This document shows positions 1-64,000 of a stretch of 64,000 nucleotides of DNA, one piece after another; within the stretch, counting starts at the first letter, position 1; every line of letters starts with the position of its first letter. Origin of the DNA: Hymenobacter taeanensis. GTDB lineage: Bacteria; Bacteroidota; Bacteroidia; Cytophagales; Hymenobacteraceae. The position numbers and the translations under genes are program-made. The stretch lies in assembly GCF_013137895.1 (NCBI RefSeq), contig NZ_CP053538.1, positions 743,501 through 807,500 on the forward strand, in the 5' to 3' direction. The notes beneath the pieces are model-generated. The model was given only the letters and a program-made list of their open reading frames with translations, was not told the DNA's origin and made no database searches.

Positions 1-234
1 CGGCTGCTGGAAAGCCTGGAACGTCGTTATCTGCAACTGCGAGCTGGCCGGGTAGGTGGCCTACGGCAAGAGTACTTGCGGGTACTTTACCGCTATCAGG
101 AAGAGCATGAGTATGAAGTGGATGGGCGCCATGTGCGTGGCGTACTAGTTGGGGTGGATGAAGCCGGACGGCTGGCGGTACAGATCAATGGCCAACTCCG
201 TTTTTTTGACCTTAAGGAAATCCGGTATATATAA
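1..234 (+). CDS. birA: Biotin--[acetyl-CoA-carboxylase] ligase, C-terminal fragment
   Basis: An open frame enters from the left edge and ends at TAA 232-234, giving 77 residues. The tail reads as a small beta-barrel of the type found at the C-terminus of BirA: a segment GVLVGVDEAGRL followed by FDLKEIRYI, which resembles the closing strands of Bacteroidota biotin protein ligases. The enzyme activates biotin with ATP and attaches it to the carboxyl-carrier subunit of acetyl-CoA carboxylase. The catalytic domain lies outside the window, so the call rests only on this C-terminal pattern and is moderately sure. No terminator hairpin is obvious directly after the stop. Confidence 0.6.
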   Translation, partial: RLLESLERRYLQLRAGRVGGLRQEYLRVLYRYQEEHEYEVDGRHVRGVLVGVDEAGRLAVQINGQLRFFDLKEIRYI

Positions 235-522
235 GCTAAGCTTAATTTTTCGCTCTACCTTTGAGAGAGCAGGTAATGACAAAGTTTTCTGCATACCTTA
301 AGCCAACGATTAGTTTTGGCTGAGCGTATAGTTTTTAAACCTTAAGGGCAACTATTCGCTCTAACTAATCATCTACGGTTTATAAGTTCTTGGCTCGGCA
401 AAAACGGGCATGGTGCTTGTAATTGTAATACACAGGAAAGTTGGTTGCCAATTCTGGCAAAAAATATTGCCTGCTATTTTTTATACACCGCTTTTAGCGG
501 CTGCTTTTTCTGACTTAATGCC
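235..522. other. Intergenic region, AT-rich, no gene seen
   Basis: This 288-base stretch is clearly richer in A+T than the flanking genes. It holds a TAnnTTTG-like element at 256-263 (TACCTTTG) inside a short imperfect hairpin (gctct ... agagc, 252-270), and a second AT-rich segment at 460-485 close to the T9SS gene. No open frame of convincing composition was found. It probably carries the promoter of the downstream secreted protein, but no complete -33/-7 pair could be assigned. Confidence 0.4.
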
Positions 523-1050
523 ATGAACATATTTACTCGTTCTCTTTCTCTGGCTTTGCTTCTGCTTATGCAGTTGCCGATAGTGGCGGCTACCGTTACG
601 CATCGTCCGGGAGGAGCTTTGCCCTGGCACACTGACAAGGCAAGCTATCTGCTAACGAAACATGAAACGCGCACTTGGTACACGCTGCCTCAATACAGCT
701 TTACTACCCCTACCGTTTCTTTTCTGAATCTTGAGCAGAGCTTTACCCAAGCTCCAACAGTGGCTGTTCCCAGCTCTGCCGCTCGCGGTTTAGCTCCCAC
801 GCTATCGGTATATCCTAATCCGGCTCGTGGCCTTGTAACCGTTTCGCTAGGCCAGAAATTCACCGCCGACTACAAATTGCGCCTGAACAACATTATTGGG
901 CGGGAGGTGCGCACGGTTTCACTGCGCCCTGAGGCAGCCGATGGTGGCATGGCTCTCAACCTTTCTGATTTGCCCCCTGGCATGTATTTCTACAGCCTCG
1001 TGCTCGACAACAAAGTAATGAGCACCAAGCGTCTGGTTCTTCAAAACTAG
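523..1050 (+). CDS. Small secreted protein with type IX secretion C-terminal sorting domain
   Basis: The protein has 175 residues. Residues 1-23 form a signal peptide with a basic start and a leucine-rich core ending near VAA. Residues about 96-175 form a typical Por secretion-system C-terminal domain: it opens with LSVYPNPARGLVTVS, has the middle LNNIIGREVRT and ends with LPPGMYFYSLVLDNK. Such domains send cargo through the T9SS across the outer membrane and are removed or anchored at the surface. The 70 residues in between match nothing I recognise, so the cargo function is unknown; the protein is very short for T9SS cargo. The stop TAG lies inside a CTAGGCC motif, and a strong terminator follows at 1077-1106. 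Confidence 0.8.
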   Translation: MNIFTRSLSLALLLLMQLPIVAATVTHRPGGALPWHTDKASYLLTKHETRTWYTLPQYSFTTPTVSFLNLEQSFTQAPTVAVPSSAARGLAPTLSVYPNPARGLVTVSLGQKFTADYKLRLNNIIGREVRTVSLRPEAADGGMALNLSDLPPGMYFYSLVLDNKVMSTKRLVLQN

Positions 1051-1070
1051 GCCTGTTGCTTGCTCTCTAC

Positions 1071-1106
1071 AAAAAAGGCAGCCCTTTACCGGGGCTGCCT
1101 TTTTTA
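1071..1106 (+). terminator. Rho-independent terminator after the T9SS protein
   Basis: A perfect 8-bp stem (ggcagccc 1077-1084, gggctgcc 1092-1099) with a 7-base loop is flanked by A6 on the left and T6 on the right. It could act in both directions. It shows that the short frame running through 1056-1271 is not a gene. Confidence 0.85.
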
Positions 1107-1342
1107 TTGCTGACTCTCAGAGGCTTGCTGCCCACCTTGGGAGGCGCTGTTGGTTTGTGGGCCCTCGGGTTGGTTGAGCAACTTCAGCAGGTTGGTAGAG
1201 TACGTTTGCCCCGTTGGTTGATTGATAGGAGTTGTCTAGCTAGTTATTGTCTACTTTTGGTCTTTCACTGATTTCCTTATCTCTGACTTAAACCCCGTCG
1301 TGCTGCGACGGGCGGACCTCGCCCCGCCCCTACTCATTCCTT
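1107..1342. other. Intergenic region between terminator and GT117 gene
   Basis: There is no credible gene here. The sequence is of mixed composition, and the only open frame crosses the preceding terminator. No complete promoter match could be assigned. Confidence 0.35.
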
Positions 1343-4327
1343 ATGCGGAGTTACAAAAGCCTGAATAATCTACTGGGTTGGTTGGTATTTGCCATTGCCA
1401 CCCTCACCTACATTCTCACCCTAGAGCCCACCGCCTCATTCTGGGACTGCGGCGAGTTTATAGCCTGCTCCTACAAGCTGCTGGTGCCGCACCCTCCGGG
1501 AGCCCCCACCTTTTTGCTGCTGGGCCGCCTGTTCTCGCTGCTGGCCTTTGGCGATGGCACCAAAGTAGCAGTGCTCGTGAACATGCTCTCGGCCCTGAGC
1601 TCGTCCTTCACGGTGCTGTTTCTGTTCTGGACCATTACCATGATGGCCAAGAAGCTGGTGCTGCACCGCCCTGGCATGCACGATGACCGTAATCTGGAGC
1701 CTACCAGCGGCCAAACCTGGCTAATATTGGGGGCCGGTGCCGTGGGCGCCCTGGCCTACGCCTTCTCTGACTCTTTTTGGTTCAATGCCGTGGAGGCCGA
1801 GGTGTACGCTATGTCGTCGTTGTGCACGGCGGCGGTGGTATGGCTGATGCTGAAGTGGGAAAACCGCGCCGACGAGGCCGACTCGGACCGGTGGCTGATT
1901 CTGATTGCCTACGTGATTGGCCTCAGCATTGGGGTGCACTTGCTGAACCTGCTGGCCATTCCGGCGCTGGGCTTCATTTACTATTACCGTCGTACCAACA
2001 ACCCCACCCTCACGGGCGGCATTATTACGCTGGCCCTGAGCAGCGTAATTGTAGGCCTGATTCTGGCCGGGATTATACCGGGCCTGCCTACGCTGGCGGG
2101 CAACTTTGAGGTGTTCTTCGTGAATACCATTGGCCTGCCCTTCAACTGGGGCCTCGTGATTTTCCTGGTGGTATTCGTGGGCCTGATCTGGTTTGGCTTC
2201 CGGCAGTCGTTTCAGCGCCGCAGCCGTCTGCTGAACACGGCCATGCTAGCTTTCGTGTTTATCCTGATTGGCTACTCGTCTTACCTGATTGTACCCATCC
2301 GGAGCAGCTACCACCCCACTATTAATGAAAACGATCCGGAGGATGTGCTGTCCTTCGTGAGCTACCTGAAGCGCGAGCAGTACGGCGACCGGCCCTTGCT
2401 GTACGGCCCGCAGTTTAACGCCCAGCCCGTTGCCCAGAATGAGGGGGCTCCTCGCTACGTACGCAAGGGCGACAAGTACGTGGTGGCAGAATACCGCCCC
2501 GAGCTGGAGTACCGCCCCGAGGATAAGATGCTGCTGCCCCGCCTGTACAGCAACGATCCGCTGCACATGATCTACTACAAGAAGTGGGTGGATATTCAGG
2601 AAGGCGTGAAGCCCACGATGGGCCAAAACCTCTCCTTCCTGACGCGTTACCAGATGGGCCACATGTTCTGGCGCTACTTCATGTGGAACTACGTGGGCCG
2701 CGAAAGCGACATTCAGCAGGCCGGCATTTTGTGGCCCGGCGCCAGCAGTGCAGGCTTGCCTGAACGTATTGCCGATAGCGAAGCCCGTAACAATTTCTTT
2801 GCTCTGCCCCTCATTCTCGGCATCCTGGGCCTGTTTTACCAGGTGCGCCGCGACGGCCGCAACGCATTCATCGTAGGCCTGCTGTTCGTGTTTACGGGTC
2901 TGGCCATTGTTCTTTACCTCAACCAGCCGCCCATTGAGCCCCGCGAGCGGGATTACACCTTTGCGGGAGCCACGTTTGCCTTTGCCATCTGGATAGGCCT
3001 GGGCGTACTAGCGCTGGCCGACTTGCTGAAAACCGCCCTCAAGGCCGATACTGCCCGGGCTGCTGTAGCCACGCTGCTAGGCCTAGTGATTCCGGGCATT
3101 ATGGCGGCCCAGGGCTGGGACGACCACGACCGTTCTGACCGCTATAACTCCGTTGACTCGGCGAAGAACCTGCTTAACTCCTGCGCTCCGAACGCCATTC
3201 TGTTCACCAACGGCGACAACGATACCTTCCCGCTTTGGTACGCGCAGGAAGTGGAAGGCATCCGGACCGACGTGCGCGTAGCCGTACTAAGCTACCTGAA
3301 CACTGACTGGTATATTGATCAGATGAAGCGCCGCGCCTATAAGTCGCAGCCGTTGCCCATCTCGATGGACAATGCCAACTACGCTCAAGGCACCAACGAC
3401 TACCTGCCCTACGCCGAAAACCCGGCCGTAAAGGAGATAGACGTGCGCCAGTTCATGCAGCTCGTGAACCAGAACAGCGACCTGCTGAAAGTATCTTACG
3501 GCGACGGCACAAAGTCCTTGCTGTCGTTCCCCTCACGCAAGTTCTATCTGCCCATTGATACGGCGGCCGTGTATAAGATGGGCATCATTCCGGCCGAGCG
3601 CCGCAGGCAACTGGTGCCCCGCATGGAATGGGAAGTGAGCAAGAGCGCCATCGAGAAGAAAAGCCTCGTGATTCTGGATATTCTGGCCACCAACAACTGG
3701 CAGCGCCCCGTGTACTTCTCCAGCACCGTTGACTCTCGTGACTTCATGGGCCTGCAGCCCTACTTCCAGCTGGAAGGTATGGCCTACCGCATCCTGCCGG
3801 CCCTCGACCCGAACTACGAGCCCCGCGGCGAAGAAGGCTACGTGACCAATGACCTGATGTACGAGAAGCTAATGAAGACTTTCACCTACCGGGGGCTGAA
3901 TGATCCGAACATCTTCTACGACGAGAACCACCTGCGTTTCCCGGCCAACTACCGCGACAAGTTCTCGCGCCTGGCTAACTCCCTGTTGGCTGCCGGCGAC
4001 AAAACCCGGGCCAAGCAAGCCATTGACAAGTGCTTTGCCGTGATGCCCGACAAAGCCATTCCGTACGACTACTATGTGCCGCAATTCATTCCGGCGTTGG
4101 TAGCCGTAGGCGAAAGGCAGCGCGCCACTGAAATTATGGACACCATGACGGGCCGCGCTGAGCAAGCCCTGGCGTACTATAGCACCCATAACAGCGCCAT
4201 GTTCGACCAGGAATATCAAACCTACCTGCTCTCCCTGAACAGTGTGGGGCGCGCCGCCCAGCAAATTGGCGATGAGCAGCGCGCGGCCAAAGCCCTAGGC
4301 CTGTTTCAGCAGTACATGCGTCAGTAG
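1343..4327 (+). CDS. DUF2723 family membrane glycosyltransferase (GT117, protein O-mannosyltransferase-like)
   Basis: This 994-residue polytopic membrane protein starts at ATG with a short cytoplasmic segment and a first membrane helix. The conserved acidic signature FWDCGEFIACSYKL follows at about residues 34-47; in GT-C enzymes the equivalent acidic motif in the first extracytoplasmic loop binds the lipid-linked sugar donor or metal. Many hydrophobic helices occupy residues 10-330 and about 480-600. A soluble C-terminal region contains the segment TNGDNDTFPLWYAQEVEG and helical, TPR-like repeats at the end. DUF2723/GT117 proteins are widespread in Bacteroidota and are thought to glycosylate exported proteins; the actual acceptor here is unknown. 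The length fits the family. The gene stands alone with its own terminator. Confidence 0.85.
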   Translation: MRSYKSLNNLLGWLVFAIATLTYILTLEPTASFWDCGEFIACSYKLLVPHPPGAPTFLLLGRLFSLLAFGDGTKVAVLVNMLSALSSSFTVLFLFWTITMMAKKLVLHRPGMHDDRNLEPTSGQTWLILGAGAVGALAYAFSDSFWFNAVEAEVYAMSSLCTAAVVWLMLKWENRADEADSDRWLILIAYVIGLSIGVHLLNLLAIPALGFIYYYRRTNNPTLTGGIITLALSSVIVGLILAGIIPGLPTLAGNFEVFFVNTIGLPFNWGLVIFLVVFVGLIWFGFRQSFQRRSRLLNTAMLAFVFILIGYSSYLIVPIRSSYHPTINENDPEDVLSFVSYLKREQYGDRPLLYGPQFNAQPVAQNEGAPRYVRKGDKYVVAEYRPELEYRPEDKMLLPRLYSNDPLHMIYYKKWVDIQEGVKPTMGQNLSFLTRYQMGHMFWRYFMWNYVGRESDIQQAGILWPGASSAGLPERIADSEARNNFFALPLILGILGLFYQVRRDGRNAFIVGLLFVFTGLAIVLYLNQPPIEPRERDYTFAGATFAFAIWIGLGVLALADLLKTALKADTARAAVATLLGLVIPGIMAAQGWDDHDRSDRYNSVDSAKNLLNSCAPNAILFTNGDNDTFPLWYAQEVEGIRTDVRVAVLSYLNTDWYIDQMKRRAYKSQPLPISMDNANYAQGTNDYLPYAENPAVKEIDVRQFMQLVNQNSDLLKVSYGDGTKSLLSFPSRKFYLPIDTAAVYKMGIIPAERRRQLVPRMEWEVSKSAIEKKSLVILDILATNNWQRPVYFSSTVDSRDFMGLQPYFQLEGMAYRILPALDPNYEPRGEEGYVTNDLMYEKLMKTFTYRGLNDPNIFYDENHLRFPANYRDKFSRLANSLLAAGDKTRAKQAIDKCFAVMPDKAIPYDYYVPQFIPALVAVGERQRATEIMDTMTGRAEQALAYYSTHNSAMFDQEYQTYLLSLNSVGRAAQQIGDEQRAAKALGLFQQYMRQ

Positions 4328-4344
4328 GGTAGACTTATTACTGT

Positions 4345-4380
4345 AAAAAAGCCCGCTCTCAACCAGGAGCGGGCTTTTTT
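4345..4380 (+). terminator. Rho-independent terminator after the GT117 gene
   Basis: The stem gcccgctc (4351-4358) pairs with gagcgggc (4367-4374), with A6 before and T6 after. It lies about 23 bases past the stop codon. Confidence 0.85.
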
Positions 4381-4523
4381 ATGTTGTTTAGAGTGGCCTA
4401 GAGCGCTAGTAAGAAAGCTGTTTCACCTCCTAACTCAGGTACCACCTTAAACTCTAACTTTATGAGTCTGGCCATGTCCCTCATTGGTTACGTACCTTGG
4501 TTACAAGCCTATTTTATCTTTCT

Positions 4524-5798
4524 GTGAAAGCTGCTACCTCCTTCCTGCTATCCCTAGTGCTCAGTCTGAGCAGCTTTACGGCCCTGTGGGCCGCTCCACG
4601 CCGCGACTTCGCCGAGCAGTATCGGCCCGACCGCCAGATAGTGGTAGACACCCGCCGCGAGGACGACAGCCTACGCCTGTTCCTGCGGTTTCCGGGCAAC
4701 CACTTTAGGCCTGGCCAGGTGATGTACGTAGCAGCCTGGGCCAGCTATACTGCCAAGCAGCCGAAGTGGCAATACCCCGTACAGCTGCAGCCAGGCCATT
4801 TCCGGCAGGAGCCAGCTGGTACATGGGTTGATGTGGCGGTGCCCATGAGCCGCGTGCCGGTTGGGCAGATCATCAGTATACAACCCAGCTTGGTGCCAGC
4901 GGCTGCCAGTGCCTCAACCAGTAAGCTACCAGCCAGCGGTTCTGCCACCCCGCCTGCCAACCCCGATTATACCGACGGCGCTCTTTGGTTAACTATCACA
5001 GCCGCCCGGTTACATAAGCCTTACATTCTCACTGACTCACTAGACCGGCCATTACTTCGGCCCTACCTGCACACTGGCGAAACCTTTAAAATTGCCAGCT
5101 ACGGCCCTGAGCAGCCCCTGCAAACCCGGCGCTACCCCCTGAGCTCCCAGCCTGCTCTGCCGCCCATGTCGAACCCGGCGGCAGTGGCACTGCCTCGCAC
5201 CCTGGCTCTCACAGATTCAGCCTCCTTCTCTCCCAACCAGGTAGTGCGTCTTCCCAGCGGGCTATACTTACTGAAAGCGGGCAGCAGTGCCCCCTGGAGT
5301 GGCCTACTGGTGGAAGACAACAGCTACCCGGAAATTACCTCCGCCGATGAATTAATTGCCCCCCTTACTTTCCTGACTACTTCTGCCGAGCGCAAAAAAT
5401 TGTTTGACGCGCCCGACCCTAAGAAAGCCGTTGACAAATTCTGGCTCGATCTAGCGGCCGGCAACCAAGCCGTAGCGAAGCAGCTTATCCGGACATACTA
5501 CGGCCGGGTGATGAAGGCGAACCGCTTATTTTCAGCGCATAAAGCCGGTTGGCTCACCGATCGGGGCCTACTGTATTTGGTGCTGGGGCCACCTGAATCA
5601 GTGTACAGAGAAGCGGGCCAGGAGCAATGGGTATACCGCAGCGACCCAGAACGAGCAGCGACCTATACGTTCCGCGCTAAACCAAGTACCTTTGCTCCTG
5701 AACACTATGAATTGGTGCGCCGCCCCGAGTACGAACGTCTCTGGTATGCCGCCGTCGAGCAATGGAGAAAAGGAATAACCGTCCGGACCGGCCGCTAA
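4524..5798 (+). CDS. GWxTD domain-containing exported protein
   Basis: The frame is open from 4458 but contains no ATG. I chose GTG 4524 because it gives a clean signal peptide (MKAATSFLLSLVLSLSSF, cleavage after ALWA); TTG 4497 is the alternative and gives 433 residues. The C-terminal third carries the family signature GWLTDRGLLYLVLGPPESVY at roughly residues 345-365, followed by the tyrosine- and tryptophan-rich tail typical of GWxTD proteins. These are Bacteroidota periplasmic proteins of unknown function, often near gliding or envelope genes. The middle is proline- and alanine-rich. The last 37 bases overlap the start of the rlmB-like gene, so the two are probably co-transcribed and translationally coupled. 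Confidence 0.8.
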   Translation: MKAATSFLLSLVLSLSSFTALWAAPRRDFAEQYRPDRQIVVDTRREDDSLRLFLRFPGNHFRPGQVMYVAAWASYTAKQPKWQYPVQLQPGHFRQEPAGTWVDVAVPMSRVPVGQIISIQPSLVPAAASASTSKLPASGSATPPANPDYTDGALWLTITAARLHKPYILTDSLDRPLLRPYLHTGETFKIASYGPEQPLQTRRYPLSSQPALPPMSNPAAVALPRTLALTDSASFSPNQVVRLPSGLYLLKAGSSAPWSGLLVEDNSYPEITSADELIAPLTFLTTSAERKKLFDAPDPKKAVDKFWLDLAAGNQAVAKQLIRTYYGRVMKANRLFSAHKAGWLTDRGLLYLVLGPPESVYREAGQEQWVYRSDPERAATYTFRAKPSTFAPEHYELVRRPEYERLWYAAVEQWRKGITVRTGR

Positions 5799-6700
5799 AT
5801 GAGCGTCGCCAATTTTTTGATTCTGAGAATCGGCCTGTGACGCCGCGCCGCCCGGCCCGGGATGGCGAAGGCCGCGACGACCGCCCCGCCCGGCGCCCTG
5901 AAGGCGGCCGCGACGACAAGCCGCGCTACCCCCACCGCCCCGCCGCCGACCGGAGCATTGACATGATTTTTGGCCTGCGCCCCATTTTAGAAGCGCTTAA
6001 TGCGGGCCGCACGCTGGACAAGATCTTTCTGCTCCGGGGCACGAAGAATTCTATGACGCAGGATATTCAGGCCCTGGCCAAGGCCGCCAATATTCCTATG
6101 TCGATGGTGCCGATTGAGAAGCTCGATGGCATCACGAAGAAAAACCACCAGGGGGCAGTGGCCTACGTGTCGCCCATCGACTACATGCCCCTGGACAGCA
6201 TTCTGGCAGGTTTGTACGAAGAGGGCAAAACCCCGTTGCTGCTGGTACTAGACCGTATCACGGATGTGCGCAACTTCGGCTCAATTGCCCGGAACGCGGA
6301 GTGCCTAGGCGTGCATGCCATTGTAGTGCCCAGCCACGGCGCCGCTCAGATTAACGGCGACGCGCTTAAAACTTCTGCCGGCGCGCTAAACCTTATTCCG
6401 GTATGCCGCGAGGCCAACCTTAAGAACACGCTTACTTTCCTTCGCGAATCCGGCGTGCAAGTGGTGGCCTGTACCGAAAAGACCGACGCCAGCCTTGAAA
6501 CCGGGGCCGTTGACCTTACCGGCCCGCTTGCTATACTCATGGGCAGCGAGGAAGACGGCATCAGCCCCGAGTATCTCCAGATAGCCGACTATAAGCTGCG
6601 CATTCCCATGGCGGGCCAGATCAGCTCCCTGAACGTGTCGGTTGCCAGCGGCATCATGCTCTATGAAGTGCTGCGCCAGCGCCTAGTGAAGGGAGCATAG
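5762..6700 (+). CDS. rlmB: 23S rRNA (guanosine-2'-O)-methyltransferase RlmB-like (TrmH/SpoU family)
   Basis: This is a SPOUT-class methyltransferase that uses S-adenosylmethionine to 2'-O-methylate a guanosine in 23S rRNA, or possibly a tRNA site. The 312 residues fall into a disordered N-terminus (1-66) very rich in Arg, Pro and Asp, a substrate-binding domain beginning MIFGLRPILEALNAGR at 68, and the knotted catalytic domain. All three family motifs are visible: DRITDVRNFGSIARNAE, then AILMGSEEDGISPEY, then the C-terminal ISSLNVSVASGIMLYE. Typical RlmB lacks the long N-terminal extension; ATG 5963 would give a standard-length enzyme, but the extension keeps frame and GC-rich codon use. It follows the GWxTD gene with a 37-base overlap and ends at a strong hairpin. 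Confidence 0.85.
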   Translation: MEKRNNRPDRPLNERRQFFDSENRPVTPRRPARDGEGRDDRPARRPEGGRDDKPRYPHRPAADRSIDMIFGLRPILEALNAGRTLDKIFLLRGTKNSMTQDIQALAKAANIPMSMVPIEKLDGITKKNHQGAVAYVSPIDYMPLDSILAGLYEEGKTPLLLVLDRITDVRNFGSIARNAECLGVHAIVVPSHGAAQINGDALKTSAGALNLIPVCREANLKNTLTFLRESGVQVVACTEKTDASLETGAVDLTGPLAILMGSEEDGISPEYLQIADYKLRIPMAGQISSLNVSVASGIMLYEVLRQRLVKGA

Positions 6701-6713
6701 TGCTGCTCCATCA

Positions 6714-6762
6714 AATAAAGCCCGTCACTACTTAGCAACGCTTTGTAGTGACGGGCTTTATT
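6714..6762. terminator. Bidirectional terminator between convergent genes
   Basis: A perfect 18-bp inverted repeat (6714-6731 with 6745-6762) has a 13-base loop. Its ends are A/T-rich, so it can terminate both the rlmB-like gene and the minus-strand gene ending at 6769. Confidence 0.85.
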
Positions 6763-6768
6763 TATTGC

Positions 6769-7302
6769 TCAAAAGCTTCCTTCATCTATTGTCACCCGCT
6801 CGCGTTGCTCCTCGCTTAGCCCTAGGCCACCACGTGAAGTAGACTCCTTCCCAGTGATTGTACCCTTAGCAGCAGAAACATCAATACCTATCTCGCGCGG
6901 GTACTCTTCATTGCCGTCTTTGCCAGCTTCCGCGTGAGTCAGATCATAAAGCTGATATTCAACATTTCCGTTTCGGAAGGACAGCCTATACTCCTCACGC
7001 CCGGCGTTGGCTACCCCTCCGCCCCGAAAATACCTGAAGTACGTAAACTTACTCCAGCTACTAGCATCAAGAACTGCTGGATATTGCAGCTCTGTTTTAG
7101 ATGCCGTGCCGAAGCGGTACACTAGGTAGGCGCTTTTCGGGCCCTCACAGAGCGAAACGGTTTTGCCCCTGCCCGTCACAAACGAAAATACGGTTGTTTC
7201 TCCAGGCCGGCGTAACACGTCGGGTGCAGGTTTTGCCTGACGGACCGGGTTGCCGATACCCAGCCATAGTGGAGCAGCAACCACCAGTATTCGCAGGCTC
7301 AT
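6769..7302 (-). CDS. Hypothetical small secreted protein downstream of manC
   Basis: The protein has 177 residues and starts with a short hydrophobic signal-like segment (MSLRILVVAAPLWLGIG). The remainder is soluble, rich in Gly, Arg and Glu, with the look of a beta-rich domain (VSLCEGPKSAYLVYRFG, LSFRNGNVEYQLYDL). I do not recognise the family. The start codon overlaps the stop of the mannose-1-phosphate guanylyltransferase by one base (TAATG arrangement), so the two are co-transcribed and probably translationally coupled. The coupling does not prove a role in sugar metabolism. Single cysteine, no metal-binding motif. Confidence 0.6.
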   Translation of the reverse strand: MSLRILVVAAPLWLGIGNPVRQAKPAPDVLRRPGETTVFSFVTGRGKTVSLCEGPKSAYLVYRFGTASKTELQYPAVLDASSWSKFTYFRYFRGGGVANAGREEYRLSFRNGNVEYQLYDLTHAEAGKDGNEEYPREIGIDVSAAKGTITGKESTSRGGLGLSEEQRERVTIDEGSF

Positions 7303-8429
7303 TAGTTATAGCCGAGGCCTTTTTTCGATTTCACATCGGCCACGAACTCCTTCACGCGCTGTTCTTCAGTACGCTTGCAGATCAGGAGTACGTTGTCGTA
7401 TTCGGCCACGATAAAGCCCTCTAGGCCCTGCACTACCACGAGGCGCTCAGAGGGGGTTTTGATGACGCACTCACGGGTGTCATACAGCAGGGCGTTGCCA
7501 TCAACCACATTCTCGTCGGCATCGTGGTGGCCCATGCGGTGCAGGGAGTCCCAGGTACCTAGGTCGCTCCAGCCAAAGTCGGCGGGCAACACATACACGT
7601 TATCGGCCTTTTCCATCACGCCGTAATCAATGCTGATGTTGCGGCACCGCGTGTAGGCGCGGGTAATAAAATCTTCTTCGCGCTCGGTACCGAGGTCGTT
7701 GGCTCCCTCATCAAACACCTCAGCAATGTCGCTGAGGTAATGGTGAAAGGCGCTGATGATGGCATCGGCCCGCCATACGAACAGGCCGGAGTTCCAGAGG
7801 AAGTCGCCGCTGGACACGAACATCTTCGCCAGCTCCAGATTAGGCTTCTCCGTGAAGGTTTTAACTTTAAATAGCCCTTTAGGAAAGGTGCTTTGCTCAC
7901 CTCCCTTCGCCGCTGCCACGGTCTTTGGGTTTACATCTTCATCAATAAATTGAATGTAACCGTAGCCCGTGTCGGGGCGTGAAGGCTGAATGCCCAGCGT
8001 GATTAGCACATTGTGCTTCTGCGCCGCGCCCAACGCCGTGCGAATAGCCTCCCGGAAGTTTTCCTCGTGCATCACGGCGTGGTCGGCGGGCGTCACAATA
8101 ATCACCGCCTCTGGGTCGCGCTGCGCAATGCGGTAGCTGGCGTACGCAATACACGGGGCCGTGTTACGCCCAATGGGCTCCCCCAGAATTTGGTTGGGGG
8201 GCAGCTCCGGTAAATGCTGTTGCACCAGGTCGGTGTAGTCGCGGTTCGTGACCACGAATACATTTTCGGGGGAGCAGATTCCCCGAAATCGATCAACGGT
8301 GAGCTGCAACATGGAGCGACCCATACCTAGCACATCATGAAATTGCTTGGGGTGATGCGTCCGGCTAAAGGGCCAGAAGCGGCTGCCAATGCCGCCGGCC
8401 ATGACCACGAGGTAGGTGTGCTGTTCCAT
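7302..8429 (-). CDS. manC: Mannose-1-phosphate guanylyltransferase
   Basis: The enzyme makes GDP-mannose from mannose-1-phosphate and GTP, feeding cell-surface polysaccharide and protein glycosylation. The start is ATG 8427-8429; a longer frame begins at a TTG five codons earlier. The N-terminus shows the nucleotidyltransferase signature MAGGIGSRFWPFSRTHHPKQ, the diphosphate-binding loop of this family. Further conserved parts are ILGEPIGRNTAPCIAYAS, the TPADHAV metal-binding segment, FTEKP and the FLWNSGLFVWRA block. The length (375 residues) corresponds to the catalytic half only; the isomerase cupin domain of the bifunctional enzyme is absent. It heads a two-gene minus-strand unit with the small secreted protein. 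Confidence 0.9.
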   Translation of the reverse strand: MEQHTYLVVMAGGIGSRFWPFSRTHHPKQFHDVLGMGRSMLQLTVDRFRGICSPENVFVVTNRDYTDLVQQHLPELPPNQILGEPIGRNTAPCIAYASYRIAQRDPEAVIIVTPADHAVMHEENFREAIRTALGAAQKHNVLITLGIQPSRPDTGYGYIQFIDEDVNPKTVAAAKGGEQSTFPKGLFKVKTFTEKPNLELAKMFVSSGDFLWNSGLFVWRADAIISAFHHYLSDIAEVFDEGANDLGTEREEDFITRAYTRCRNISIDYGVMEKADNVYVLPADFGWSDLGTWDSLHRMGHHDADENVVDGNALLYDTRECVIKTPSERLVVVQGLEGFIVAEYDNVLLICKRTEEQRVKEFVADVKSKKGLGYN

Positions 8430-8597
8430 AGGTGAAGGGCGCAAAGTCCCTACGGTGGTGAAAATGAAGTGTAAGGTAGCCGCGGCTGACTAGTAAACCC
8501 GACTGGCCTAGCTAGCCAAACCCCAACTGAGCGGTCAAACTAAGCAGGCAATAAACAAACTCGCATGCATACACGCACATTTATTGTCCGGCAGATG

Positions 8598-9575
8598 CTA
8601 CACCAGTCCTTCCCGCAGCAAATCGTGCAGATGAATGAACCCGCAGAAGCGCCCGTCATCGGTTACTACTAGCTGGGTGATATTACGGGCCTGCATGCGG
8701 GCTAGTGCTTCCACGGCAAAGTCGTCGATATCGATGGTAACGGGGGCGGGGGTTAGAATGTCAAGGGCCCTGACGGCGTCTAGCCGGCCTTCAAAGGTGG
8801 TAAGCATACGGCGCAGGTCGCCATCAGTTATAATGCCTACCAGTTCTTCTTGGGTATTGAGCACGGCCGTGGCACCAAGGCGCTTGCCTGATATCTCCAG
8901 AATTATTTCTTTCAGGGCGGCATCATCGCGCACCCGGGGTTGCTGGTTCTGGCGGCTGAGGTCCCCCACTTTAAGGTAGAGCTCTTTGCCCAAGGTACCT
9001 CCCGGGTGCAGGCGGGCAAAGTCTTGCCGGCTAAAAGCGCGGCTTTCCAGCAGGCATACCGCCAGCGCATCGCCCAGGGCCAAGGCGGCAGTAGTGCTGG
9101 TGGTAGGTGCCAGATTATGGGGGCAGGCCTCGCGGGTTACGGGGGCGTGCAGCACGTAATTGGCCTGCACTGCCAAATATGATTCAGCGTTGCTGACCAA
9201 GGCGGCCAGCGGCACTCCTTTGCGCTTGAGCAAAGGCACCAGCACTTTTATCTCGGGCGTGTCGCCGCTCTTGCTGATGGCAATGACGAAATCATCGGCC
9301 TGAATCATGCCTAAGTCGCCGTGAATGGCGTCGGCGGCGTGCATAAACAGGGCCGGAGTACCCGTAGAATTTAGCGTGGCTACCATTTTGCCTGCAATGT
9401 GGGCGCTTTTCCCAATGCCAGTTACTACCACCCTACCACGTAAAGAGAGAATAGCAGCTACGCATTGTGCAAAATCCGGGCTGTTGCCTATAACATCGGC
9501 TACTCCCTGAATAGCCTCAGCTTCTTGCTGAAGCACTTTTTTTGCAATCAGGATGGGGTCGTTCTGCTGTTTCAA
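8598..9575 (-). CDS. kdsD: Arabinose-5-phosphate isomerase (KpsF/GutQ family)
   Basis: The enzyme interconverts ribulose-5-phosphate and arabinose-5-phosphate, the first committed step to Kdo and hence lipopolysaccharide. The 325 residues contain an N-terminal SIS sugar-isomerase domain (about 40-175) with VVVTGIGKSAHIAGK, the loop AISKSGDTPEIK and TTSTTAALALGDALAVCLL. Two C-terminal CBS domains follow (about 205-325), including GIITDGDLRR. The gene appears to start at TTG 9575, giving MKQQNDPILIAKK; no ATG exists upstream in frame nor for about 85 residues downstream. A perfect 14-bp palindrome sits six bases before the start. It is divergent from recQ. Confidence 0.9.
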   Translation of the reverse strand: MKQQNDPILIAKKVLQQEAEAIQGVADVIGNSPDFAQCVAAILSLRGRVVVTGIGKSAHIAGKMVATLNSTGTPALFMHAADAIHGDLGMIQADDFVIAISKSGDTPEIKVLVPLLKRKGVPLAALVSNAESYLAVQANYVLHAPVTREACPHNLAPTTSTTAALALGDALAVCLLESRAFSRQDFARLHPGGTLGKELYLKVGDLSRQNQQPRVRDDAALKEIILEISGKRLGATAVLNTQEELVGIITDGDLRRMLTTFEGRLDAVRALDILTPAPVTIDIDDFAVEALARMQARNITQLVVTDDGRFCGFIHLHDLLREGLV

Positions 9576-9580
9576 TCTAA

Positions 9581-9594
9581 ATTTGATATCAAAT
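9581..9594. promoter_or_regulatory. Perfect 14-bp palindrome upstream of kdsD
   Basis: The sequence atttgatatcaaat is fully self-complementary. It lies five bases before the proposed TTG start of kdsD, in the divergent kdsD-recQ intergenic region. It may be an operator or a promoter part; a chance AT-rich palindrome cannot be excluded. Confidence 0.35.
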
Positions 9595-9660
9595 AGAAAA
9601 GAAGAGGCGGCTAACCGATGCTAAATGGCTTTATCTGTGGCCGCACTGTGCTCTCTATCT

Positions 9661-9668
9661 TAATTTTG
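9661..9668 (+). promoter_or_regulatory. Bacteroidota -7 element for recQ
   Basis: TAATTTTG matches TAnnTTTG exactly and lies 27 bases before ATG 9695. No perfect -33 TTTG was found upstream. Confidence 0.45.
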
Positions 9669-9694
9669 TCTAGATTAGGAATGCAACTTCAAGT

Positions 9695-11941
9695 ATGTAC
9701 TCCAGTCTGCAACCCCAATCAGCGCAAGTGAGGATGTCTATGCCAGCCGCCGTGAAAATTCAAGTGAAGCAAGAGGCTGATCTGAAAGGCAAGTTAAAGG
9801 AAGTTTTTGGGTACGGTCAGTTCCGGGGCGTGCAGGAGGATATTATCCAAAACGTCATCCGAGGCAACAATACCTTCGTGATTATGCCCACTGGGGCAGG
9901 CAAGAGCTTGTGCTATCAGCTCCCGGCCTTGGTGTTGCCTGGCACGGCCATCGTGATTTCACCGCTTATCGCCCTGATGAAGAACCAGGTAGATCAGCTA
10001 AATGCGTTTGGGGTAAATGCTCAGTTTCTGAACTCGACCTTGTCGAAGTCAGAAATGAACAAGGTGAAGAAGGACGTTATCAGCGGCGAGGTAAAGCTGC
10101 TGTACGTGGCGCCGGAGTCGCTGACCAAGGAAGAAACCATTGAGTTTCTGCAGAAGGCTACTATCTCCTTTGTGGCTATTGACGAAGCTCACTGCATCTC
10201 GGAGTGGGGCCACGACTTCCGTCCCGAGTACCGCAAGATTCGCAGCATTATTGACGGCCTGGGCGTGCAGGTGCCGGTTATTGCCCTCACGGCCACCGCA
10301 ACGCCCAAGGTGCAGCAGGATATTCAGAAAAACCTGCAGATGGACGACGCCTCGGTGTTCAAGACCTCGTTCAACCGCACCAACCTCTATTACGAGGTGC
10401 GCCCCAAGCACAACACCAAGAAGCAGCTGATTCAGTACGTGAAGCAGCGCAAGGGTTTAGCGGGCATTGTGTATTGCCTGAGCCGCAAGAAAGTAGAGGA
10501 AATTGCGGAGCTGCTGCGCGTGAATGACGTGCGGGCCCTCCCCTACCACGCCGGCCTTGACCCGCACGTGCGCATGGCTAACCAAGACGCCTTCCTGAAC
10601 GAAGACTGCGACGTTATTGTGGCCACTATTGCCTTTGGGATGGGCATTGATAAGCCCGATGTGCGGTTCGTGATTCACTTTGACACGCCCAAGAGCATTG
10701 AGGGATACTACCAAGAAACCGGCCGCGGCGGCCGCGACGGCCTGGAGGGCGACTGCCTGATGTTCTACAGCTACGACGACATTGTAAAGCTGGAGAAATT
10801 TAACAAAGACAAGCCCGTAACCGAGCGCGATAACTCCAAGCTGTTGCTGCAGGAGATGGCCAACTACGCCGACTCGGCAGTGTGCCGCCGTAAGCAGCTG
10901 CTGCATTACTTTGGCGAGAGCTATCCTACCGACTGCGGTTTCTGCGACAACTGCAAACACCCCAGGGCCCGTTTTGAGGCCAAGAACGAGGTGGTAATGG
11001 CCCTTAAAGCCGTAGTGCAGACGGAGGAGCGCTTTGGCCTCGACCATATTGGAACGGTGTTGATGGGGATGAATAACCCCCACGTGGAGAGCTATGGCCA
11101 CGACCAGCTACCGGTATATGGCCAGGGCAAGGACCACGATGCTCAGTTCTGGCACTCTTTATTGCGCCAAGTACTGCTGGCAGGATACCTGGAAAAGGAT
11201 ATCGAGAATTTTGGCGTAATTAAGATCTCGCAGAAGGGTATCGACTTTATTGAGAACCCACATTCGATCAAGCTCACTCAGGACCACAACTACGAGGAAG
11301 AGGTGAAAGAAGAACAGGAACAAGAAGAAGTCCAGCAGGCAGCGGGCCACGACGAGACGCTGTTCGAGATGCTGAAGGCGCTGCGCAAGAAAATTGCTCA
11401 GCAGAAGAACCTGCCCCCCTACGTTCTCTTCCAAGACCCGTCCTTGAAAGAGATGGCTACTACCTTCCCCGTGAAGATGGAAGACCTGGCTCACGTAGGT
11501 GGCGTAGGCCAGGGAAAAGCCCAGAAGTTTGGGGCGCCCTTCCTAGCTCTCATCCAGAAATACGTGGATGAAAATGACATTATAACAGCCGCCGATGTGG
11601 TAGTAAAATCGGCCGTTAATAAGTCTAAAATCAAGATCTACATCATTCAGCAGATCGATAAGAAAATGGACCTGGAGGAAATTGCTTCTTCTAAGGGCAT
11701 TGATATGCGGGAGCTGATGGAGGAGATTGAGCACATCTGCTACTCGGGCACCAAGCTCAACCTCGATTACTATATTGATGGGGTGCTGGACCAAGACCGC
11801 CAGGAAGAAATTACCGAATACTTTTTGCAAGCCAGTACCGATAATATTGCGGTAGCCCTGAAAGAGCTGGGCTCTGATGACTACACCGAGGAAGATTTGC
11901 GTTTGATGCGCATTAAATTCCTGAGCGAATACGCTAACTAA
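9695..11941 (+). CDS. recQ: ATP-dependent DNA helicase RecQ
   Basis: A 3'-5' superfamily 2 helicase used in recombination and replication-fork repair. With ATG 9695 it has 748 residues; ATG 9734 or 9740 would remove 13-15 unconserved residues. Seen in order: Walker [12 protein letters not shown] (about 65-75), [13 protein letters not shown], the DEAH box with [20 protein letters not shown], and helicase C-terminal motifs ([28 protein letters not shown]). A zinc-binding subdomain has [12 protein letters not shown] and CGFCDNC. A winged helix, an acidic linker ([15 protein letters not shown]) and an HRDC domain follow. About 100 further residues end in IRFLSEYAN-like helices, longer than E. coli RecQ but usual in Bacteroidota. 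The gene is monocistronic and converges on a GNAT gene across a very long hairpin. Confidence 0.95.
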
Positions 11942-11953
11942 TTGCCTCAACGA

Positions 11954-12032
11954 AACGGCAGTGGCCTAGACATAAGAAGGGGCCTTTCTACCAGTGAGAA
12001 AGGCCCCTTCTTATGTCTAGGCCACTGCCGTT
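11954..12032. terminator. Exceptionally long bidirectional terminator hairpin
   Basis: A perfect 36-bp inverted repeat (11954-11989 with 11997-12032) has a 7-base loop. It lies between convergent recQ and the GNAT gene and overlaps the last codons of the latter. Each arm contains the window's recurrent motif (GTGGCCTAG left, CTAGGCCAC right). Terminator function is inferred from position; the stem is far longer than needed. Confidence 0.75.
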
Positions 12033-12747
12033 ACAACCACAGATGATAAATTAACTCCTCATGCTCTAGCCGGAAGCCCTCGCTCTCATAGAACTGATAC
12101 GCACTTGTGTTGGCTCGTTGTGTTACCACTTGCAGTTGGGGTAAGTACCAGGCAGCAGCATAATGTTTAGCGCCCTGTATCAGCTGATGCCCAATACCTT
12201 GCCTGCGCATACCTGCATCTACCGCCAGCAGCCCAATATCGGCCCGGCCGGGGCGCACACCCAGGGTTAAGAGGCCCGTGGCATTAGCAGTGGGTGTGGG
12301 CTGGTACTGCAGGACTATGCGTGCTCTTTCACCCTGTATGCTCTTCTCAATCCACTCCCGATAGAGGCGTTCGTACACTCCTGGGGCAAAATGAGGATCA
12401 AGGCGAAAGCGCGAGTGCATACCACTCTGCTGCGCTAGTTCATGTAAAGCCGGCGTTAGGGTAGTGGCCGCTTGAATGGCAGGTGGCAACGGCTGAGCAG
12501 TTAACTCAACATCAAGTACAAAGCGTACTTTCTGGTCGGCTAGTACTGCCCCTACCACCTGAGCACTTTGGTTTGAGGTCTTATCATCGGGGTCTACGGC
12601 CCAGTACAGAAGCCGCCAGCCTTCCTGCCAGGCCCCACAAATGGTAGAGCGCAACTGCTGCTCCGGCATGTTTAGGCTGATGAGGCGTCCGACCGGAAAC
12701 CCTAAAAAGCGACTATCCCAAGCCAGTGGCTCGATAATGGAATTCAT
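12031..12747 (-). CDS. GNAT family N-acetyltransferase, WecD-like
   Basis: This 238-residue protein transfers an acyl group from acyl-CoA to an amine. The acetyl-CoA binding region is clear near the C-terminus: IGLLAVDAGMRRQGIGHQLI contains the R/Q-x-x-G-x-G/A motif, followed by VTQRANTSAYQFYESEGF, the usual end of the fold. The N-terminus EPLAWDSRFLGFPVGRL resembles the opening of WecD-type enzymes that acetylate dTDP-amino sugars, which have a related W-D-S-x-F-F-G start. The substrate is therefore possibly an amino sugar, but no sugar operon surrounds the gene. The stop codon lies inside the long hairpin shared with recQ. Confidence 0.75.
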   Translation of the reverse strand: MNSIIEPLAWDSRFLGFPVGRLISLNMPEQQLRSTICGAWQEGWRLLYWAVDPDDKTSNQSAQVVGAVLADQKVRFVLDVELTAQPLPPAIQAATTLTPALHELAQQSGMHSRFRLDPHFAPGVYERLYREWIEKSIQGERARIVLQYQPTPTANATGLLTLGVRPGRADIGLLAVDAGMRRQGIGHQLIQGAKHYAAAWYLPQLQVVTQRANTSAYQFYESEGFRLEHEELIYHLWL

Positions 12748-12776
12748 ACTGCAAAAGAGGCGTGACTAAATAGCAT

Positions 12777-12813
12777 AAAAGCCGGTCATCACTTAACAGG
12801 ATGACCGGCTTTT
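12777..12813 (-). terminator. Rho-independent terminator after the bacilliredoxin gene
   Basis: A perfect 14-bp stem (12777-12790 with 12800-12813) with a 9-base loop. On the minus strand the arm ends in a T tract, which fits termination of the bacilliredoxin transcript before the GNAT gene. Confidence 0.8.
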
Positions 12814-12855
12814 GTACGTGGTGCTTGGCAGCTTGGCCCTAGGCCACTACCACTT

Positions 12856-13278
12856 TTAGCAGTACTCCTCGAATGCGCCCTGCAGGTTGTTGGCAATGCG
12901 CATCAGGTCATTGCCTTCAATGTGGTAGCGCTCAATCATGTGCACCAGCTCACCATCTTTGAACAGCGCAATGCAAGGGCTGCTGGGTGGGTAAGGCAAC
13001 AGGTGCTCCCGCACCTTCGCTACGGCTTCGGTTTCCATGCCGGCAAATACGGTTACCAGCTTGTTGGGCTTCTTATCGGAGCTGGAAACAGCCATTTTCA
13101 GGGCGGGGCGGGCCTTACCGGCGGCGCAACCACACACTGAGTTTACCGCTACCAATACAGTGCCGCTCTGCTCATTGAGCACAGCATCCACTTCTTCGGG
13201 GGTCATTAACTGCTCGAAACCGGCCTCAACGAGGTCCTGACGAATCGGGGCTACCATGTATTCTGGGTACGTGGCCAT
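12856..13278 (-). CDS. Bacilliredoxin, BrxA/BrxB (YphP) family
   Basis: A thioredoxin-fold protein of 140 residues that reverses mixed disulfides between proteins and low-molecular-weight thiols. The N-terminus MATYPEYMVAPIRQDLVEAG and the active-site segment VNSVCGCAAGKARP are characteristic: the family's C-x-C motif (Cys-Gly-Cys) is present. The later FAGMETEAVAKVREHL and PSSPCIALFKDGELVHMIER blocks also fit, and the protein ends in a cysteine as many homologues do. The length agrees with the family. The gene has its own terminator and a TAnnTTTG element about 60 bases upstream, so it is probably monocistronic. The redox partner thiol cannot be told from this window. Confidence 0.9.
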   Translation of the reverse strand: MATYPEYMVAPIRQDLVEAGFEQLMTPEEVDAVLNEQSGTVLVAVNSVCGCAAGKARPALKMAVSSSDKKPNKLVTVFAGMETEAVAKVREHLLPYPPSSPCIALFKDGELVHMIERYHIEGNDLMRIANNLQGAFEEYC

Positions 13279-13337
13279 AGGAGAAAGCTAGGCTTTTAAG
13301 TAAAAACGAGGGCTAGACATCAAGCCCATCAGGAGTG

Positions 13338-13345
13338 CAAAAATA
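13338..13345 (-). promoter_or_regulatory. Candidate -7 element for the bacilliredoxin gene
   Basis: On the minus strand this reads TATTTTTG, a full match to TAnnTTTG, 60 bases before the start codon. No -33 element at the usual spacing was found. Confidence 0.35.
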
Positions 13346-13529
13346 CGCAAACTCTTCCGGCAGACCATCAATCAGCCCATCAACCCCCATAAGCGGCCGG
13401 AAGTTTGCGGTTAGGCTATTTTTTGCAAATGAATACCTGCTCGCTGGTAGTGCGCCAAGCGCTTAAGCCCTCTGCGCCGGGGTTCCGTATAGGTCATGTG
13501 CCCTTTTTACTCCGCTCAAGTTGCCGGTT

Positions 13530-13823
13530 ATGACTTACAAAGAATTTATGGATTCTCAGACCCAGTTAGAAGCGCCTGCTCATCTTACTCCCTTGCTGGA
13601 AGCCCTCTGGTATGCTGGCCGAGATGAATGGCACCGCGCTCATGATATTGCCCAGGATAACGAGCATGACCCGATGCACAACTGGCTGCACGCCTTTTTG
13701 CACCGCCAAGAAGGTGATTTTGGCAATGCCGCCTACTGGTACCGGCGCGCTAACCGCACCGTTTATTCTGGTGGCCTCCGGGAAGAATGGCAAGAAATGG
13801 TCAGGACCCAATTACCGGCCTAA
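13530..13823 (+). CDS. Conserved hypothetical helical protein
   Basis: Translation is taken from ATG 13530 (a TTG three codons earlier is the only longer start), giving 97 residues without signal peptide or membrane segment. It is helical and rich in Trp, His and Asp, with a patterned core (DEWHRAHDIAQDNEHD, NWLHAFLHRQEGDFGNAAYW, YRRANR) that looks like a pair of TPR-type helices. I know similar short proteins of unknown function in Bacteroidota and cyanobacteria, but I can assign no role. It is monocistronic, lies between a divergent bacilliredoxin gene and a TPR gene, and shows good codon use. Confidence 0.7.
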   Translation: MTYKEFMDSQTQLEAPAHLTPLLEALWYAGRDEWHRAHDIAQDNEHDPMHNWLHAFLHRQEGDFGNAAYWYRRANRTVYSGGLREEWQEMVRTQLPA

Positions 13824-13965
13824 ACACGCAGGTTGAAGTCAGGCCCTCTAACAGGCCTGTTAATTATTCAATTAATTCAATTACATAGCTATTCAATAGG
13901 ATTTCGGTCCATATTGTGTTAATAAAAATTATATTTACCCGCACAAATCAAATCAGCGGGATGCT

Positions 13966-15030
13966 ATGCTAAGGAATGTTCTGGCCGTTATAGTTATGGC
14001 CTCTGTTGCCAGCACTGCTCATGCGCAGGTAGATACTGTTAAGGCTACCACGCTGCCACCTGCTCAGCTGGCCGAAAAGCTCTATAACAGCGGAGTGGCG
14101 AAGTACAACCAGAAAAGCTACCGGGCCGCTATCCTGGACTTTGACAAGGCTTTGGCTGCCAAGCCTGACTTTGCCAAGGCCTATTACAATCGGGCTACCA
14201 CGCGCTATGAGCTGAAGGAGTATCAGTCGGCGGTGCAGGACTACGACGCCGCCATTAAGCTCGATGCCGCCACTTTTGGCCCTTATTTCGGGCGTGGTCA
14301 GGCTCGGGAGGCGCTGGGTCAGTCGGCGGAGGCGGAGCAGGACTACACCAAAGCGGCAGAGTTGAAAGCAGATTATGCTCCCTCCTGGTATTACCGCGGG
14401 GCTTTGCGGTTTGAAAAAGGCAGTTATCAAGATGCAAAAGCCGATTTTGATCAGGCCATTAAGGCTGACCCCGCTTACGCATACGCCTGGCACGACCGGG
14501 GAAGCGCCCAGCGCCAGCTCAACAATTTACCTGCCGCCATCCAGGACTACAGCAAAGCCCTGAGCCTGCAGCCTGAGTTGCTGCCTGCCCTGCTAAACCG
14601 GGCTGCTACCAAGCGCCGCGCCGGTGACCTAAAAGGCGCCCTCCAGGATTACAACGACTACTTGAGCAAAAAGCAGGATAACGCTCTGGCCTTTACAAAC
14701 CGGGGTGCCACCCGCTTTGAACAAGGCGACTTTAAGGGGGCGGTAGAAGACTTTTCAAAAGCCGTTACCCTGCAACCTGATTATGCTTACGCCTGGAATA
14801 ACCGCGCCGCCGCTTATCTCAAGCTGGAGGACTTTGCCAAAGCGGAGGCCGATGCCTCAAAAGCTATTAGTCTGAATGCCCAATACGCAGAGGCCTACCT
14901 CAACCGGGGCCACGCTCGCGAGATGCTGCGCCACCCCGACCAAGCCTGTCAGGATTGGCGCAAAGCCGCTGACCTAGGCTTGGAAGTAGGCAACACGTAC
15001 GCGGCTAACTCGGGCTGCGGGGCACAATAG
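13966..15030 (+). CDS. Exported tetratricopeptide-repeat protein
   Basis: This 354-residue protein begins with a signal peptide (MLRNVLAVIVMASVASTAHA, cleavage before QVD). Nearly all the rest is about nine consecutive 34-residue TPR units from residue 30 onward, with the expected pattern of small residues (AKAYYNRATTRYELKEYQSA, AYAWHDRGSAQRQLNNLPAA, AYAWNNRAAAYLKLEDFAKA). The final unit contains two cysteines (ACQDWRKAADLG ... SGCGAQ) that may pair in the periplasm. TPR superhelices serve as scaffolds for protein complexes; the partner is unknown. The gene lies 107 bases before the PorE-like gene, in the same direction, without a clear terminator between, so they may be one unit. Confidence 0.85.
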   Translation: MLRNVLAVIVMASVASTAHAQVDTVKATTLPPAQLAEKLYNSGVAKYNQKSYRAAILDFDKALAAKPDFAKAYYNRATTRYELKEYQSAVQDYDAAIKLDAATFGPYFGRGQAREALGQSAEAEQDYTKAAELKADYAPSWYYRGALRFEKGSYQDAKADFDQAIKADPAYAYAWHDRGSAQRQLNNLPAAIQDYSKALSLQPELLPALLNRAATKRRAGDLKGALQDYNDYLSKKQDNALAFTNRGATRFEQGDFKGAVEDFSKAVTLQPDYAYAWNNRAAAYLKLEDFAKAEADASKAISLNAQYAEAYLNRGHAREMLRHPDQACQDWRKAADLGLEVGNTYAANSGCGAQ

Positions 15031-15137
15031 GCCTCGTTGCGAAGGGAAAAGCGGCGCAAAAACATTCTTCATTCTCAGTCGCAGCGCACCACAGTTATCG
15101 GCACGCAAGCCTACCCTAACTTCTCATTACACTATCC

Positions 15138-17174
15138 ATGCATAAATACCTACTCGCCTTCCTGCTACTCACTACTGCCGCGCACGCGCAGAATGTTGAG
15201 TTCAGCAAAGACCGGTTTGGCAATGATAAGGAAGGTCTTAAGGCAGCCCTTAAGGAGGTGAAAGCGGGCAATGAGTGGTACGAAATGGACCCTCCGCGCT
15301 ATGAGCAGGCTCTGGGGCACTACCTGATGGCTCAGAAGTTCAACCCCAATAATGCCGAGCTTAATCTCCGCATCGGAGACAGCTACCTGCACTCTGGGTT
15401 TAAGCCCCGGGCCCTCGCTTATCTGCAGAAGGCTTACCAGCTTAACCCCGATGTAGACCCACGGATACATTACCTGCTGGGCCGTGGCTTGCACCTCAAT
15501 GCTAAATGGCAGGAGGCTATTGCCGAGTATAAGCGGGCTACTCCGGCCAGCGGTTCTAAAAATACGGCGGCCTTCACCGAGGATATTCAAAAGAAAATTC
15601 GGGAGTGCGAAAACGGTCAGAAACTAGCGGCTAAACCCACCCGGGTATTCATTGACAATGCCGGACCGGGCGTAAACTCCCCCTACCCCGACTACGGCCC
15701 CGTAATTACCGCCGATGAATCCGTAATTCTCTTCACTTCTCGGCGAGATAACTCCACGGGTGGGCAACGCGACCCGGAAACCGGCGGTTTTTTCGAAGAC
15801 ATTTACCAAAGCACCCGCACGGGGCCTAGCGAATGGTCGGCGGCCCGTAACCTCGGTGACCCCGTGAATACTGAGGGCCACGATGCCACCGTAGGCCTCT
15901 CGCCCGATGGACAGCGGATGCTGATGTATATGGAAGACAACGGCGGCGACCTGCACGAGGCAGACCTGCGTGGGGCCCAGTGGCGCAAGCCCCAGAAGCT
16001 GGGCTCCCGCATCAATAGCCGCTCGCACGAGTCATCAGCAGCCTACACACCCGATGGCCGCAGCCTGTATTTTGTGACCGACAAAGAGGGTGGCCTGGGT
16101 AGCCGCGACATTTACAAAATTGAGATTGACGGCCGCGGCCAAGCCCAAAACTTAGGTCCGGTTATCAATACCCAATACGGTGAGGAAGGCGTATTCCTGC
16201 ACCCCGATGGTAAAACCATGTACTTCTCGTCAGAAGGCCATAACTCCATGGGCGGGTACGACATTTTCAAATCGGTGTATGAAAATGGCAAATGGAGCGC
16301 CCCCGAAAACCTCGGTTGGCCCATTAATACCCCCGATGATGATGTATTCTTTGTGATTTCGGCATCGGGGCGTCACGGCTATTACTCTTCCTTCCGCGAC
16401 GATGGCCTGGGCTCTAAGGACATCTACCAGATTACTTTCCTGGGCCCCGAGAAGCAGCCCCTGCTAAGCCAGGAGGACCAGTTATTGGCCTCCCGGGTGC
16501 AGCCAGTAAAAGAGACCCTGCTGGCCCCGCCAGTAGCTATTGCCTCGGCCCAGGTTACAATTCTTAAGGGTACGGTTACCGACGAAAAAACCAAGGAACC
16601 GCTGGAGGCAACCCTTGACGTAATTGACAACTCACGTAACGAGGTTATTGCTTCGTTCAGGGCCAATGCGCAGTCGGGGCGCTATTTAGTGTCGTTGCCC
16701 TCGGGTGTTAATTATGGCATTGTTGTTCGGCAGGAAGGCTACCTCTTCCACTCCGAGAATTTTGACCTGCCTGCTGGCGCCACTTACTCTGAAGTAGTGA
16801 AGGACATTGCCCTGAAGAAGCTTGATATTGGGGTGAAGGTGGTACTGAACAACATCTTCTTTGACTTTGATAAAGCCACACTGCGCGCCGAAAGCACCAG
16901 TGAGTTGGAGCGCCTCCAGAAGCTGTTGACTGAAACTCCTGCCCTGCGCCTGGAAATTTCGGGACATACTGATAATGTAGGCAATGCCGCCTATAACAAG
17001 GACCTAAGCCAGCGTCGGGCTAAAGCGGTAGTAGATTACCTGGTGCAGAAGGGCATCACCAAAGACCGGCTCACGTTTGCGGGGTACGGCGACACTCAAC
17101 CCGTAGCCCCTAATACCACAAAAGGAGGCCGCCAGCTCAACCGGCGCACTGAGTTTAAAGTCACGGGCAAGTAA
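15138..17174 (+). CDS. PorE-like protein: TPR, beta-propeller, carboxypeptidase-regulatory and OmpA domains
   Basis: The protein has 678 residues. In order: signal peptide (1-17, ending AHA), TPR-like helices (about 45-150), PD40/WD40-like propeller blades (about 165-430; repeated patterns such as TPDGRSLYFVTDKEGGLGSR and HPDGKTMYFSSEGHNSMGGY), a carboxypeptidase-regulatory-like fold (about 475-555), and a C-terminal OmpA domain (about 565-678). The OmpA part has NNIFFDFDKATLR and the peptidoglycan-binding stretch ISGHTDNVGNAAYNKDLSQR. This exact architecture is that of PorE of Porphyromonas gingivalis, which ties the type IX secretion machinery to peptidoglycan, though Bacteroidota carry several paralogues of this layout. 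It pairs with the T9SS cargo near 0.5 kb only by shared pathway. Confidence 0.85.
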   Translation: MHKYLLAFLLLTTAAHAQNVEFSKDRFGNDKEGLKAALKEVKAGNEWYEMDPPRYEQALGHYLMAQKFNPNNAELNLRIGDSYLHSGFKPRALAYLQKAYQLNPDVDPRIHYLLGRGLHLNAKWQEAIAEYKRATPASGSKNTAAFTEDIQKKIRECENGQKLAAKPTRVFIDNAGPGVNSPYPDYGPVITADESVILFTSRRDNSTGGQRDPETGGFFEDIYQSTRTGPSEWSAARNLGDPVNTEGHDATVGLSPDGQRMLMYMEDNGGDLHEADLRGAQWRKPQKLGSRINSRSHESSAAYTPDGRSLYFVTDKEGGLGSRDIYKIEIDGRGQAQNLGPVINTQYGEEGVFLHPDGKTMYFSSEGHNSMGGYDIFKSVYENGKWSAPENLGWPINTPDDDVFFVISASGRHGYYSSFRDDGLGSKDIYQITFLGPEKQPLLSQEDQLLASRVQPVKETLLAPPVAIASAQVTILKGTVTDEKTKEPLEATLDVIDNSRNEVIASFRANAQSGRYLVSLPSGVNYGIVVRQEGYLFHSENFDLPAGATYSEVVKDIALKKLDIGVKVVLNNIFFDFDKATLRAESTSELERLQKLLTETPALRLEISGHTDNVGNAAYNKDLSQRRAKAVVDYLVQKGITKDRLTFAGYGDTQPVAPNTTKGGRQLNRRTEFKVTGK

Positions 17175-17191
17175 CGCGCCCCATGCATCAC

Positions 17192-17239
17192 AGCAAAGAG
17201 GCCTAGAAGCAGTGTAAGCTGCTTCTAGGCCTCTTTGCT
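17192..17239. terminator. Bidirectional terminator with embedded GCCTAG motif
   Basis: A perfect 21-bp inverted repeat (17192-17212 with 17219-17239) has a 6-base loop, 17 bases past the PorE-like stop and 38 bases before the end of the convergent gene. GGCCTAG and CTAGGCC form the middle of the two arms. Confidence 0.8.
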
Positions 17240-17277
17240 ATTACTTGCTCATGGCTACATCTTACCAAGCAATATGG

Positions 17278-18819
17278 CTAGCCAACGTAGTTGCGGCCAG
17301 CGTGCTCAGCGGCCGTTTGTTCCGCTTCCAGTTTACGTAAAATATCAAGCGTGTACTGCCACAGATTCTCGTAAGGAATGATTTCGATTTCGCCGTAGGC
17401 CTCTCCCGGCTGCGGCGCAACTTTGAGCCGTTCCAGCAGTGGCAGTGCCTTTTGCTCACAAGCCTGCGACATGAAGTTTTCTTTCACCGTCAGCAGCAGC
17501 ATCCGAAAGAAGAGTTGACTGCGGAGCGTAGCGGGGTTGCGCAAATGCCGTTGCTCGTACTTACGCAAGCCTTCCAAACGCGCCAGCAATCCTTCAATAT
17601 CCCGGCGTCGCAGAAAGTACAGGAACTGCAGAATGAGTATGGCCACGTTATACCCTTGCTTGTCCCGGCTGTAGTCGGGCACGGTTTGCACCAACTGCGC
17701 AAAGTGCCGCATCTTGAGCGGCGACTGCTCGGGCTGAATCAGTTGAATGTAGGCTTCATAGAGCTCCCAGCGCTGCTGAGCCGCGGGGCGTTGCTTACGA
17801 TAATAGGGGTTGCGCCGGGCCTGCTGCAACAGGTCGTAGGCCTGTCCGTACTGCGCCGCGTGCATGGCCAGCAACAGGTAAATCTCGAGGTAATAAAACC
17901 AGTTACCAGATGAGTAATGGAAATCTTTGAAATACTCCTCGGCAAGCTGCAGGCCCTTTTCAGCTCTTCGGCATTGCAAGTGCGCATACACGCTCATGTA
18001 GTTGTTGAAGCGTTTGTCAAACCGCTTTTCGTTAATTTTCCCCTGCTTAAGGGCTTTTTCAGTGGCGGTAGTCAGCCGAATGATTTCTTCGTAATTCCCG
18101 GTTAGCTCCTCCCTCGACATTTTAGTCACGTACAGGAAGTAGAACGTATTGTAGCTTTTAGCCTTTTTGTGCAATAACTCTAGCCGCTCCAGGTAATCAG
18201 GAAGTTGTTTCAGAATAAACTGCCGCCAGCGCACCTTGTGCTGAGAAAACACCTTTATCTCATAGTAAAGTTGTTCCGCCTCATCTTCCAGCTCTAGCAG
18301 TTTCTGCAGCTCATTGAGCTGCTTGTTCATGACCTTAAAGCGGGCTGGATTACGCATTTCCGCGTATAAAATGCGCAGTGTACGTGCGCACATTACCGCG
18401 TACTGGGTCAGCTCAGCTTCCGTGGCCAGGGTTAGCGCTTTGCGGTATAGTCTTTCCGCCAGCTTATATTCAGCTTCCCCACTCAAAATTTTGGCCTGGT
18501 GCAACAGGCCCAGGCAGTGCTGCTCATGGCGGCGAGACACCACGTGGCGCGCATCAGTATGATCCAGGAAATACAGATGGTTCAACAGTTTCTGCTGTAC
18601 CCTCGACTTAAGCTTCCGGAAAGTCGTCTGGCTTTTTGCTTCCGTGCTCCCATATAAGGTTTTAACTATCTTGTTCTGAGTAATGGTAGGGTCGCTTTCC
18701 AATAAGCGCACTAACTGCAAGTCTTTGCTAGTCCCATTTCGGTCAGAAAAGTCTAAAAATGGTAACACGGCCAGGCGCCTATCTGTCACAATTTTTACCA
18801 GTGTAGTTAATTCGTCCAT
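17278..18819 (-). CDS. Large hypothetical helical (TPR-like) protein
   Basis: The 513-residue protein has no signal peptide or membrane helix. The N-terminal 90 residues look like a winged or helical DNA/RNA-binding module (LLESDPTITQNKIVKTLYGS, then FRKLKSRVQQKLLNHLYFLD). The rest is a long series of helices rich in Leu, Tyr, Arg and Gln with TPR-like spacing (AEYKLAERLYRKALTLATEA, YGQAYDLLQQARRNPYYRKQ). I do not recognise a named family. It may be a cytoplasmic regulator or scaffold, but this is inference from composition only. It is divergent from the tandem-repeat protein at 19187, with 367 bases between, so the two could share a regulatory region. Confidence 0.7.
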   Translation of the reverse strand: MDELTTLVKIVTDRRLAVLPFLDFSDRNGTSKDLQLVRLLESDPTITQNKIVKTLYGSTEAKSQTTFRKLKSRVQQKLLNHLYFLDHTDARHVVSRRHEQHCLGLLHQAKILSGEAEYKLAERLYRKALTLATEAELTQYAVMCARTLRILYAEMRNPARFKVMNKQLNELQKLLELEDEAEQLYYEIKVFSQHKVRWRQFILKQLPDYLERLELLHKKAKSYNTFYFLYVTKMSREELTGNYEEIIRLTTATEKALKQGKINEKRFDKRFNNYMSVYAHLQCRRAEKGLQLAEEYFKDFHYSSGNWFYYLEIYLLLAMHAAQYGQAYDLLQQARRNPYYRKQRPAAQQRWELYEAYIQLIQPEQSPLKMRHFAQLVQTVPDYSRDKQGYNVAILILQFLYFLRRRDIEGLLARLEGLRKYEQRHLRNPATLRSQLFFRMLLLTVKENFMSQACEQKALPLLERLKVAPQPGEAYGEIEIIPYENLWQYTLDILRKLEAEQTAAEHAGRNYVG

Positions 18820-19186
18820 TTGAAAAGGCTCTTTTTAGATAATAGCGGCTATTATACTAATATAAGTTGAGGTAATAGGCATGTCACAAAAACAGCATTA
18901 CTATCCTTTCGCTACTATGAACTTCCACTCATCTTTGTACCAGATAGATTTTGCTCAAATAACCCGTTCTATGTCACAACAATGGCGCAAAACGACCGGA
19001 TTATTTATAGTTTTTCCTTTCTCGATCTTACTTTCTTAAGTCTAAAAAGCATTTATATTTATTTTACAGCTCAAGACAGGGCAGAATTTCACGTCACGTT
19101 TACCCAGCTTCTTTCCTTTACGCTGGCTGGTTTGGTCCCCACATTTGTGTCAGTCAACCACTTGAACCACAAATATTTTCCATACC
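18820..19186. other. Divergent AT-rich intergenic region upstream of the repeat protein
   Basis: This 367-base region is AT-rich, most of all at 18890-19070. It holds a TATATTTA stretch near 19050 that matches seven of eight positions of the -7 consensus but lacks a clear -33 partner. An open frame (18982-19302) runs through it and on into the repeat gene in another frame; its composition and overlap suggest it is not real. No RNA fold was identified. Confidence 0.4.
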
Positions 19187-19663
19187 ATGTTGAACCTACT
19201 CGCCCTCGCTCTTCTGCAGTTTTCCAGCCTCACTTCGTTCAGCACGCCTTCACAGGCCCGGAGCGAGCAAGCTACTACAGTTCAGACCGCACGCACTACT
19301 GAGCATGGCACGAGCGGCTGGGGCGATGGTTACCTGGCAGCCGGAGAGCACGGCACCAGCGGCTGGGGCGATGGCTACTTAACAGTAGCTGACCATGGCA
19401 CCAGCGGCTGGGGTGATGGTTACTTAGCGGCTAACGACCACGGTACCAGCGGCTGGGGTGACGGTTATTTAGCCCTCCTTGACCACGGCAAAAGCGGCTG
19501 GGGCGAAAGCGACATAGCTGTTAGTGGTGAGCACGGCACCAGCGGCTGGGGCGATGGCTACTTAACAGTGGCCGACCATGGCACCAGCGGCTGGGGTGAT
19601 GGTTACTTAGCGGCTAACGACCACGGCACCAGCGGCTGGGGCGATGGCTACCTCACGGCCTAA
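19187..19663 (+). CDS. Exported tandem-repeat protein, 8 x 15-residue HGTSGWGDGYL units
   Basis: This is an unrecognised 158-residue protein. ATG 19187 is the only possible ATG start, since TGA 19163 closes the frame upstream. Residues 1-24 are a hydrophobic signal-like segment (MLNLLALALLQFSSLTSFS, then TPSQA), unusual in lacking basic residues. Residues 39-158 are eight head-to-tail units with consensus D/E-H-G-T-S-G-W-G-D-G-Y-L followed by three variable residues. Unit 5 is 16 residues and diverged (HGKSGWGESDIAV). The invariant His, Ser, Trp and Gly could suit metal or carbohydrate binding or a small repeat fold; a multi-core precursor is conceivable, but no modifying enzyme or protease is adjacent. 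No T9SS sorting domain. An oligopeptide-type transporter begins 95 bases downstream. Confidence 0.75.
   Translation: MLNLLALALLQFSSLTSFSTPSQARSEQATTVQTARTTEHGTSGWGDGYLAAGEHGTSGWGDGYLTVADHGTSGWGDGYLAANDHGTSGWGDGYLALLDHGKSGWGESDIAVSGEHGTSGWGDGYLTVADHGTSGWGDGYLAANDHGTSGWGDGYLTA
19301..19660 (+). repeat. Tandem repeat array, 45-bp units (8 copies)
   Basis: Units begin at 19301, 19346, 19391, 19436, 19481 (48 bp), 19529, 19574 and 19619. The DNA copies differ mostly at third codon positions (for example cat/cac, ggt/ggc), while the encoded core is nearly fixed. Units 2-4 and 6-8 are especially alike, pointing to a block duplication of about 183 bp period. Confidence 0.95.
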
Positions 19664-19758
19664 AATCTTCTTTCACCTGTGGTGCTTTTCTCACGCACGA
19701 GTTGTCTCCTAAAACGTGGTAACTTGCCCGGCAGCAGTGCTTGCACAGTTGTCCGTTC

Positions 19759-21486
19759 ATGAAAAGAAGTATACTTGGTTTGTTTCTGCTGTTGTGGAGT
19801 GGTCTGGTAGGCTGCTCCACAACAGTTTCATCTCCACCTGATGCGGTGCGCATCCGCTGGGCTCGTGACCCAGAAAACCTCGATCCACTGATTGTCAAAA
19901 CTTCAGGGGCACTTGAGGTAATTAGCTTGCTGCACTGCAGTCTGTTGCAGCCCAGCGAAGCGAAAGGGGAGTTTCTACCCTGGCTGGCCCAGGAGTTTCC
20001 GAGCGTTAAACGCCTCGGCGACTCCCTGATGCTGGTTACTTACCAGATTCGTCCGGAAGCCACCTGGGACAACGGCACTCCGGTATCAGCCAGCGACGTG
20101 GTATTTACCGTGAAGCTGATGCACTGCCAGGGTCTCCCCATCGAGCTGGCGCAAGCCCGCTTTGGTTTCGTAGAAGATGTAATTCCAACCCCCGGCAGCC
20201 CCCGCCGTTTTTCGCTGCTGTGTCGGGGGCAGTCTATTGACTACATCCGTAGCTCCGGCGACTTCAGCATTTTGCCTGAGTATGCGCTAGACCCCAAACA
20301 TACATTGCGGGCCGTCTCAGTAGCCGAAATGCACAAGCCCCTACCGGTGGTGCAAGCCTTCGCGAAGCGGTATTTAGCGGCGCAGTTTTCCCGTCACCCA
20401 GAGCGTGTTCCGGGCTGTGGGCCTTACAATTTAGCGAGTTGGCAACCCGGCCGGCAGCTCACTCTTACCCGAAAACCAAAGTGGTGGGCCGACCGAGTAT
20501 CGCCGCAACCTCCGCAGCTGCAGGCCTACCCGCACGGCATCAACTACCAGATCATTCCTGATGCTGCCACTGCCGTATTAGCCCTGCGCCGGGGTAATAT
20601 TGATTTATACCCCTTGATTCCGGCCACAGAGTTTGCCCGCTTGCAGCAGTCGCCCGCTGACCGGCGGCACCTGCAGTTTCTTACCGCCGACTCTTACGAG
20701 TTTTTGGCAGCCCATTTCAATACCAGGGCTCCGTTATTACAAGATAGGCTCACCCGGCAGGCCCTTACGCATTTATTCAACGTTCCGGCGCTCATTCAGG
20801 CTACGCAACTAGGCCACGCTTACGCTAGCGTTGGCCTCATTAGTCCTCGTGTAAAGCAGTTCTATAATGATAGTCTGCCCCTGCTTAAGTACAGCCCAGA
20901 GCAAACTGCCCAATTACTGCGGCAAGCGGGGTGGCAGCAGCAACCCGAACGTAACTGGTCTCGCATTACCGAGGCCGGCACTCAGCAGCAACTGCGGCTC
21001 AGCGTGAGTTACCGTGCCGGCGAGCCTTCCTTTGAAACAGCGGCCTTACAGTTTCAGGCCGCTGCTGCCGCCGTTGGTATCCCTATTGAGTTGCGCCCTA
21101 CGGAGGCCTCTTTGCTTAACCGGCAGCAACAGCAAGGGAGCACTCAGATTAGTTTGCTTAACCTGAGCGGCAACCCATTTGCCTACGACTTCACCCCTAT
21201 TCTGCACTCTCAAAGCACAGGGCTATATAACATATCAGGCTTTGGCACGCCATCGAGTGACCGACTCATTGAAGCCATTGCTAAGGAAGACAACCCGGTG
21301 GCGAAGGCTCGTTTGCTCCGTAGGTTTCAGCAGCTGATTTATGAGGAGCGGCCACTTACGGTGCTGTATTTCCTACAATACCGGATAGCCGCAGCACGGC
21401 GTTTGGGTAAAATTGCGGTATCGGGTCTGAAACCTGGGTATATCGTTACCAGCATTCATTCAGATTCTGTGGCTCAGGAACGCTGA
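19759..21486 (+). CDS. ABC transporter substrate-binding lipoprotein, SBP_bac_5 (oligopeptide/nickel type)
   Basis: ATG 19759 gives a 575-residue lipoprotein: signal MKRSILGLFLLLWSGLVGC with the lipobox cysteine at 19. The longer frame starts at a TTG. The body is a family 5 extracellular solute-binding protein, as shown by an early RIRWARDPENLDPLIVKTSG, then DNGTPVSASDVVFTVKLMHC near residue 110, and a late NPFAYDFTPILHSQSTG. These proteins deliver oligopeptides, dipeptides or nickel to DppBC-type permeases. The two permease genes follow at once (1 bp, then a 4-bp overlap), so the three form an operon. It lies just after the tandem-repeat peptide gene, which makes peptide binding an attractive but unproved idea. 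Confidence 0.85.
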   Translation: MKRSILGLFLLLWSGLVGCSTTVSSPPDAVRIRWARDPENLDPLIVKTSGALEVISLLHCSLLQPSEAKGEFLPWLAQEFPSVKRLGDSLMLVTYQIRPEATWDNGTPVSASDVVFTVKLMHCQGLPIELAQARFGFVEDVIPTPGSPRRFSLLCRGQSIDYIRSSGDFSILPEYALDPKHTLRAVSVAEMHKPLPVVQAFAKRYLAAQFSRHPERVPGCGPYNLASWQPGRQLTLTRKPKWWADRVSPQPPQLQAYPHGINYQIIPDAATAVLALRRGNIDLYPLIPATEFARLQQSPADRRHLQFLTADSYEFLAAHFNTRAPLLQDRLTRQALTHLFNVPALIQATQLGHAYASVGLISPRVKQFYNDSLPLLKYSPEQTAQLLRQAGWQQQPERNWSRITEAGTQQQLRLSVSYRAGEPSFETAALQFQAAAAAVGIPIELRPTEASLLNRQQQQGSTQISLLNLSGNPFAYDFTPILHSQSTGLYNISGFGTPSSDRLIEAIAKEDNPVAKARLLRRFQQLIYEERPLTVLYFLQYRIAAARRLGKIAVSGLKPGYIVTSIHSDSVAQER

Positions 21487-21487
21487 T

Positions 21488-22546
21488 ATGCAGTTAAGCC
21501 GATTCTTGTTTCTTCGGCTTGGCAGAACCGCCGTGGCGGCCTGGGCTATCGTCTCGTGCATCTTTCTGCTTACACGCCTGACTTCCGGCAACGCCGTTAT
21601 TCAATCGGCCCTTGATGAGCTCAGCTCCCAGGCAACTATCAGCAACGCAGGCCTGAGTGCTACTGAAACAGCCTTGCGCCACCGCTATGGCCTGGATGTG
21701 CCCTTGTTTTATGTTTCCTTCTCTACTTCTCCCCCCGCCACGGGGTGGCAGTGGCATGGTACTTCCAACCAGTACCACATATGGCTACAAGGGCTATTAC
21801 ACGGTGATTTAGGCACTTCTTACCGGGAGGGCACTGCCGTAACGGAGCTTCTGAGCGCCGCCTTGCGCTACACTCTTCCGCTTACCATGTTAGCGGCATT
21901 TCTTGCCATTGTTTTTACCCTGGAGCTTAGTAGCTGGCTGGGTTATCACCTTAAGTGGCGCGGCGTGGTACTAGCACTTATGCACGCCCTGCAGTCAGTA
22001 CCTCTTTTTGTGGTGGCGCTAGGGCTACTGCTGCTATTGGCCAACCCCGATGCCTTGGCTTGGTTTCCGGCGTATGGCTTGGCTAATCAGGAAACTGTTT
22101 CTTCGTGGGCAGATGGCCTAGGCCAGTATCTGTACCACTTAGCGCTGCCATTATGTAGCCTGGTGGCGGTTAGTGTGCCAGGGCTGCTGGTTCAGCTAGA
22201 TGCCGCTATTCAGCAGGAGCGACAGGCATTGTACGTTGCTACGGCCCGGGCCAAAGGCGCAACGCCGCGTGCTGTAGTCCGGCGCCATATCATCCGTAAT
22301 GCCTTATTAGTGGTGCTGCCTTTATTTACCGAACTCCTGCCGAGCTTGGTAACCGGCTCAGTGGTGGTGGAAATGATATATGCTCTGCCGGGTATGGGCC
22401 GGCTCTTGGCAGAAGCCGCCTCTACGCAAGACTATCCGGTTCTGCTTGGGGCCGTGCTGTTGGTATCGTTCGTTCGGCTGCTCAGCCAATTACTTGCAGA
22501 CCTGCTCTACCAGTGGGCAGATCCGCGCATTAGGCTCCCGGCATGA
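21488..22546 (+). CDS. ABC transporter permease, DppB/OppB type
   Basis: The protein has 352 residues and six predicted membrane helices. The first helix (about 12-30) leads to a long periplasmic loop (about 30-115), which includes HRYGLDVPLFYVS and a DLGTSYREG segment typical of DppB. The cytoplasmic EAA-like motif for coupling to an ATPase is TARAKGATPRAVVRRHIIRN. The end VEMIYALPGMGRLLAEA is the usual family signature. It starts one base after the stop of the binding protein and overlaps the next permease by ATGA, so translation is coupled. The substrate is set by the binding protein and remains unknown. Confidence 0.9.
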   Translation: MQLSRFLFLRLGRTAVAAWAIVSCIFLLTRLTSGNAVIQSALDELSSQATISNAGLSATETALRHRYGLDVPLFYVSFSTSPPATGWQWHGTSNQYHIWLQGLLHGDLGTSYREGTAVTELLSAALRYTLPLTMLAAFLAIVFTLELSSWLGYHLKWRGVVLALMHALQSVPLFVVALGLLLLLANPDALAWFPAYGLANQETVSSWADGLGQYLYHLALPLCSLVAVSVPGLLVQLDAAIQQERQALYVATARAKGATPRAVVRRHIIRNALLVVLPLFTELLPSLVTGSVVVEMIYALPGMGRLLAEAASTQDYPVLLGAVLLVSFVRLLSQLLADLLYQWADPRIRLPA

Positions 22547-23535
22547 AGCGCAAGCAGTGGAGCACGCATGTAGCCGCTTGGGGCTGGCTCTTGCTAGTAG
22601 GCCTAGCTGCCCTAGCGGCACCCTCTGTTTCGCCCCCGCCTGATTTGCTCAATACGCTGGTGCCGCCTTTTCACATGCCAAACTGGCTCGGCACCGATAC
22701 TGTAGGCCACGATATTTGGAACAGCTTGCTAGCTGGCGCGCGCTCTACCCTACTCATCAGCTTGCCCGCGGCCTTACTCTCTAACTTGCTGGGTGGCTGC
22801 CTGGGTGTGGCAGCTGGGTTCTTCGGGAACAGCCGCCTGCGTGTTGCAACAAGCTGGTGCATAGGCAGCCTGGCCGCCGTGCTTGCGCTGGTGGCAGGTA
22901 TTGGTTTACTCTGGGACTCCCCCTCGTTACTCCTGCTATTCACTATTGGCATCGGAGGAGCTGCTGGAACCCTTTTGCACCGTACCCACTGGGGCCGCCG
23001 GCCACTGCCCGTGCCACTAGACACATTTGTTCAGTCACTTATTGCCCTGCTTGATTCAATTCCGCTGTTGGTATTGGTTTTGACCGTGGCGGCCATTCAG
23101 CAGCCTTCTCCGCTGGGCTTGGTAGTGCTGCTCACTGTTACCTGCTGGACCACCCCCGCCCGCCTGCTACGCGCCGCCACCTTGCGCACGGCTTCTCTGC
23201 CCTACGTGCTGGCGGCAGAAGCCGCCGGTATTCCGCCGCTACAAATCGTGCGGAAGCACATAGCTTTAAACGTATGGCCGGTGTTGCGAATACGCATTCC
23301 GCTTAGCATTGCACTGATAATAGGCCTAGAAACCACCCTGGCGTTTTTGGGAGTAGGGCTGCCACCGGACGTAGCCAGTTGGGGGCGGCTGTTAGCTTCT
23401 TCTCGCTTAGCCCCAACTGCCTGGTGGCTGATTGGGTGGCCTAGCGCTGCTCTTTTTCTGACCATTTGGGCCTTACAGACCCTGGGGCAGCCTAAAAATT
23501 TAGCAGTAGCTACACACAATGATGTCACAAAATGA
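22543..23535 (+). CDS. ABC transporter permease, DppC/OppC type
   Basis: The protein has 330 residues. An N-terminal helix is followed by LGTDTVGHDIWNSLLAGARS, the well-conserved DppC segment (G-T-D-x-x-G-R/H-D). Five further membrane helices follow. The EAA loop reads AAEAAGIPPLQIVRKHIALN and the end has GLETTLAFLGVGLPPDVASW. It pairs with the preceding DppB-type permease through a 4-bp overlap. Neither OppD nor OppF type ATPase genes follow; the next sequence is AT-rich noncoding DNA. The importer must therefore use ATPases encoded elsewhere, or be incomplete. Confidence 0.9.
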   Translation: MKRKQWSTHVAAWGWLLLVGLAALAAPSVSPPPDLLNTLVPPFHMPNWLGTDTVGHDIWNSLLAGARSTLLISLPAALLSNLLGGCLGVAAGFFGNSRLRVATSWCIGSLAAVLALVAGIGLLWDSPSLLLLFTIGIGGAAGTLLHRTHWGRRPLPVPLDTFVQSLIALLDSIPLLVLVLTVAAIQQPSPLGLVVLLTVTCWTTPARLLRAATLRTASLPYVLAAEAAGIPPLQIVRKHIALNVWPVLRIRIPLSIALIIGLETTLAFLGVGLPPDVASWGRLLASSRLAPTAWWLIGWPSAALFLTIWALQTLGQPKNLAVATHNDVTK

Positions 23536-23745
23536 GCTGCTTTTTCACAACCCCTACCTACTCGCTTATCAATTTGCGCGCTACTGATGGGCTTATGTAA
23601 TTGGCTAGGTGAGACCCCGGGTGGTTTAAGACAATTCAGCCCTTTGCACTATCAAAATATTATATAATTTTTTTTAAAATCAATACAAGTCACAATTAGT
23701 GCAGTAGTGTCCTTTACAGCACTATTTTGACCCCTTAATATTGTT
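23536..23745. other. AT-rich intergenic region
   Basis: After the DppC-type stop the sequence becomes strongly AT-rich (23650-23740), unlike the genes around it. No gene was seen. It probably contains a promoter for the small downstream frame, but only imperfect -7 matches are present (for example TAATATTG at 23736-23743). Confidence 0.35.
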
Positions 23746-24009
23746 ATGTGGAACGGCACACAGGAAATAATAGCCGGATTACTCAGCTGTTCGCAGTTGC
23801 AAAAACACATGGGCTCCTCGCTCTTTCAGTATAGTCAGTGCCACGCTAACCAGGTATTACCCCTGCACACAGCAATGCCACAGACGCCTGCCGTACCCAC
23901 TGGGTTCACGACAATTGATGGAGATATAGTAGCCTATAGAACTGGAATGGAAGCCATTGAAAATGGCACTGCTGTTCTGGTAGGAGGACTGCTCGTCGGA
24001 GCGGTCTAG
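23746..24009 (+). CDS. Small hypothetical ORF (87 residues) ending in a Gly/Val-rich hydrophobic tail
   Basis: The frame runs from ATG 23746 to TAG 24009. The first half is polar with two cysteines and several Gln/His; the end (ENGTAVLVGGLLVGAV) is a short hydrophobic, glycine-rich stretch reminiscent of small membrane-active peptides or bacteriocin tails, though no family is recognised. Evidence that it is real: a long AT-rich promoter-like region precedes it, a plus-strand rho-independent terminator follows 96 bases after the stop, and no other gene lies between. Against it: codon use is not strongly biased. It may belong to the neighbouring repeat-protein/transporter locus. Low confidence. 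Confidence 0.35.
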   Translation: MWNGTQEIIAGLLSCSQLQKHMGSSLFQYSQCHANQVLPLHTAMPQTPAVPTGFTTIDGDIVAYRTGMEAIENGTAVLVGGLLVGAV

Positions 24010-24105
24010 TCGCGAGACATTGAATATGAAAATACAGACTCAGGTGCCTGCAGTTGCTCGCAGTGCCGCCTGATCTAAAGGTTGTTGCAATAGGTGTGTG
24101 AAAAT

Positions 24106-24133
24106 CCCGCAGGCGTTGTCTGCGGGTTTTTTT
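24106..24133 (+). terminator. Rho-independent terminator after the small ORF
   Basis: The stem cccgcag (24106-24112) pairs with ctgcggg (24120-24126) over a 7-base loop, followed by T7. The T tract shows plus-strand direction, so some transcript from 23.5-24.1 kb ends here. Confidence 0.8.
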
Positions 24134-24223
24134 ACGCCCTTACATTTCCTGGCTGCTCAAAGTAACATACCTGCTCTGGCTTTTATGTATGCGCCGTTGA
24201 GCCGGTAGCAGGCCTACCAGGGT

Positions 24224-25132
24224 TTAGGCAGCAGCTTCCGTTTGCTGAGCCAGCAAGGCAATACCTTCTGCAAAGGTGCGGGGCTGGTAACCAAGGTCTT
24301 TTTGGGCCTTGGTAATGATAAACCCGGTACGGAGGGGGCGTCTCGCTGGCTGGGTGAAGGTACTGGCATCTACTTTTTCAATAAGCGTAGCATCTAGCCC
24401 AAAATACTGAGCTACTTGTAGTGCCATCAGATAGGGAGTAAGCAGCTCCGCGCCGCTGAGGTGATAAATGCCCGTAGCATTATGCTTCGCCGCGAGCCAG
24501 CAGCCCTGTGCCAGGTCTTCAGCTAAGGTAGGCGTCCGGAGTTGGTCGCTCACCACTTGTATAGGCTTGTTGGCCCTCAGTGAGTCTCGCACCCATAGCA
24601 CAATGTTGGTGCGCCCGTACTCATGGGCGGTACCATACACCAATACGGTTCGCAAAATGGCCCAGGGCGCACGGCAGGCCTGCACAGCCTTCTCAGCCGC
24701 CAGCTTACTCTCTCCGTAGTAATTTACGGGCGCAGGTACAGCCTCCTCGCTCAAAGGGCCCTGCTCACCGCTAAAAATAAAATCTGTGCTCACGTGCAAC
24801 AGATGAATATTCTGCTGCTCGCAAGCTTCAACCATATACTCCGTGGCCGCCACATTGTGCTGCCAGCAGGCTTCCTGGTGCTGCTCACATTCATCCACAT
24901 TGGTCATGGCAGCGGTATGAATGAGGTGCGTGGGTCGTTCGGCAGCCAGTACGCGCTGCACCTGGGCGCGGTCGGTTACGTCTAGCCCCACAAACGTTAC
25001 CTCAGGGTACAGAGCGGCTAACTTGTTCTTACCGCGAGAAGTAGCCACCAGCTGCACCCCGGCCTGCCGACTAAGCAAGGCTACCAACTTTTGCCCGAGC
25101 AGGCCATTAGAGCCCGTAATGAGTAGTTTCAT
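24224..25132 (-). CDS. SDR family NAD(P)-dependent reductase, RmlD-like
   Basis: The 302-residue protein belongs to the dTDP-4-dehydrorhamnose reductase (RmlD) branch of extended short-chain dehydrogenases. It opens with the nucleotide-binding motif ITGSNGLLGQKLV. HTAAMTNVDECEQHQEACWQ is the RmlD-like block, VSTDFIFSGEQGPLSEE follows, and the catalytic Tyr-x-x-x-Lys lies in NYYGESKLAAEKAV. The C-terminal half carries a sugar-nucleotide-binding pattern (GIYHLSGAELLTPY). RmlD makes dTDP-rhamnose, but no other rml genes are nearby, so the true substrate could be another sugar nucleotide. It is 21 bases downstream of a cyclophilin gene on the same strand and probably co-transcribed with it. Confidence 0.8.
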   Translation of the reverse strand: MKLLITGSNGLLGQKLVALLSRQAGVQLVATSRGKNKLAALYPEVTFVGLDVTDRAQVQRVLAAERPTHLIHTAAMTNVDECEQHQEACWQHNVAATEYMVEACEQQNIHLLHVSTDFIFSGEQGPLSEEAVPAPVNYYGESKLAAEKAVQACRAPWAILRTVLVYGTAHEYGRTNIVLWVRDSLRANKPIQVVSDQLRTPTLAEDLAQGCWLAAKHNATGIYHLSGAELLTPYLMALQVAQYFGLDATLIEKVDASTFTQPARRPLRTGFIITKAQKDLGYQPRTFAEGIALLAQQTEAAA

Positions 25133-25153
25133 GGGGATGGTAGCTTGCCGCTG

Positions 25154-25795
25154 CTATTGATACTGGTAGCCGTAGAGCTCCGTTATTTTCTTTTTTTTCA
25201 GCTTCTCCACCTTCACCGTCATCCTGATGTCGGTTATGGGGCGGTTGCGCTCGGCTACTGGCTGTTGGGCAATTTTGTCAACTACCTCTAGGCCACTTAT
25301 CACCTGCCCAAACACGGTATATGCCCCATTCAGATGAGGCGTGCCGTTGTGGTTTTCCACAATGTAAAACTGCGAGGCACTGCTGGCCCGTTGGGGGTTA
25401 ATCATGTCGCCGGTGCGGGCGGCGGCTACTGCGCCGTACTTGTGCGTCAGCTCCGGCCGGATTTCCGCAGGAATGCGCTTTTCATCTGGTAGTCCGGCTC
25501 CATCGTTCGTGGGGTCAGCATCCTTTGAGTTGGCGTCGCCGCCCTGAATCATGAAGTTGGGAATAATCCGGTGAAAGGTGGTACCATTATAAAACCCGCT
25601 CTGGGCCAGCTTCAGGAAGTTAGCTTTGTGCAGAGGGGTCTGATCGAAGAGGATGAGCCGGATATCACCTTGAGCGGTACTGATAGTTATGAGCTGATCC
25701 TTCTTGGATTTGCGGGGCAGGCGGGCTGCTTCTGACAGAGGAGAGAACAGCAATAGAACCCACACCAGCAGGGTAAGCCGAGCAAATAGCTTCAT
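25154..25795 (-). CDS. Exported peptidyl-prolyl cis-trans isomerase (cyclophilin type)
   Basis: ATG 25795 gives 213 residues; the longer frame begins at a TTG. Residues 1-23 are a signal peptide (MKLFARLTLLVWVLLLFSPL, then SEA). The cyclophilin domain follows: ITISTAQGDIRLILFDQTPL, KANFLKLAQSGFYNGTTFHR with the catalytic arginine in FHRIIPNFMIQGGD, and the short bacterial loop ending QFYIVENH. It folds periplasmic proteins by isomerising Xaa-Pro bonds. The C-terminus is basic (KKKKITELYGYQYQ), which is a common feature of Bacteroidota members. The reductase gene follows on the same strand; a GNAT gene precedes it by 36 bases. Confidence 0.9.
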   Translation of the reverse strand: MKLFARLTLLVWVLLLFSPLSEAARLPRKSKKDQLITISTAQGDIRLILFDQTPLHKANFLKLAQSGFYNGTTFHRIIPNFMIQGGDANSKDADPTNDGAGLPDEKRIPAEIRPELTHKYGAVAAARTGDMINPQRASSASQFYIVENHNGTPHLNGAYTVFGQVISGLEVVDKIAQQPVAERNRPITDIRMTVKVEKLKKKKITELYGYQYQ

Positions 25796-25831
25796 GCAAA
25801 AACAGGTTTGATAACGAGCCAAGGCGCCAAG

Positions 25832-26425
25832 TTACACGCTTTTTGTAGCCAGGGGTACGTACTCAGAGCGCAACAGAGCATACTGATCCAGGTCGTAGAG
25901 GCGCCCATCAGCCCCCCGGTAGTCTTGGCGAAAGCAACCCTCATGCCGAAACTGCAGGCGCTGCACCAGTTGGGCGCTTCGCAGGTTTTCGGGCCGCAGC
26001 TGGCAGTATATCCGGGCCAGGCCTATCTCCTGATATGCCCAGTGCAGCACTACTCCCAGGGCCTCCCGCATCAGCCCCTGTCCTTCTGCTTCGGCGCTGA
26101 TCAGGTAGGCCAGCTCCGCCTTCGGAATTTCCCAGGCCAGGTTCCGCAAGCTTACCAGACCCAGCAGCTCCTCGGTTTCCGCTCGCCACAGGCCCAACTG
26201 GTACGCCCGGCGCTGCTGCCAATCACGCTGCCGCTCCCGGATAAAGGCGGCCGTATCTTCTAGAGTGCGCGTGGCAGCCAAGGTCTTGGGGAAATTTAGC
26301 CGGAGCCGCTCGTGGTTAGCGCTTAGCAGGTCGTGCAGCTGCGGTGCATCGGAGGTTTGCCAAGTACGGAGCCGGAGCCGGGCCGTAACCAAGGTAAGGT
26401 CTGAAGAAATAGCAAGCTCATTCAT
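25832..26425 (-). CDS. GNAT family N-acetyltransferase, RimJ/RimL type
   Basis: ATG 26425 is preferred to the TTG at 26446 and gives 197 residues. The sequence has the RimJ/L pattern: an opening TLVTARLRLRTWQTSDAPQL, then LGLVSLRNLAWEIPKAELAY, the CoA-binding segment AEGQGLMREALGVVLHWAYQ, and the final ENLRSAQLVQRLQFRHEGCF. Members acetylate ribosomal protein N-termini or other amines; the substrate of this one cannot be told. It is the first gene of a minus-strand group with the cyclophilin and RmlD-like genes, with short gaps, so an operon is likely. Confidence 0.85.
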   Translation of the reverse strand: MNELAISSDLTLVTARLRLRTWQTSDAPQLHDLLSANHERLRLNFPKTLAATRTLEDTAAFIRERQRDWQQRRAYQLGLWRAETEELLGLVSLRNLAWEIPKAELAYLISAEAEGQGLMREALGVVLHWAYQEIGLARIYCQLRPENLRSAQLVQRLQFRHEGCFRQDYRGADGRLYDLDQYALLRSEYVPLATKSV

Positions 26426-26547
26426 GGCGCAGAAGGTTTGATACAACTTCAGGTGCGAAGACCGGAAATTTATTTCACATTTTCCAGCTATTTGCCTTCA
26501 GCCGCGTATGTGGGCCCAACGCCTCTTTACCTACCTGATTTTCCTGC

Positions 26548-27177
26548 ATGAACAACACTGCTACCCCTGCCTCCCAGCCAAGCTGGTTTCCTACACTGTT
26601 ACTGGCAGTTTACTTAATTGAGTTTGTGGCGCTGGGCATCAGTCCGGCGGAACGAGGCACATGGTGGGCCGAAAATATCCCCATTTTCCTGATAGTGGTA
26701 GCCCTAGTGGTGTTGTACCTGCGCGGAGTGCGGTTCTCTAACCTAGCTTACGCCCTCATGAGTGTACTGCTGTTTATGCACACCATTGGCGGGCACTACA
26801 CCTTCGAGAAGGTACCCTTTGATTGGTTTAACAACCTATTTGGCTTTAAGCGCAACATGTACGATAGAGTAGCTCACTTCACCGTTGGCTTTTACGCGTA
26901 CCCCATCATTGAGCTGACAGACCGCAACGGCACCATTCGCAACCGCTTCATCAGTTACTTATTCCCACTGTGCGTTATCGGGACGGTGGCCATGAGCTAT
27001 GAGCTCATTGAGTGGGTGTATGCGGCTACAGCCGGTGGTGAAGCCGGAGCCGCTTTCCTCGGCAGCCAGGGCGACATCTGGGATGCCCAGAAAGACATGC
27101 TAGCTGATACCAGCGGCGCCCTATTTGCCCTGTTGTTATACGCCTTCTTCGGCCGTGGCCGGCGTGAAGTGGCCTAG
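26548..27177 (+). CDS. DUF2238 (YjdF-like) inner-membrane protein
   Basis: The 209-residue protein has about six membrane helices. Conserved family blocks are SVLLFMHTIGGHYTFEKVPF, NMYDRVAHFTVGFYAYPIIE and GDIWDAQKDMLADTSGALFA, with the histidine, aspartate and glutamate positions kept. The function of the DUF2238/YjdF family is not known; the conserved polar residues within helices suggest an enzyme or transporter. It is divergent from the GNAT gene and ends with TAG inside the motif GTGGCCTAG, followed by a strong hairpin. Confidence 0.85.
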   Translation: MNNTATPASQPSWFPTLLLAVYLIEFVALGISPAERGTWWAENIPIFLIVVALVVLYLRGVRFSNLAYALMSVLLFMHTIGGHYTFEKVPFDWFNNLFGFKRNMYDRVAHFTVGFYAYPIIELTDRNGTIRNRFISYLFPLCVIGTVAMSYELIEWVYAATAGGEAGAAFLGSQGDIWDAQKDMLADTSGALFALLLYAFFGRGRREVA

Positions 27178-27207
27178 CCCAAGAGCTTGCCGCTCAAACT
27201 CATTTTA

Positions 27208-27250
27208 ACAGAAGAGGCCTACGCCATTAATTTGCGTAGGCCTCTTCTGT
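27208..27250. terminator. Bidirectional terminator between DUF2238 and hemC
   Basis: A perfect 17-bp inverted repeat (27208-27224 with 27234-27250) has a 9-base loop, placed between the convergent ends of the two genes. Confidence 0.8.
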
Positions 27251-27269
27251 TTATCTATTGGCTCGGTTG

Positions 27270-28217
27270 TTAGGCCACATTCTCGGCATTGCGCACTTGC
27301 CGGATATCATGTAGAATCTGCTGGCCACCGCGCGCCAGAACAGTTTCAGCAATTCGAATACCAAGCGCCTCCGCGTCGTCGGCCGGAGCAGTTTGCTTTA
27401 CATCAATGAACTGTTGCCCATCGAGGCTGATTAGCCCCCCGTGCAAATGCACATGCCCTTCAGAGGTGAGCGTAGCCAGCGCAAACGACGGAATACTGCA
27501 GCCGCCTTCCATGGTGCGCAAAAAAGCCCGCTCAGCTACCAGAGCCAAGTGTGTATCGGGGTGGTCCAAGATGCGTTTCAACTCAGCTTTGAGGCTGGGT
27601 TCTAGATCACGCGTGCTCTCAATTGCCACGCTACCCTGGCCAGTGGCTGGAATGTATTGGGTCTCGGGCAGGATATAACGGATCAGACCATCATACTCCA
27701 TGCGGTGCACACCGGCGTAGGCCAGTACCAAGGCATGGTACTGGCCTTCCTCTAGCTTGCGCAGGCGGGTTTGCAGGTTGCCGCGGGCTTCGGCGGTAGT
27801 GGCGTGGGGCAAAAAGCGCTTCAGCATGGCTTTCCGGCGGGTGCTGCTGGTGCCCAGCACAAGGTCGGGACGTTGCAAATCGAGGTCAGCATTAAAGCTC
27901 ACGATGACATCGTTTACTTGCTCCCGCTCCATAAAGGCCAGCAGCTCCAGGTCGGCCGGGATAGAGCTTTGCACGTCCTTAGCGCTGTGCACGGCAATAG
28001 TAATGTGGCCCGTGCGCAGGCTCTCTTCCAGCTCTTCCGTGAACACGCCTTTTGCGCCAATCTTGTCCAGAGAACGATCCAGCACCACGTCGCCGCGGGT
28101 AGTGATGATAACGATTTCAGTGGGCAACCCGGCCTGCTCCAGGCGAGCGGCCACATGGTTCGCTTGCCAGAGAGCCAGCTTGCTGCCGCGCGTTCCGATG
28201 CGGATAGGCTTTTTCAC
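27270..28217 (-). CDS. hemC: Hydroxymethylbilane synthase (porphobilinogen deaminase)
   Basis: The enzyme joins four porphobilinogen units into hydroxymethylbilane in heme synthesis. The 315 residues start at GTG 28217 (MKKPIRIGTRGSKLALWQAN). Typical blocks follow: VIITTRGDVVLDRSLDKIG, GVFTEELEESL, IAVHSAKDVQSSIP and LGTSSTRRKAMLKRFLPH. The dipyrromethane cofactor cysteine sits in RTMEGGCSIPSFA. Length fits the family. It appears to be a single gene, since the next minus-strand gene upstream (holB) lies 226 bases away; other heme genes are not in the window. Confidence 0.95.
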   Translation of the reverse strand: MKKPIRIGTRGSKLALWQANHVAARLEQAGLPTEIVIITTRGDVVLDRSLDKIGAKGVFTEELEESLRTGHITIAVHSAKDVQSSIPADLELLAFMEREQVNDVIVSFNADLDLQRPDLVLGTSSTRRKAMLKRFLPHATTAEARGNLQTRLRKLEEGQYHALVLAYAGVHRMEYDGLIRYILPETQYIPATGQGSVAIESTRDLEPSLKAELKRILDHPDTHLALVAERAFLRTMEGGCSIPSFALATLTSEGHVHLHGGLISLDGQQFIDVKQTAPADDAEALGIRIAETVLARGGQQILHDIRQVRNAENVA

Positions 28218-28443
28218 GAGAAGAATTCTGGTTTAAAATTGAAAAATGTCGCCTTACTTTAGGCAGTGTCTAAAACGGGTGCTGGGTGCGCCCCGGTTCC
28301 GGCTAGGCCCGTTTTGCCCGAGCAACTGCCCACTCCAGTAACCAGACAAAGATACCAGCTCACCAGTTTCTGAGCCGACTATAGCAGATTTAGCACCAGC
28401 TATAGCTTTTGACCAAGCTGTATTTTCTCAGTTTCCAGCGCTC

Positions 28444-29580
28444 CTAGGCCATTTTCAGGAGCTCTGCTACCCGCAGTGAGGTATCCACGAACACCATGCG
28501 CGGGTTGGCATTGCGTTCCACGTGGTAGTGCGCTTCGTTCAGCTCCCTGGTAATGGTATCGGCGTTGCGGGGCGTTACAAAACGGCTAAAGCCCTGCACA
28601 AACTGTTGTTCTCCCGTAGGCAAATGCGGCACCAGCTGGGGGTCGACGCCAAACAGCAGCACTTTGCGCAGCAACGTGAGGGCGTACTGCAGCAGCTCTT
28701 TCTGATTTTCGCGGCCCAGCTTCTGGAACTCGTCGGCAGTGGTAAGCATCTTGTCTACTTTGCCGCTAAAACACAGACGCATCCAGTCGACAAAGAAGGT
28801 GAAGTAGTCGTTGTCGGCGGTAGCGGCATCTTTGGAGGCCAGGGCTGCTCCCGGGTTACCTTCTACTAACTGCGCAATTTGGCGGGCCTTTGCCTCCGGC
28901 ACATGGTGCACCGCATGCAGCCAGTCAGTCAGCTCGGCCTCTGGGATAGGGCGCACTACTACCGGCTGCACTCGGCTGATAATGGTTGGCAGCAACTGCT
29001 CTGGCGCATTACTCACCAGCAAAAACACGGTGGCAGGTGGCGGCTCTTCCAGCAGCTTCAGCACGGCATTAGAAGCTGCGGGGTGCATCAGCTCCGGCAG
29101 CCAGATCACCACCAGCTTAAACTGGGCCTCAAACGCTTTCAACGACACCAGCTTCAGCAGTTGCAGGCTTTCTTCCTTAGAAATACTGCCCTGCTTGTTG
29201 TCGGCCCCAATGTGCTGCATCCAGTCATTGAGCCCCTGGTACGGGTTAGCCAGCACAAACGCCCGCCAATCGGCCGCAAACTTGCTGCTCACGGCATCTT
29301 TAGACACCGCTTTGGTTGTCGTGACGGGCACGATGAAGTTGAGGTCGGGGTGCACTAGCTTATCGATTTTCTGACAGCTGACACATATCCCGCAGGAATC
29401 TTCCGCCTCGTGCGGACGGTTTTCGCAGTTCAGGAAAGCGGCGTAGGCCAGGGCCAACGCTAGCGCTGCCGAGCCTTCAGCCCCCCGAAACAGCTGGGCA
29501 TGCGCCACGTGCTGCCGCTGCACCGACTGCACCAGCACTTGCTTCACGCTCTGTTGCCCAGGAATATCAGAAAAACGCAT
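28444..29580 (-). CDS. holB: DNA polymerase III subunit delta' (HolB-like)
   Basis: A clamp-loader subunit of 378 residues that helps load the sliding clamp on DNA. The start RFSDIPGQQSVKQVLVQSVQ matches the family. The nucleotide-binding site is degenerate (RGAEGSAALALALAYA, no Gly-Lys-Ser), as expected for delta', which does not hydrolyse ATP. A four-cysteine zinc module is present (NCENRPHEAEDSCGICVSCQ). The block LMHPAASNAVLKLLEEPPPA with TVFLLVSNAPEQLLPTIISR (the Ser-Arg-Cys-like sensor, here SRVQ) confirms the AAA+ core. The gene starts nine bases after the end of the sugar nucleotidyltransferase gene on the same strand, so the two are probably one operon. Confidence 0.9.
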   Translation of the reverse strand: MRFSDIPGQQSVKQVLVQSVQRQHVAHAQLFRGAEGSAALALALAYAAFLNCENRPHEAEDSCGICVSCQKIDKLVHPDLNFIVPVTTTKAVSKDAVSSKFAADWRAFVLANPYQGLNDWMQHIGADNKQGSISKEESLQLLKLVSLKAFEAQFKLVVIWLPELMHPAASNAVLKLLEEPPPATVFLLVSNAPEQLLPTIISRVQPVVVRPIPEAELTDWLHAVHHVPEAKARQIAQLVEGNPGAALASKDAATADNDYFTFFVDWMRLCFSGKVDKMLTTADEFQKLGRENQKELLQYALTLLRKVLLFGVDPQLVPHLPTGEQQFVQGFSRFVTPRNADTITRELNEAHYHVERNANPRMVFVDTSLRVAELLKMA

Positions 29581-29589
29581 CAGAATAGT

Positions 29590-30831
29590 TTACAGCTCAA
29601 CTCCTCCTGCCTGGGGCGCTGCCGGGGCGGCACGGTCCCACACCCGGTCTTTGGCCGTCGCCTCAAACACGTGGCTCATAATGGTCTGCTCGGTTGCATC
29701 GTAGGCCAGGTGGCGGCGGGCCATCACGCGCTCGGCTACTTCAGCCACCTTTGGCAGGCGGAACGTTTCGAAACCGGCCGATCCGCCCCAACTGAAGCTC
29801 GGGATGAAGGTACGCGGGAAACCCGCCCCAAAAATATTGGCGCCCACGCCCACCACCGTGCCGGTATTGAACATAGTGTTGATGCCACACTTGCTGTGGT
29901 CGCCCATCATGAGGCCGCAAAACTGCTGGCCCGTATTCACGAAGCGGCCGGCTGAGTGGCTCCAGATTTTAACCGGAGCGTAATTATTCTTTAGGTTCGA
30001 GGTATTCGTATCGGCTCCGAGGTTGCACCACTCCCCTATCACAGAGTTGCCGAGGTACCCATCGTGGCCCTTGTTGCTGTAGCCAAGCAGAATGCTGTTG
30101 CCAACCTCGCCGCCTACTTTGCTAAAGGGGCCTACGGTATTATCGCCGCGCATTTTGGCGCCCGCATTAATGTGAGAACCTTCGCACAGAGCTAGTGGAC
30201 CTTTTATGATGGCGCCCTCGTGCACCTGGCTGTTTTTGCCAAGGTAAATCGGACCATCCTCAGCATTCAGAATTGCCGCCCTGATCTTCACGCCCTCTTC
30301 AATGAAAATGTTCTCCGGAGCATACACAATGGTGTGCGCATCGCCCACGGGCGCTGATTGGCGGCCTTTAGTGAGTAAGTCAAAATCGCGGCGAATTTCG
30401 GCGCCGTTGCGCAGGAACAGGTGCCACACTTCCTTGATGGCCATTACCGGCTCCGCTACATCGCGGGTGCGCTGAAAGCCATCCTGAATTAACTCTGCTA
30501 CCTGTGAAGCATCCGACAGGTGCGCGGCCACCAGCATCTTCTCGTCAAACAAGGCCTCGCCGGGCTGCAGGCTCTGCACCTGCTGCACCAGCAAATCATC
30601 GGGGCACACGGCTCCGTTGATGATCAGGGCGGGTCCCTGGGTGTTGCCCGCCGGGAATTTCGCTTGCAAGTAGGCCTCCGTGAGGTATCCTACTTGCTCA
30701 CTCTTGAGCCTCAGCTGCCACTTTTCAGCAATAGTCAGAATGCCACACCGCAGAGCAGCCACGGGCCGGGTAAACGTAAATGGCAACAGGCGCGGCCGAA
30801 TCAGAGGGTCGTCGAAGAGCAGGATAGTCAT
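29590..30831 (-). CDS. GlmU-like sugar nucleotidyltransferase with left-handed beta-helix domain
   Basis: ATG 30831 (MTILLFDDPLIRPRLLPFTF) gives 413 residues; the longer frame would add a tail that runs into the region upstream. The family is the Bacteroidota putative UDP-N-acetylglucosamine diphosphorylase: an N-terminal domain with TRPVAALRCGILTIAEKW, then a hexapeptide-repeat left-handed beta-helix (about residues 190-380; for example IYLGKNSQVHEGAIIKGPLA and CNLGADTNTSNLKNNYAPVK). It likely forms or modifies a nucleotide sugar for envelope glycans. It precedes holB with a 9-bp gap. The substrate is inferred from homologues, not shown. Confidence 0.8.
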   Translation of the reverse strand: MTILLFDDPLIRPRLLPFTFTRPVAALRCGILTIAEKWQLRLKSEQVGYLTEAYLQAKFPAGNTQGPALIINGAVCPDDLLVQQVQSLQPGEALFDEKMLVAAHLSDASQVAELIQDGFQRTRDVAEPVMAIKEVWHLFLRNGAEIRRDFDLLTKGRQSAPVGDAHTIVYAPENIFIEEGVKIRAAILNAEDGPIYLGKNSQVHEGAIIKGPLALCEGSHINAGAKMRGDNTVGPFSKVGGEVGNSILLGYSNKGHDGYLGNSVIGEWCNLGADTNTSNLKNNYAPVKIWSHSAGRFVNTGQQFCGLMMGDHSKCGINTMFNTGTVVGVGANIFGAGFPRTFIPSFSWGGSAGFETFRLPKVAEVAERVMARRHLAYDATEQTIMSHVFEATAKDRVWDRAAPAAPQAGGVEL

Positions 30832-30950
30832 AAGGGGCAAGTTAATAGCGGCGAGGGGCCTAGACCACTCTCTGGCAGCAAAGCTACGTGGCCAGCCGGG
30901 AGCGGTGAGCAAAAATACGACTCCCAGGGCATCTGCCGTGGATAAAAGAA

Positions 30951-30982
30951 AAGCTCCTTCCATTGCTGAAAGGAGCTTCTTT
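30951..30982 (-). terminator. Terminator after rpmE2
   Basis: Stem aagctcctt (30951-30959) pairs with aaggagctt (30970-30978). On the minus strand a T-rich tail follows, at the right distance beyond the rpmE2 stop. Confidence 0.7.
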
Positions 30983-31013
30983 ATAGGGCAAACGGCTACG
31001 AGCCAGTAGTAAA

Positions 31014-31259
31014 CTACTTCTTCTGGTAGCGGTTGCGGAACTTCTCTACGCGGCCAGCCGTGTCAAGCAGCACGTTTTTGCCGGTGTAGAAGGGGTGCGA
31101 TTCGCTGCTAACTTCCACCTTGATGACGGGGTAAGTCTTGCCGTCTTCCATCGTGATGGTCTCATTAGAGTTCATCGTCGAACGGGTAACGAATTTGAAG
31201 CCGCTAGAAGTGTCCTGGAACACAACTTCGCGATACTCGGGGTGGATGTCCTTTTTCAT
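31014..31259 (-). CDS. rpmE2: 50S ribosomal protein L31, type B
   Basis: This 81-residue protein begins [20 protein letters not shown] and contains the conserved [20 protein letters not shown] segment. It lacks the four zinc-binding cysteines of type A L31, so it is the zinc-independent type B form that binds the ribosome's central protuberance region. In many bacteria the type B copy is favoured under zinc limitation, but Bacteroidota often carry it as the main form, so regulation cannot be inferred. It has a good own promoter (31311-31340) and terminator. It is monocistronic. Confidence 0.95.
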
Positions 31260-31310
31260 GGTTTAATACCGTTTGTACCTGAGTGCCTGCCGATTTTGCG
31301 GAAGGGACTG

Positions 31311-31340
31311 CAAAAGTACACGTTACGCCGGAATATCAAA
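31311..31340 (-). promoter_or_regulatory. Promoter of rpmE2
   Basis: On the minus strand TTTG (31340-31337), an 18-base spacer and TACTTTTG (31318-31311) match the Bacteroidota -33/-7 consensus. The start codon lies about 50 bases downstream. Confidence 0.65.
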
Positions 31341-31460
31341 AATATGGGGCCACTTTTCCGCCCCTTGCAACCCTGCAGCACCGTGGTGGCTCTTGGAATT
31401 GCTTATGTTTGGGCCGCTACGCTATCTATATCTACCCGGCTCTACTTACTTGCTTTGCCT

Positions 31461-31856
31461 ATGTCACGCCAATTTATTGCCTGTCTGGTGCTGCTCAGTG
31501 GTGGTGTTTTGTTAGCCTACGGCGCCACCATTACTTCTTTCCAAGCCACCTACAACGATACCCACGTGGTGGTTGAGTGGGAAGCAAACCATGATGGTGA
31601 TGTGCAGGAATATACCCTATTCCGGAAGGCCAATAATGAACCTAGCTTCAGCAAACTGACCAGCCTAGAACCCAGCAACCAGCGCACGTACCAGTACGTT
31701 GATCAAAACAGCTACCATGGCCTGGGCGGTGGGCCTTTCACGTACCGCCTGCAACTACGTACGGCGGCTGGCCAGCAGAGCTTTTATACTGTTCTCAACC
31801 AGACACCCAGCGCCGTTGAGCGCTCCTGGAGCAGCATCAAATTGATGTTTCGCTAA
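31461..31856 (+). CDS. Small exported protein with fibronectin-III-like domain
   Basis: ATG 31461 gives 131 residues; the frame is open further upstream, but that part is antisense to rpmE2. Residues 1-23 are a signal peptide (MSRQFIACLVLLSGGVLLAY, then GA). The rest reads as one immunoglobulin-like beta-sandwich of fibronectin type III kind: ITSFQATYNDTHVVVEWEAN, then VQEYTLFRKANNEPSFSKLT and FTYRLQLRTAAGQQ. No lipobox and no T9SS sorting domain is present, so it is probably periplasmic. Its role is unknown. The gene is divergent from rpmE2. Confidence 0.75.
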   Translation: MSRQFIACLVLLSGGVLLAYGATITSFQATYNDTHVVVEWEANHDGDVQEYTLFRKANNEPSFSKLTSLEPSNQRTYQYVDQNSYHGLGGGPFTYRLQLRTAAGQQSFYTVLNQTPSAVERSWSSIKLMFR

Positions 31857-32005
31857 CAGATAACGAGGGAGTGAGGAAGACGCAAAGTGGCCTAGGTAGC
31901 ACCACCAGTGCCGATAAAGGGCTAAACTTTCTGCGCAGTACGTAGTACTCAGTATACCTCGTTCATCACTTCGCTCTTTTACCTTTTCTCCTCTTCACCG
32001 TTTCT

Positions 32006-32593
32006 ATGCGCCTTTGTTTTGCTTCCAACAATGCTCACAAGCTAGATGAAATTCGGCCACTGCTGCCGGCTTCAGTGGAGCTAGTTAGCCTAGCCGCCAT
32101 TGGGTGCGAAGAAGAGCTACCCGAAACCCAGGATACGCTGGAAGGCAACGCCCGCCAAAAGGCTGAATACGTGTGGAACAACTACGGCGTAGCCTGCTTC
32201 GCTGATGATACTGGCCTAGAGGTGACGGCCCTAAACGGGGAGCCCGGTGTGTACTCGGCCCGGTACGCGGGCCCCCAGCGCTCAGCGGCTGATAACGTGC
32301 AGAAACTACTGCAGGAGCTCCGGGGCCGCTCCGACCGCTCGGCCCGCTTCCGCACCGTGGTGGCGCTGGTGCTGCCCGGCGGCGAAGTACACGAGTTTGC
32401 GGGCGCCGTAGAAGGCACTATCATCAACGAATTACGCGGGCAGGAAGGCTTCGGCTACGATCCGGTTTTTTGTCCTATTGAGAGTAACGGGCGCACTTTT
32501 GCCGAGATGAGCCTGCCAGAAAAAAATGCCATCAGCCACCGCAGCCGGGCCGTGGCCAAGCTGGTGCATTTCCTGAACCAGCGGCTGAAATAG
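32006..32593 (+). CDS. rdgB: Non-canonical purine NTP pyrophosphatase (RdgB/HAM1 family)
   Basis: The enzyme hydrolyses dITP, XTP and ITP to monophosphates and keeps deaminated purines out of DNA and RNA. The 195 residues start with MRLCFASNNAHKLDEI, the family's S/T-x-N-x-x-K motif. The blocks ETQDTLEGNARQKAEYVWNN, CFADDTGLEVTALNGEPGVY and SARYAG follow; the later part has GEVHEFAGAVEGTI and GFGYDPVFCP, with SHRSRAVAKL at the end. All catalytic and metal-binding acidic residues I know of are present. It is followed 101 bases later by udk in the same direction, possibly with its own promoter. Confidence 0.95.
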   Translation: MRLCFASNNAHKLDEIRPLLPASVELVSLAAIGCEEELPETQDTLEGNARQKAEYVWNNYGVACFADDTGLEVTALNGEPGVYSARYAGPQRSAADNVQKLLQELRGRSDRSARFRTVVALVLPGGEVHEFAGAVEGTIINELRGQEGFGYDPVFCPIESNGRTFAEMSLPEKNAISHRSRAVAKLVHFLNQRLK

Positions 32594-32646
32594 AGGTTTA
32601 GCGGGCCATTTCGCCCGGCTTTTCTCTTACTCAGCAGCAAACTTCT

Positions 32647-32654
32647 TACTTTTG
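32647..32654 (+). promoter_or_regulatory. -7 element for udk
   Basis: TACTTTTG matches TAnnTTTG exactly, 40 bases before the udk start. No TTTG at the standard -33 spacing was found. Confidence 0.45.
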
Positions 32655-32694
32655 CAGGGTTGGCCCCGCCGGTACGGGCCTATTCCCACCCCCA

Positions 32695-33324
32695 ATGCAA
32701 CACCCTTTCATCGTCGGTATCACGGGCGGTAGCGCCTCCGGTAAGACTACTTTTCTGCGTCGGCTACTGGCTTCGTTTCCCGAGGAAGATATCTGCCTGA
32801 TTTCACAGGACAACTACTATCATCCCCGTGAAAGCCAGCTGGTAGATGCCCAGGGCGTCACGAACTTTGACCTTCCCAGCAGCATTGATTCGGCGGCGTA
32901 TGCCGCTGACGTATTGCGCATCAGCCAGGGCCTGGAGGTACGCCGGCAAGAGTACACCTTTAATAACCCGAACGTAGTACCCGCTGAGCTGGTGTTCCGG
33001 CCCGCTCCCATTGTAGTAGTAGAAGGCATCTTTGTGTTTTACTTTGAAGAAGTAGCCAAGCTGCTGGACCTGAAAGTGTACATCGATGCGCGGGAACACG
33101 TGAAGCTGCAGCGCCGCATCGTCAGGGACCGGGATGAGCGCGGCTATGACCTGGAAGATGTGCTGTACCGCTACACCAACCACGTGGCCCCCACTTACGA
33201 GAAATACATTAAGCCCTTCAAGCACGACGCCGACGTCATTATCCCCAACAACCGGCACTTTGATCGTGGTCTGGATGTGCTGGTGGGGTACCTGAAGGGC
33301 AAAATAGCCGCTAACGCCTCATAG
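32695..33324 (+). CDS. udk: Uridine kinase
   Basis: The enzyme phosphorylates uridine and cytidine in pyrimidine salvage. The 209 residues have the P-loop GITGGSASGKTTFLRRLL at the N-terminus, then SQDNYYHPRESQL, the nucleoside-binding block NFDLPSSIDSAAY, and the metal-binding VVVEGIFVFYFEEV. The lid region DAREHVKLQRRIVRDRDERG follows. The sequence matches the Bacteroidota uridine kinase group in length and motifs. A strong terminator follows 28 bases after the stop. Confidence 0.95.
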   Translation: MQHPFIVGITGGSASGKTTFLRRLLASFPEEDICLISQDNYYHPRESQLVDAQGVTNFDLPSSIDSAAYAADVLRISQGLEVRRQEYTFNNPNVVPAELVFRPAPIVVVEGIFVFYFEEVAKLLDLKVYIDAREHVKLQRRIVRDRDERGYDLEDVLYRYTNHVAPTYEKYIKPFKHDADVIIPNNRHFDRGLDVLVGYLKGKIAANAS

Positions 33325-33351
33325 CCACTGGCCTAGCTCAATCACAAAAGC

Positions 33352-33380
33352 CTCGCTGCCCTACCGGCAGCGAGACTTTT
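33352..33380 (+). terminator. Rho-independent terminator after udk
   Basis: Stem ctcgctgcc (33352-33360) pairs with ggcagcgag (33366-33374) over a 5-base loop, followed shortly by a T tract. Confidence 0.8.
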
Positions 33381-33592
33381 TATTTCCACTGTGTAAAGGA
33401 TTAATGCAGGCCAGGAAGCGGTAGAATACTGAAACGTGCTGGCTTACATAGCTCTGTAATGCCAACTTCCTGCGCTGTACTGCACCGCACCAACAGGAAT
33501 ATAGTAAAGCAGTTTTCTTGCAATAGTAAGGGCAAAGTGCAGTTGTAAAGCACACAAAAACTCCTGCCTGAGAGCAGACTGTAGCAGGATAC
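33381..33592. other. Intergenic region between udk terminator and next promoter
   Basis: No gene was seen. The minus-strand open frames in it are short and unsupported. The region ends at a well-formed promoter. Confidence 0.35.
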
Positions 33593-33624
33593 TTTGCACC
33601 GGGCTACGCAAAAAAGTATATTTG
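33593..33624 (+). promoter_or_regulatory. Bacteroidota-type promoter
   Basis: TTTG (33593-33596), a 20-base spacer and TATATTTG (33617-33624) fit the -33/-7 consensus. It would drive the small gene at 33667 and possibly secDF behind it. Confidence 0.65.
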
Positions 33625-33666
33625 TACTTCTTACCCCCGAAGATTTTGCGTTTCCTACCTGCCTTT

Positions 33667-34014
33667 ATGCCTCGCCTGCGCTTCGCGCTGCTCACAGCCA
33701 CCGTGCTGTTTGTGCTGTCGCTGAACCACCAGGCCGTGGCTACGCTCCGGGTAATTCCGGCGGGTAAAGGCACTCAGGTAAGCGCGGGCCCTAGGGCCGC
33801 CGTGGTAAAGCAGCGCGTAACGCTGGAAGCCACTTCGCCACTGGTGTTTTTGCTGGCGCCGGCGGCTGATGCCTGGCTGCCTTCACCTACACCGCCGACT
33901 ACCATTTCCTGGTTGCGGGCTCGTTTAGCGGAGCCGCAGCCCCGCCCCAGCGCCGTACCGGATTTGTTTCGGAGCCGGCTGCTCGTTGCCGCCCTCTCGC
34001 CACATGCCCCCTAG
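33667..34014 (+). CDS. Hypothetical small exported protein upstream of secDF
   Basis: ATG 33667 gives 115 residues; a frame from ATG 33622 starts inside the promoter's -7 element, so the later start is preferred. Residues 1-27 form a signal peptide (MPRLRFALLTATVLFVLSLN, then HQAVA). The mature part is rich in Pro, Ala, Arg and Ser and has no recognised domain or cysteine. It has a good promoter and lies 168 bases before secDF without a visible terminator, so a shared transcript is possible. Codon composition is GC-rich like real neighbours. The function is unknown. Confidence 0.5.
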   Translation: MPRLRFALLTATVLFVLSLNHQAVATLRVIPAGKGTQVSAGPRAAVVKQRVTLEATSPLVFLLAPAADAWLPSPTPPTTISWLRARLAEPQPRPSAVPDLFRSRLLVAALSPHAP

Positions 34015-34181
34015 GCAAGCTGGCCTGCTGAAAAGCAGTTGCATTGCTAGGCCACTTAGCGCCCTCTCCCGTTGCTGATGCGGCCGGGAATGCTGGCCCT
34101 ACAGGCATCAACCATGCTTTTCCGGAGCGCCTTTGCGCCGCATCAGCTTATCCTGGATTCAGAATACCTACTTTTTATCAA

Positions 34182-37151
34182 ATGCGAAATAAAGGACTCG
34201 TCATTACGCTGACGCTTATTGTGTCGGCGTTGTGCATCTACTTCCTGACGCTCACCTTCGTGTCACGAGGGGTGCAGCGCGACGCGGTGGCCTACGCCAG
34301 CCGCGGGGGCAAACTCGTGGAAGCCAAGCGCCAGCACTACCTCGATTCCGTGTGGCGCGCACCCGTATTCGGGCCGCTTACTTACAAGGATGTGCGCACC
34401 TCAGAGCTTGGCCTCGGCCTTGACCTGAATGGTGGTATGCACGTAACGCTGGAAGTATCGCCGGTAGAGATTGTGCGGGCCATGTCGGCCAACTCAAAAG
34501 ACCCGGCCTTCAACAAAGCCATTACTCAGGCCCAGGAGCTGCAGAAGGCTAGCCCTTCTACGCCCTTCACCACCCTGTTTGCGCAGACCTACCGCGACGC
34601 CGCTCCTAACGGCAAACTGGCTTCCATCTTCGCCAACACGCTCAACAAGAGCCGCAACATCGACATCAACTCTTCCGACGCGAAGGTATTGGGCGCTATT
34701 AACAAGGAAATTGAGGAAGCCATTGACCGCTCCTTCAACATCCTCCGCTCCCGTATCGACAAGTTTGGCACCAGCCAGCCGAACATTCAGCGCGTAAAGG
34801 GCACTGGCCGTATTCAGGTAGAATTACCCGGCGTAGACAACCCCGACCGTGTACGTAAGCTGCTGCAAGGCCAGGCTAAGCTGGAGTTCTGGGAAGTATG
34901 GCGCCCCGATGAGTTTGCTCCCTACCTCAACCAGCTTAATGAAGTACTGAGTGCCAAGGAAGCTGCCGCTGCTCCAGTAGCGGCCAACACTGCGGCCACT
35001 ACTGGCACCACAGCTGCCGCCGGCGACACCACTTCTCTGGCTAGCCAACTCGCTAAAAAAGGAACTGCTACCGCTAAAACCGACTCGGCAGCGCCTAAGA
35101 AAAACGTACTGGCCAGCCTGTTCACCATGCCTGGCACCCTGGGTGCTAACGTGCGCGACACCGCCCGCGTGAATGCCGTACTGCGCAGCCCCGACACCCG
35201 GGCTGTATTGCCCTCTAACCTAACGTTCCTGTGGGGTGTGAAGCCCGACATTATCGAAGGTCAGGAGTACTTGCAGCTCTACGCTATCCGCAAAGCTAAT
35301 GGCGTTGAAGCTCCCATTGGCGGCGAAGTTATCAGCGACGCTCGTGGCGACTTCGACCAGCTCAGCGGTCGTGCTGAAGTATCTATGCAGATGACACCCG
35401 GTGGCGGCCGGAAGTGGCAGAAGCTAACCGGCGCCAACATTGGCCGTCAGGTTGCTATTGTCCTTGATGACTATGTGTACTCGGCCCCAGTAGTGCAGGC
35501 TGAAATTGCAGGCGGCAACTCCAGTATTTCCGGCAACTTCACCATTGAGGAAGCACAGGACCTGGCTAACATTCTGAAGGCCGGTAAGCTGCCCGCTCCT
35601 ACCCGCATTGTAGAAGAAGCCGTAGTAGGCCCCTCACTGGGTCAGGAAGCCACCAACCAGGGGTTGTACTCTTCGCTGGCGGGCCTCGTGATTATCATGA
35701 TCTTCATGGCCGTGTACTACGGCCGGGCCGGCATGGTAGCCGATGCTTCCCTGCTGTTCAACATGTTCCTGATTCTGGGTGTGCTGGCGCAGTTCTCCTT
35801 CGCCCTCACCCTGCCTGGTATTGCCGGTCTGGTACTGGTAATTGGTACCTCTGTAGATGCCAACGTACTGATCTTCGAACGCATCCGGGAAGAGCTTGAC
35901 CATGGCCTACAGACCCAGGACGCTATCAGCAAAGGCTATAGCCGCGCCTTCTCGGCCATTTTCGACTCCAACGTTACCACGCTGATCATTGCCCTGATTC
36001 TGGGCTTCTTCGGTACGGGCCCGGTGCAGAACTTCGCTATTACGCTGGGTATTGGTGTATTCACCTCGTTCCTGTCGGCGGTATACGTGTCGCGCCTCAT
36101 CATTGAGCGTATCACCAAAGGCAAAGCAGCCAGCTCTCTCACGTTTGACACTGCTGTTTCGCGTCACCTGTTCAAAGGCACCAACTTTGACATCGTAGGC
36201 AAGCGCAAGTACGCTTACATCGTTTCTACGGTGGTTATCGTGCTGGGCTTCGTGCTGATGGCCATGCAGGGCGGCCCGAACCTGGGTGTTGACTTCCGCG
36301 GTGGACGCGAATACATCGTAGACTTCAACAAGGCCATTCCGGCTTCGGATGTGCGCGACGTGCTGACGAAAGAATACTTCGGGGGTGCTGGTACAGAAGT
36401 AAAAACCTTCGGTGCCAACAACCGCCTGCGTATCACTACGGGTTACCTGGCCGCCGATGAAAGCACCGACGCCGACAAGAAGGTGCGCACCGCGCTGGAG
36501 ACTGGCCTGGCCAAGAAATATGGCGCAGAAAATCCCACTATTAAGAGCTCTTCGAAAGTAGGCGCTACCATTGCCGATGACATCAAGAAGACCTCGGTAG
36601 TGAGCTTGGGCCTGACGCTGCTGGCCATCTTCGTATACGTACTGTTCCGCTTTGAGAAGTGGCAGTACTCGATGGCTGCCGTAGTGGCGCTGTTCCACGA
36701 TGCTCTGCTGGTAATTGCTACTTTCCCCATTGCGCGGGCCCTGGGCCTGAACTACGAAATGGATCAGGTGTTTGTGGCAGCTGTGCTCACGGTAATTGGC
36801 TTCTCGATGAACGATACCATCGTTATCTATGACCGAATTCGAGAGTACCTACGCGAGAACAAGCACCTGACGTTTGCGCAGGTGGTAAACCCCGCCCTGA
36901 ACAGCACCTTCTCCCGCACCATGATTACGTTCACCACGGTATTCCTGGTGGTTGGGGTACTCTACGTGTTCGGTGGCGAAACTCTACGCTCGTTCTCCTT
37001 TGCCATGCTGATCGGTATCATCTACGGTACGTACTCGTCGCTGTTTATTGCGGCTCCGCTGATCCTGGACACCTACGGTCGCAGGGAGAAAGCCAACCTG
37101 AATACTACTACCGACGCTGGTGCTCCTAAGCTCTCGACGGCCAACATTTAA
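34182..37151 (+). CDS. secDF: Protein translocase subunit SecDF (fused)
   Basis: The protein has 989 residues from ATG 34182 (MRNKGLVITLTLIVSALCIY); the longer frame adds an unconserved tail. It is a natural fusion of SecD and SecF, RND-type membrane proteins that use the proton gradient to pull exported proteins through SecYEG. The SecD half has GLDLNGGMHVTLEVSP, IQVELPGVDNPDRVRKLLQG and the membrane block near VLVIGTSVDANVLIFERIRE. An Ala/Thr/Lys-rich insert (34955-35110) interrupts the periplasmic domain. The SecF half begins near GPNLGVDFRGGREYIVDFNK and has FSMNDTIVIYDRIREYLREN. Twelve membrane helices are expected. It is followed by a palindromic GTGGCCTAGGCCAC and a terminator. Confidence 0.95.
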   Translation: MRNKGLVITLTLIVSALCIYFLTLTFVSRGVQRDAVAYASRGGKLVEAKRQHYLDSVWRAPVFGPLTYKDVRTSELGLGLDLNGGMHVTLEVSPVEIVRAMSANSKDPAFNKAITQAQELQKASPSTPFTTLFAQTYRDAAPNGKLASIFANTLNKSRNIDINSSDAKVLGAINKEIEEAIDRSFNILRSRIDKFGTSQPNIQRVKGTGRIQVELPGVDNPDRVRKLLQGQAKLEFWEVWRPDEFAPYLNQLNEVLSAKEAAAAPVAANTAATTGTTAAAGDTTSLASQLAKKGTATAKTDSAAPKKNVLASLFTMPGTLGANVRDTARVNAVLRSPDTRAVLPSNLTFLWGVKPDIIEGQEYLQLYAIRKANGVEAPIGGEVISDARGDFDQLSGRAEVSMQMTPGGGRKWQKLTGANIGRQVAIVLDDYVYSAPVVQAEIAGGNSSISGNFTIEEAQDLANILKAGKLPAPTRIVEEAVVGPSLGQEATNQGLYSSLAGLVIIMIFMAVYYGRAGMVADASLLFNMFLILGVLAQFSFALTLPGIAGLVLVIGTSVDANVLIFERIREELDHGLQTQDAISKGYSRAFSAIFDSNVTTLIIALILGFFGTGPVQNFAITLGIGVFTSFLSAVYVSRLIIERITKGKAASSLTFDTAVSRHLFKGTNFDIVGKRKYAYIVSTVVIVLGFVLMAMQGGPNLGVDFRGGREYIVDFNKAIPASDVRDVLTKEYFGGAGTEVKTFGANNRLRITTGYLAADESTDADKKVRTALETGLAKKYGAENPTIKSSSKVGATIADDIKKTSVVSLGLTLLAIFVYVLFRFEKWQYSMAAVVALFHDALLVIATFPIARALGLNYEMDQVFVAAVLTVIGFSMNDTIVIYDRIREYLRENKHLTFAQVVNPALNSTFSRTMITFTTVFLVVGVLYVFGGETLRSFSFAMLIGIIYGTYSSLFIAAPLILDTYGRREKANLNTTTDAGAPKLSTANI

Positions 37152-37162
37152 TGCTTAGAAAG

Positions 37163-37176
37163 GTGGCCTAGGCCAC
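37163..37176. repeat. Palindromic GTGGCCTAGGCCAC element
   Basis: This perfect 14-bp palindrome lies between the secDF stop and its terminator. It is the full symmetric form of the short motif that recurs throughout the window. Confidence 0.7.
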
Positions 37177-37189
37177 TCTCTTTCTAGCT

Positions 37190-37223
37190 AAAAAGCCCGG
37201 TTCGCAAGGACCGGGCTTTTTTT
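37190..37223 (+). terminator. Rho-independent terminator after secDF
   Basis: Stem agcccggt (37194-37201) pairs with accgggct (37210-37217), with A-rich left flank and T7 on the right. Confidence 0.85.
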
Positions 37224-37299
37224 ATTAAATTTTCTGAATACTCAGGCAACCTTTAGGCGGGCTGCTCCGAGTGGGTTAGTAGATAGACGCTCCGCTGCC

Positions 37300-37896
37300 G
37301 TGGTTACTCCCAACCCTGAACATGCGCTTCTCACCCAGTTGCTCGTCGGATGCCGAGGGAACGACCGGGCCAGCCAGCGGCAGCTGTATCTGCGCCATTA
37401 CGCCTATGCCCTCAGCATCTGTCTGCGCTACCTCCACGACCGGGACGCTAGTCAGGAGGCCGTAAACGACGGATTTATCAAGGTATTCCAGGAGCTTCCG
37501 CGCTTTGATGAGCAGCGCTTCCCTGATCTGGCCGGGTCGTTGCGCGGGTGGCTGCGGCGGATTATGGTTCGTACGGCCATTGACCACTTCCGGGCCCTGA
37601 ACCGCCACGCCTTTCAGGTGGATCTGGATACCGTGCCTGCTCCTCCTGATGTCGCCTGCTCACCGCTCGACACGCTCTCATTTGAGGAACTATTGCGGCT
37701 GATTGGGCATCTGCCCCCTGCTTACCGCACCGTATTTAACCTCTTTGTGATTGATGGTTACACCCACGAAGAAATTGCGGAACAGCTAGGTATTTCGGTT
37801 GGCGCCTCCAAGTCGAATTTATTTAAGGCTCGGGCTCAGCTCAAACTTTTGCTTAAACAACAACAACACCATGCGTACGCCGGATATGTCAGATGA
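37300..37896 (+). CDS. RNA polymerase sigma factor, ECF subfamily
   Basis: The 198-residue protein starts at GTG 37300, the only good start. Region 2 is visible in YAYALSICLRYLHDRDASQE, with AVNDGFIKVFQELPRFDE (helices that bind the -10 element and core polymerase). Region 4 is RTVFNLFVIDGYTHEEIAEQ with the helix-turn-helix continuing LGISVGASKSNLFKARAQL. A typical ECF factor with the usual linker. The next gene overlaps its end by 26 bases, the arrangement expected for a sigma factor and its regulator. The inducing signal is unknown. Confidence 0.9.
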   Translation: MVTPNPEHALLTQLLVGCRGNDRASQRQLYLRHYAYALSICLRYLHDRDASQEAVNDGFIKVFQELPRFDEQRFPDLAGSLRGWLRRIMVRTAIDHFRALNRHAFQVDLDTVPAPPDVACSPLDTLSFEELLRLIGHLPPAYRTVFNLFVIDGYTHEEIAEQLGISVGASKSNLFKARAQLKLLLKQQQHHAYAGYVR

Positions 37897-39319
37897 AGAG
37901 CTAGACCGGCTGTTCCAACGGGGAGCCGAGGCCTTCCCCGACGAGACATCCCTTAGCGGCTGGCTGCGCTTAGAAACGCAACTAGATGAGGCGGCGCGGC
38001 AGCACCAAGTGCGGCGCCAGCTGTGGCAACGCGTGGCTGGCTTGTTTGCAACAGAAATGGGAGTAGTTGCTGTGTTCTTGTGGCTCTGGCTAGGCCACTT
38101 CCCAGGTGGCCTAGCTACCACTGGGCTACCCACAAGCCCCTTATCTCAAACTACAAGCACTTTATCTAAAGAAGTCACAGTCACCCAGCAGTCTACCCTT
38201 ATTAAGCAGGCAGCGACCAGCCAGGTTGAGCGAGAGCACCAGCCGCTGGCACAGAGGCAAAACCCCAGTACCACGGCACCAAAGTTGGCTGACTTAAAGG
38301 GGTCTGAGGTTGCGTTGCAAGAAACCAGGTCAGGACGGCTGCTTCGGTTTTCACGCCCGAAGATGCCTTTTGCGGGAGCTGCTAGTCTGGCAGTTAGCAG
38401 CTCCCGCACTTACCGGCCTGCAGTTATACCTCCCACGAAAGAAGCCGCCGTTGATAGAGCCTCGGAAACAGCGTTAACCCCAGCGGCTGGCAGTGGCCTA
38501 GCCACTCCTAGTCTAGCCACTCCTACTATTGATGAGCAAGCAATACCTGCTCCTTCGGGTAGGGTAGCTGTGGTACCCCAACTACCGGCGGCCGCTGACT
38601 CAAGCAAAATTACTGCTCCGGCAGTTGCAGCAGAACCTACTGTCGCACCCGCCGCTGCTGCCGATTCTCTGCTGCCAAGGCGGCAACGGCCCGCAGCCCC
38701 AGCTTACCGTTTTTTGGTAGGCGTGGTTGGTGGTCCTGAGCTGTCGGCTGTGCTGCCAAGCCCTAGCCCCCGCACGGGCGGCACAGTAGGCTTGGTAGCC
38801 GAATACCGCCTTAGCTCACGGCTGCGGGTGCGTACCGGAGTGCTGCGGAGTGTGAAGCGCTACGGCGCCCGCGGTTCCGACTACCGCCCCCCAGCCGGGT
38901 ACTGGACGTGGCGCATTCCGGTGGAGGAAGTAGAGGCCAATTGCCGCATTCTGGAGATTCCGCTGGATGTTCGTTACGACGTTTGGCTGCGCCCCGGCTA
39001 CTCGTTGTACGCCAGCGCGGGCCTTACCTCCCTCGTGCTGCGCAATGAGCGCTACACCTACCACTACGAGCTAAACGGCGAGTACATGGAACGCACCAGA
39101 AGTTACCCCAACGGCGGCACGCAAGCCCTACAGGTACTCAGGCTGGCGGCTGGGTATGAGCGCAACGTAGCTCCGCGCTGGGTAGTACAGGCTGAGCCAT
39201 TCGTAAACGTACCGCTTCATGGCGTTGGGTTTGGGCAAATGCGGTTGGGCAGCACGGGCCTGCTGCTAGGCCTCCGCTATGGCCTAGGCCATCCTAAAGT
39301 GGTAGCACCGGCCCCCTAG
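37871..39319 (+). CDS. Membrane protein with anti-sigma-like N-terminus and beta-barrel-like C-terminus
   Basis: ATG 37871 gives 482 residues; a longer frame lies inside the sigma gene. Residues 1-50 are acidic and helical (MSDEELDRLFQRGAEAF). One membrane helix lies at about 60-80 (GVVAVFLWLWLGHFPGGLA). A long low-complexity linker rich in Ala, Pro, Thr and Ser runs to about 275. The last 200 residues have the alternating aromatic pattern and end (GLLLGLRYGLGHP) of small Bacteroidota outer-membrane barrels: VGVVGGPELSAV, LVAEYRLSSRLRVRTGVL, YDVWLRPGYSLYASAGLTS. The 26-bp overlap with the sigma gene suggests a regulatory partner. If both ends are right, the protein would span the whole envelope. 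Confidence 0.65.
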   Translation: MRTPDMSDEELDRLFQRGAEAFPDETSLSGWLRLETQLDEAARQHQVRRQLWQRVAGLFATEMGVVAVFLWLWLGHFPGGLATTGLPTSPLSQTTSTLSKEVTVTQQSTLIKQAATSQVEREHQPLAQRQNPSTTAPKLADLKGSEVALQETRSGRLLRFSRPKMPFAGAASLAVSSSRTYRPAVIPPTKEAAVDRASETALTPAAGSGLATPSLATPTIDEQAIPAPSGRVAVVPQLPAAADSSKITAPAVAAEPTVAPAAAADSLLPRRQRPAAPAYRFLVGVVGGPELSAVLPSPSPRTGGTVGLVAEYRLSSRLRVRTGVLRSVKRYGARGSDYRPPAGYWTWRIPVEEVEANCRILEIPLDVRYDVWLRPGYSLYASAGLTSLVLRNERYTYHYELNGEYMERTRSYPNGGTQALQVLRLAAGYERNVAPRWVVQAEPFVNVPLHGVGFGQMRLGSTGLLLGLRYGLGHPKVVAPAP

Positions 39320-39455
39320 GCCACCTTCATTTCTTGCTGGGGTTGGCACAGTCACCCCTCTCCTACTGGCTTCATTTTTTGAAGTCCTGGCTCTGCTATG
39401 CCTTTTCAGGGCCCTTATGTCGCTGTCTATTCCTTCACCTTATCTACTCACAACC

Positions 39456-40343
39456 ATGCTCTACCCTCATTCCTCCTGGGTTACCCGTTGGGCTTCCCAA
39501 CTCTTTTTGCTGCTAGTACTAGGCTGGGCACCGCTGCTCAGCAGCTGCAGCGATTCAAAAGAAAAGCAGGTCGTGACGCCCGACCCAACCATTAAAGTGG
39601 CTTCAACCGCAAACCTGGGCTCCTTCCTTACTGATAAGGATGGCAACACTTTGTACTATTTCTCGCGTGATACTGACGGCAAAAATGTGTGTACCGGCGG
39701 CTGCGCGGCCGTGTGGCCACTCTTTTATGAGGCCAATATCCAAGTAAGCGGCGACCTGCAAGCCTCCGACTTCTCTACTCAAATGACCGCCGATGGCAAG
39801 CCTCAAACCTTGTACAAAGGGTGGCCGCTCTACTACTACGCCCCGCTGGTGAACGGACAAAACGTGCGCGAAGCCACCGGCCAAACCTCCGGCGACGGTG
39901 TGGGCAATGTGTGGTATGTGGTAAACCCATCGTACTCCATAATGGTGGCTACCAAGAGCATCGTCGATAAATCAACCAACCAAAGCGCCAACAAAAACTT
40001 TCTGATTGATGCCAAGGGACGTACGCTCTACACCTTTCTCAAAGACGACCGTAACCCCACTACCCTAGCTACTAATTGCACCGGCGACTGTGCTACCGTG
40101 TGGCCGCCCTTCTATACCACGGGGCGTAACCTGCCATCGGCCCTTAAAGGCAGCGACTTCAGCACCATCACGCGCACCACTACCGTTAGCGGCCCCTACG
40201 GCGACGGTACCACTACCAATCAGCAGCTTACTTATAAAGGAAAGCCCCTCTACTATTACACCGCCGACAACCAGACTCGCGGACAGGTGGAAGGCAACGG
40301 TTTGGTAAGTGAAGGCGACAAATGGCTGGTAGCAACTCCATGA
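39456..40343 (+). CDS. Lipoprotein with secreted repeats (COG4315, Lipoprotein_15 family)
   Basis: ATG 39456 gives 295 residues (ATG 39417 would add 13). The signal peptide ends in a lipobox with cysteine in LLSSCSDSKEKQ. Two copies of the COG4315 module follow (about residues 45-160 and 175-295), each with a segment like GNTLYYFSRDTDGKNVCTGG and GRTLYTFLKDDRNP, then AAVWPLFY and ATVWPPFY, and later KGWPLYYYAP and KGKPLYYYTADN. Each module holds a cysteine pair (C-x3-C). The function of this family is unknown; it is often near redox proteins. It is the first of four tightly packed genes, and the next one overlaps its stop by ATGA. Confidence 0.85.
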   Translation: MLYPHSSWVTRWASQLFLLLVLGWAPLLSSCSDSKEKQVVTPDPTIKVASTANLGSFLTDKDGNTLYYFSRDTDGKNVCTGGCAAVWPLFYEANIQVSGDLQASDFSTQMTADGKPQTLYKGWPLYYYAPLVNGQNVREATGQTSGDGVGNVWYVVNPSYSIMVATKSIVDKSTNQSANKNFLIDAKGRTLYTFLKDDRNPTTLATNCTGDCATVWPPFYTTGRNLPSALKGSDFSTITRTTTVSGPYGDGTTTNQQLTYKGKPLYYYTADNQTRGQVEGNGLVSEGDKWLVATP

Positions 40344-40777
40344 GCCAGCTACTAGCTCCACTGAAGCAGATGACCGCGGCGCGTGTTCCCCTGGCAGCCG
40401 CCGCCATCCGCTACTGGTGGCTTGGGCTGCTGCTGGCTACCCTGCTGCCCGCCTGCACCTACGACAGTGCCGAGGAGCTGCTGAGCAAAACCCCACCCGC
40501 TCCCGCCTGCGATACCCTGGCCGTTACCTTCGCCGCATCCGTCGCACCGCTGTTGCAGCAGCGGTGTGTGAGTTGCCACAACCCCACCCTCCGCAACGGC
40601 GATGTGAACCTGACCACTTACGCGCAAGTGCAGCGCGTAGCCGCCGATGGCCGCCTAGTGGGCGTGATTACACACGCAGCCGGCTATCCGGCCATGCCAC
40701 AGGGAGGCCCAAAGCTTTCTGATTGTGAAATAGCGCGCATCCGCTCCTGGGTACGGCAAGGGGCTCCAAACAACTAG
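40340..40777 (+). CDS. c-type cytochrome lipoprotein
   Basis: ATG 40340 overlaps the previous stop as ATGA and is preferred to ATG 40322. The 145-residue protein has an N-terminal hydrophobic signal with a lipobox (LLATLLPACTYD). A single heme-binding motif CVSCH appears in LLQQRCVSCHNPTLRNGDVN, and a methionine that may be the sixth ligand lies in AAGYPAMPQGGPKLSDCE. The pattern is that of planctomycete-type cytochrome c domains, small electron carriers in the periplasm. It is translationally coupled to the secreted-repeat lipoprotein and lies eight bases before the YceI gene. Confidence 0.85.
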   Translation: MSQLLAPLKQMTAARVPLAAAAIRYWWLGLLLATLLPACTYDSAEELLSKTPPAPACDTLAVTFAASVAPLLQQRCVSCHNPTLRNGDVNLTTYAQVQRVAADGRLVGVITHAAGYPAMPQGGPKLSDCEIARIRSWVRQGAPNN

Positions 40778-40784
40778 CCAGCCT

Positions 40785-41372
40785 ATGAAACGCTTACTTT
40801 TTCGGCCCTTGCTGTTGGGCTGGCTGGTGCTGTGCGCCCACTGGGGTAAGGCTCAGGAAACGCGTTACCAAACGCGCACTGGCTTTATTTCCTTTTTCTC
40901 ATCTAGCCCTCTGGAAGATATAGAAGCTCGAAGCCAGCAAACCTCTGCCGTGCTGGATTTGCAAACCGGCCAACTCGCGTTTAGCATCCCTATTCGGTCG
41001 TTTGCGTTCAAGCGCACCCTCATGCAGGAGCATTTCAATGAGAACTACCTGGAGTCGGAGCGCTACCCCAAGGCTACGTTTTCTGGTCGGCTGCTGGAGG
41101 TGAATCTGCCGGAACTGCGGGAAGCCTCCAAGGTGCAAATGGTAACCGCCGAGGGCGACCTGACCATTCATGGCGTCACGCACCGCGTGCAAGTGCCCGG
41201 CACCTTGCAGCTGCAAAACGGACAGCTGCTGGTGCAAGCCGTTTTCACTGTGGCCCCCGCTGACTACAAGATTGAGATTCCGGCCCTGGTGCGCGACCAT
41301 ATTGCCAAGAGCGTGCAAATAAAAGTGCGCCTCGCCGCCGACCCACTCCGGACCATGGCTTCCCGCCCCTGA
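40785..41372 (+). CDS. YceI family periplasmic protein
   Basis: The 195-residue protein has a signal peptide (MKRLLFRPLLLGWLVLCAHW, cleavage near KAQ). The YceI lipocalin-like barrel follows: TRTGFISFFSSSPLEDIEAR, LAFSIPIRSFAFKRTLMQEH, FNENYLESERYPKATFSG, LTIHGVTHRVQVPGTLQLQN. YceI domains bind isoprenoids such as ubiquinone or polyisoprenoid lipids. In this operon with a c-type cytochrome it may act in electron or lipid handling, but this is inference. The gap to the next gene is five bases. Confidence 0.9.
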   Translation: MKRLLFRPLLLGWLVLCAHWGKAQETRYQTRTGFISFFSSSPLEDIEARSQQTSAVLDLQTGQLAFSIPIRSFAFKRTLMQEHFNENYLESERYPKATFSGRLLEVNLPELREASKVQMVTAEGDLTIHGVTHRVQVPGTLQLQNGQLLVQAVFTVAPADYKIEIPALVRDHIAKSVQIKVRLAADPLRTMASRP

Positions 41373-41377
41373 CCTCT

Positions 41378-42286
41378 ATGGCTATGCTTTCACCCACTAC
41401 CTATCGCCTCCTGGGCTTGCTAGGCCTGCTATGCTGTGCTCATAGTGGCCTAGCGCAAGATGCACTGCTGCAAGAACTGGAGCGCCAAAACCCCGACAGT
41501 ACCCGCCGGGCACCCGTAACGGCAACCTTCAAAGGCACCCGGATAATTAATGGGCACTCCGTGGAAACGCCGGGTGGGGGCACGCTCATCTTTCTGATTT
41601 CCCACCGCTTTGGTACCCTTAACAGTGGAGCGTATAACTTCTTCGGCCTCGATCAGGCTACCATTAGGCTGGGGCTGGAGTATGGGTTCACTGACCGCTT
41701 GGCCGTAGGCATTGGCCGCAGCTCCCTTGAAAAAACCTTTGATGGCTTCGTGAAATACCGCGCCCTACGGCAGAGTACTGGCCTAGGCGCCGTGCCCGTG
41801 AGCGTAACCCTGTTGGGCGCCACTGCTCTCACCAGCCTGCGCTATGCTAATGAAGGGTTTGAGCACACTTTCCCGCGCCGGCTCACCTACACCTGGCAGG
41901 CTCTGGTGGCCCGCAAGTTCACCCCTGGCTTATCGGTGCAGGTAAGCCCTACGGTAGTACACCGAAATTTGGTGGATACCGAGGAAGATGAAAACGATGT
42001 GTATGCCCTAGGCTTTGCGGGCCGGCAAAAGCTCACCAAGCGGCTGGCCCTTACACTGGAGTACTACTACCGCCTACCCAACTCCCGCGCTACTGGCCTA
42101 CGCGACGCCCTGGCCGTCGGCATAGACATTGAAACCGGAGGGCACGTGTTTCAACTGCACGTCACGAACTCCCGCGGCATGATTGAGCCCTTCTTTGTGC
42201 CCCGCACAAGCGGCGACTTTTTTAAGGGCGACATTTACTTTGGCTTTAACGTGGCCCGCAACTTCACGCTTAAGCCCCAACTCTAG
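41378..42286 (+). CDS. DUF5777 family beta-barrel protein
   Basis: The 302-residue protein has a signal peptide (about 1-26, ending GLAQ). The body is a porin-like barrel of the DUF5777 family: GTRIINGHSVETPGGGTLIF, LISHRFGTLNSGAYNFFGLD, QATIRLGLEYGFTDRLAVGI and a final strand YFGFNVARNFTLKPQL ending in leucine. DUF5777 genes are commonly last in clusters with c-type cytochrome and YceI genes in Bacteroidota; no function is established. The stop TAG lies inside CTAGGCCAC. Confidence 0.85.
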   Translation: MAMLSPTTYRLLGLLGLLCCAHSGLAQDALLQELERQNPDSTRRAPVTATFKGTRIINGHSVETPGGGTLIFLISHRFGTLNSGAYNFFGLDQATIRLGLEYGFTDRLAVGIGRSSLEKTFDGFVKYRALRQSTGLGAVPVSVTLLGATALTSLRYANEGFEHTFPRRLTYTWQALVARKFTPGLSVQVSPTVVHRNLVDTEEDENDVYALGFAGRQKLTKRLALTLEYYYRLPNSRATGLRDALAVGIDIETGGHVFQLHVTNSRGMIEPFFVPRTSGDFFKGDIYFGFNVARNFTLKPQL

Positions 42287-42311
42287 GCCACTTGCCACCC
42301 TCGCAACACGC

Positions 42312-42345
42312 AAAAAGCCCCGGTCATTACGGCCGGGGTTTTTGG
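42312..42345 (+). terminator. Terminator after the DUF5777 operon
   Basis: Stem ccccgg (42318-42323) pairs with ccgggg (42333-42338) with A-rich left and T-rich right flanks. Confidence 0.65.
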
Positions 42346-42379
42346 TGTACAGCTGCGTAGCTGTTTAGGCTTGGCTAAC

Positions 42380-43012
42380 TTAGAAGGAAGCGGTAACGCC
42401 TTCGGCTACCACTTCTTTCACTTCAGGCACCATGCGCTTGAGCAGGTTCTCGATGCCCGACTTCAGGGTAACGGTAGCCGAAGGGCAACCCGAGCATGAA
42501 CCCTGCAGATTCACGGTCACGATGCCGTCCTGATAGCTCTTGAAGGTGATGTTGCCACCATCTTGCTCTACGGCGGGGCGCACGTAGTTCTCAAGCAGGT
42601 CAATGATTTTCTGGCTGGTCTGCTGGTCAACTTCTGAGGAGTTGCCAGTTGCGGCAGCCTGCTGAGCAGCTTGCTGCTCGGCGGCGGGGTCAACGGTGAA
42701 GATGGGGCCGCCAGCCTCTACGTACGACTTCAGGAAAGTGCGCAGCTCGGGAATGAGCTGGGCCCACTGGTGGTCGGTACCTTTGGTAACGGTTACAAAG
42801 TTCTGGGCAATGAAGATGCGGTTTACGTAATCAAACTGAAACAGCTCCTGAGCCAAGGGTGAGTTGGCGGCAGCTTCCGCATTAGGATAGTCCACGCTCA
42901 CCCCATCCGACAGGAGGTGGGTGTTGAGCACGAACTTCATGGATTCGGGGTTGGGGCTGGCTTCGGCGTAGATTGAAACCGGACCAGCGGGGGCAGTGAG
43001 TTGTTCAGCCAT
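42380..43012 (-). CDS. NifU family iron-sulfur cluster scaffold/carrier
   Basis: ATG 43012 gives 210 residues; the longer frame starts at TTG. It has two domains: an N-terminal Nfu-N/scaffold domain (about 5-95; IYAEASPNPESMKFVLNTHL) and a C-terminal NifU domain (about 130-205), with ENYVRPAVEQDGGNITFKSY and the cluster-binding GSCSGCPSATVTLKSGIENL (C-x2-C). Such proteins assemble or carry [4Fe-4S] clusters. The layout equals that of eukaryotic NFU1. It is a single gene with a -7 element at 43101-43108, divergent from the antiporter gene. Confidence 0.9.
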   Translation of the reverse strand: MAEQLTAPAGPVSIYAEASPNPESMKFVLNTHLLSDGVSVDYPNAEAAANSPLAQELFQFDYVNRIFIAQNFVTVTKGTDHQWAQLIPELRTFLKSYVEAGGPIFTVDPAAEQQAAQQAAATGNSSEVDQQTSQKIIDLLENYVRPAVEQDGGNITFKSYQDGIVTVNLQGSCSGCPSATVTLKSGIENLLKRMVPEVKEVVAEGVTASF

Positions 43013-43100
43013 GTTTGAAAGACTTGGAGACAAGCGGGAGATAAGCAGCCGGCCGAAGTGCCGGGCTGGTAGGTAAAACCGCGCGGGGCGGCAGAAGTTA

Positions 43101-43108
43101 CAAAAGTA
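43101..43108 (-). promoter_or_regulatory. -7 element for the NifU-type gene
   Basis: On the minus strand TACTTTTG, a full match to TAnnTTTG, 88 bases before the start codon. Confidence 0.4.
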
Positions 43109-43226
43109 CGCAAGTATGCGTAGCCACAGTGGCTTTTGGCAAGATAAGCAGGCCGCAGCCCACCAGTTGGGCAGAAGAGGCCTAGGCTATAACTCACTCC
43201 GCAAAAAATCAGTTTCAGGTAGTCTG

Positions 43227-43234
43227 TACCTTTG
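43227..43234 (+). promoter_or_regulatory. -7 element for the antiporter gene
   Basis: TACCTTTG is a full match to TAnnTTTG, only ten bases before ATG 43245. If used, the transcript would be nearly leaderless. Confidence 0.45.
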
Positions 43235-43244
43235 CGCTCTGCCT

Positions 43245-44615
43245 ATGGTCCTTTCTCCGCTCCTGCTCGCCGCTACGGTAGCGCCTCCGTGGCCATTGCT
43301 GGTGCCTTTTTTTGCGTTGCTTGGGTTAATTGCGCTCGGGCCACTGTTGTTCGCTAAGCTCTGGGAAAAGAGCTACACCTACGTGGCTGTAGGCTTGGGC
43401 TTGCTCATGCTGCTCTACTACGGCCTGGTACTGCATGACTGGCACACGGCCGCCGAAACCCTGGCTGAGTACTTCTCCTTTGTGGCGTTGCTAACGGCCT
43501 TGTTTGTGGTAGGCGGCACTATGTACCTCAACATTAACCTGGCCGGCACCCCCCGTCGCAACGTAATTCTGCTGGCCCTAGGCGCTATTCTGGCCTCTCT
43601 GATCGGCACTACCGGTGCCTCCCTGCTGCTGATTCGGCCCCTTATTCGCCTCAACGACCAGCGCGTGCGTCCCTACCAAGTAGTGTTTTTCATCTTTCTG
43701 GTGAGCAATGCCGGTGGGTTGCTCACGCCCCTCGGCGACCCTCCCCTATTTATTGGGTTTCTGCGCGGCGTACCGTTCTTCTGGACGTCGTGGCACTTGC
43801 TGGTGCCCTGGCTTCTTACTACCAGTCTGTTACTGCTGCTTTTCTGGTTCCGCGACCGTAAAACGCCTTACCCCTCTCGCCTCTCCCGCAGTGAGCAGCG
43901 GCGCGCCCGCCAGGAGGGTGGCCTACCGCTCTATGACTTTCATGGGCGCTACAACCTCATCTGGCTGTTAGTAGTGTTAGGCGCCGTGTTCCTTGACCCC
44001 GCCCGCCTGCCTTGGCTGCCGGCCATTTCGCTGGGCGGCATGCATATCTCCTTTGTGCGGGAAATCATTCAGCTGCTGGCGGCCTGGGGCTGCTACCGCA
44101 CGGCTTCGCCGAAAGCTTTATCGGGGAACCACTTCACGTTTGGGCCTATTCAGGAAGTTGCTTTTCTGTTTTTTGGCATCTTCCTGACCATGATTCCGGC
44201 CCTCCAGACTGCTGCACATATTGCCAGTAAGCCTGCAGTAGCTAAAAGCTTAACCCCTACCGCTCTGTATTGGCTGGCGGGTATGCTCTCTGCATTTCTT
44301 GATAATGCCCCCACCTACGCCTCATTCCTGAGCCTGAGCATGGCGGGGTACAACCTGCACTTTACAGAAGCGGCCGCAGTGCAGCAATTTGCAGAAAGCG
44401 CTGCTACCATGCCGCTCCTGCGCGCCATTAGCTGCGGAGCCGTGCTGTTTGGAGCTCTTACGTATATTGGTAACGGCCCCAACTTTTTGGTGCGCTCCAT
44501 TGCGGACAAAGAAGGTGTCCCCATGCCTAGCTTTTTCGCTTACATCGGGCGGTTTGCCGTACCGTATTTGTTGCCAATATTAGGAGTAGTCAGTATTTGG
44601 CTACTATTTAGCTAA
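43245..44615 (+). CDS. Sodium:proton antiporter (CitM/NhaD-like ion transporter family)
   Basis: ATG 43245 gives a 456-residue protein with about 11-12 membrane helices. The pattern (FVALLTALFVVGGTMYLNIN, SLIGTTGASLLLIRPLIRLN, FIFLVSNAGGLLTPLGDPPL) is that of the ion-transporter superfamily that includes NhaD and CitM. Helical hairpin entries have small residues and prolines, and the second one is ALTYIGNGPNFLVRSIADKE near the end. NhaD-like members exchange sodium for protons; the substrate could instead be a dicarboxylate or citrate. It is divergent from the NifU-type gene and followed by the HTTM gene. Confidence 0.8.
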   Translation: MVLSPLLLAATVAPPWPLLVPFFALLGLIALGPLLFAKLWEKSYTYVAVGLGLLMLLYYGLVLHDWHTAAETLAEYFSFVALLTALFVVGGTMYLNINLAGTPRRNVILLALGAILASLIGTTGASLLLIRPLIRLNDQRVRPYQVVFFIFLVSNAGGLLTPLGDPPLFIGFLRGVPFFWTSWHLLVPWLLTTSLLLLLFWFRDRKTPYPSRLSRSEQRRARQEGGLPLYDFHGRYNLIWLLVVLGAVFLDPARLPWLPAISLGGMHISFVREIIQLLAAWGCYRTASPKALSGNHFTFGPIQEVAFLFFGIFLTMIPALQTAAHIASKPAVAKSLTPTALYWLAGMLSAFLDNAPTYASFLSLSMAGYNLHFTEAAAVQQFAESAATMPLLRAISCGAVLFGALTYIGNGPNFLVRSIADKEGVPMPSFFAYIGRFAVPYLLPILGVVSIWLLFS

Positions 44616-44684
44616 CGCCTCCGCGCATTTCTGATGCAAACTTTCTGCCCCTATGAGCGCGTAGGAAGGTAACATTATGCTGCC

Positions 44685-46043
44685 ATGCCTAGTCGCTTAC
44701 TAACTGCGCTGTTCCGCCCCATAGATTGCGCGTGGCTGGTGGCGTTCCGAATAGGAGCCGGCACGTTGTTAGCGCTTGAAATGGCCGGAAGCCTAGCTCT
44801 GGGCTATTACCGCGAGTATACGCAGCCTAAATTTCATTTCTCCTACCTCTGGTTTGACTGGTTGCCGCAGTGGCCATCCGCTGTAGGCCTAGGCCTGCAT
44901 TTTGGGGCTGTAGCTACCGGAATAGCTGTGGCCGTAGGCTGGCGCTACCGCTTAAACGCCTTTCTATTGACGGTTTGCTACACATTGTTGTTTCTGGCTG
45001 AGCAAACGCGCTACATCAACCATCTGTACCTGTATTGCCTGATTGCCGCCTGGCTTTGGCTGTTACCTGCTCACCGTGCTTGTTCAGTTGATGTACGCCA
45101 GGGGCGAGTGTCCCCTGCATTCACCGTTCCGGCCTGGGTGCGCTACGTGTTTATCTTTCAACTAAGCTTGGTGTACTTCTACGCGGGTATAGCAAAACTC
45201 AACCCCGACTGGCTCCTGGCCCGCCCACTTAGCGTCTGGATGGCTCCTAAAGCGGTTTACCCAGTATTGGGGCCGGTGCTGGGGCATTGGCTTACCCCCT
45301 GGGTTATGAGCTACGCAGGCTTAGCCTTTGACCTACTGGCAGCCCCCCTGCTGCTCTGGTCGCGCACTCGCCGCTGGATGTTTGCGGCAGCCGTGCTATT
45401 TCATCTTTCCAACGTCATCATCTTTGGACTGGGCACGTTCCCGTGGTTTTCCCTGATGATGACGGCCTGCATCTATTTCCCACCTTACTGGCCCAGGCAA
45501 GTGCGTGGCCTACGTCGCTGGCTGAGCCCGCGCTTGCCGGTGGCAGCTGTGCGCCGACTGAACACGCTCACCAGCGTACCGCGGCACGCTGGTCTGCTGC
45601 TTGCTGGCCTGGGCCTCTACGCCACGGTTCAGCTGCTGGTGCCATTGCGGGCCTTTCTGTACCCCGGTGATGTGCACTGGACGGAAGAGGGCCACCACTT
45701 CGCCTGGCATATGATGCTCCGTAGTAAGTCAGGCTATATCAGCTTTCGGGTAGTACTGCCCAATGGGCGTACAGAAGTAGTAGCTCCCGGTACTTACCTC
45801 ACGCCACGCCAGTGCAATAAATTAGCCGCTCAGCCTGATTTAGTTCTTCAGTTTGCACACTTCCTCGCCAAGGAATACCACCGGCGGGGCCTAGGCCAGG
45901 TACAGGTCTATGCCGACTCGTATCTTCAGCTGAACCGCCGGCCACCGCAGCCGCTGGTTGCTCCCACCACTGACTTAGCCGCTCAGCCCCGCACGTGGGC
46001 GCCTTCGCCTTGGATTATGCCCGCTCCTCCGCTCGATGAGTAA
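44685..46043 (+). CDS. HTTM domain-containing protein (vitamin K-dependent gamma-carboxylase-like)
   Basis: The 452-residue protein has four to six membrane helices in its first 300 residues. The HTTM pattern is visible: CAWLVAFRIGAGTLLALEMA, FHFSYLWFDWLPQW, TRYINHLYLYCLIAAWLWLL and FQLSLVYFYAGIAKLNPDWL. A soluble C-terminal beta-rich part follows (GHHFAWHMMLRSKSGYISFR). In animals the relative VKGC carboxylates glutamates using vitamin K and oxygen; bacterial HTTM proteins mostly have unknown roles. Whether the catalytic lysine of VKGC is present cannot be decided by eye. It follows the antiporter in the same direction with a 69-base gap. Confidence 0.8.
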   Translation: MPSRLLTALFRPIDCAWLVAFRIGAGTLLALEMAGSLALGYYREYTQPKFHFSYLWFDWLPQWPSAVGLGLHFGAVATGIAVAVGWRYRLNAFLLTVCYTLLFLAEQTRYINHLYLYCLIAAWLWLLPAHRACSVDVRQGRVSPAFTVPAWVRYVFIFQLSLVYFYAGIAKLNPDWLLARPLSVWMAPKAVYPVLGPVLGHWLTPWVMSYAGLAFDLLAAPLLLWSRTRRWMFAAAVLFHLSNVIIFGLGTFPWFSLMMTACIYFPPYWPRQVRGLRRWLSPRLPVAAVRRLNTLTSVPRHAGLLLAGLGLYATVQLLVPLRAFLYPGDVHWTEEGHHFAWHMMLRSKSGYISFRVVLPNGRTEVVAPGTYLTPRQCNKLAAQPDLVLQFAHFLAKEYHRRGLGQVQVYADSYLQLNRRPPQPLVAPTTDLAAQPRTWAPSPWIMPAPPLDE

Positions 46044-46131
46044 AGCACCTATCTCGACAGCTTAACATAGCTCTCATTGCGCAATAGTCTTCTATTCTCC
46101 GCTGGTGCTACTGCAGCAGTAGAGCCCGCAT

Positions 46132-47208
46132 TTACGCCTTGTTGCTGCGGGCGCGAAGCAGCATGTCGGCCAGCACTAGGTTGGTCATGGCATCCACGAT
46201 GGGCACGGCGCGGGGTAGCACGCAGGGGTCGTGGCGGCCTTTGCCAGCCAGGGTAATTTCCTCACCTTGGTCGTTGAGCGTTTTTTGGGGCTGCAAAATG
46301 GTGGCTACCGGCTTAAATGCCACCCGGAAGTAAATATCCTGGCCGTTGCTGATGCCACCCTGAATACCACCCGAGTGGTTGGTGCGGGTGCGTACCTGGT
46401 CGGTCTCATCCCGGTAAAACTCGTCATTGTGCTCTGAGCCAAAGAGCAGCACCCCACTAAAGCCCGACCCATACTCAAACCCTTTTACGGCGTTAATGCT
46501 CAGCATAGCATGGCCTAGCTCGGCATGCAGCCGATCAAAAACCGGCTCGCCCAGGCCTACGGGCACGCCCTTGGCTACGCCCGTTACCACGCCTCCTACC
46601 GTATCGTGCCGGTCGCGAGTCTGCCGGATCAGCTCGGCCATACGCTCAGCGGTTTCAGGGTGGGGGCACCGCACGGGGTTGGAGTCAATCAAATTCAGGT
46701 CCAGGGCCTCGTAGCTCACGGGCACCTGCACCGCCCCTACCTGCGACACATAGCTGCTAACCCGAATGCCGTGCTGCTCCAGCAGCTTCTGGGCAACGGC
46801 CCCCGCGGCCACCCGAGCGGCGGTTTCACGGGCCGAGCTGCGGCCACCCCCGCGGTAGTCGCGGCGGCCGTATTTCTGGTCGTAGGTATAATCAGCGTGC
46901 GAAGGGCGGTAGGCGTGCTCAATGTGCGAATAATCGTGGCTGGCCTGATCCTGGTTGCGGATAAAGAGCCCAATGGGCGTACCGGTAGTAAACCCCTGAA
47001 ATAGCCCCGACAGCACTTCTACCCGGTCGGCTTCCTTGCGGGGGGTGGTCAGGTCGCTCTGCCCTGGCCTACGCCGGTCCAGCGCCGCCTGAATGTCAGA
47101 TACCTCTATGGGTAAGCCTGCCGGGCAGCCATCAATTACCACCCCAATCCCCGGCCCATGCGACTCGCCAAACGTGGTAATGCGAAACAAGGTGCCAAAG
47201 GTATTCAT
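46132..47208 (-). CDS. aroC: Chorismate synthase
   Basis: The enzyme makes chorismate from 5-enolpyruvylshikimate-3-phosphate with reduced FMN, the last common step to aromatic amino acids, quinones and folate. The 358 residues show signatures [18 protein letters not shown] near the start, [40 protein letters not shown], and late [20 protein letters not shown] and [17 protein letters not shown]. Length and motifs fit. It is a single gene with a -7 element 100 bases upstream; no other shikimate genes are nearby. Confidence 0.97.
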
Positions 47209-47307
47209 AGGGAGAAGTAGTGAAAGGTGAAAGGGCGAAGCCTACGGGCCCAACCGGGCAGCCAGCAGGCTGTTGGCTGGGGGCATTAAGCAGGCAGCTG
47301 CTGGGGC

Positions 47308-47315
47308 CAAAGGTA
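47308..47315 (-). promoter_or_regulatory. Candidate -7 element for aroC
   Basis: On the minus strand TACCTTTG, a full match, 99 bases before the start codon. It lies close to the end of batD. Confidence 0.4.
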
Positions 47316-47365
47316 TGGCTGGTTGCGCCAAAACCAGTCCTTTCCTGTTTTTACATTTCCCGGTT

Positions 47366-48847
47366 TCAGCCTTTAGCCCGCCACCACCCTACGGCGGCGC
47401 CTGCCAGCAGCACCAGCAGCAGCACATTGGCATAACGCCGAACATCCTGATACACTGAAATCTTCTGGGGGGTGTTATCGGCCTCCCGGAGGGCCTGTTG
47501 GTAAAACGGATCCGTAGGATCAGGCCGGAACTGCAGGGCCTCCCGTACCGGCCCCTGCACCAGCGGGTGCAGCTCAGAGCGGAGGGTATCGTAGCGGGCA
47601 GTGGTAGGGTTAAATACTACTAATGAAAACAGACTATCAAACGCCAGTGGGCCAGGCCTGCGGGCTACCAACCGGAACTGGAAACTCTTGCGCCCGCCTA
47701 CGCGGCCACTCTGCCGGGTAGTGCTTTGCTCTATATTGGGCCCGTATACCTCCAGGCCAGCTAGGGGGGTAAGGGGCGGCATATTGAGTGCTGAGAGGTT
47801 GCCTTCTCCTTCCACTATAAAACTATAGGCAAAGGTTTGCCCCGTGCGGAAAGAGGTGCGGCTGATGGACTCCCGTAACCGGTAGTCGCCAACGGGCACC
47901 TCATCACGCAGGGGGTGGGGCGGCAGGGGCAGCACCGTAATATTGATGGGAGCAGTGAAATAAGTTTTGTAGCCCTCCATACGGTTGTCTAGGCCGGCTT
48001 CGGGCTTCTTTGCCACCCGGTACTTTACCATTCGTAAGGGCACCACCGGGAAAGTGAGTGGCTGCGCATTTAGCGGGTACAGCTCCGCCTCATAGAGGCG
48101 GTAGCGCAGAAAGGGCTTACCGCCCACCTGCACGTTTTCAGGCACAATTTCCTGCTCGTCAAACGTCTCTTCCCACACGGTGCGCTGCCGCAGCAGTCTG
48201 ATTATATTCTGCAGCTGGTCGGCAAAGTTGTAGAAGTCAAGTATCCCTTGATCTTGGGGCGTTAGGTAAAAGTACAGCCCAATGTGCACGCCTTCGCCCA
48301 CGTAGGCGCGGGTTTTATCAGGTATCAGCGCCAGAAAAGCTTCGTCTTTGGGTTCCACAAAATTCTGCGGCTTGGGCTTGCCAAACAGCTGATCTAGCAG
48401 GCCAATAGCCGGCGGTGTAGTCCCCGCTGGTGGTACGGGCACCACAGCAGCCTGAGGGCCTACCTTCAGCTTCGTGCCCGCTGAGCGCACCGTGAGCCCA
48501 TTAATGGTCATAACGAAGGGCTTCACCTGGAACTCGCCCTCCTCATAAGCAGCGTAACGCTGGGTAATAGTAAGCTCCGTAGAGCGGGCACCGTTTACAA
48601 TGCGGGTAGTAGTGGTGCTTGACTTCCCACTTTTCTTAAAGCCCTCAATTTCCGGGAAGGCCGAGTAGCGCTCCAGTGGCGCGCCGCGCAGCTGAAAACT
48701 GATCGTGAAGTACTCACTAATGGCAAAGGCCGCCGGACCAAGGACGATTTCAGCTTCTGCGCCGGGATTGGCAGGCTGCGCACCTAGTGGCAGCGCTACC
48801 AGCAGAAATAACAATAAGCCCGAAATAAAGCGAAACAAGCTCTGCAT
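47366..48847 (-). CDS. batD: BatD family protein
   Basis: ATG 48847 gives 493 residues; the longer frame adds 39 poorly conserved residues. Residues 1-22 are a signal peptide (MQSLFRFISGLLLFLLVALP, then LGA). BatD-type beta domains follow: YFTISFQLRGAPLERYSAFP, then EGFKKSGKSSTTTTRIVNGA, and EGEFQVKPFVMTINGLTVRS. The Asp/Arg-rich middle has KDEAFLALIPDKTRAYVGEG. A single C-terminal membrane helix (about 465-485, VLLLVLLAGAAVGWW) anchors it. BatD belongs to the Bat (Bacteroides aerotolerance) group with batA, B, C and E, but none of these is next to it here. A TAGATTTG element lies at 48872-48879. Confidence 0.85.
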   Translation of the reverse strand: MQSLFRFISGLLLFLLVALPLGAQPANPGAEAEIVLGPAAFAISEYFTISFQLRGAPLERYSAFPEIEGFKKSGKSSTTTTRIVNGARSTELTITQRYAAYEEGEFQVKPFVMTINGLTVRSAGTKLKVGPQAAVVPVPPAGTTPPAIGLLDQLFGKPKPQNFVEPKDEAFLALIPDKTRAYVGEGVHIGLYFYLTPQDQGILDFYNFADQLQNIIRLLRQRTVWEETFDEQEIVPENVQVGGKPFLRYRLYEAELYPLNAQPLTFPVVPLRMVKYRVAKKPEAGLDNRMEGYKTYFTAPINITVLPLPPHPLRDEVPVGDYRLRESISRTSFRTGQTFAYSFIVEGEGNLSALNMPPLTPLAGLEVYGPNIEQSTTRQSGRVGGRKSFQFRLVARRPGPLAFDSLFSLVVFNPTTARYDTLRSELHPLVQGPVREALQFRPDPTDPFYQQALREADNTPQKISVYQDVRRYANVLLLVLLAGAAVGWWRAKG

Positions 48848-48871
48848 GTACAGCACGCATGGAGAAAGAGC

Positions 48872-48879
48872 CAAATCTA
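48872..48879 (-). promoter_or_regulatory. Candidate -7 element for batD
   Basis: On the minus strand TAGATTTG, a full match to TAnnTTTG, 25 bases before the start codon. Confidence 0.4.
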
Positions 48880-49098
48880 CGTAAATCCTTAGCAGTGGCT
48901 GCTTTCCTCCAAAAGCAGCCTGGTGCCCCAAAAATGATAGGTGCAAAATTTTGGCTTTTGGCAATCCGCTTTCTCAAGACCCGCGTACCTGAACATTAGA
49001 ATCCCCTACCGCACTTTACTAAGTACAAAAAAAGCCTCCGTGAGGTGGCCTGAATAAGCATTGCCCTTTCTTTTTTCTCACTCCAAATTTCCCCTTCT

Positions 49099-49824
49099 AT
49101 GTCTAACATCACCAAATCAGGTGGAGACGACGCGGAATTCGCTAAGCCGCTTTACACGCCAATCAAGCGCCGCTCCTTCTTCATGTACGCTGGTGCCACC
49201 GCCGGTGCTACCGCGCTGCTGCTCTCGGGCTGCGACGATGATGACAATAACAACTCCATGGATCCCGGCACGGTTAGCTTAGGCTCGGGCGATGTAGGAG
49301 TACTGAACTATGCATACGCACTGGAGCAATTGGAAGCTGCCTTCTACGCTCAGGTGAAAGCAACCCCAGCCGCCGACTTCTCGGCTGTTGAGAAAGACTA
49401 TTTCACGCAGGTTGCTGCTCACGAAGCCATTCACCGCGACTTCTTTAAGGCAGCCATCAACCGTGATGCTCCCGGCAAGATCATCCAGGACCTGACTCCC
49501 GTTTTCACCGGAGTTGACTTTACAAAGCGTGCTTCTGTACTGGCAACCGCCAAGACGTTCGAAGACCTAGGCGTAGCTGCCTACAATGGTGCTGGTAAGT
49601 ACCTCAAGACGGCCGCTTACCTAGTGGTTGCTGGTAAAATTGTTTCAGTAGAAGCACGCCACGCCGCTTACGTACGTGACCTGATTGCCAACGGTAGCTT
49701 CGCCGATGACTCTATCATTGATGCGGCCACGGGCTTAGACAAAGCAATGGAGCCAGTAGACGTAATTTCTGCTGCACAGCCATTCATCCAGCAAAAGATT
49801 GACGCTTCCAGCGTAGGCAAGTAA
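49099..49824 (+). CDS. Ferritin-like domain protein, Tat-type lipoprotein (module A, copy 1)
   Basis: The 241-residue protein has a twin-arginine-type signal: IKRRSFFMYAGATAGATALL, then a lipobox in LLSGCDDD. A Ferritin_2 (PF13668-like) four-helix domain fills residues about 65-235. The expected pattern includes ALEQLEAAFYAQV (helix 1), AAHEAIHRDFFKAA (Glu-x-x-His), TFEDLGVAAYNGAG and VSVEARHAAYVRDL (Glu-x-x-His). Such proteins resemble DesI/ferritin-like enzymes with a possible di-iron site, often under oxidative or desiccation stress. It is the first gene of a pair; the partner lies 28 bases downstream and a second copy of the pair follows. Confidence 0.85.
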   Translation: MSNITKSGGDDAEFAKPLYTPIKRRSFFMYAGATAGATALLLSGCDDDDNNNSMDPGTVSLGSGDVGVLNYAYALEQLEAAFYAQVKATPAADFSAVEKDYFTQVAAHEAIHRDFFKAAINRDAPGKIIQDLTPVFTGVDFTKRASVLATAKTFEDLGVAAYNGAGKYLKTAAYLVVAGKIVSVEARHAAYVRDLIANGSFADDSIIDAATGLDKAMEPVDVISAAQPFIQQKIDASSVGK

Positions 49825-49852
49825 TCTCTCCTCAGTTCAACGACACTTCACC

Positions 49853-50662
49853 ATGAATATACTTCGCATTATCGAGCAACTGTCGGAGGTAGATGCCGAC
49901 GTCCTGGGACGCTTCGACTCTCGCCGTACCGTTTTCAAAACCCTGGGCAATACCGCTAAAATGGGTGCCCTCGCTGCCGCGCCGGCTTTCGTAGCTTCTC
50001 TGTTCCAGAAAGCCTATGGCCAGACCACCAGCACTTCTGTTATTGATGTGCTGAATTACGCCCTGACTCTGGAACTTCTGGAGGAAGACTTCTACAAGAA
50101 AATGGTAGCTGCCGGCCAGGTGCCAGCAGGTGCTCCCCAGGGAGCCATTAACCTGATCTTGAAGCACGAATCAGCACACGTAAAACTGTTGACTGATACC
50201 GTTACAGCCCTGAAAGGCACGCCTAAGACGGGCGTAAAATTCAAGAGTTCGGCTTTCCCAGCAGATTATGCTACTCAGCTAGCCTATGCTCAGGCTCTGG
50301 AAGACACCGGTGTACGTGCTTACAAAGGCCAGGCCGGCAATTTGATTGGCGCTATGGCTGGCACTACTAGCCTGCTTCAGGTAGCTCTGCAGATTCACTC
50401 GGTTGAGGCTCGCCACGCGGCTCACATCCGCACCATGCGCATGCAAGCCCCCTGGATTCCAGCTGCCGACTCTAACCTGCCTGCTCCGCTTGGCCCAGTA
50501 TACACCGGTGCCACCCGCGAAGACAACGTAATGCAAGCCGGCGTTGACGTAACCAAGCTTGGTGCTGGCTACAGCGCCAACGATGCCGCTGCTGCTTTTG
50601 ATGAGATTCTGACGATGGCTGAAGTGACGGACTCGTCACGGGCTGGCGGCCTTATCCAATAG
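49853..50662 (+). CDS. Ferritin-like domain protein (module B, copy 1)
   Basis: The 269-residue protein has an N-terminal segment with two arginines (FDSRRTVFKTLGNTAKMGAL) and a hydrophobic run ending AFVASL, so it is probably exported by Tat. The ferritin-like domain (about 60-210) shows ALTLELLEEDFYKKM, LKHESAHVKLLTD (Glu-x-x-His), ALEDTGVRAYKGQAGNLIGA and HSVEARHAAHIRTMRMQ. The C-terminal 60 residues are a distinct extension (NVMQAGVDVTKL, then AFDEILTM). It is the partner of the module A protein. The pair shares a transcript that ends in the 20-bp hairpin at 50693. Confidence 0.85.
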   Translation: MNILRIIEQLSEVDADVLGRFDSRRTVFKTLGNTAKMGALAAAPAFVASLFQKAYGQTTSTSVIDVLNYALTLELLEEDFYKKMVAAGQVPAGAPQGAINLILKHESAHVKLLTDTVTALKGTPKTGVKFKSSAFPADYATQLAYAQALEDTGVRAYKGQAGNLIGAMAGTTSLLQVALQIHSVEARHAAHIRTMRMQAPWIPAADSNLPAPLGPVYTGATREDNVMQAGVDVTKLGAGYSANDAAAAFDEILTMAEVTDSSRAGGLIQ

Positions 50663-50692
50663 TATCCTTCAAGAAATTCACTTCTTGAATTT

Positions 50693-50736
50693 ACAGCAAA
50701 AAGGCTGGCCTAGTAGTAGGCCAGCCTTTTTGCTGT
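50693..50736. terminator. Terminator between the two ferritin-like modules
   Basis: A perfect 20-bp inverted repeat (50693-50712 with 50717-50736) has a 4-base loop, with A/T runs at its base. The recurrent GGCCTA motif lies at the loop end of both arms. Confidence 0.8.
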
Positions 50737-50818
50737 GTTTTGTTTCTAGGCCTGCTTTGCAAGCAACCTTTCCGCTGGCTTACGGCTCTGCTGTCTAGTG
50801 CATCCCGGTTTATCGGAG

Positions 50819-50826
50819 TACATTTG
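50819..50826 (+). promoter_or_regulatory. -7 element for the second ferritin-like module
   Basis: TACATTTG is a full match to TAnnTTTG, 30 bases before ATG 50857. It suggests the second module has its own promoter. Confidence 0.5.
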
Positions 50827-50856
50827 TTATCAGGCCCCCGCTGCCGGGTGCCTAAG

Positions 50857-51600
50857 ATGAGCCCGCTGAGTAAATTACGCATGTCTGAGCCACTATTTTC
50901 TGATTCCTTTCTGGCGCGTACGCTGCGCCGCCGCTCGTTTTTTCGTGTGGTAGGTGCCACCGTAGCTACCTCCACCCTGCTGCTGGCGGGCTGCAACGAC
51001 AACACCAACCCCGACCCTGCCCCCACTACCGCCAGCCTGACCTTAGGCTCCGGCGACAACGGTCTCCTAAACTATGCCTACCTGCTTGAGCAGTTAGAGG
51101 CGGCCTTCTACCAGAAAGTAGTTGATGCCTTCCCTGCTGACTTTACCGCCGAAGACAAAGCGGCCTTTGTGGACCTGCGCGACCATGAAGTAATTCACCG
51201 GGAGTTCTTTAGATACGCCCTGGGCACCAATGCTTACGACTCAGGGGGCACGAGCATTACATTTGATTTTTCCTCTTTCGCTCTCACTACCCGAGCTGGC
51301 GTGTATGCTGCCGCCCGCACGCTGGAAGACACAGGCGTGGCGGCCTACAATGGTGCGGCAAAGCTTATTGCTGACACTACTACGCTCCGGTTGCTAGCCA
51401 AGATTGCGTCGGTGGAGGCGCGGCATGCGGCCTTCGTACGCGATCAGGTTCAGCCGGGCTCTTTTGCAGCTTCGGATGTTGTAGCTGATTCCGGCGATGC
51501 CGCCGGCCTCGACACGGCTAAAACGCCCCTTGAAGTAGTTGAGCTGATTGCCAAGTTTGTGCCGGCTACTATTGTTGCTACCTCCCTCCCAACTTCCTAA
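50857..51600 (+). CDS. Ferritin-like domain protein, Tat-type lipoprotein (module A, copy 2)
   Basis: ATG 50857 gives 247 residues; ATG 50881 would drop eight. The twin-arginine segment LRRRSFFRVVGATVATSTLL and lipobox LLAGCNDN mirror copy 1. The ferritin-like domain repeats the same blocks: AYLLEQLEAAFYQKV, LRDHEVIHREFFRYA, TLEDTGVAAYNGAA and ASVEARHAAFVRDQV. Both Glu-x-x-His pairs are kept. It is clearly a paralogue of the protein at 49099 but with substantial divergence, so the duplication is not recent. The partner B gene starts 13 bases after it. Confidence 0.85.
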   Translation: MSPLSKLRMSEPLFSDSFLARTLRRRSFFRVVGATVATSTLLLAGCNDNTNPDPAPTTASLTLGSGDNGLLNYAYLLEQLEAAFYQKVVDAFPADFTAEDKAAFVDLRDHEVIHREFFRYALGTNAYDSGGTSITFDFSSFALTTRAGVYAAARTLEDTGVAAYNGAAKLIADTTTLRLLAKIASVEARHAAFVRDQVQPGSFAASDVVADSGDAAGLDTAKTPLEVVELIAKFVPATIVATSLPTS

Positions 51601-51613
51601 GCCGCTCTTCCAG

Positions 51614-52492
51614 ATGGATTTTCTGAAACTTCTGGCCCGCTTGGCCGAAACCAATACCCAAACCCTCACGGTAACGGGACCACGCCGTACGGCACTCCGC
51701 CGCCTGGCTCAGGCCGGCACTGCAGTGCTGCCAGCCGTGCTCACGGCGCTGCCTCAGCCCGCCGCCGCCCGCGACAGCCGTACCGCGCAAGATGTACTGA
51801 AGCTAGCACTAGTTCTGGAGCAGCTTGAGAATGAGTTTTACACCCAGGCCCTGAAACAACCTCTGAGCTTCTTCGGCACTACGGAGAACCAGGCGGCCAT
51901 TCAGACTATACAGCGCCATGAGCAGCAGCACGTAGCTGTGTTTACTCGCTTACTTGTTAACTCAGGTGCTACGCTTGATGCTGCTCCGCGCTTTGATTTT
52001 ACCGGCAGCAAAAACGGTACCCAGGCTGCTTTGTACCCTGATGTGTTTACCAATTTTGATACATTTCTGCGGGTAGCGCAACTGCTAGAAGATACCGGCG
52101 TGCGTGCCTATAAGGGCCAGGCTGAGTACGTTCAGTTTGATAACTTCCTGCTAGAGTCGGCGGTACGGGTGCACTCCGTAGAGGCCCGCCACGCTTCCCA
52201 CATCCGCACTATGCGGCGGCAGCGCGGTGCTACCGTAAAAAGCTGGGTAAGCCCCTCTGATGCCCCCATCACTACGGCAGGCTCAGTGGCAGCAAAAGCT
52301 TACGCGGGCGAAGAAAATTATGCCCAGTATCTGGCCGGAAACAACCTCGTGCCTTTCGTGGATAATTTGCCGATTAACATAGCTACGCCACCGCTCTCTC
52401 AGGCAGCCATTCTGGCCAAAGTAGCTGAGGCCTTTGATGAGCCCCTCGATGCGCTAACTGCCACGGAAGTAGCAAGCTTATTCATCTATTAA
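51614..52492 (+). CDS. Ferritin-like domain protein (module B, copy 2)
   Basis: ATG 51614 gives 292 residues; the longer frame lies inside the preceding gene. The N-terminus has GPRRTALRRLAQAGTAVLPA and a hydrophobic stretch, so Tat export is likely. The ferritin-like domain has LVLEQLENEFYTQAL, IQRHEQQHVAVFTRLL, LLEDTGVRAYKGQAEYVQFD and HSVEARHASHIRTMRRQ. A C-terminal extension (about 230-292) with DNLPINIATPPLSQAAILA, then VAEAFDEPLDALTATEV, parallels that of copy 1. It completes the second A-B pair. Confidence 0.85.
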   Translation: MDFLKLLARLAETNTQTLTVTGPRRTALRRLAQAGTAVLPAVLTALPQPAAARDSRTAQDVLKLALVLEQLENEFYTQALKQPLSFFGTTENQAAIQTIQRHEQQHVAVFTRLLVNSGATLDAAPRFDFTGSKNGTQAALYPDVFTNFDTFLRVAQLLEDTGVRAYKGQAEYVQFDNFLLESAVRVHSVEARHASHIRTMRRQRGATVKSWVSPSDAPITTAGSVAAKAYAGEENYAQYLAGNNLVPFVDNLPINIATPPLSQAAILAKVAEAFDEPLDALTATEVASLFIY

Positions 52493-52538
52493 CCAAGGCT
52501 TCATCAACTCTTAATGCTGCTAAAAAGCGGTTTAAAAC

Positions 52539-52572
52539 AAAGAGGAACGGCATAACCGTTCCTCTTTTTGTT
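52539..52572 (+). terminator. Terminator after the second ferritin-like module
   Basis: Stem aaagaggaacgg (52539-52550) pairs with ccgttcctcttt (52556-52567) over a 5-base loop, followed by T-rich sequence. Confidence 0.8.
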
Positions 52573-52610
52573 TTTATTTTTTAAGTCGGGAACGACTAAC
52601 AAGCGTTTGC

Positions 52611-52642
52611 TTGTATCCTTCAAACAATCTTTTGTATCTTTC
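52611..52642 (+). promoter_or_regulatory. Candidate promoter of the small helical protein
   Basis: TTG (52611-52613), a 21-base spacer and TATCTTTC (52635-52642) match the Bacteroidota consensus with one mismatch in the -7 element. The region is AT-rich. Confidence 0.35.
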
Positions 52643-52757
52643 TATAAACCCAGGTAAAAAGCCCTATATACAATAGCCTTTTTTCAAGGTTTGCGTATAG
52701 CAGGTCACATTACCTAACCGCTCTGTTCTAACCCGCTTTTTGAAAACCCACTTCACC

Positions 52758-52946
52758 ATGCTTGAGTACGCCAAAACCATCCTGCTCAAAGTGAGCTTCG
52801 ACAAGATCTTGTTCGAAAAGGAATTGCGCAAAGCTCTACGAATGCTGGTTCCGGCCGAGTTGCTGGAGCTAAAATCCTGGTGCTACCAGCAGTTCTCTAC
52901 GGTGTATCGCCGCATTCTGAACCGCGTGTTCGTACAGACCGCGTAG
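52758..52946 (+). CDS. Small hypothetical basic helical protein
   Basis: ATG 52758 is preferred to the TTG at 52740 and gives 62 residues. It is rich in Leu and Lys/Arg (LEYAKTILLKVSFDKILFEK, then LRKALRMLVPAELLELKSWC and VYRRILNRVFVQ). It looks like two or three amphipathic helices, without signal or membrane segment. I do not know a named family. A promoter-like sequence precedes it and a compound hairpin follows, so it is probably a real single gene. A small hairpin overlaps its stop codon (52945-52963). Confidence 0.6.
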   Translation: MLEYAKTILLKVSFDKILFEKELRKALRMLVPAELLELKSWCYQQFSTVYRRILNRVFVQTA

Positions 52947-52975
52947 GGCTCTCGCAAAGCCCTACAACCTGACTG

Positions 52976-53032
52976 GTCCCCATCCGGTTCGCCTCAGTTG
53001 CTACAGCAACCCTGGGCGGGCCGGATGGGGAC
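52976..53032 (+). terminator. Compound hairpin after the small helical protein
   Basis: A perfect 12-bp outer stem (52976-52987 with 53021-53032) encloses a 33-base region that itself contains a short hairpin (gttgc ... gcaac). T-rich sequence follows. It may be a terminator or a structured RNA 3' end. Confidence 0.6.
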
Positions 53033-53139
53033 TTTCATTTTTACTAGCACTACTTACAACGCCTGCCGTTGCTCGCTGCCCAAGCTATAGTTGTTCTGCC
53101 TAATTGGGAGAGGATTATCAGTTATGACATGCTAGGCCA

Positions 53140-54096
53140 CTATCCTTCCTGGATGGCTGGCGTATCTTCTCCCGTCACGAACTTGATGTTGCGCGTGAGG
53201 CCTGCATAGCCCGTACGCTTCACGGCCGATTGCTTGAACAGTTCCGAGAATAGCTCGTGGGTGATTTCGCGCCAGTCGCCGGCGGTGAGGTCTTTGAGGC
53301 CGGGATGGGCATTGAACTGTGGCTCCTGGTGGGGTTTGGAGAAGCGGTTCCAGGGGCATACGTCCTGGCATATATCACACCCGAATACCCAGTTGCCAAA
53401 CTTGCCTTCCACCTCCCGTGGAATCTGGTCTTTCAGCTCAATGGTGAAGTAGCTAATGCACTTGCTGCCATCTACTACGTAGGGCTCGGTAATGGCCTGC
53501 GTTGGGCAGGCGTCCATGCATTTAGTACAGGTGCCGCAGTAGTCCTTGATGGGACCGTCGTAGGCCAGTTCTACGTCTACGATCAGCTCAGCAATGAAGA
53601 AAAAAGAGCCCACGCCCGGCCGGATCAGGTTGCTGTTCTTGCCTACCCAGCCTAGGCCACTCTTCTTGGCCCACGCCTTGTCCATCACCGGTGCTGAGTC
53701 CACAAAGCACCGCCCGCCTATTTCCCCAATCTCCTCCTGCATATCTTGCAGTAAGGTCTTGAGCTTGTCTTTGATGACGAAGTGGTAGTCGCGGCCGTAG
53801 GCGTACTTGCTGACTTTGAGCGTATCATCAGGCTGCTGGGCTTCCTCGGGTGGGTAGTAGTTGAGCAGCAGCGAAATCACCGACTTAGCTCCGTCTACCA
53901 GCAGGCGCGGGTCGAGGCGCTTATCAAAGTGGTTGGCCATGTAGGCCATCTGCCCGTGCATCTGGCGGTTGAGCCAGTTCTCCAGCCGCGGCGCTTCTTC
54001 CTCCAGAAAGTCCGCCTTGGAAATACCGCAATACATAAAGCCCAGCTCCGCGGCGCGGCGCTTAATGAAGGCAGTATAGTGAGCAGTGGGGAGCAT
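53140..54096 (-). CDS. queG: Epoxyqueuosine reductase QueG
   Basis: The enzyme reduces epoxyqueuosine to queuosine in tRNA, using a cobalamin cofactor and two [4Fe-4S] clusters. ATG 54096 gives 318 residues; the longer frame adds 42 unconserved ones. Seen: the N-terminal domain with [20 protein letters not shown], then [20 protein letters not shown], and [20 protein letters not shown] with the catalytic aspartate region. The ferredoxin-like clusters follow: [20 protein letters not shown] and then [20 protein letters not shown]. All eight cluster cysteines are visible. It is monocistronic; the stop lies near a CTAGGCCAC motif. Confidence 0.95.
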
Positions 54097-54283
54097 TGGG
54101 TACAAAGGTCGGCTAGAAATGCCGAAACACCCTTTCTTACAGAAGCGTTCTTGCCCGAGTAGCTCTGAGCTACCTATTAAGACTGCGGAGCTATGCGAGT
54201 TTCGCAACTGCCAGTGCCCCACTTGGCTTTTATTCTACGTTTATCACAGGTATGCTATGGCATAAGCTATAGGCTGTCGCGCT

Positions 54284-54679
54284 CTACTTCTTTAGCTTTT
54301 TAAAAATGCGAGGCATAGTTTCCGCATCAATTGCATCCATTTCTGTGAGCTTCAAAGCCTTTACCATATTCAGGGTAGTTGTCTTGTATTTCAGAAAATG
54401 TGGCGTTTTCAAATGCGCTTCGTAGGCCTCTCTGCTGGCATATATCTCCAGAATCCGTATCTGCGTTGGGTTTTCTTTCTGATACATTGGATATATAGAA
54501 ATAACTCCGGGCTCTAACTTCATTGATTCTCGGGACTCTTCTTTTAAGATAGCCTTGTATTTTTCTAAACTAGTTGCCTCAACTTCTATTTCAGCTATCC
54601 TAATCATCATGCTTTTCTTTTGCGCTAATACACAGGTAAAAAGAAGAAAAAGTAATGCTACAGTTAGAGACAGTTTCAT
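54284..54679 (-). CDS. Exported ABM-domain protein (antibiotic biosynthesis monooxygenase-like)
   Basis: The 131-residue protein has a signal peptide (MKLSLTVALLFLLFTCVLAQ). The rest resembles an ABM ferredoxin-like domain of quinol monooxygenase type: MMIRIAEIEVEATSLEKYKA, EESRESMKLEPGVISIYPMY and EIYASREAYEAHLKTPHFLK, where the histidine and the hydrophobic pattern are typical. Family members act without cofactor on quinols or degrade heme. The gene is visibly richer in A+T than its neighbours, as are the next few small genes, which may mean recent transfer. It is a single gene. Confidence 0.8.
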   Translation of the reverse strand: MKLSLTVALLFLLFTCVLAQKKSMMIRIAEIEVEATSLEKYKAILKEESRESMKLEPGVISIYPMYQKENPTQIRILEIYASREAYEAHLKTPHFLKYKTTTLNMVKALKLTEMDAIDAETMPRIFKKLKK

Positions 54680-54754
54680 TCTATTGGGCTTTTCATTTTT
54701 AATGCGCTAGGATAGGGACCAGCGAGCTACGTACCTGCCTACGTACTATCTTGG

Positions 54755-55060
54755 CTACAGGCTGGTTCGCACATAGGCAAACCCAAGGGCCAGCAAACCT
54801 AGGCCGCCTAGTATCACCCCTACTATTAGGTTGGCAAAGCCTACATCCTTTTTCTCGTAGTCACCGCTTCTAGAGGAAAGTCCTAGGCCTCTCCAAGTGA
54901 ATACGAGACCAGTTACCGCAAACAGCAATAAGCTCAGGCAGAATGCACCTAAAAGCAGCCCCTCCCCTATTCCTACCATTGCCAGAATCAGGAAAATGAA
55001 AGGTAGGGCATAGCAGTACGTAGCCCGCTTGTACAGCTTTGCTATTCTGGCTCGGCTCAT
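54755..55060 (-). CDS. Hypothetical small membrane protein
   Basis: ATG 55060 gives 101 residues; the longer frame starts at a TTG. Three membrane helices are visible (about 18-38, 40-60 and 78-98): YALPFIFLILAMVGIGEGLL, LLGAFCLSLLLFAVTGLVFT and LIVGVILGGLGLLALGFAYV. The N-terminus is basic (MSRARIAKLYKRATYCY). There is no recognised family or catalytic motif. It lies in an AT-richer patch with the ABM protein and the XRE/DUF2975 pair, and may belong to the same accessory segment. Confidence 0.6.
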   Translation of the reverse strand: MSRARIAKLYKRATYCYALPFIFLILAMVGIGEGLLLGAFCLSLLLFAVTGLVFTWRGLGLSSRSGDYEKKDVGFANLIVGVILGGLGLLALGFAYVRTSL

Positions 55061-55209
55061 ACTGACTACGCTAGTCAAGTTGACAATCTGTTCTCTATTG
55101 ACTGCTTATTAGGAACTCGCCCTTTACTGAAGTAAATAAATCCTATCTCCCCAGCGCTTGGAGAAAAAAAGACCATGGGCACGAGTTAGGTCACGGCCAA
55201 GCATAACAC

Positions 55210-55259
55210 AGGCCAGGTGGTTTTCCTAGATATCACTATCCAGGAAAACCACCTGGCCT
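55210..55259. terminator. Terminator-like hairpin after the XRE regulator
   Basis: A perfect 18-bp inverted repeat (55210-55227 with 55242-55259) has a 14-base loop; the pairing extends several bases further with one mismatch. It lies just past the end of the minus-strand XRE gene. Confidence 0.65.
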
Positions 55260-55275
55260 ATGTTAGTAGTTTCAG

Positions 55276-55485
55276 CTAGATGGATGAGCGGCATTCTAAA
55301 ATGTCGCCTGGCTGACAATCAAGGGCTTTGCATAATGACTCAAGCGTGCTGAATCGCACTGCTTTGGCTTTGCCGGTCTTTAGGATGGAGAGGTTAGCTA
55401 ACGTAAGGTCTACCTTTTCTGATAGCTCACTTAGGCTCATCTTCCGCTTGGCCATCATAACGTCAAGGTTCACGACTATAGGCAT
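55276..55485 (-). CDS. XRE family transcriptional regulator (YozG-like)
   Basis: The 69-residue protein is a single Cro/C1-type helix-turn-helix domain. It shows MMAKRKMSLSELSEKVDLTL, then ANLSILKTGKAKAVRFSTLE and SLCKALDCQPGDILEC, a pattern known from the YozG family. It starts three bases after the DUF2975 stop on the same strand; YozG regulators and DUF2975 proteins are commonly paired in Firmicutes and Bacteroidota. It probably represses its own operon, and the 19-bp palindrome at 56099-56117 is a candidate operator. Confidence 0.9.
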   Translation of the reverse strand: MPIVVNLDVMMAKRKMSLSELSEKVDLTLANLSILKTGKAKAVRFSTLESLCKALDCQPGDILECRSSI

Positions 55486-55488
55486 AGG

Positions 55489-56016
55489 TTATACCGTCAG
55501 GGCATTTTCGGCTTGAAGGTCGGCACCTCTTTGAAAAATCTGAGCAATAAGGAAGACAATACCAGCCAACAGCAGAAATTCCCCGCCTGGCCAGGTCAGC
55601 GTCTCAACAACACCACTTTTTACAAGCCATTTGGTGTATCTATTGGCAACCAACCCCACTACGCCGGCACTTAAAGCCACAAAGCTAATTCTTGTTATGA
55701 GCGCGGCCACACCAATGCTGAACGGTGCTTCAAAATCTGTTTTCCGGAACAGCTGAATTACCAAGTAGGCCATACAAGCTTTAATTGCCAAGAAATATAC
55801 TGTGAGAGATACCACACCGGCGTAATGTGCTTCGCTATAGTTTTTCAAGGCTGAGAGATCCATTCCCATGGCAAGAATTTGCGCTCCTCCGGGATTTAGA
55901 AACTCACTTACTAAAACAGAAATGAGCACAGACCCAATTTGGATGCAAAACCCAACAAACAGCACCCAAGACATAATGCGCATTACCTTCAGGACAAAAG
56001 TTGAATTGGTTTTCAT
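55489..56016 (-). CDS. DUF2975 membrane protein
   Basis: The 175-residue protein has four membrane helices (about 12-35, 65-85, 105-125 and 145-165): IMSWVLFVGFCIQIGSVLIS, AGVVSLTVYFLAIKACMAYL, SIGVAALITRISFVALSAGV and FLLLAGIVFLIAQIFQRGAD. The last segment (EFLLLAGIVFLIAQIFQRG) is the usual DUF2975 end. The family is of unknown function and is nearly always encoded next to a small XRE regulator, as here. It may be a sensor or a small transporter subunit. The operon is AT-richer than most of the window. Confidence 0.85.
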   Translation of the reverse strand: MKTNSTFVLKVMRIMSWVLFVGFCIQIGSVLISVLVSEFLNPGGAQILAMGMDLSALKNYSEAHYAGVVSLTVYFLAIKACMAYLVIQLFRKTDFEAPFSIGVAALITRISFVALSAGVVGLVANRYTKWLVKSGVVETLTWPGGEFLLLAGIVFLIAQIFQRGADLQAENALTV

Positions 56017-56098
56017 AAGCGTTGTGTTGGATAATGACCATCCGCTAGTCTTCTCTTATTCGGCAACTAACTTTCTACATTTCAAATATCGATAAAAA

Positions 56099-56117
56099 TT
56101 TATTGATAATCAATAAA
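56099..56117. promoter_or_regulatory. 19-bp palindrome, candidate operator of the XRE/DUF2975 operon
   Basis: The arms tttattgat and atcaataaa flank a single central base. The site lies 83 bases upstream of the DUF2975 start. The symmetry and place suit a dimeric HTH repressor, but binding is inferred. Confidence 0.45.
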
Positions 56118-56188
56118 AATACAACAATACATCTTCTACTTCGGAAGCTATGCCCCATTGGAGGGTATAATATGACGAGTACAAACAC

Positions 56189-56229
56189 CAAGCGGCAGCT
56201 TACAGAACGTATCCGTAAGCTGCCGCTTG
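56189..56229 (-). terminator. Terminator after ruvB
   Basis: A perfect 15-bp stem (56189-56203 with 56215-56229) has an 11-base loop; the flanks can pair further with one bulge. It lies just past the ruvB stop on the minus strand. Confidence 0.7.
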
Positions 56230-56250
56230 TGTTGTCAGGCAGTCCTGGTG

Positions 56251-57297
56251 CTAGGAAAACAGTTCTCCTGTAGCCTCATTCCCGCGCAGGTGTTGGGGCA
56301 TGGGGCGGCCGAGGTGCTTGTAGGCATTTTCCGTGGCTTCGCGGCCGCGGCTGGTGCGCTTGATGAAGCCTTCCTGAATCAGGAAGGGCTCGTACACTTC
56401 CTCGATGGTTTCGGCCTCATCACCACAGGCGGTGGCAATGGTAGACAAGCCTACGGGACCACCTTTGAACTTGTCGATGATGGTGGTCAGGATACGGATG
56501 TCCATTTCGTCGAGGCCGTTCTGGTCTACGTCCAGGGCGTTGAGGGCGAAGTGGGCAATTTCCTTTGTGATGGTACCGGTGCCTTTGATCTGGGCGAAGT
56601 CGCGGGTGCGGCGCAGCAGGTTGTTGGCAATACGGGGCGTACCACGTGAGCGGCGGGCAATTTCAAAGGCGGCATCCTCGTAAATAGGCGTGCCCAGAAT
56701 CTCGGCCGAGCGCTGCACAATGCTGGTCAGCAGCTTGGAATCATAGTACTCCAGGCGGGAGCTAATACCGAAACGGGCCCGTAGCGGCGACGTGAGCATA
56801 CCCGAACGCGTGGTAGCCCCAATCAGCGTGAAGGGCGACAGCGAAATTTGCACCGAACGCGCATTCGGACCCGAGTCGAGCATGATGTCGATGCGGTAGT
56901 CTTCCATGGCCGAGTACAAGTACTCTTCCACTACCGGGTTCAGGCGGTGAATCTCATCAATAAAGAGCACGTCGTTGGGCTCCAAGTTCGTGAGCAGGCC
57001 AGCCAGATCGGAGGGCTTATCGAGCACCGGGCCGCTGGTCATTTTGATGCCTGATTCCAGCTCATTGGCAATGATGTGCGAGAGGGTGGTTTTGCCCAGG
57101 CCGGGAGGCCCGTGCAGCAACACGTGGTCGAGGGCCTCACCGCGCTGCTTGGCGGCGGCCACAAATACTTTCAGGTTTTCAACCACCTTACCCTGCCCCG
57201 TGAAGTCATCGAAGGAGAGCGGGCGCAAGGCCTTGTCAATGTCTTTGTCGGTGGCGTCGAAGTGTTCGTTGCCACCCGTCATATACGGTTCGCGCAT
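56251..57297 (-). CDS. ruvB: Holliday junction branch migration helicase RuvB
   Basis: ATG 57297 gives 348 residues; the longer frame adds twelve. RuvB is the AAA+ motor that drives branch migration with RuvA. The opening [20 protein letters not shown] is typical. Walker A is [20 protein letters not shown], and Walker B is [20 protein letters not shown], with the following [20 protein letters not shown]. The sensor [20 protein letters not shown] and the arginine finger region are present. The winged helix ends with [20 protein letters not shown]. Length and motifs fit the family well. Confidence 0.97.
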
Positions 57298-57518
57298 AAG
57301 CGTAAGTCGGTTCTGTTTGTCGAAAGATAACACCCGATCATTCGGCTTTGTGCCTTTTTTAGCAAAAAATATTGTCCAAAGTCTATTTTGGCTAATTAAA
57401 TTAGCAAAGCTTGTATTCTAGGCTGCTCATTAACTGAATAACTAGGCTGAGAGCATCTGTTTTGCTATTTTCGGGCAGCCTCTACTCCCTCTAGGCCAGG
57501 CTGCTACCCCATTTGTTG

Positions 57519-58199
57519 ATGCGCAACTTCTATCTCCTGCTGGCCAGCATGGCCTTATCCCATCAACTCTCTGCCCAATCGGTTACGCCCGCCGCGCGGC
57601 CCACCGAGCGGCTGCTGTTGAAGATTGCGCCCCTTACGCTGTTTGACCCCAGCACCAGCGCAATTTTGTTGGGAGCAGAGTTCCGGCCGGTGCCTCGCAT
57701 AGGCCTGGAGCTAGACTACGGGTTCCGGTTTACGCCGCTGCATCTGTTCAGCTGGAACATCAAGAAGGAGAACATGCGCTACCAGAAGTTTAAGGCTGAG
57801 GCGCGCTATTACTTCCCGCGCACTGAGCAAAAGCAATGGTACGTAGCCGCCGAAGGCTTTTATGTGCCGGAAGAGTATGACCTGGGCAAGGGCAACTTCT
57901 ACCGCAACGGCGAGTTTCGGGCGTATGAGCAGGCCCACATTGAAAAGACCATTGAGGGCGGCGCCCTGAAAGCGGGCATGATGCGCCGGCTGGGCCAGCG
58001 GTTCTGGCTGGATGCCGCCTTGGGTCTCGGCTTCCGGCGCATTGAAACCGAGTACACCACGCAGAATGAACGCCCCGGCGACTACCTCTACGATGCACCC
58101 GAGCAGAACTTCCTGAGTAAGACGCCTGACCCTGGAGTGCAGCGGAAGGTGCACCCCGCTTTGGCCCTGCGCCTAGCATATACACTGGTAACCCGCTAG
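57519..58199 (+). CDS. DUF3575-like outer-membrane protein (paralogue 1)
   Basis: ATG 57519 gives 226 residues; the longer frame starts at a TTG. It begins with a signal peptide (MRNFYLLLASMALSHQLSA). The body has the DUF3575-like pattern of a small outer-membrane barrel: LLLKIAPLTLFDPSTSAILL, then GAEFRPVPRIGLELDYGFRF, AEARYYFPRTEQKQWYVAAE and FWLDAALGLGFRRIE. The end is LRLAYTLVTR, with a terminal arginine rather than an aromatic residue. A clear paralogue is encoded at 60485, sharing the VAVEGFYVP-type block. The stop TAG lies within CTAGGCC. Confidence 0.7.
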   Translation: MRNFYLLLASMALSHQLSAQSVTPAARPTERLLLKIAPLTLFDPSTSAILLGAEFRPVPRIGLELDYGFRFTPLHLFSWNIKKENMRYQKFKAEARYYFPRTEQKQWYVAAEGFYVPEEYDLGKGNFYRNGEFRAYEQAHIEKTIEGGALKAGMMRRLGQRFWLDAALGLGFRRIETEYTTQNERPGDYLYDAPEQNFLSKTPDPGVQRKVHPALALRLAYTLVTR

Positions 58200-58434
58200 G
58201 CCTGTCTTAGGCAGTGCACCCAAAGACGATAGGCTGGTAGCATTTTGTAGCGCAAAACCCCGTTTCGCGACGAGCGGCCAGCGAGTAGCCAATACCGCGC
58301 GGCTTCGGATGCTCACTGTGTTCGACGAGAAACAGGCTTTTGTGGCACGTACTACGTGCTGACCTTTCTCACCAGCCCAACAGCAGTTCGGTATTGCTGC
58401 GCCCGTAACTTGCGGCTTCATCAGTTGTTGCTGC

Positions 58435-59412
58435 ATGTCTTCTCCTTCTTCTTCCTGGCTCGACGCTCTCCCCCTTGATTTTTACGACCAACTGGCTCAT
58501 TGCCTGAGCTTACATGGTATGGCCGCCGCTGAACTATTCAGCCGGCCTGACACAGACTTTTCTCAGCAGCTCCATGAGCTTACGGCCCTAGACTCGGCCG
58601 ATGTTCAGCGGCTCAACACCATTCAGGACCACACGGCGCTTCTGGCAGCACTTCGCACCGAGCCGCTGGCCCTCTATCACTTGCTTTTGCTGGGGCGCCT
58701 CACGCTGCAGACCTCCCTGGCCGTACCCGTACTGGCCTACGTGCAGCAGCAGATGCACATTCAGGAGGAGCAGCTCATGGTACTTAATGAGTATTGCCTG
58801 GAGCTCAGCGGCGCGTTCCTCACTACCCTGGAAGAGCATGTGCCAGCTCCCGCTGGCGCAGCTTCCCTCGGCCTGCATCGTCTGCAGATTGAAGAAGTCT
58901 TCGCTCAATACATAGCGCATATTCCGGCCCCCGTGCCACCGGTTGCCAACTTAAACCTCTCCGAGCCGCAGCTTCAGATGCTGCGCCTGTCTTTGCTACT
59001 GGTGCATAGCCTGCCTCAGGCCGCCGACCACCCCTTTATGCGCGCCGTAGGCCAGTTGAAAAACCTGCAGCCCGAAGCTCTGGAGCCACTGCTGGAGCAC
59101 TTGGGCCGGGCGCACGCCCAAGAGCAGCTTTCCCTGACCATGCCCGAGCTGATTCAGCTTTACCAGGGCATGCAGGTATGCGGCATGGTGTTCGTGTCGG
59201 ATATTATGGCGCGCATTGGATTGGAAGAGCTATTTCCCACTCTGCCTACCGATGCCGACCCCGCCACCGCGGAAGCTGCGCCGGCCAGCCACCGCCAGGC
59301 AGTGGGCGAAATGGTAACCGGCTTCACGCGCTGGGTGCAGCATACCTTCCCCAACGACCCGGAAATTGCCAAGGCCCGCGAAGAAGTTATGGCCCTGGCC
59401 GACTTGCTCTAG
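58435..59412 (+). CDS. Hypothetical all-helical protein
   Basis: The 325-residue protein starts at ATG 58435. It has no signal or membrane segment and is almost entirely helical, rich in Leu, Ala, Gln and His (LHGMAAAELFSRPDTDFSQQ, LLLLGRLTLQTSLAVPVLAY, LRLSLLLVHSLPQAADHP). It belongs to no family I recognise. It lies between the two DUF3575-like genes, and its stop TAG is inside CTAGGCCAC. Codon use is typical of the host, so it is likely an old resident gene. Confidence 0.65.
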   Translation: MSSPSSSWLDALPLDFYDQLAHCLSLHGMAAAELFSRPDTDFSQQLHELTALDSADVQRLNTIQDHTALLAALRTEPLALYHLLLLGRLTLQTSLAVPVLAYVQQQMHIQEEQLMVLNEYCLELSGAFLTTLEEHVPAPAGAASLGLHRLQIEEVFAQYIAHIPAPVPPVANLNLSEPQLQMLRLSLLLVHSLPQAADHPFMRAVGQLKNLQPEALEPLLEHLGRAHAQEQLSLTMPELIQLYQGMQVCGMVFVSDIMARIGLEELFPTLPTDADPATAEAAPASHRQAVGEMVTGFTRWVQHTFPNDPEIAKAREEVMALADLL

Positions 59413-59439
59413 GCCACCCTTCTCCCTACTGCAACTGGC

Positions 59440-59775
59440 CTAGGCCCGCTCTAGCAGCACTTCAATTTCCAGGTGCAGCCAGTCCTCTTCCCAGGCTTTG
59501 TGGGTGAGGCGCGCCGCCACCGGGTAGCCCGCATCCAGCAGGCGCGCCACGGTTTCGTTGCGGCCTTCGGGCAGGTACCCCAGCCAGAAAGCATTGGCAC
59601 CAGTGGTGTACACGCGTACGGCCCAGTCGTCGTAGGAGCTGTCGGGCTCCCGCTGCAGGGCGAGAGGCTGGTTGGGTTGCAGCTGAGGCTCAAGCTCGCG
59701 TAGGCCAGTGCGGTGCGTGGTACCGGCCACCAGGCATTCCAACAAGATCAGAGGTTCAGGAGAAGACGTAGACAT
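59440..59775 (-). CDS. HIRAN domain protein
   Basis: ATG 59775 gives 111 residues; the longer frame adds 18 residues. The sequence matches a HIRAN domain: ILLECLVAGTTHRTGLREL, PLALQREPDSSYDDWAVRVY and AFWLGYLPEGRNETVARLLD, then AGYPVAARLTHK. HIRAN domains bind DNA 3' ends or stalled forks in the HLTF/Rad5 helicases, but bacterial standalone copies are of unclear function. It is divergent from the DUF4268 gene (134-base gap) and converges on the helical protein gene. Confidence 0.85.
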   Translation of the reverse strand: MSTSSPEPLILLECLVAGTTHRTGLRELEPQLQPNQPLALQREPDSSYDDWAVRVYTTGANAFWLGYLPEGRNETVARLLDAGYPVAARLTHKAWEEDWLHLEIEVLLERA

Positions 59776-59908
59776 AGCGGAAGAGGAAGTGAAGCCGTAA
59801 AATAACACCGGAACGAGCAGATCTGCCACGTCGGCTCAGCGTGGGTATTTGTAGCCCTTACCTCCACTCACCAAAACAGGCCTGGCTCAGCTGGTGCCTT
59901 TCTTTTCA

Positions 59909-60370
59909 ATGTACAGCAAAACTGAAGTCAGCCAGCTCCGCCAAGCCTTCTGGACCACCTTTGGGCAGTATATGCAGCCAGTACCGTCTGCCGAGGGCGT
60001 ACCCACCAACTGGATCAATTACAAAACCGGCCTCAAACACGTGTACTTCCGCATGCACGCCGACGGCCGCCACGCTACCATCGGCATTGAGCTCACGCAC
60101 CCCGACTCCGATATCCGGGAGCTGTTTTTTGAGCAGTTTGAAGCCCTGAAGCTCGTGCTGCACGAAACTCTGGGCGAACAATGGATTTGGGAGCCCACTA
60201 CGGAAGATGCCAACGGCCAGCTCATCAGCCGGATCTACCAGGAGTTGCGCCCCGCCAACTTATTCTCGCGCGACGACTGGCCTAGGCTCATCTCGTTCTT
60301 TAAACCGCGCATTATGGCCCTGGATGAATTTTGGAGTACTGCGCAGTACGCGTTTGATGAGTTGCGGTAG
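59909..60370 (+). CDS. DUF4268 family protein
   Basis: ATG 59909 gives 153 residues; a GTG five codons earlier is the alternative. The DUF4268 pattern is visible: SQLRQAFWTTFGQYMQPVPS, then INYKTGLKHVYFRMHADGRH and ATIGIELTHPDSDIRELFFE. The middle has LVLHETLGEQWIWEPTTEDA and ends FKPRIMALDEFWSTAQYAFD. The family has no known function; a related domain occurs in proteins linked to restriction enzymes, but nothing here supports defence. It is a single gene. Confidence 0.85.
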   Translation: MYSKTEVSQLRQAFWTTFGQYMQPVPSAEGVPTNWINYKTGLKHVYFRMHADGRHATIGIELTHPDSDIRELFFEQFEALKLVLHETLGEQWIWEPTTEDANGQLISRIYQELRPANLFSRDDWPRLISFFKPRIMALDEFWSTAQYAFDELR

Positions 60371-60484
60371 TAGACATGGCCTACTGGCGCTGTATAAGTG
60401 ACTATCGATACCGCTCAGAAAGGAGAGGCTTGCAACCATAGCCCTGGAATTCTCCTCTCCCTTTTACGCTAGCGGACTCATTCT

Positions 60485-61186
60485 ATGTTGATTACTTTTA
60501 TCCTGGTTTTAACCTGCCTCTCAGCAGCAGAGGTGCCCAACTCTCCTGCCGACACGCTCCGGCGCTGGGCACCGCGCATTGCCCCTGTCTCCCTTGCCGA
60601 TCCGCGCCGACCTACGTTGCAGGTAGGCATCGAGTATTTTTTACTGCCTCAGCTCAGCCTGGGAGTCGATTTCGGCACGCGCGTAGTGCTGGCCAAAAGC
60701 TTTCGGCAGCCGGAGCAGCAGGTGCGCCATCAAACGTACCGGGCGGAGGTGCGCTATTACCTGCCGCTTGCTAGAAGGAGTCAGCAGTTTGTGGCAGTTG
60801 AGGGTTTCTATGTGCCGTATGCTTCTACCAACCACTACGGGGTACTGGAACGTAAGGGCGCTTTTTTCACTTACGACCAAGCCCGCATTGTGCGTCATAC
60901 ATGGGGTACGGGCCTGAAATACGGCTGGCTTTATCCCTTTGGCCGGCAGCAGCGCTGGTGGGTTGAAACAGCCCTGGGCTTGGGGCTTCGGCGGGTGCCG
61001 GCCCGCTACTCCCGCATTCGCAACGAGCAGCCCGCCGACTCGGCTAGCGCCTACAACTACCGCTACCAAGAGTGGCAGCTAGGCACCCAACCCGCCGATG
61101 GCGGCTACGTTGACCGACTACACCTTACCGCATCTTTCCGCGTGGGTTACCGTCTGTTGCGGCGGGTGGGAGGGAGCTACCAGTAG
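60485..61186 (+). CDS. DUF3575-like outer-membrane protein (paralogue 2)
   Basis: The 233-residue protein starts at ATG 60485 with a signal peptide (MLITFILVLTCLSAAEVP). The barrel-like body shares order and motifs with the protein at 57519: RIAPVSLADPRRPTLQVGIE, LSLGVDFGTRVVLA, EVRYYLPLARRSQQFVAVEG with FYVP, and ETALGLGLRRVPARYSRI. The end, SFRVGYRLLRRVGGSYQ, differs. The shared GFYVP and ALGLG(F/L)RR blocks argue for common ancestry, with low overall identity. Function unknown; probably outer membrane. Confidence 0.65.
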   Translation: MLITFILVLTCLSAAEVPNSPADTLRRWAPRIAPVSLADPRRPTLQVGIEYFLLPQLSLGVDFGTRVVLAKSFRQPEQQVRHQTYRAEVRYYLPLARRSQQFVAVEGFYVPYASTNHYGVLERKGAFFTYDQARIVRHTWGTGLKYGWLYPFGRQQRWWVETALGLGLRRVPARYSRIRNEQPADSASAYNYRYQEWQLGTQPADGGYVDRLHLTASFRVGYRLLRRVGGSYQ

Positions 61187-61366
61187 TTCACGCACCTACT
61201 ACTATCCGATACCAAGGTATGAGGGACAGTCCAAGTGCGCACTTGAGCTTACTTAGGAGGCTTAGGAGAGGCTACAGACAGGTACACTGCCGCAAACAAA
61301 CCCAGCGTAACACAGCCACTCACAATTCACGCTGAATACCCTCTTTCATACGACCTTGATTAAACA

Positions 61367-61398
61367 AAACGGCCGCTCTGTTTCCAGAACGGCCGTTT
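61367..61398 (-). terminator. Terminator after the acyl-CoA dehydrogenase gene
   Basis: Stem aaacggccg (61367-61375) pairs with cggccgttt (61390-61398), with an inner pair tctg/caga. It lies 20 bases past the minus-strand stop. Confidence 0.75.
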
Positions 61399-61418
61399 CA
61401 GTGTAATATTTCCCAGAC

Positions 61419-62651
61419 TTACTTGAACGCCTGAATTCCCGTAATATCGGCGCCGGTGATGAGCAGGTGAATGTCGTGGGTGCCTTCGTAGGTCACTACT
61501 GACTCCAGGTTCATCATGTGGCGCATGATAGGGTACTCACCCGTGATGCCCATGCCGCCGTGAATCTGACGAGCTTCACGAGCAATTTCTAGAGCAATTT
61601 CTACTGAGTTGCGTTTGGCCATGGAAATCTGGGCCGAGGTAGCTTTGCCTTCGTTCTTGAGCATGCCCAAGCGCCACACCATCAGTTGGGCTTTCGTGAT
61701 TTCGGTAATCATTTCGGCCAGCTTGCGCTGCTGGAGCTGGAAGGAGGCGATAGGCTTGCCGAACTGCTCACGCTGCAAAGAGTACTTCAGCGCCGACTCA
61801 TAGCAGTCAATAGCAGCTCCCAGGGCGCCCCAGGCAATGCCGTAACGGGCCGAGTCGAGGCAGGAAAGTGGGCCTTTGAGGCCGTCGATGTTGGGCAGGA
61901 TGTTTTCCTTGGGGATGCGCACATCCTCAAACACCAGCTCGCCGGTGATGCTGGCGCGCAGGCTCCACTTATTATGAATTTCGGGAGTAGTGAAGCCTTC
62001 CATGCCGCGCTCCACAATCACGCCCCGGATGCGGCCGTTATCGTCCTTGGCCCACACTACGGCTACCTGGCACTCGGGGGAGTTCGAAATCCAGAGCTTG
62101 GCGCCGTTCAGCAGGTAATAGTCACCTTTATCCTCGATTTTGGTGATCATACCGCCGGGGTTGGAGCCGTGGTCGGGCTCCGTGAGGCCGAAGCAGCCGA
62201 GCCATTCACCGGAGGCCAGCTTGGGCAGAAACTTGCGGCGCTGCTCCTCAGAGCCGTACTGGTAAATAGGGTACATTACCAAGGAGCCCTGCACCGAGGC
62301 AGTAGAACGCATACCGGAGTCGCCGCGCTCAATCTCCTGCATAATCAGGCCATAGCTGATGTAGTCCAGGCCACCGCCGCCGTACTCCGTGGGGATGGTC
62401 GGGCCAAAAGCTCCCACCTCACCAAACTTGCGCACAATTTCGGAGGGGAAGTGCGCCTGCTGGGCCCACTGCTCAATATTAGGCGAAATTTCCTTCTTCA
62501 CGAAGTCGCGCATGCTCTGGCGGATGAGCTTGTGCTCCTCGGTCAGGAGGCCATCGATGTCGTAATAATCAGTAAAGCCAGCGGCATTCAGGGAGCCTTT
62601 GTTTTGCTGTACCTGAGCCTTGGGTGAGAGAACGTCAGCTTGCGAAGACAT
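61419..62651 (-). CDS. Acyl-CoA dehydrogenase, glutaryl-CoA dehydrogenase-like
   Basis: The 410-residue flavoprotein oxidises an acyl-CoA with FAD. The order of motifs is typical of the family: FGPTIPTEYGGGGLDYISYG, GCFGLTEPDHGSNPGGMITK (FAD contact), then LLNGAKLWISNSPECQVAVV, ALKYSLQREQFGKPIASFQL and ARQIHGGMGITGEYPIMRHM. The C-terminal LESVVTYEGTHDIHLLITGA contains the catalytic glutamate in Tyr-Glu-Gly-Thr, in the setting usual for glutaryl-CoA dehydrogenases, which oxidise and decarboxylate glutaryl-CoA in lysine and tryptophan degradation. Residues 1-35 form an extension. It is a single gene with a palindrome over its promoter. Confidence 0.9.
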   Translation of the reverse strand: MSSQADVLSPKAQVQQNKGSLNAAGFTDYYDIDGLLTEEHKLIRQSMRDFVKKEISPNIEQWAQQAHFPSEIVRKFGEVGAFGPTIPTEYGGGGLDYISYGLIMQEIERGDSGMRSTASVQGSLVMYPIYQYGSEEQRRKFLPKLASGEWLGCFGLTEPDHGSNPGGMITKIEDKGDYYLLNGAKLWISNSPECQVAVVWAKDDNGRIRGVIVERGMEGFTTPEIHNKWSLRASITGELVFEDVRIPKENILPNIDGLKGPLSCLDSARYGIAWGALGAAIDCYESALKYSLQREQFGKPIASFQLQQRKLAEMITEITKAQLMVWRLGMLKNEGKATSAQISMAKRNSVEIALEIAREARQIHGGMGITGEYPIMRHMMNLESVVTYEGTHDIHLLITGADITGIQAFK

Positions 62652-62670
62652 AGTAGAAAGGTGGGTGGGG

Positions 62671-62688
62671 TTATCTTTCCAAAGATAA
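62671..62688. promoter_or_regulatory. 18-bp palindrome overlapping the -7 element of the dehydrogenase gene
   Basis: The arms ttatcttt and aaagataa flank two central bases. The minus-strand -7 element TATCTTTG (62687-62680) is contained in it, 29 bases before the start codon. A repressor site is a reasonable reading, but unproved. Confidence 0.5.
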
Positions 62689-62738
62689 ACATTTCAGAAA
62701 GGAACGCCGGTTCACCCCTACTGGCCTAGAGACAAAAA

Positions 62739-62768
62739 ACCCTGACCAGAAAGGGGGCTAGTCAGGGT
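62739..62768 (-). terminator. Orphan minus-strand terminator
   Basis: Stem accctgac (62739-62746) pairs with gtcagggt (62761-62768). On the minus strand it is followed by T6 (62739-62734), while the plus strand shows no T tract. No secure gene lies to its right on the minus strand. Confidence 0.65.
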
Positions 62769-63152
62769 CTTGGGGCACGGGGCGCGGAGGAAGAATGCCA
62801 GAACTGCCCTCCAGCGGTGTGCCCATTAAAAGCCAGGAGGCAGATTCCCGGCCAAATAAGTCGTATAAAGCCTCCGGCAAAGCGTGTGCCGAAAAAATAG
62901 CTTCGCGCTAATTTTTATAAATAAAGTACCGTTTTTCGAGATTAGAAAATAGCTCCTTCCTAAATAATAGTACGCGGCAATGGTTGAGCTTATCAGAAGA
63001 TCAAACCAACTAAGCAGCGCAGTACTTTCTCTACCAGTTATTTCGGTAGTGCGAGGCTTAGCTGAGCCCTCCCAGAGGTGCAATTACCCGCCAGCAACGA
63101 CACAAACGCCTACCTTTCGTAGAAGGTAGTCCCATCCGCCGCATTTCCCCCC
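62769..63152. other. Intergenic region before the APC permease, AT-rich core
   Basis: There is no convincing gene. The segment 62880-63000 is AT-rich and probably holds promoter sequences of the permease. A minus-strand frame (62826-63083, 85 residues, TTG start) has one hydrophobic stretch and ends 58 bases before the orphan terminator; it remains doubtful. An untranslated RNA on the minus strand is another possibility. Confidence 0.4.
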
Positions 63153-64000
63153 ATGAGCCACGAAAAGAAACTAAACGAGCTGGAGGCCACTGCCATTTGT
63201 GGCAATGATATTTCTTCCTCTTGCTTGTACGTGTCAGCATTAGCCATTGCCTATGCTGGCCAATACGCGTGGGTAGCGCTGCTATTTGTGGGGGCGGTGC
63301 TGTTCCTATTTCGTAAGATTTATGGTGAGGTGGTAGGAGCCCTGCCGCTCAACGGGGGTGCTTATAACGTGTTGCTTAACACCACAAGCAAGCGCAACGC
63401 GGCCTTGGCAGCTTGCCTCACCATCCTGTCATACATGGCCACGGCCGTAATTTCGGCCAGTGAGGCCATGCACTACCTGCACACGCTATGGCACGGGCTG
63501 CCCATTATTGGGGCCACGCTGGGGCTGCTTGGCCTGTTTCTGGCTCTTACTATTCTGGGTATTTCGGAGTCGGCGAAGGTGGCAGTGGGTATTTTTCTGG
63601 TGCACCTTACCTCACTTACCTTGCTGGTAATAGCCACCATCTGGTTTCTGGCTACCAACGGTTTCGGCACCTTATCCTTCAACTTCACGCAGCCCGTACC
63701 GGGAGGACACCTGCTAACGGCCCTGTTCTTTGGGTTTAGCGCAGCCATGCTGGGTATTTCGGGTTTTGAGAGCTCCGCCAACTTCGTGGAAGAACAGGCG
63801 CCGGGGGTTTTTGGTAAAACCCTGCGCAACATGTGGGTGGTAGTGAGCTTTTTCAACCCGGTTATTGCCTTTCTGGCAGTGGCAGCGCTACCGCTGGCCG
63901 AGGTGGGCCCCAACACGGAAACTCTCCTCTCCTACCTGGGCACTAAAACTGGTGGCCGCTGGCTGGGCACGCTCATCTCTGTAGATGCCGTAGCCGTACT
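63153..64000 (+). CDS. APC family amino acid permease, N-terminal part (cut by window edge)
   Basis: An open frame starts at ATG 63153 and runs to the right edge without a stop (about 282 residues). It begins with KLNELEATAICGNDISSSCL, the N-terminus of amino acid-polyamine-organocation permeases, where the glycine-rich unwound helix 1 would bind the substrate. About seven membrane helices are visible, for example YVSALAIAYAGQYAWVALLF, GALPLNGGAYNVLLNTTSKR and LFFGFSAAMLGISGFESSAN. Substrate specificity is unknown. The rest of the gene lies outside the window. Confidence 0.85.
   Translation, partial: MSHEKKLNELEATAICGNDISSSCLYVSALAIAYAGQYAWVALLFVGAVLFLFRKIYGEVVGALPLNGGAYNVLLNTTSKRNAALAACLTILSYMATAVISASEAMHYLHTLWHGLPIIGATLGLLGLFLALTILGISESAKVAVGIFLVHLTSLTLLVIATIWFLATNGFGTLSFNFTQPVPGGHLLTALFFGFSAAMLGISGFESSANFVEEQAPGVFGKTLRNMWVVVSFFNPVIAFLAVAALPLAEVGPNTETLLSYLGTKTGGRWLGTLISVDAVAV

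Follow-up and report, generated by a model that had tools for sequence, protein, structure and literature searches.

For cell-to-cell signaling, Gram-negative bacteria generally use small molecules and Gram-positive bacteria oligopeptides, as outlined in the accessible part of a review (PMC5007282). Peptide pheromones that are re-imported and read by TPR receptors have so far been described, in the sources available in part, from Firmicutes and mobile elements, and two large RRNPP surveys covered, according to their accessible sections, Firmicutes and mobile elements or viruses (PMC10075063, PMC9765709). Among mainly open-access journal papers, most of them judged by the title and the opening of the abstract, we found none on such a system in Bacteroidota. 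Rap and NprR are intracellular receptors of imported peptide pheromones. In the Rap-Phr systems of Bacillus and its phages, which belong to RRNPPA, the gene of a helical-repeat receptor lies beside that of its propeptide, and the signal is imported by an oligopeptide permease. This signal is C-terminal and sometimes present in several copies, up to eight in the multi-copy Phr propeptides, as reported in the accessible part of the source (PMC11343458). The receptors of AimR-AimP arbitrium, NprR-NprX and PlcR-PapR are RRNPPA transcription factors. Arbitrium also works via a small RNA.

Here, we describe a locus of Hymenobacter taeanensis that probably encodes an RRNPP-like peptide signaling system in a Gram-negative member of the Bacteroidota, with an open reading frame of tandem repeats as the multi-copy pheromone propeptide. 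The locus lies in a stretch of 64,000 nucleotides, which we call the window. Our grounds are the order of the genes, the way they are conserved, the evolution of the repeats, a resemblance in fold, the promoter modules and an RNA element, and from these we infer every biochemical step. The locus has the following features:

17278..18819, minus strand: helical-repeat protein of 513 aa, divergently transcribed, a candidate receptor/regulator for intracellular peptide
18883..18938, plus strand: promoter module 1, GTCAC-N16-TCCTTT-N24-TTTGT, exact (upstream-region alignment and genome search)
19093..19148, plus strand: promoter module 2, exact, 38 bases 5' of the precursor start codon (same evidence as module 1)
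19187..19663, plus strand: candidate multi-copy pheromone precursor, 158 aa, ATG start
19187..19258, plus strand: residues 1-24 of the precursor, its hydrophobic and conserved N-terminal part, from position counts in 129 precursors
19301..19660, plus strand: residues 39-158, an array of eight units placed head to tail, of which unit 5 is degenerate and unit 8 short
19759..21486, plus strand: oligopeptide-binding lipoprotein of SBP family 5 (PF00496, E 2.8e-46; lipobox-like LVGC)
21488..22546, plus strand: OppB-type permease (PF00528)
22543..23535, plus strand: OppC-type permease (PF00528)
23689..23744, plus strand: promoter module 3, one mismatch, directly 3' of the permease genes (genome search)
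23750..24133, plus strand: candidate small RNA with a variable 5' part, a hairpin, an invariant block and an intrinsic terminator

By analogy, the system would work like RRNPP, with an intracellular TPR-type receptor, an adjoining propeptide and Opp import. It resembles Rap-Phr in the receptor's TPR-type helical-repeat fold (predicted here), in the propeptide gene beside the receptor gene, in the C-terminal signal that may occur in several copies, and in the oligopeptide permease, whose genes adjoin here and would serve uptake. Unlike Rap-Phr, it belongs to Bacteroidota and not to Firmicutes, has a divergent gene order and a Gly/Trp core in up to 20 copies, carries importer genes in the same locus, and combines a precursor N-terminus without basic residues with a receptor that has an extra N-terminal domain. 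There is also no sequence match to the solved Rap chains: a PDB search with a 96-sequence profile of the 513-aa family had no match up to an E of 1, those chains included. In contrast to the RRNPPA transcription factors, no DNA-binding domain was recognized in the 513-aa protein. Because a sequence relationship between the receptor and known members was not found, and export and a DNA-binding domain are putative, we do not file the system as a member of RRNPPA.

The fold resemblance comes from structure prediction. The 513-aa protein is predicted to be all-helical (pLDDT 88), and when this predicted fold was compared with 956 chains by VIA-align, ranks 1-10 were Rap and NprR. Foldseek on the same fold gave no significant match, TPR matches were weak only, and no NCBIfam receptor model matched. 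The N-terminal 115 residues, predicted alone (pLDDT 77), had no significant fold match.

The sequence-only reading of this DNA had described the precursor as an exported protein of eight 15-residue units. Residues 39-158 indeed hold eight units, and units 1-4, 6 and 7 have 15 residues each with a constant core, [DE]HGTSGWGDGYL; however, unit 5 (DHGKSGWGESDIAVSG) is degenerate with 16 residues, and unit 8, the C-terminal end of the protein, has 14. Tandem Repeats Finder scored the array 318, 413 and 364 at periods of 45, 90 and 138 bases, respectively, and the sole further row in the whole window scored 54. The 90-base period indicates that pairs of units were duplicated too. Selection on the peptide, which had been suggested from third-position differences around an unchanged core, was borne out by a pS of 0.44 and a pN of 0.035 between units over the 9-residue core (unit pairs are not independent). 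The N-terminal segment is hydrophobic, as noted earlier, but lacks the basic residues typical of a textbook Sec signal, and the precursor, a small protein, is probably exported or membrane-engaged. The view that the repeat protein belongs to no named family also stood: Pfam gave only a sub-threshold Pax7 match (21.6 bits; cut-off 27) and NCBIfam none.

Single-sequence searches with the window protein found no relatives in the protein database, genome contigs, viral contigs or plasmids. Searching the whole genomes of relatives gave E <0.001 in 12 of 59, its own genome among them, and a profile built from 30 short precursors retrieved 63 database proteins, none of which carried a functional name or a Pfam domain. 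The named ones came from Hymenobacter, Adhaeribacter, Rufibacter and Nibribacter, with one record labelled Janthinobacterium lividum. The repeat protein thus looks like an orphan because its unit evolves fast.

The precursors share one plan: ML[EN]L(L/I)A(L/I)AL(L/F)Q, followed by a spacer rich in Ser, Thr, Pro and Asn and then by at least one core, G-[ST]-[GS]-G-W-G-[DGN]. We compiled 129 precursors with a script that accepted only ORFs whose N-terminus was hydrophobic and which had a Trp beyond residue 18; five frames (L064, L081, L083, L084 and L188) were set by hand and two false picks (L136 and L215) were dropped. Leu occupied position 9 in 116 of them and Gln position 11 in 120, and Lys and Arg were absent from residues 1-12 in 124. 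The N-terminus is hydrophobic in all 129, but this was a selection criterion of the script, and the Trp found in 129 of 129 is likewise in part a product of that script. Free of this bias, a search with the N-terminus only yielded 78 ORFs, with GxxxW in all 78 and GxxGW in 75, versus 24.2 expected from the same residues shuffled.

The number of units per gene, counted without five precursors cut by contig ends, ranged from 1 to 20, and 25 of the 108 complete genus precursors held a single unit. Where a gene has a single copy, its core is found at the C-terminus or close to it, the final unit of many multi-unit genes lacks a spacer, and at some loci proteins of only 46-55 residues occupy the precursor position. 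The 9-residue cores had a mean identity of 97.7% within a gene and 55.5% between species, the 83 multi-unit genes had 53 different majority cores, and pN/pS over the cores was 0.056 (unit pairs again not independent). Spacers were less alike than cores (68.9%) and 1-20 residues long, and His was absent from many orthologous cores. On the regulator tree (FastTree; 39 single, 85 multiple), the single or multiple state changed at least 11 times. Judged from these sequences, the pattern looks like that of a repeated, released peptide under selection, with homogenization inside each gene. Core distance tracked regulator distance with the oligopeptide-binding protein (SBP) allowed for (partial Mantel r 0.43, p 0.001, n 96), versus r 0.04 (p 0.13, n 96) for SBP with the regulator allowed for, in a test that removes shared descent only partly and uses only the first 190 SBP residues. 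The L034 array holds one unit without Trp (HGNGLGEGH) among seven intact ones, a parallel to the degenerate unit 5 of the window and an instance of decay inside arrays.

The gene neighborhood was conserved. At the loci found by matches of the window protein (L001-L012), the divergent neighbor was present in 12 of 12 and the SBP gene in 11, L010 having the neighbor only. This neighbor (17278-18819) then served as the anchor for locus collection. An anchor ortholog occurred in 112 of 120 Hymenobacter genomes; its 119 matches gave 116 loci, as second matches in G090, G011 and G127 were not counted as loci of their own. A small ORF adjoins the divergent regulator in 113 of these 116 loci, starting 340-385 bases from the anchor start codon, and an SBP gene comes next in 104, 53-151 bases 3' of the small ORF, an affirmative answer to the earlier question of whether homologues sit beside the same transporter. 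The 12 loci without SBP are mostly contig edges or extra regulator copies, and the small ORF is absent at L132, L135 and L136, which are extra regulator copies with no adjoining SBP gene. Among the named records, 16 of 17 had the precursor.

Outside the genus, the script found a precursor in 16 of 39 loci (L204 and L216 doubtful). The order anchor, small ORF, SBP, OppB was kept in 13 loci, 12 of which represent four other genera of the same family (L184-L186, L189-L197) and the remaining one a different family (L187); at L188 the small ORF is present and SBP absent. Members of the anchor family turned up in 76 of 291 genomes at order level and, sparsely, in 14 of 295 at class level, three of these 14 belonging to the genus itself. 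None of the eight anchor-less genus genomes had SBP, in a search without a positive control of its own; in a search with a positive control, they had only OppB paralogues (~30% identical), and an OppB 45-52% identical was kept in each of 12 divergent genomes that bear the anchor. A single loss may lie behind all eight anchor-less genomes. Some loci carry additional regulators: in L192, L193, L195 and L196 the regulator genes are tandemly duplicated beside one precursor and one importer, and in L112 (G011) and L114 (G090) two regulator genes lie ~4 kb apart, the precursor adjoining the first and the SBP gene the second.

The importer resembles Opp/Dpp ABC importers in its SBP_bac_5 protein and two BPD_transp_1 permeases and differs from them in that no ATPase gene lies in the locus. 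The PF08352 matches of the genome fall in one unlinked 692-codon frame, an OppDF-type ATPase with relatives in each of 20 genomes searched, whether these have the system or lack it; its putative partnership would complete the set of an SBP of family 5, two permeases and an OppD/F ATPase. The SBP frame is open from a TTG at 19741, the ATG at 19759 being the likelier start, and its best NCBIfam models, of the NikA family, remained far below threshold (85.8 bits; cut-off 393).

Alignment of 113 upstream regions revealed two conserved modules. GTCAC-N16-TCCTTT-N24-TTTGT had 57 exact matches in these regions, and in a control of 81 spacings the only other one with exact matches was 16/25 (25 matches; 0 for the rest). 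In the whole genome the module occurs exactly twice, each time upstream of the precursor. Allowing three mismatches gave 38 matches versus 29 with the reversed pattern, so only the best matches mean anything. The genome has three one-mismatch sites, including module 3, and 13 of the 17 named loci have a module with at most two mismatches at the module-3 position. The TTTG box is similar to TAnnTTTG, the -7 element of Bacteroidota, as given in the accessible part of the source (PMC9723704). In L245, L248 and L249, which belong to two other genera, the box has the sequence GTTAC with the spacing unchanged. Of the two further one-mismatch modules, G000:C1:4234711-4234766 (L229, L234) lies 230 bases 5' of a TPR protein running into histidine-kinase domains, and G000:C1:4299303-4299358 (L230) precedes a 116-aa zinc-ribbon-like ORF; the genes behind both are possible regulon members.

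The presumed 5' end of the candidate small RNA was placed by the position of module 3; compared with arbitrium, the RNA-like element here sits 3' of the permease genes. Its invariant block AGGTTGTTGCAATAGGTGTGTGAAAA starts at 24079; the conserved element comprises the hairpin, the block (AGGTTGTTGCAATAGGTGTGT) and the intrinsic terminator, whose stem-loop spans 24106-24126. Block and terminator are present in 14 of 14 aligned sequences (the window and 13 named loci). A consensus fold built from 27 sequences has 18 pairs, and in 7 of these the pairing was kept with changes on either side; two of the 7 also had many broken cells. With up to two mismatches, the block was found in 35 of 120 genus genomes (reversed control, 0). 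Each of the 35 has a copy ~5 kb from the regulator on the same contig, and G017 has a further copy on another contig. None of the eight regulator-less genus genomes had the block, nor did 77 regulator-bearing ones at this threshold; its central part also occurs in another genus (L241). No Rfam family matches the element, and the simplest reading of the sequence is a small RNA. A small ORF at 23746-24009 lies inside the candidate RNA gene and ends in IDGDIVAYRTGMEAIENGTAVLVGGLLVGAV (IDGD..GTAVLVGGLLVGAV). We rejected it as the output gene and preferred the RNA because the ORF is patchy, occurring only in the window and 5 of 16 named loci (L137, L139, L148, L151 and L152), and the block and terminator are missing from none of the 14 aligned sequences. 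The ORF is perhaps a decaying or lineage-specific peptide.

In the system that we propose, the conserved hydrophobic N-terminus would bring the propeptide to or through the inner membrane, and proteases would free several copies of a Gly/Trp-rich oligopeptide around HGTSGWGDG, which would accumulate outside the cell. The adjoining binding lipoprotein and permeases, with the unlinked OppDF-type ATPase, would re-import the peptide. Inside the cell it would bind the helical-repeat protein of the divergent gene, which would then act on the three GTCAC modules, giving more precursor (feedback) and the small RNA as outputs. A higher copy number per gene would yield more peptide per transcript, and unequal exchange between repeats would homogenize the units of one gene, with species drifting into separate dialects. 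The evidence favors the multi-copy peptide precursor that the sequence-only reading had listed among several roles. It had seen this idea weakened by the missing RiPP enzyme and protease, but an unmodified pheromone precursor needs no RiPP enzyme. The role of the divergent receptor-like gene, the promoter modules and the small-RNA-like element had escaped that reading.

The same molecules could also carry information about the surroundings and not about kin. In such an uptake-control loop, free of social signaling, the precursor would serve as bait, its fragments giving a measure of proteolysis, diffusion or peptide supply, and the importer would be tuned by the regulator. The importer genes in the same locus and the joint loss of binding protein and regulator suit this reading, but we regard it as unlikely: cores that differ by species (53 majority types among the 83 multi-unit genes) and are linked to the regulator and not to the binding protein fit a dialect better than a generic bait. 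A leader with repeated cores is a known RiPP layout, which the precursor shares, and its units might carry modifications (e.g., at Trp, Thr or Asp) and form a natural product once released, with regulator and importer providing immunity or control. However, the hydrophobic N-terminus is unlike a RiPP leader, and Pfam revealed no modifying enzyme among seven neighboring proteins (GNAT, TPR, OmpA/PD40, regulator, SBP, OppB and OppC), so that a multi-core RiPP precursor seems quite improbable.

A structural or ligand-binding repeat protein of the envelope would account for the repetition, for the His and Asp in the window's own unit and for the NikA-family models as best, far sub-threshold matches of SBP. 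Two variants had been suggested earlier, a metal- or sugar-binding fold and a surface polymer, and both fared poorly. Metal binding was rejected on account of the many cores without His and a surface polymer on account of the single-core orthologues (25 of 108), and proteins of 46-55 residues fill the same position; we consider an envelope role very improbable. Finally, the short gap to the SBP gene would suit a translated leader, an attenuator in which the ribosome's position on Gly/Trp codons controls the importer genes and the peptide has no role. This is scarcely credible given that the amino acids are under strong selection and synonymous sites change freely, that the N-terminus is conserved and that no plus-strand terminator-like site lies between 19663 and 19741.

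Beyond the peptide signaling system of this locus, we tentatively outline, at somewhat below even confidence, an ancient pheromone system of Gram-negative Bacteroidota: an RRNPP-like-fold receptor that shows no detectable kinship in sequence, paired with a propeptide that has a constant, membrane-engaging N-terminus and a freely changing C-terminal signal, with Hymenobacter arrays of up to 20 units evolving in concert as species dialects, a small-RNA output, and unrelated signals in other orders. If true, such a parallel system would give the phylum a private signaling language and raise the question of how these peptides cross two membranes. It would also offer a natural experiment on dialect evolution, in which each of the varied cores stands beside its own receptor, with the RNA element as a ready read-out.

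We examined distant regulator homologues (L198-L222, L291-L297) with a filter that passed divergent small ORFs if residue 2 or 3 was acidic and the N-terminus hydrophobic. Such an ORF was found in 5 of 32 (L216, L293, L295, L296 and L297) and in none of the remaining 27; the same filter passed 1 of 237 other long ORFs. The C-termini of these small ORFs differ, as in L293 (GGGVVIVESGGD) and L297 (GGVVVITGVGV). From their sequences, they are possibly other signal types of the same architecture, which would then be older than the Gly/Trp core. Small ORFs of a similar kind, in which the early acidic residue is absent, occur in L218 and L219. Elsewhere in the window, and with no link to the peptide system, positions 44685-46043 encode an HTTM protein with a lumenal-type domain of vitamin-K-dependent gamma-carboxylase.
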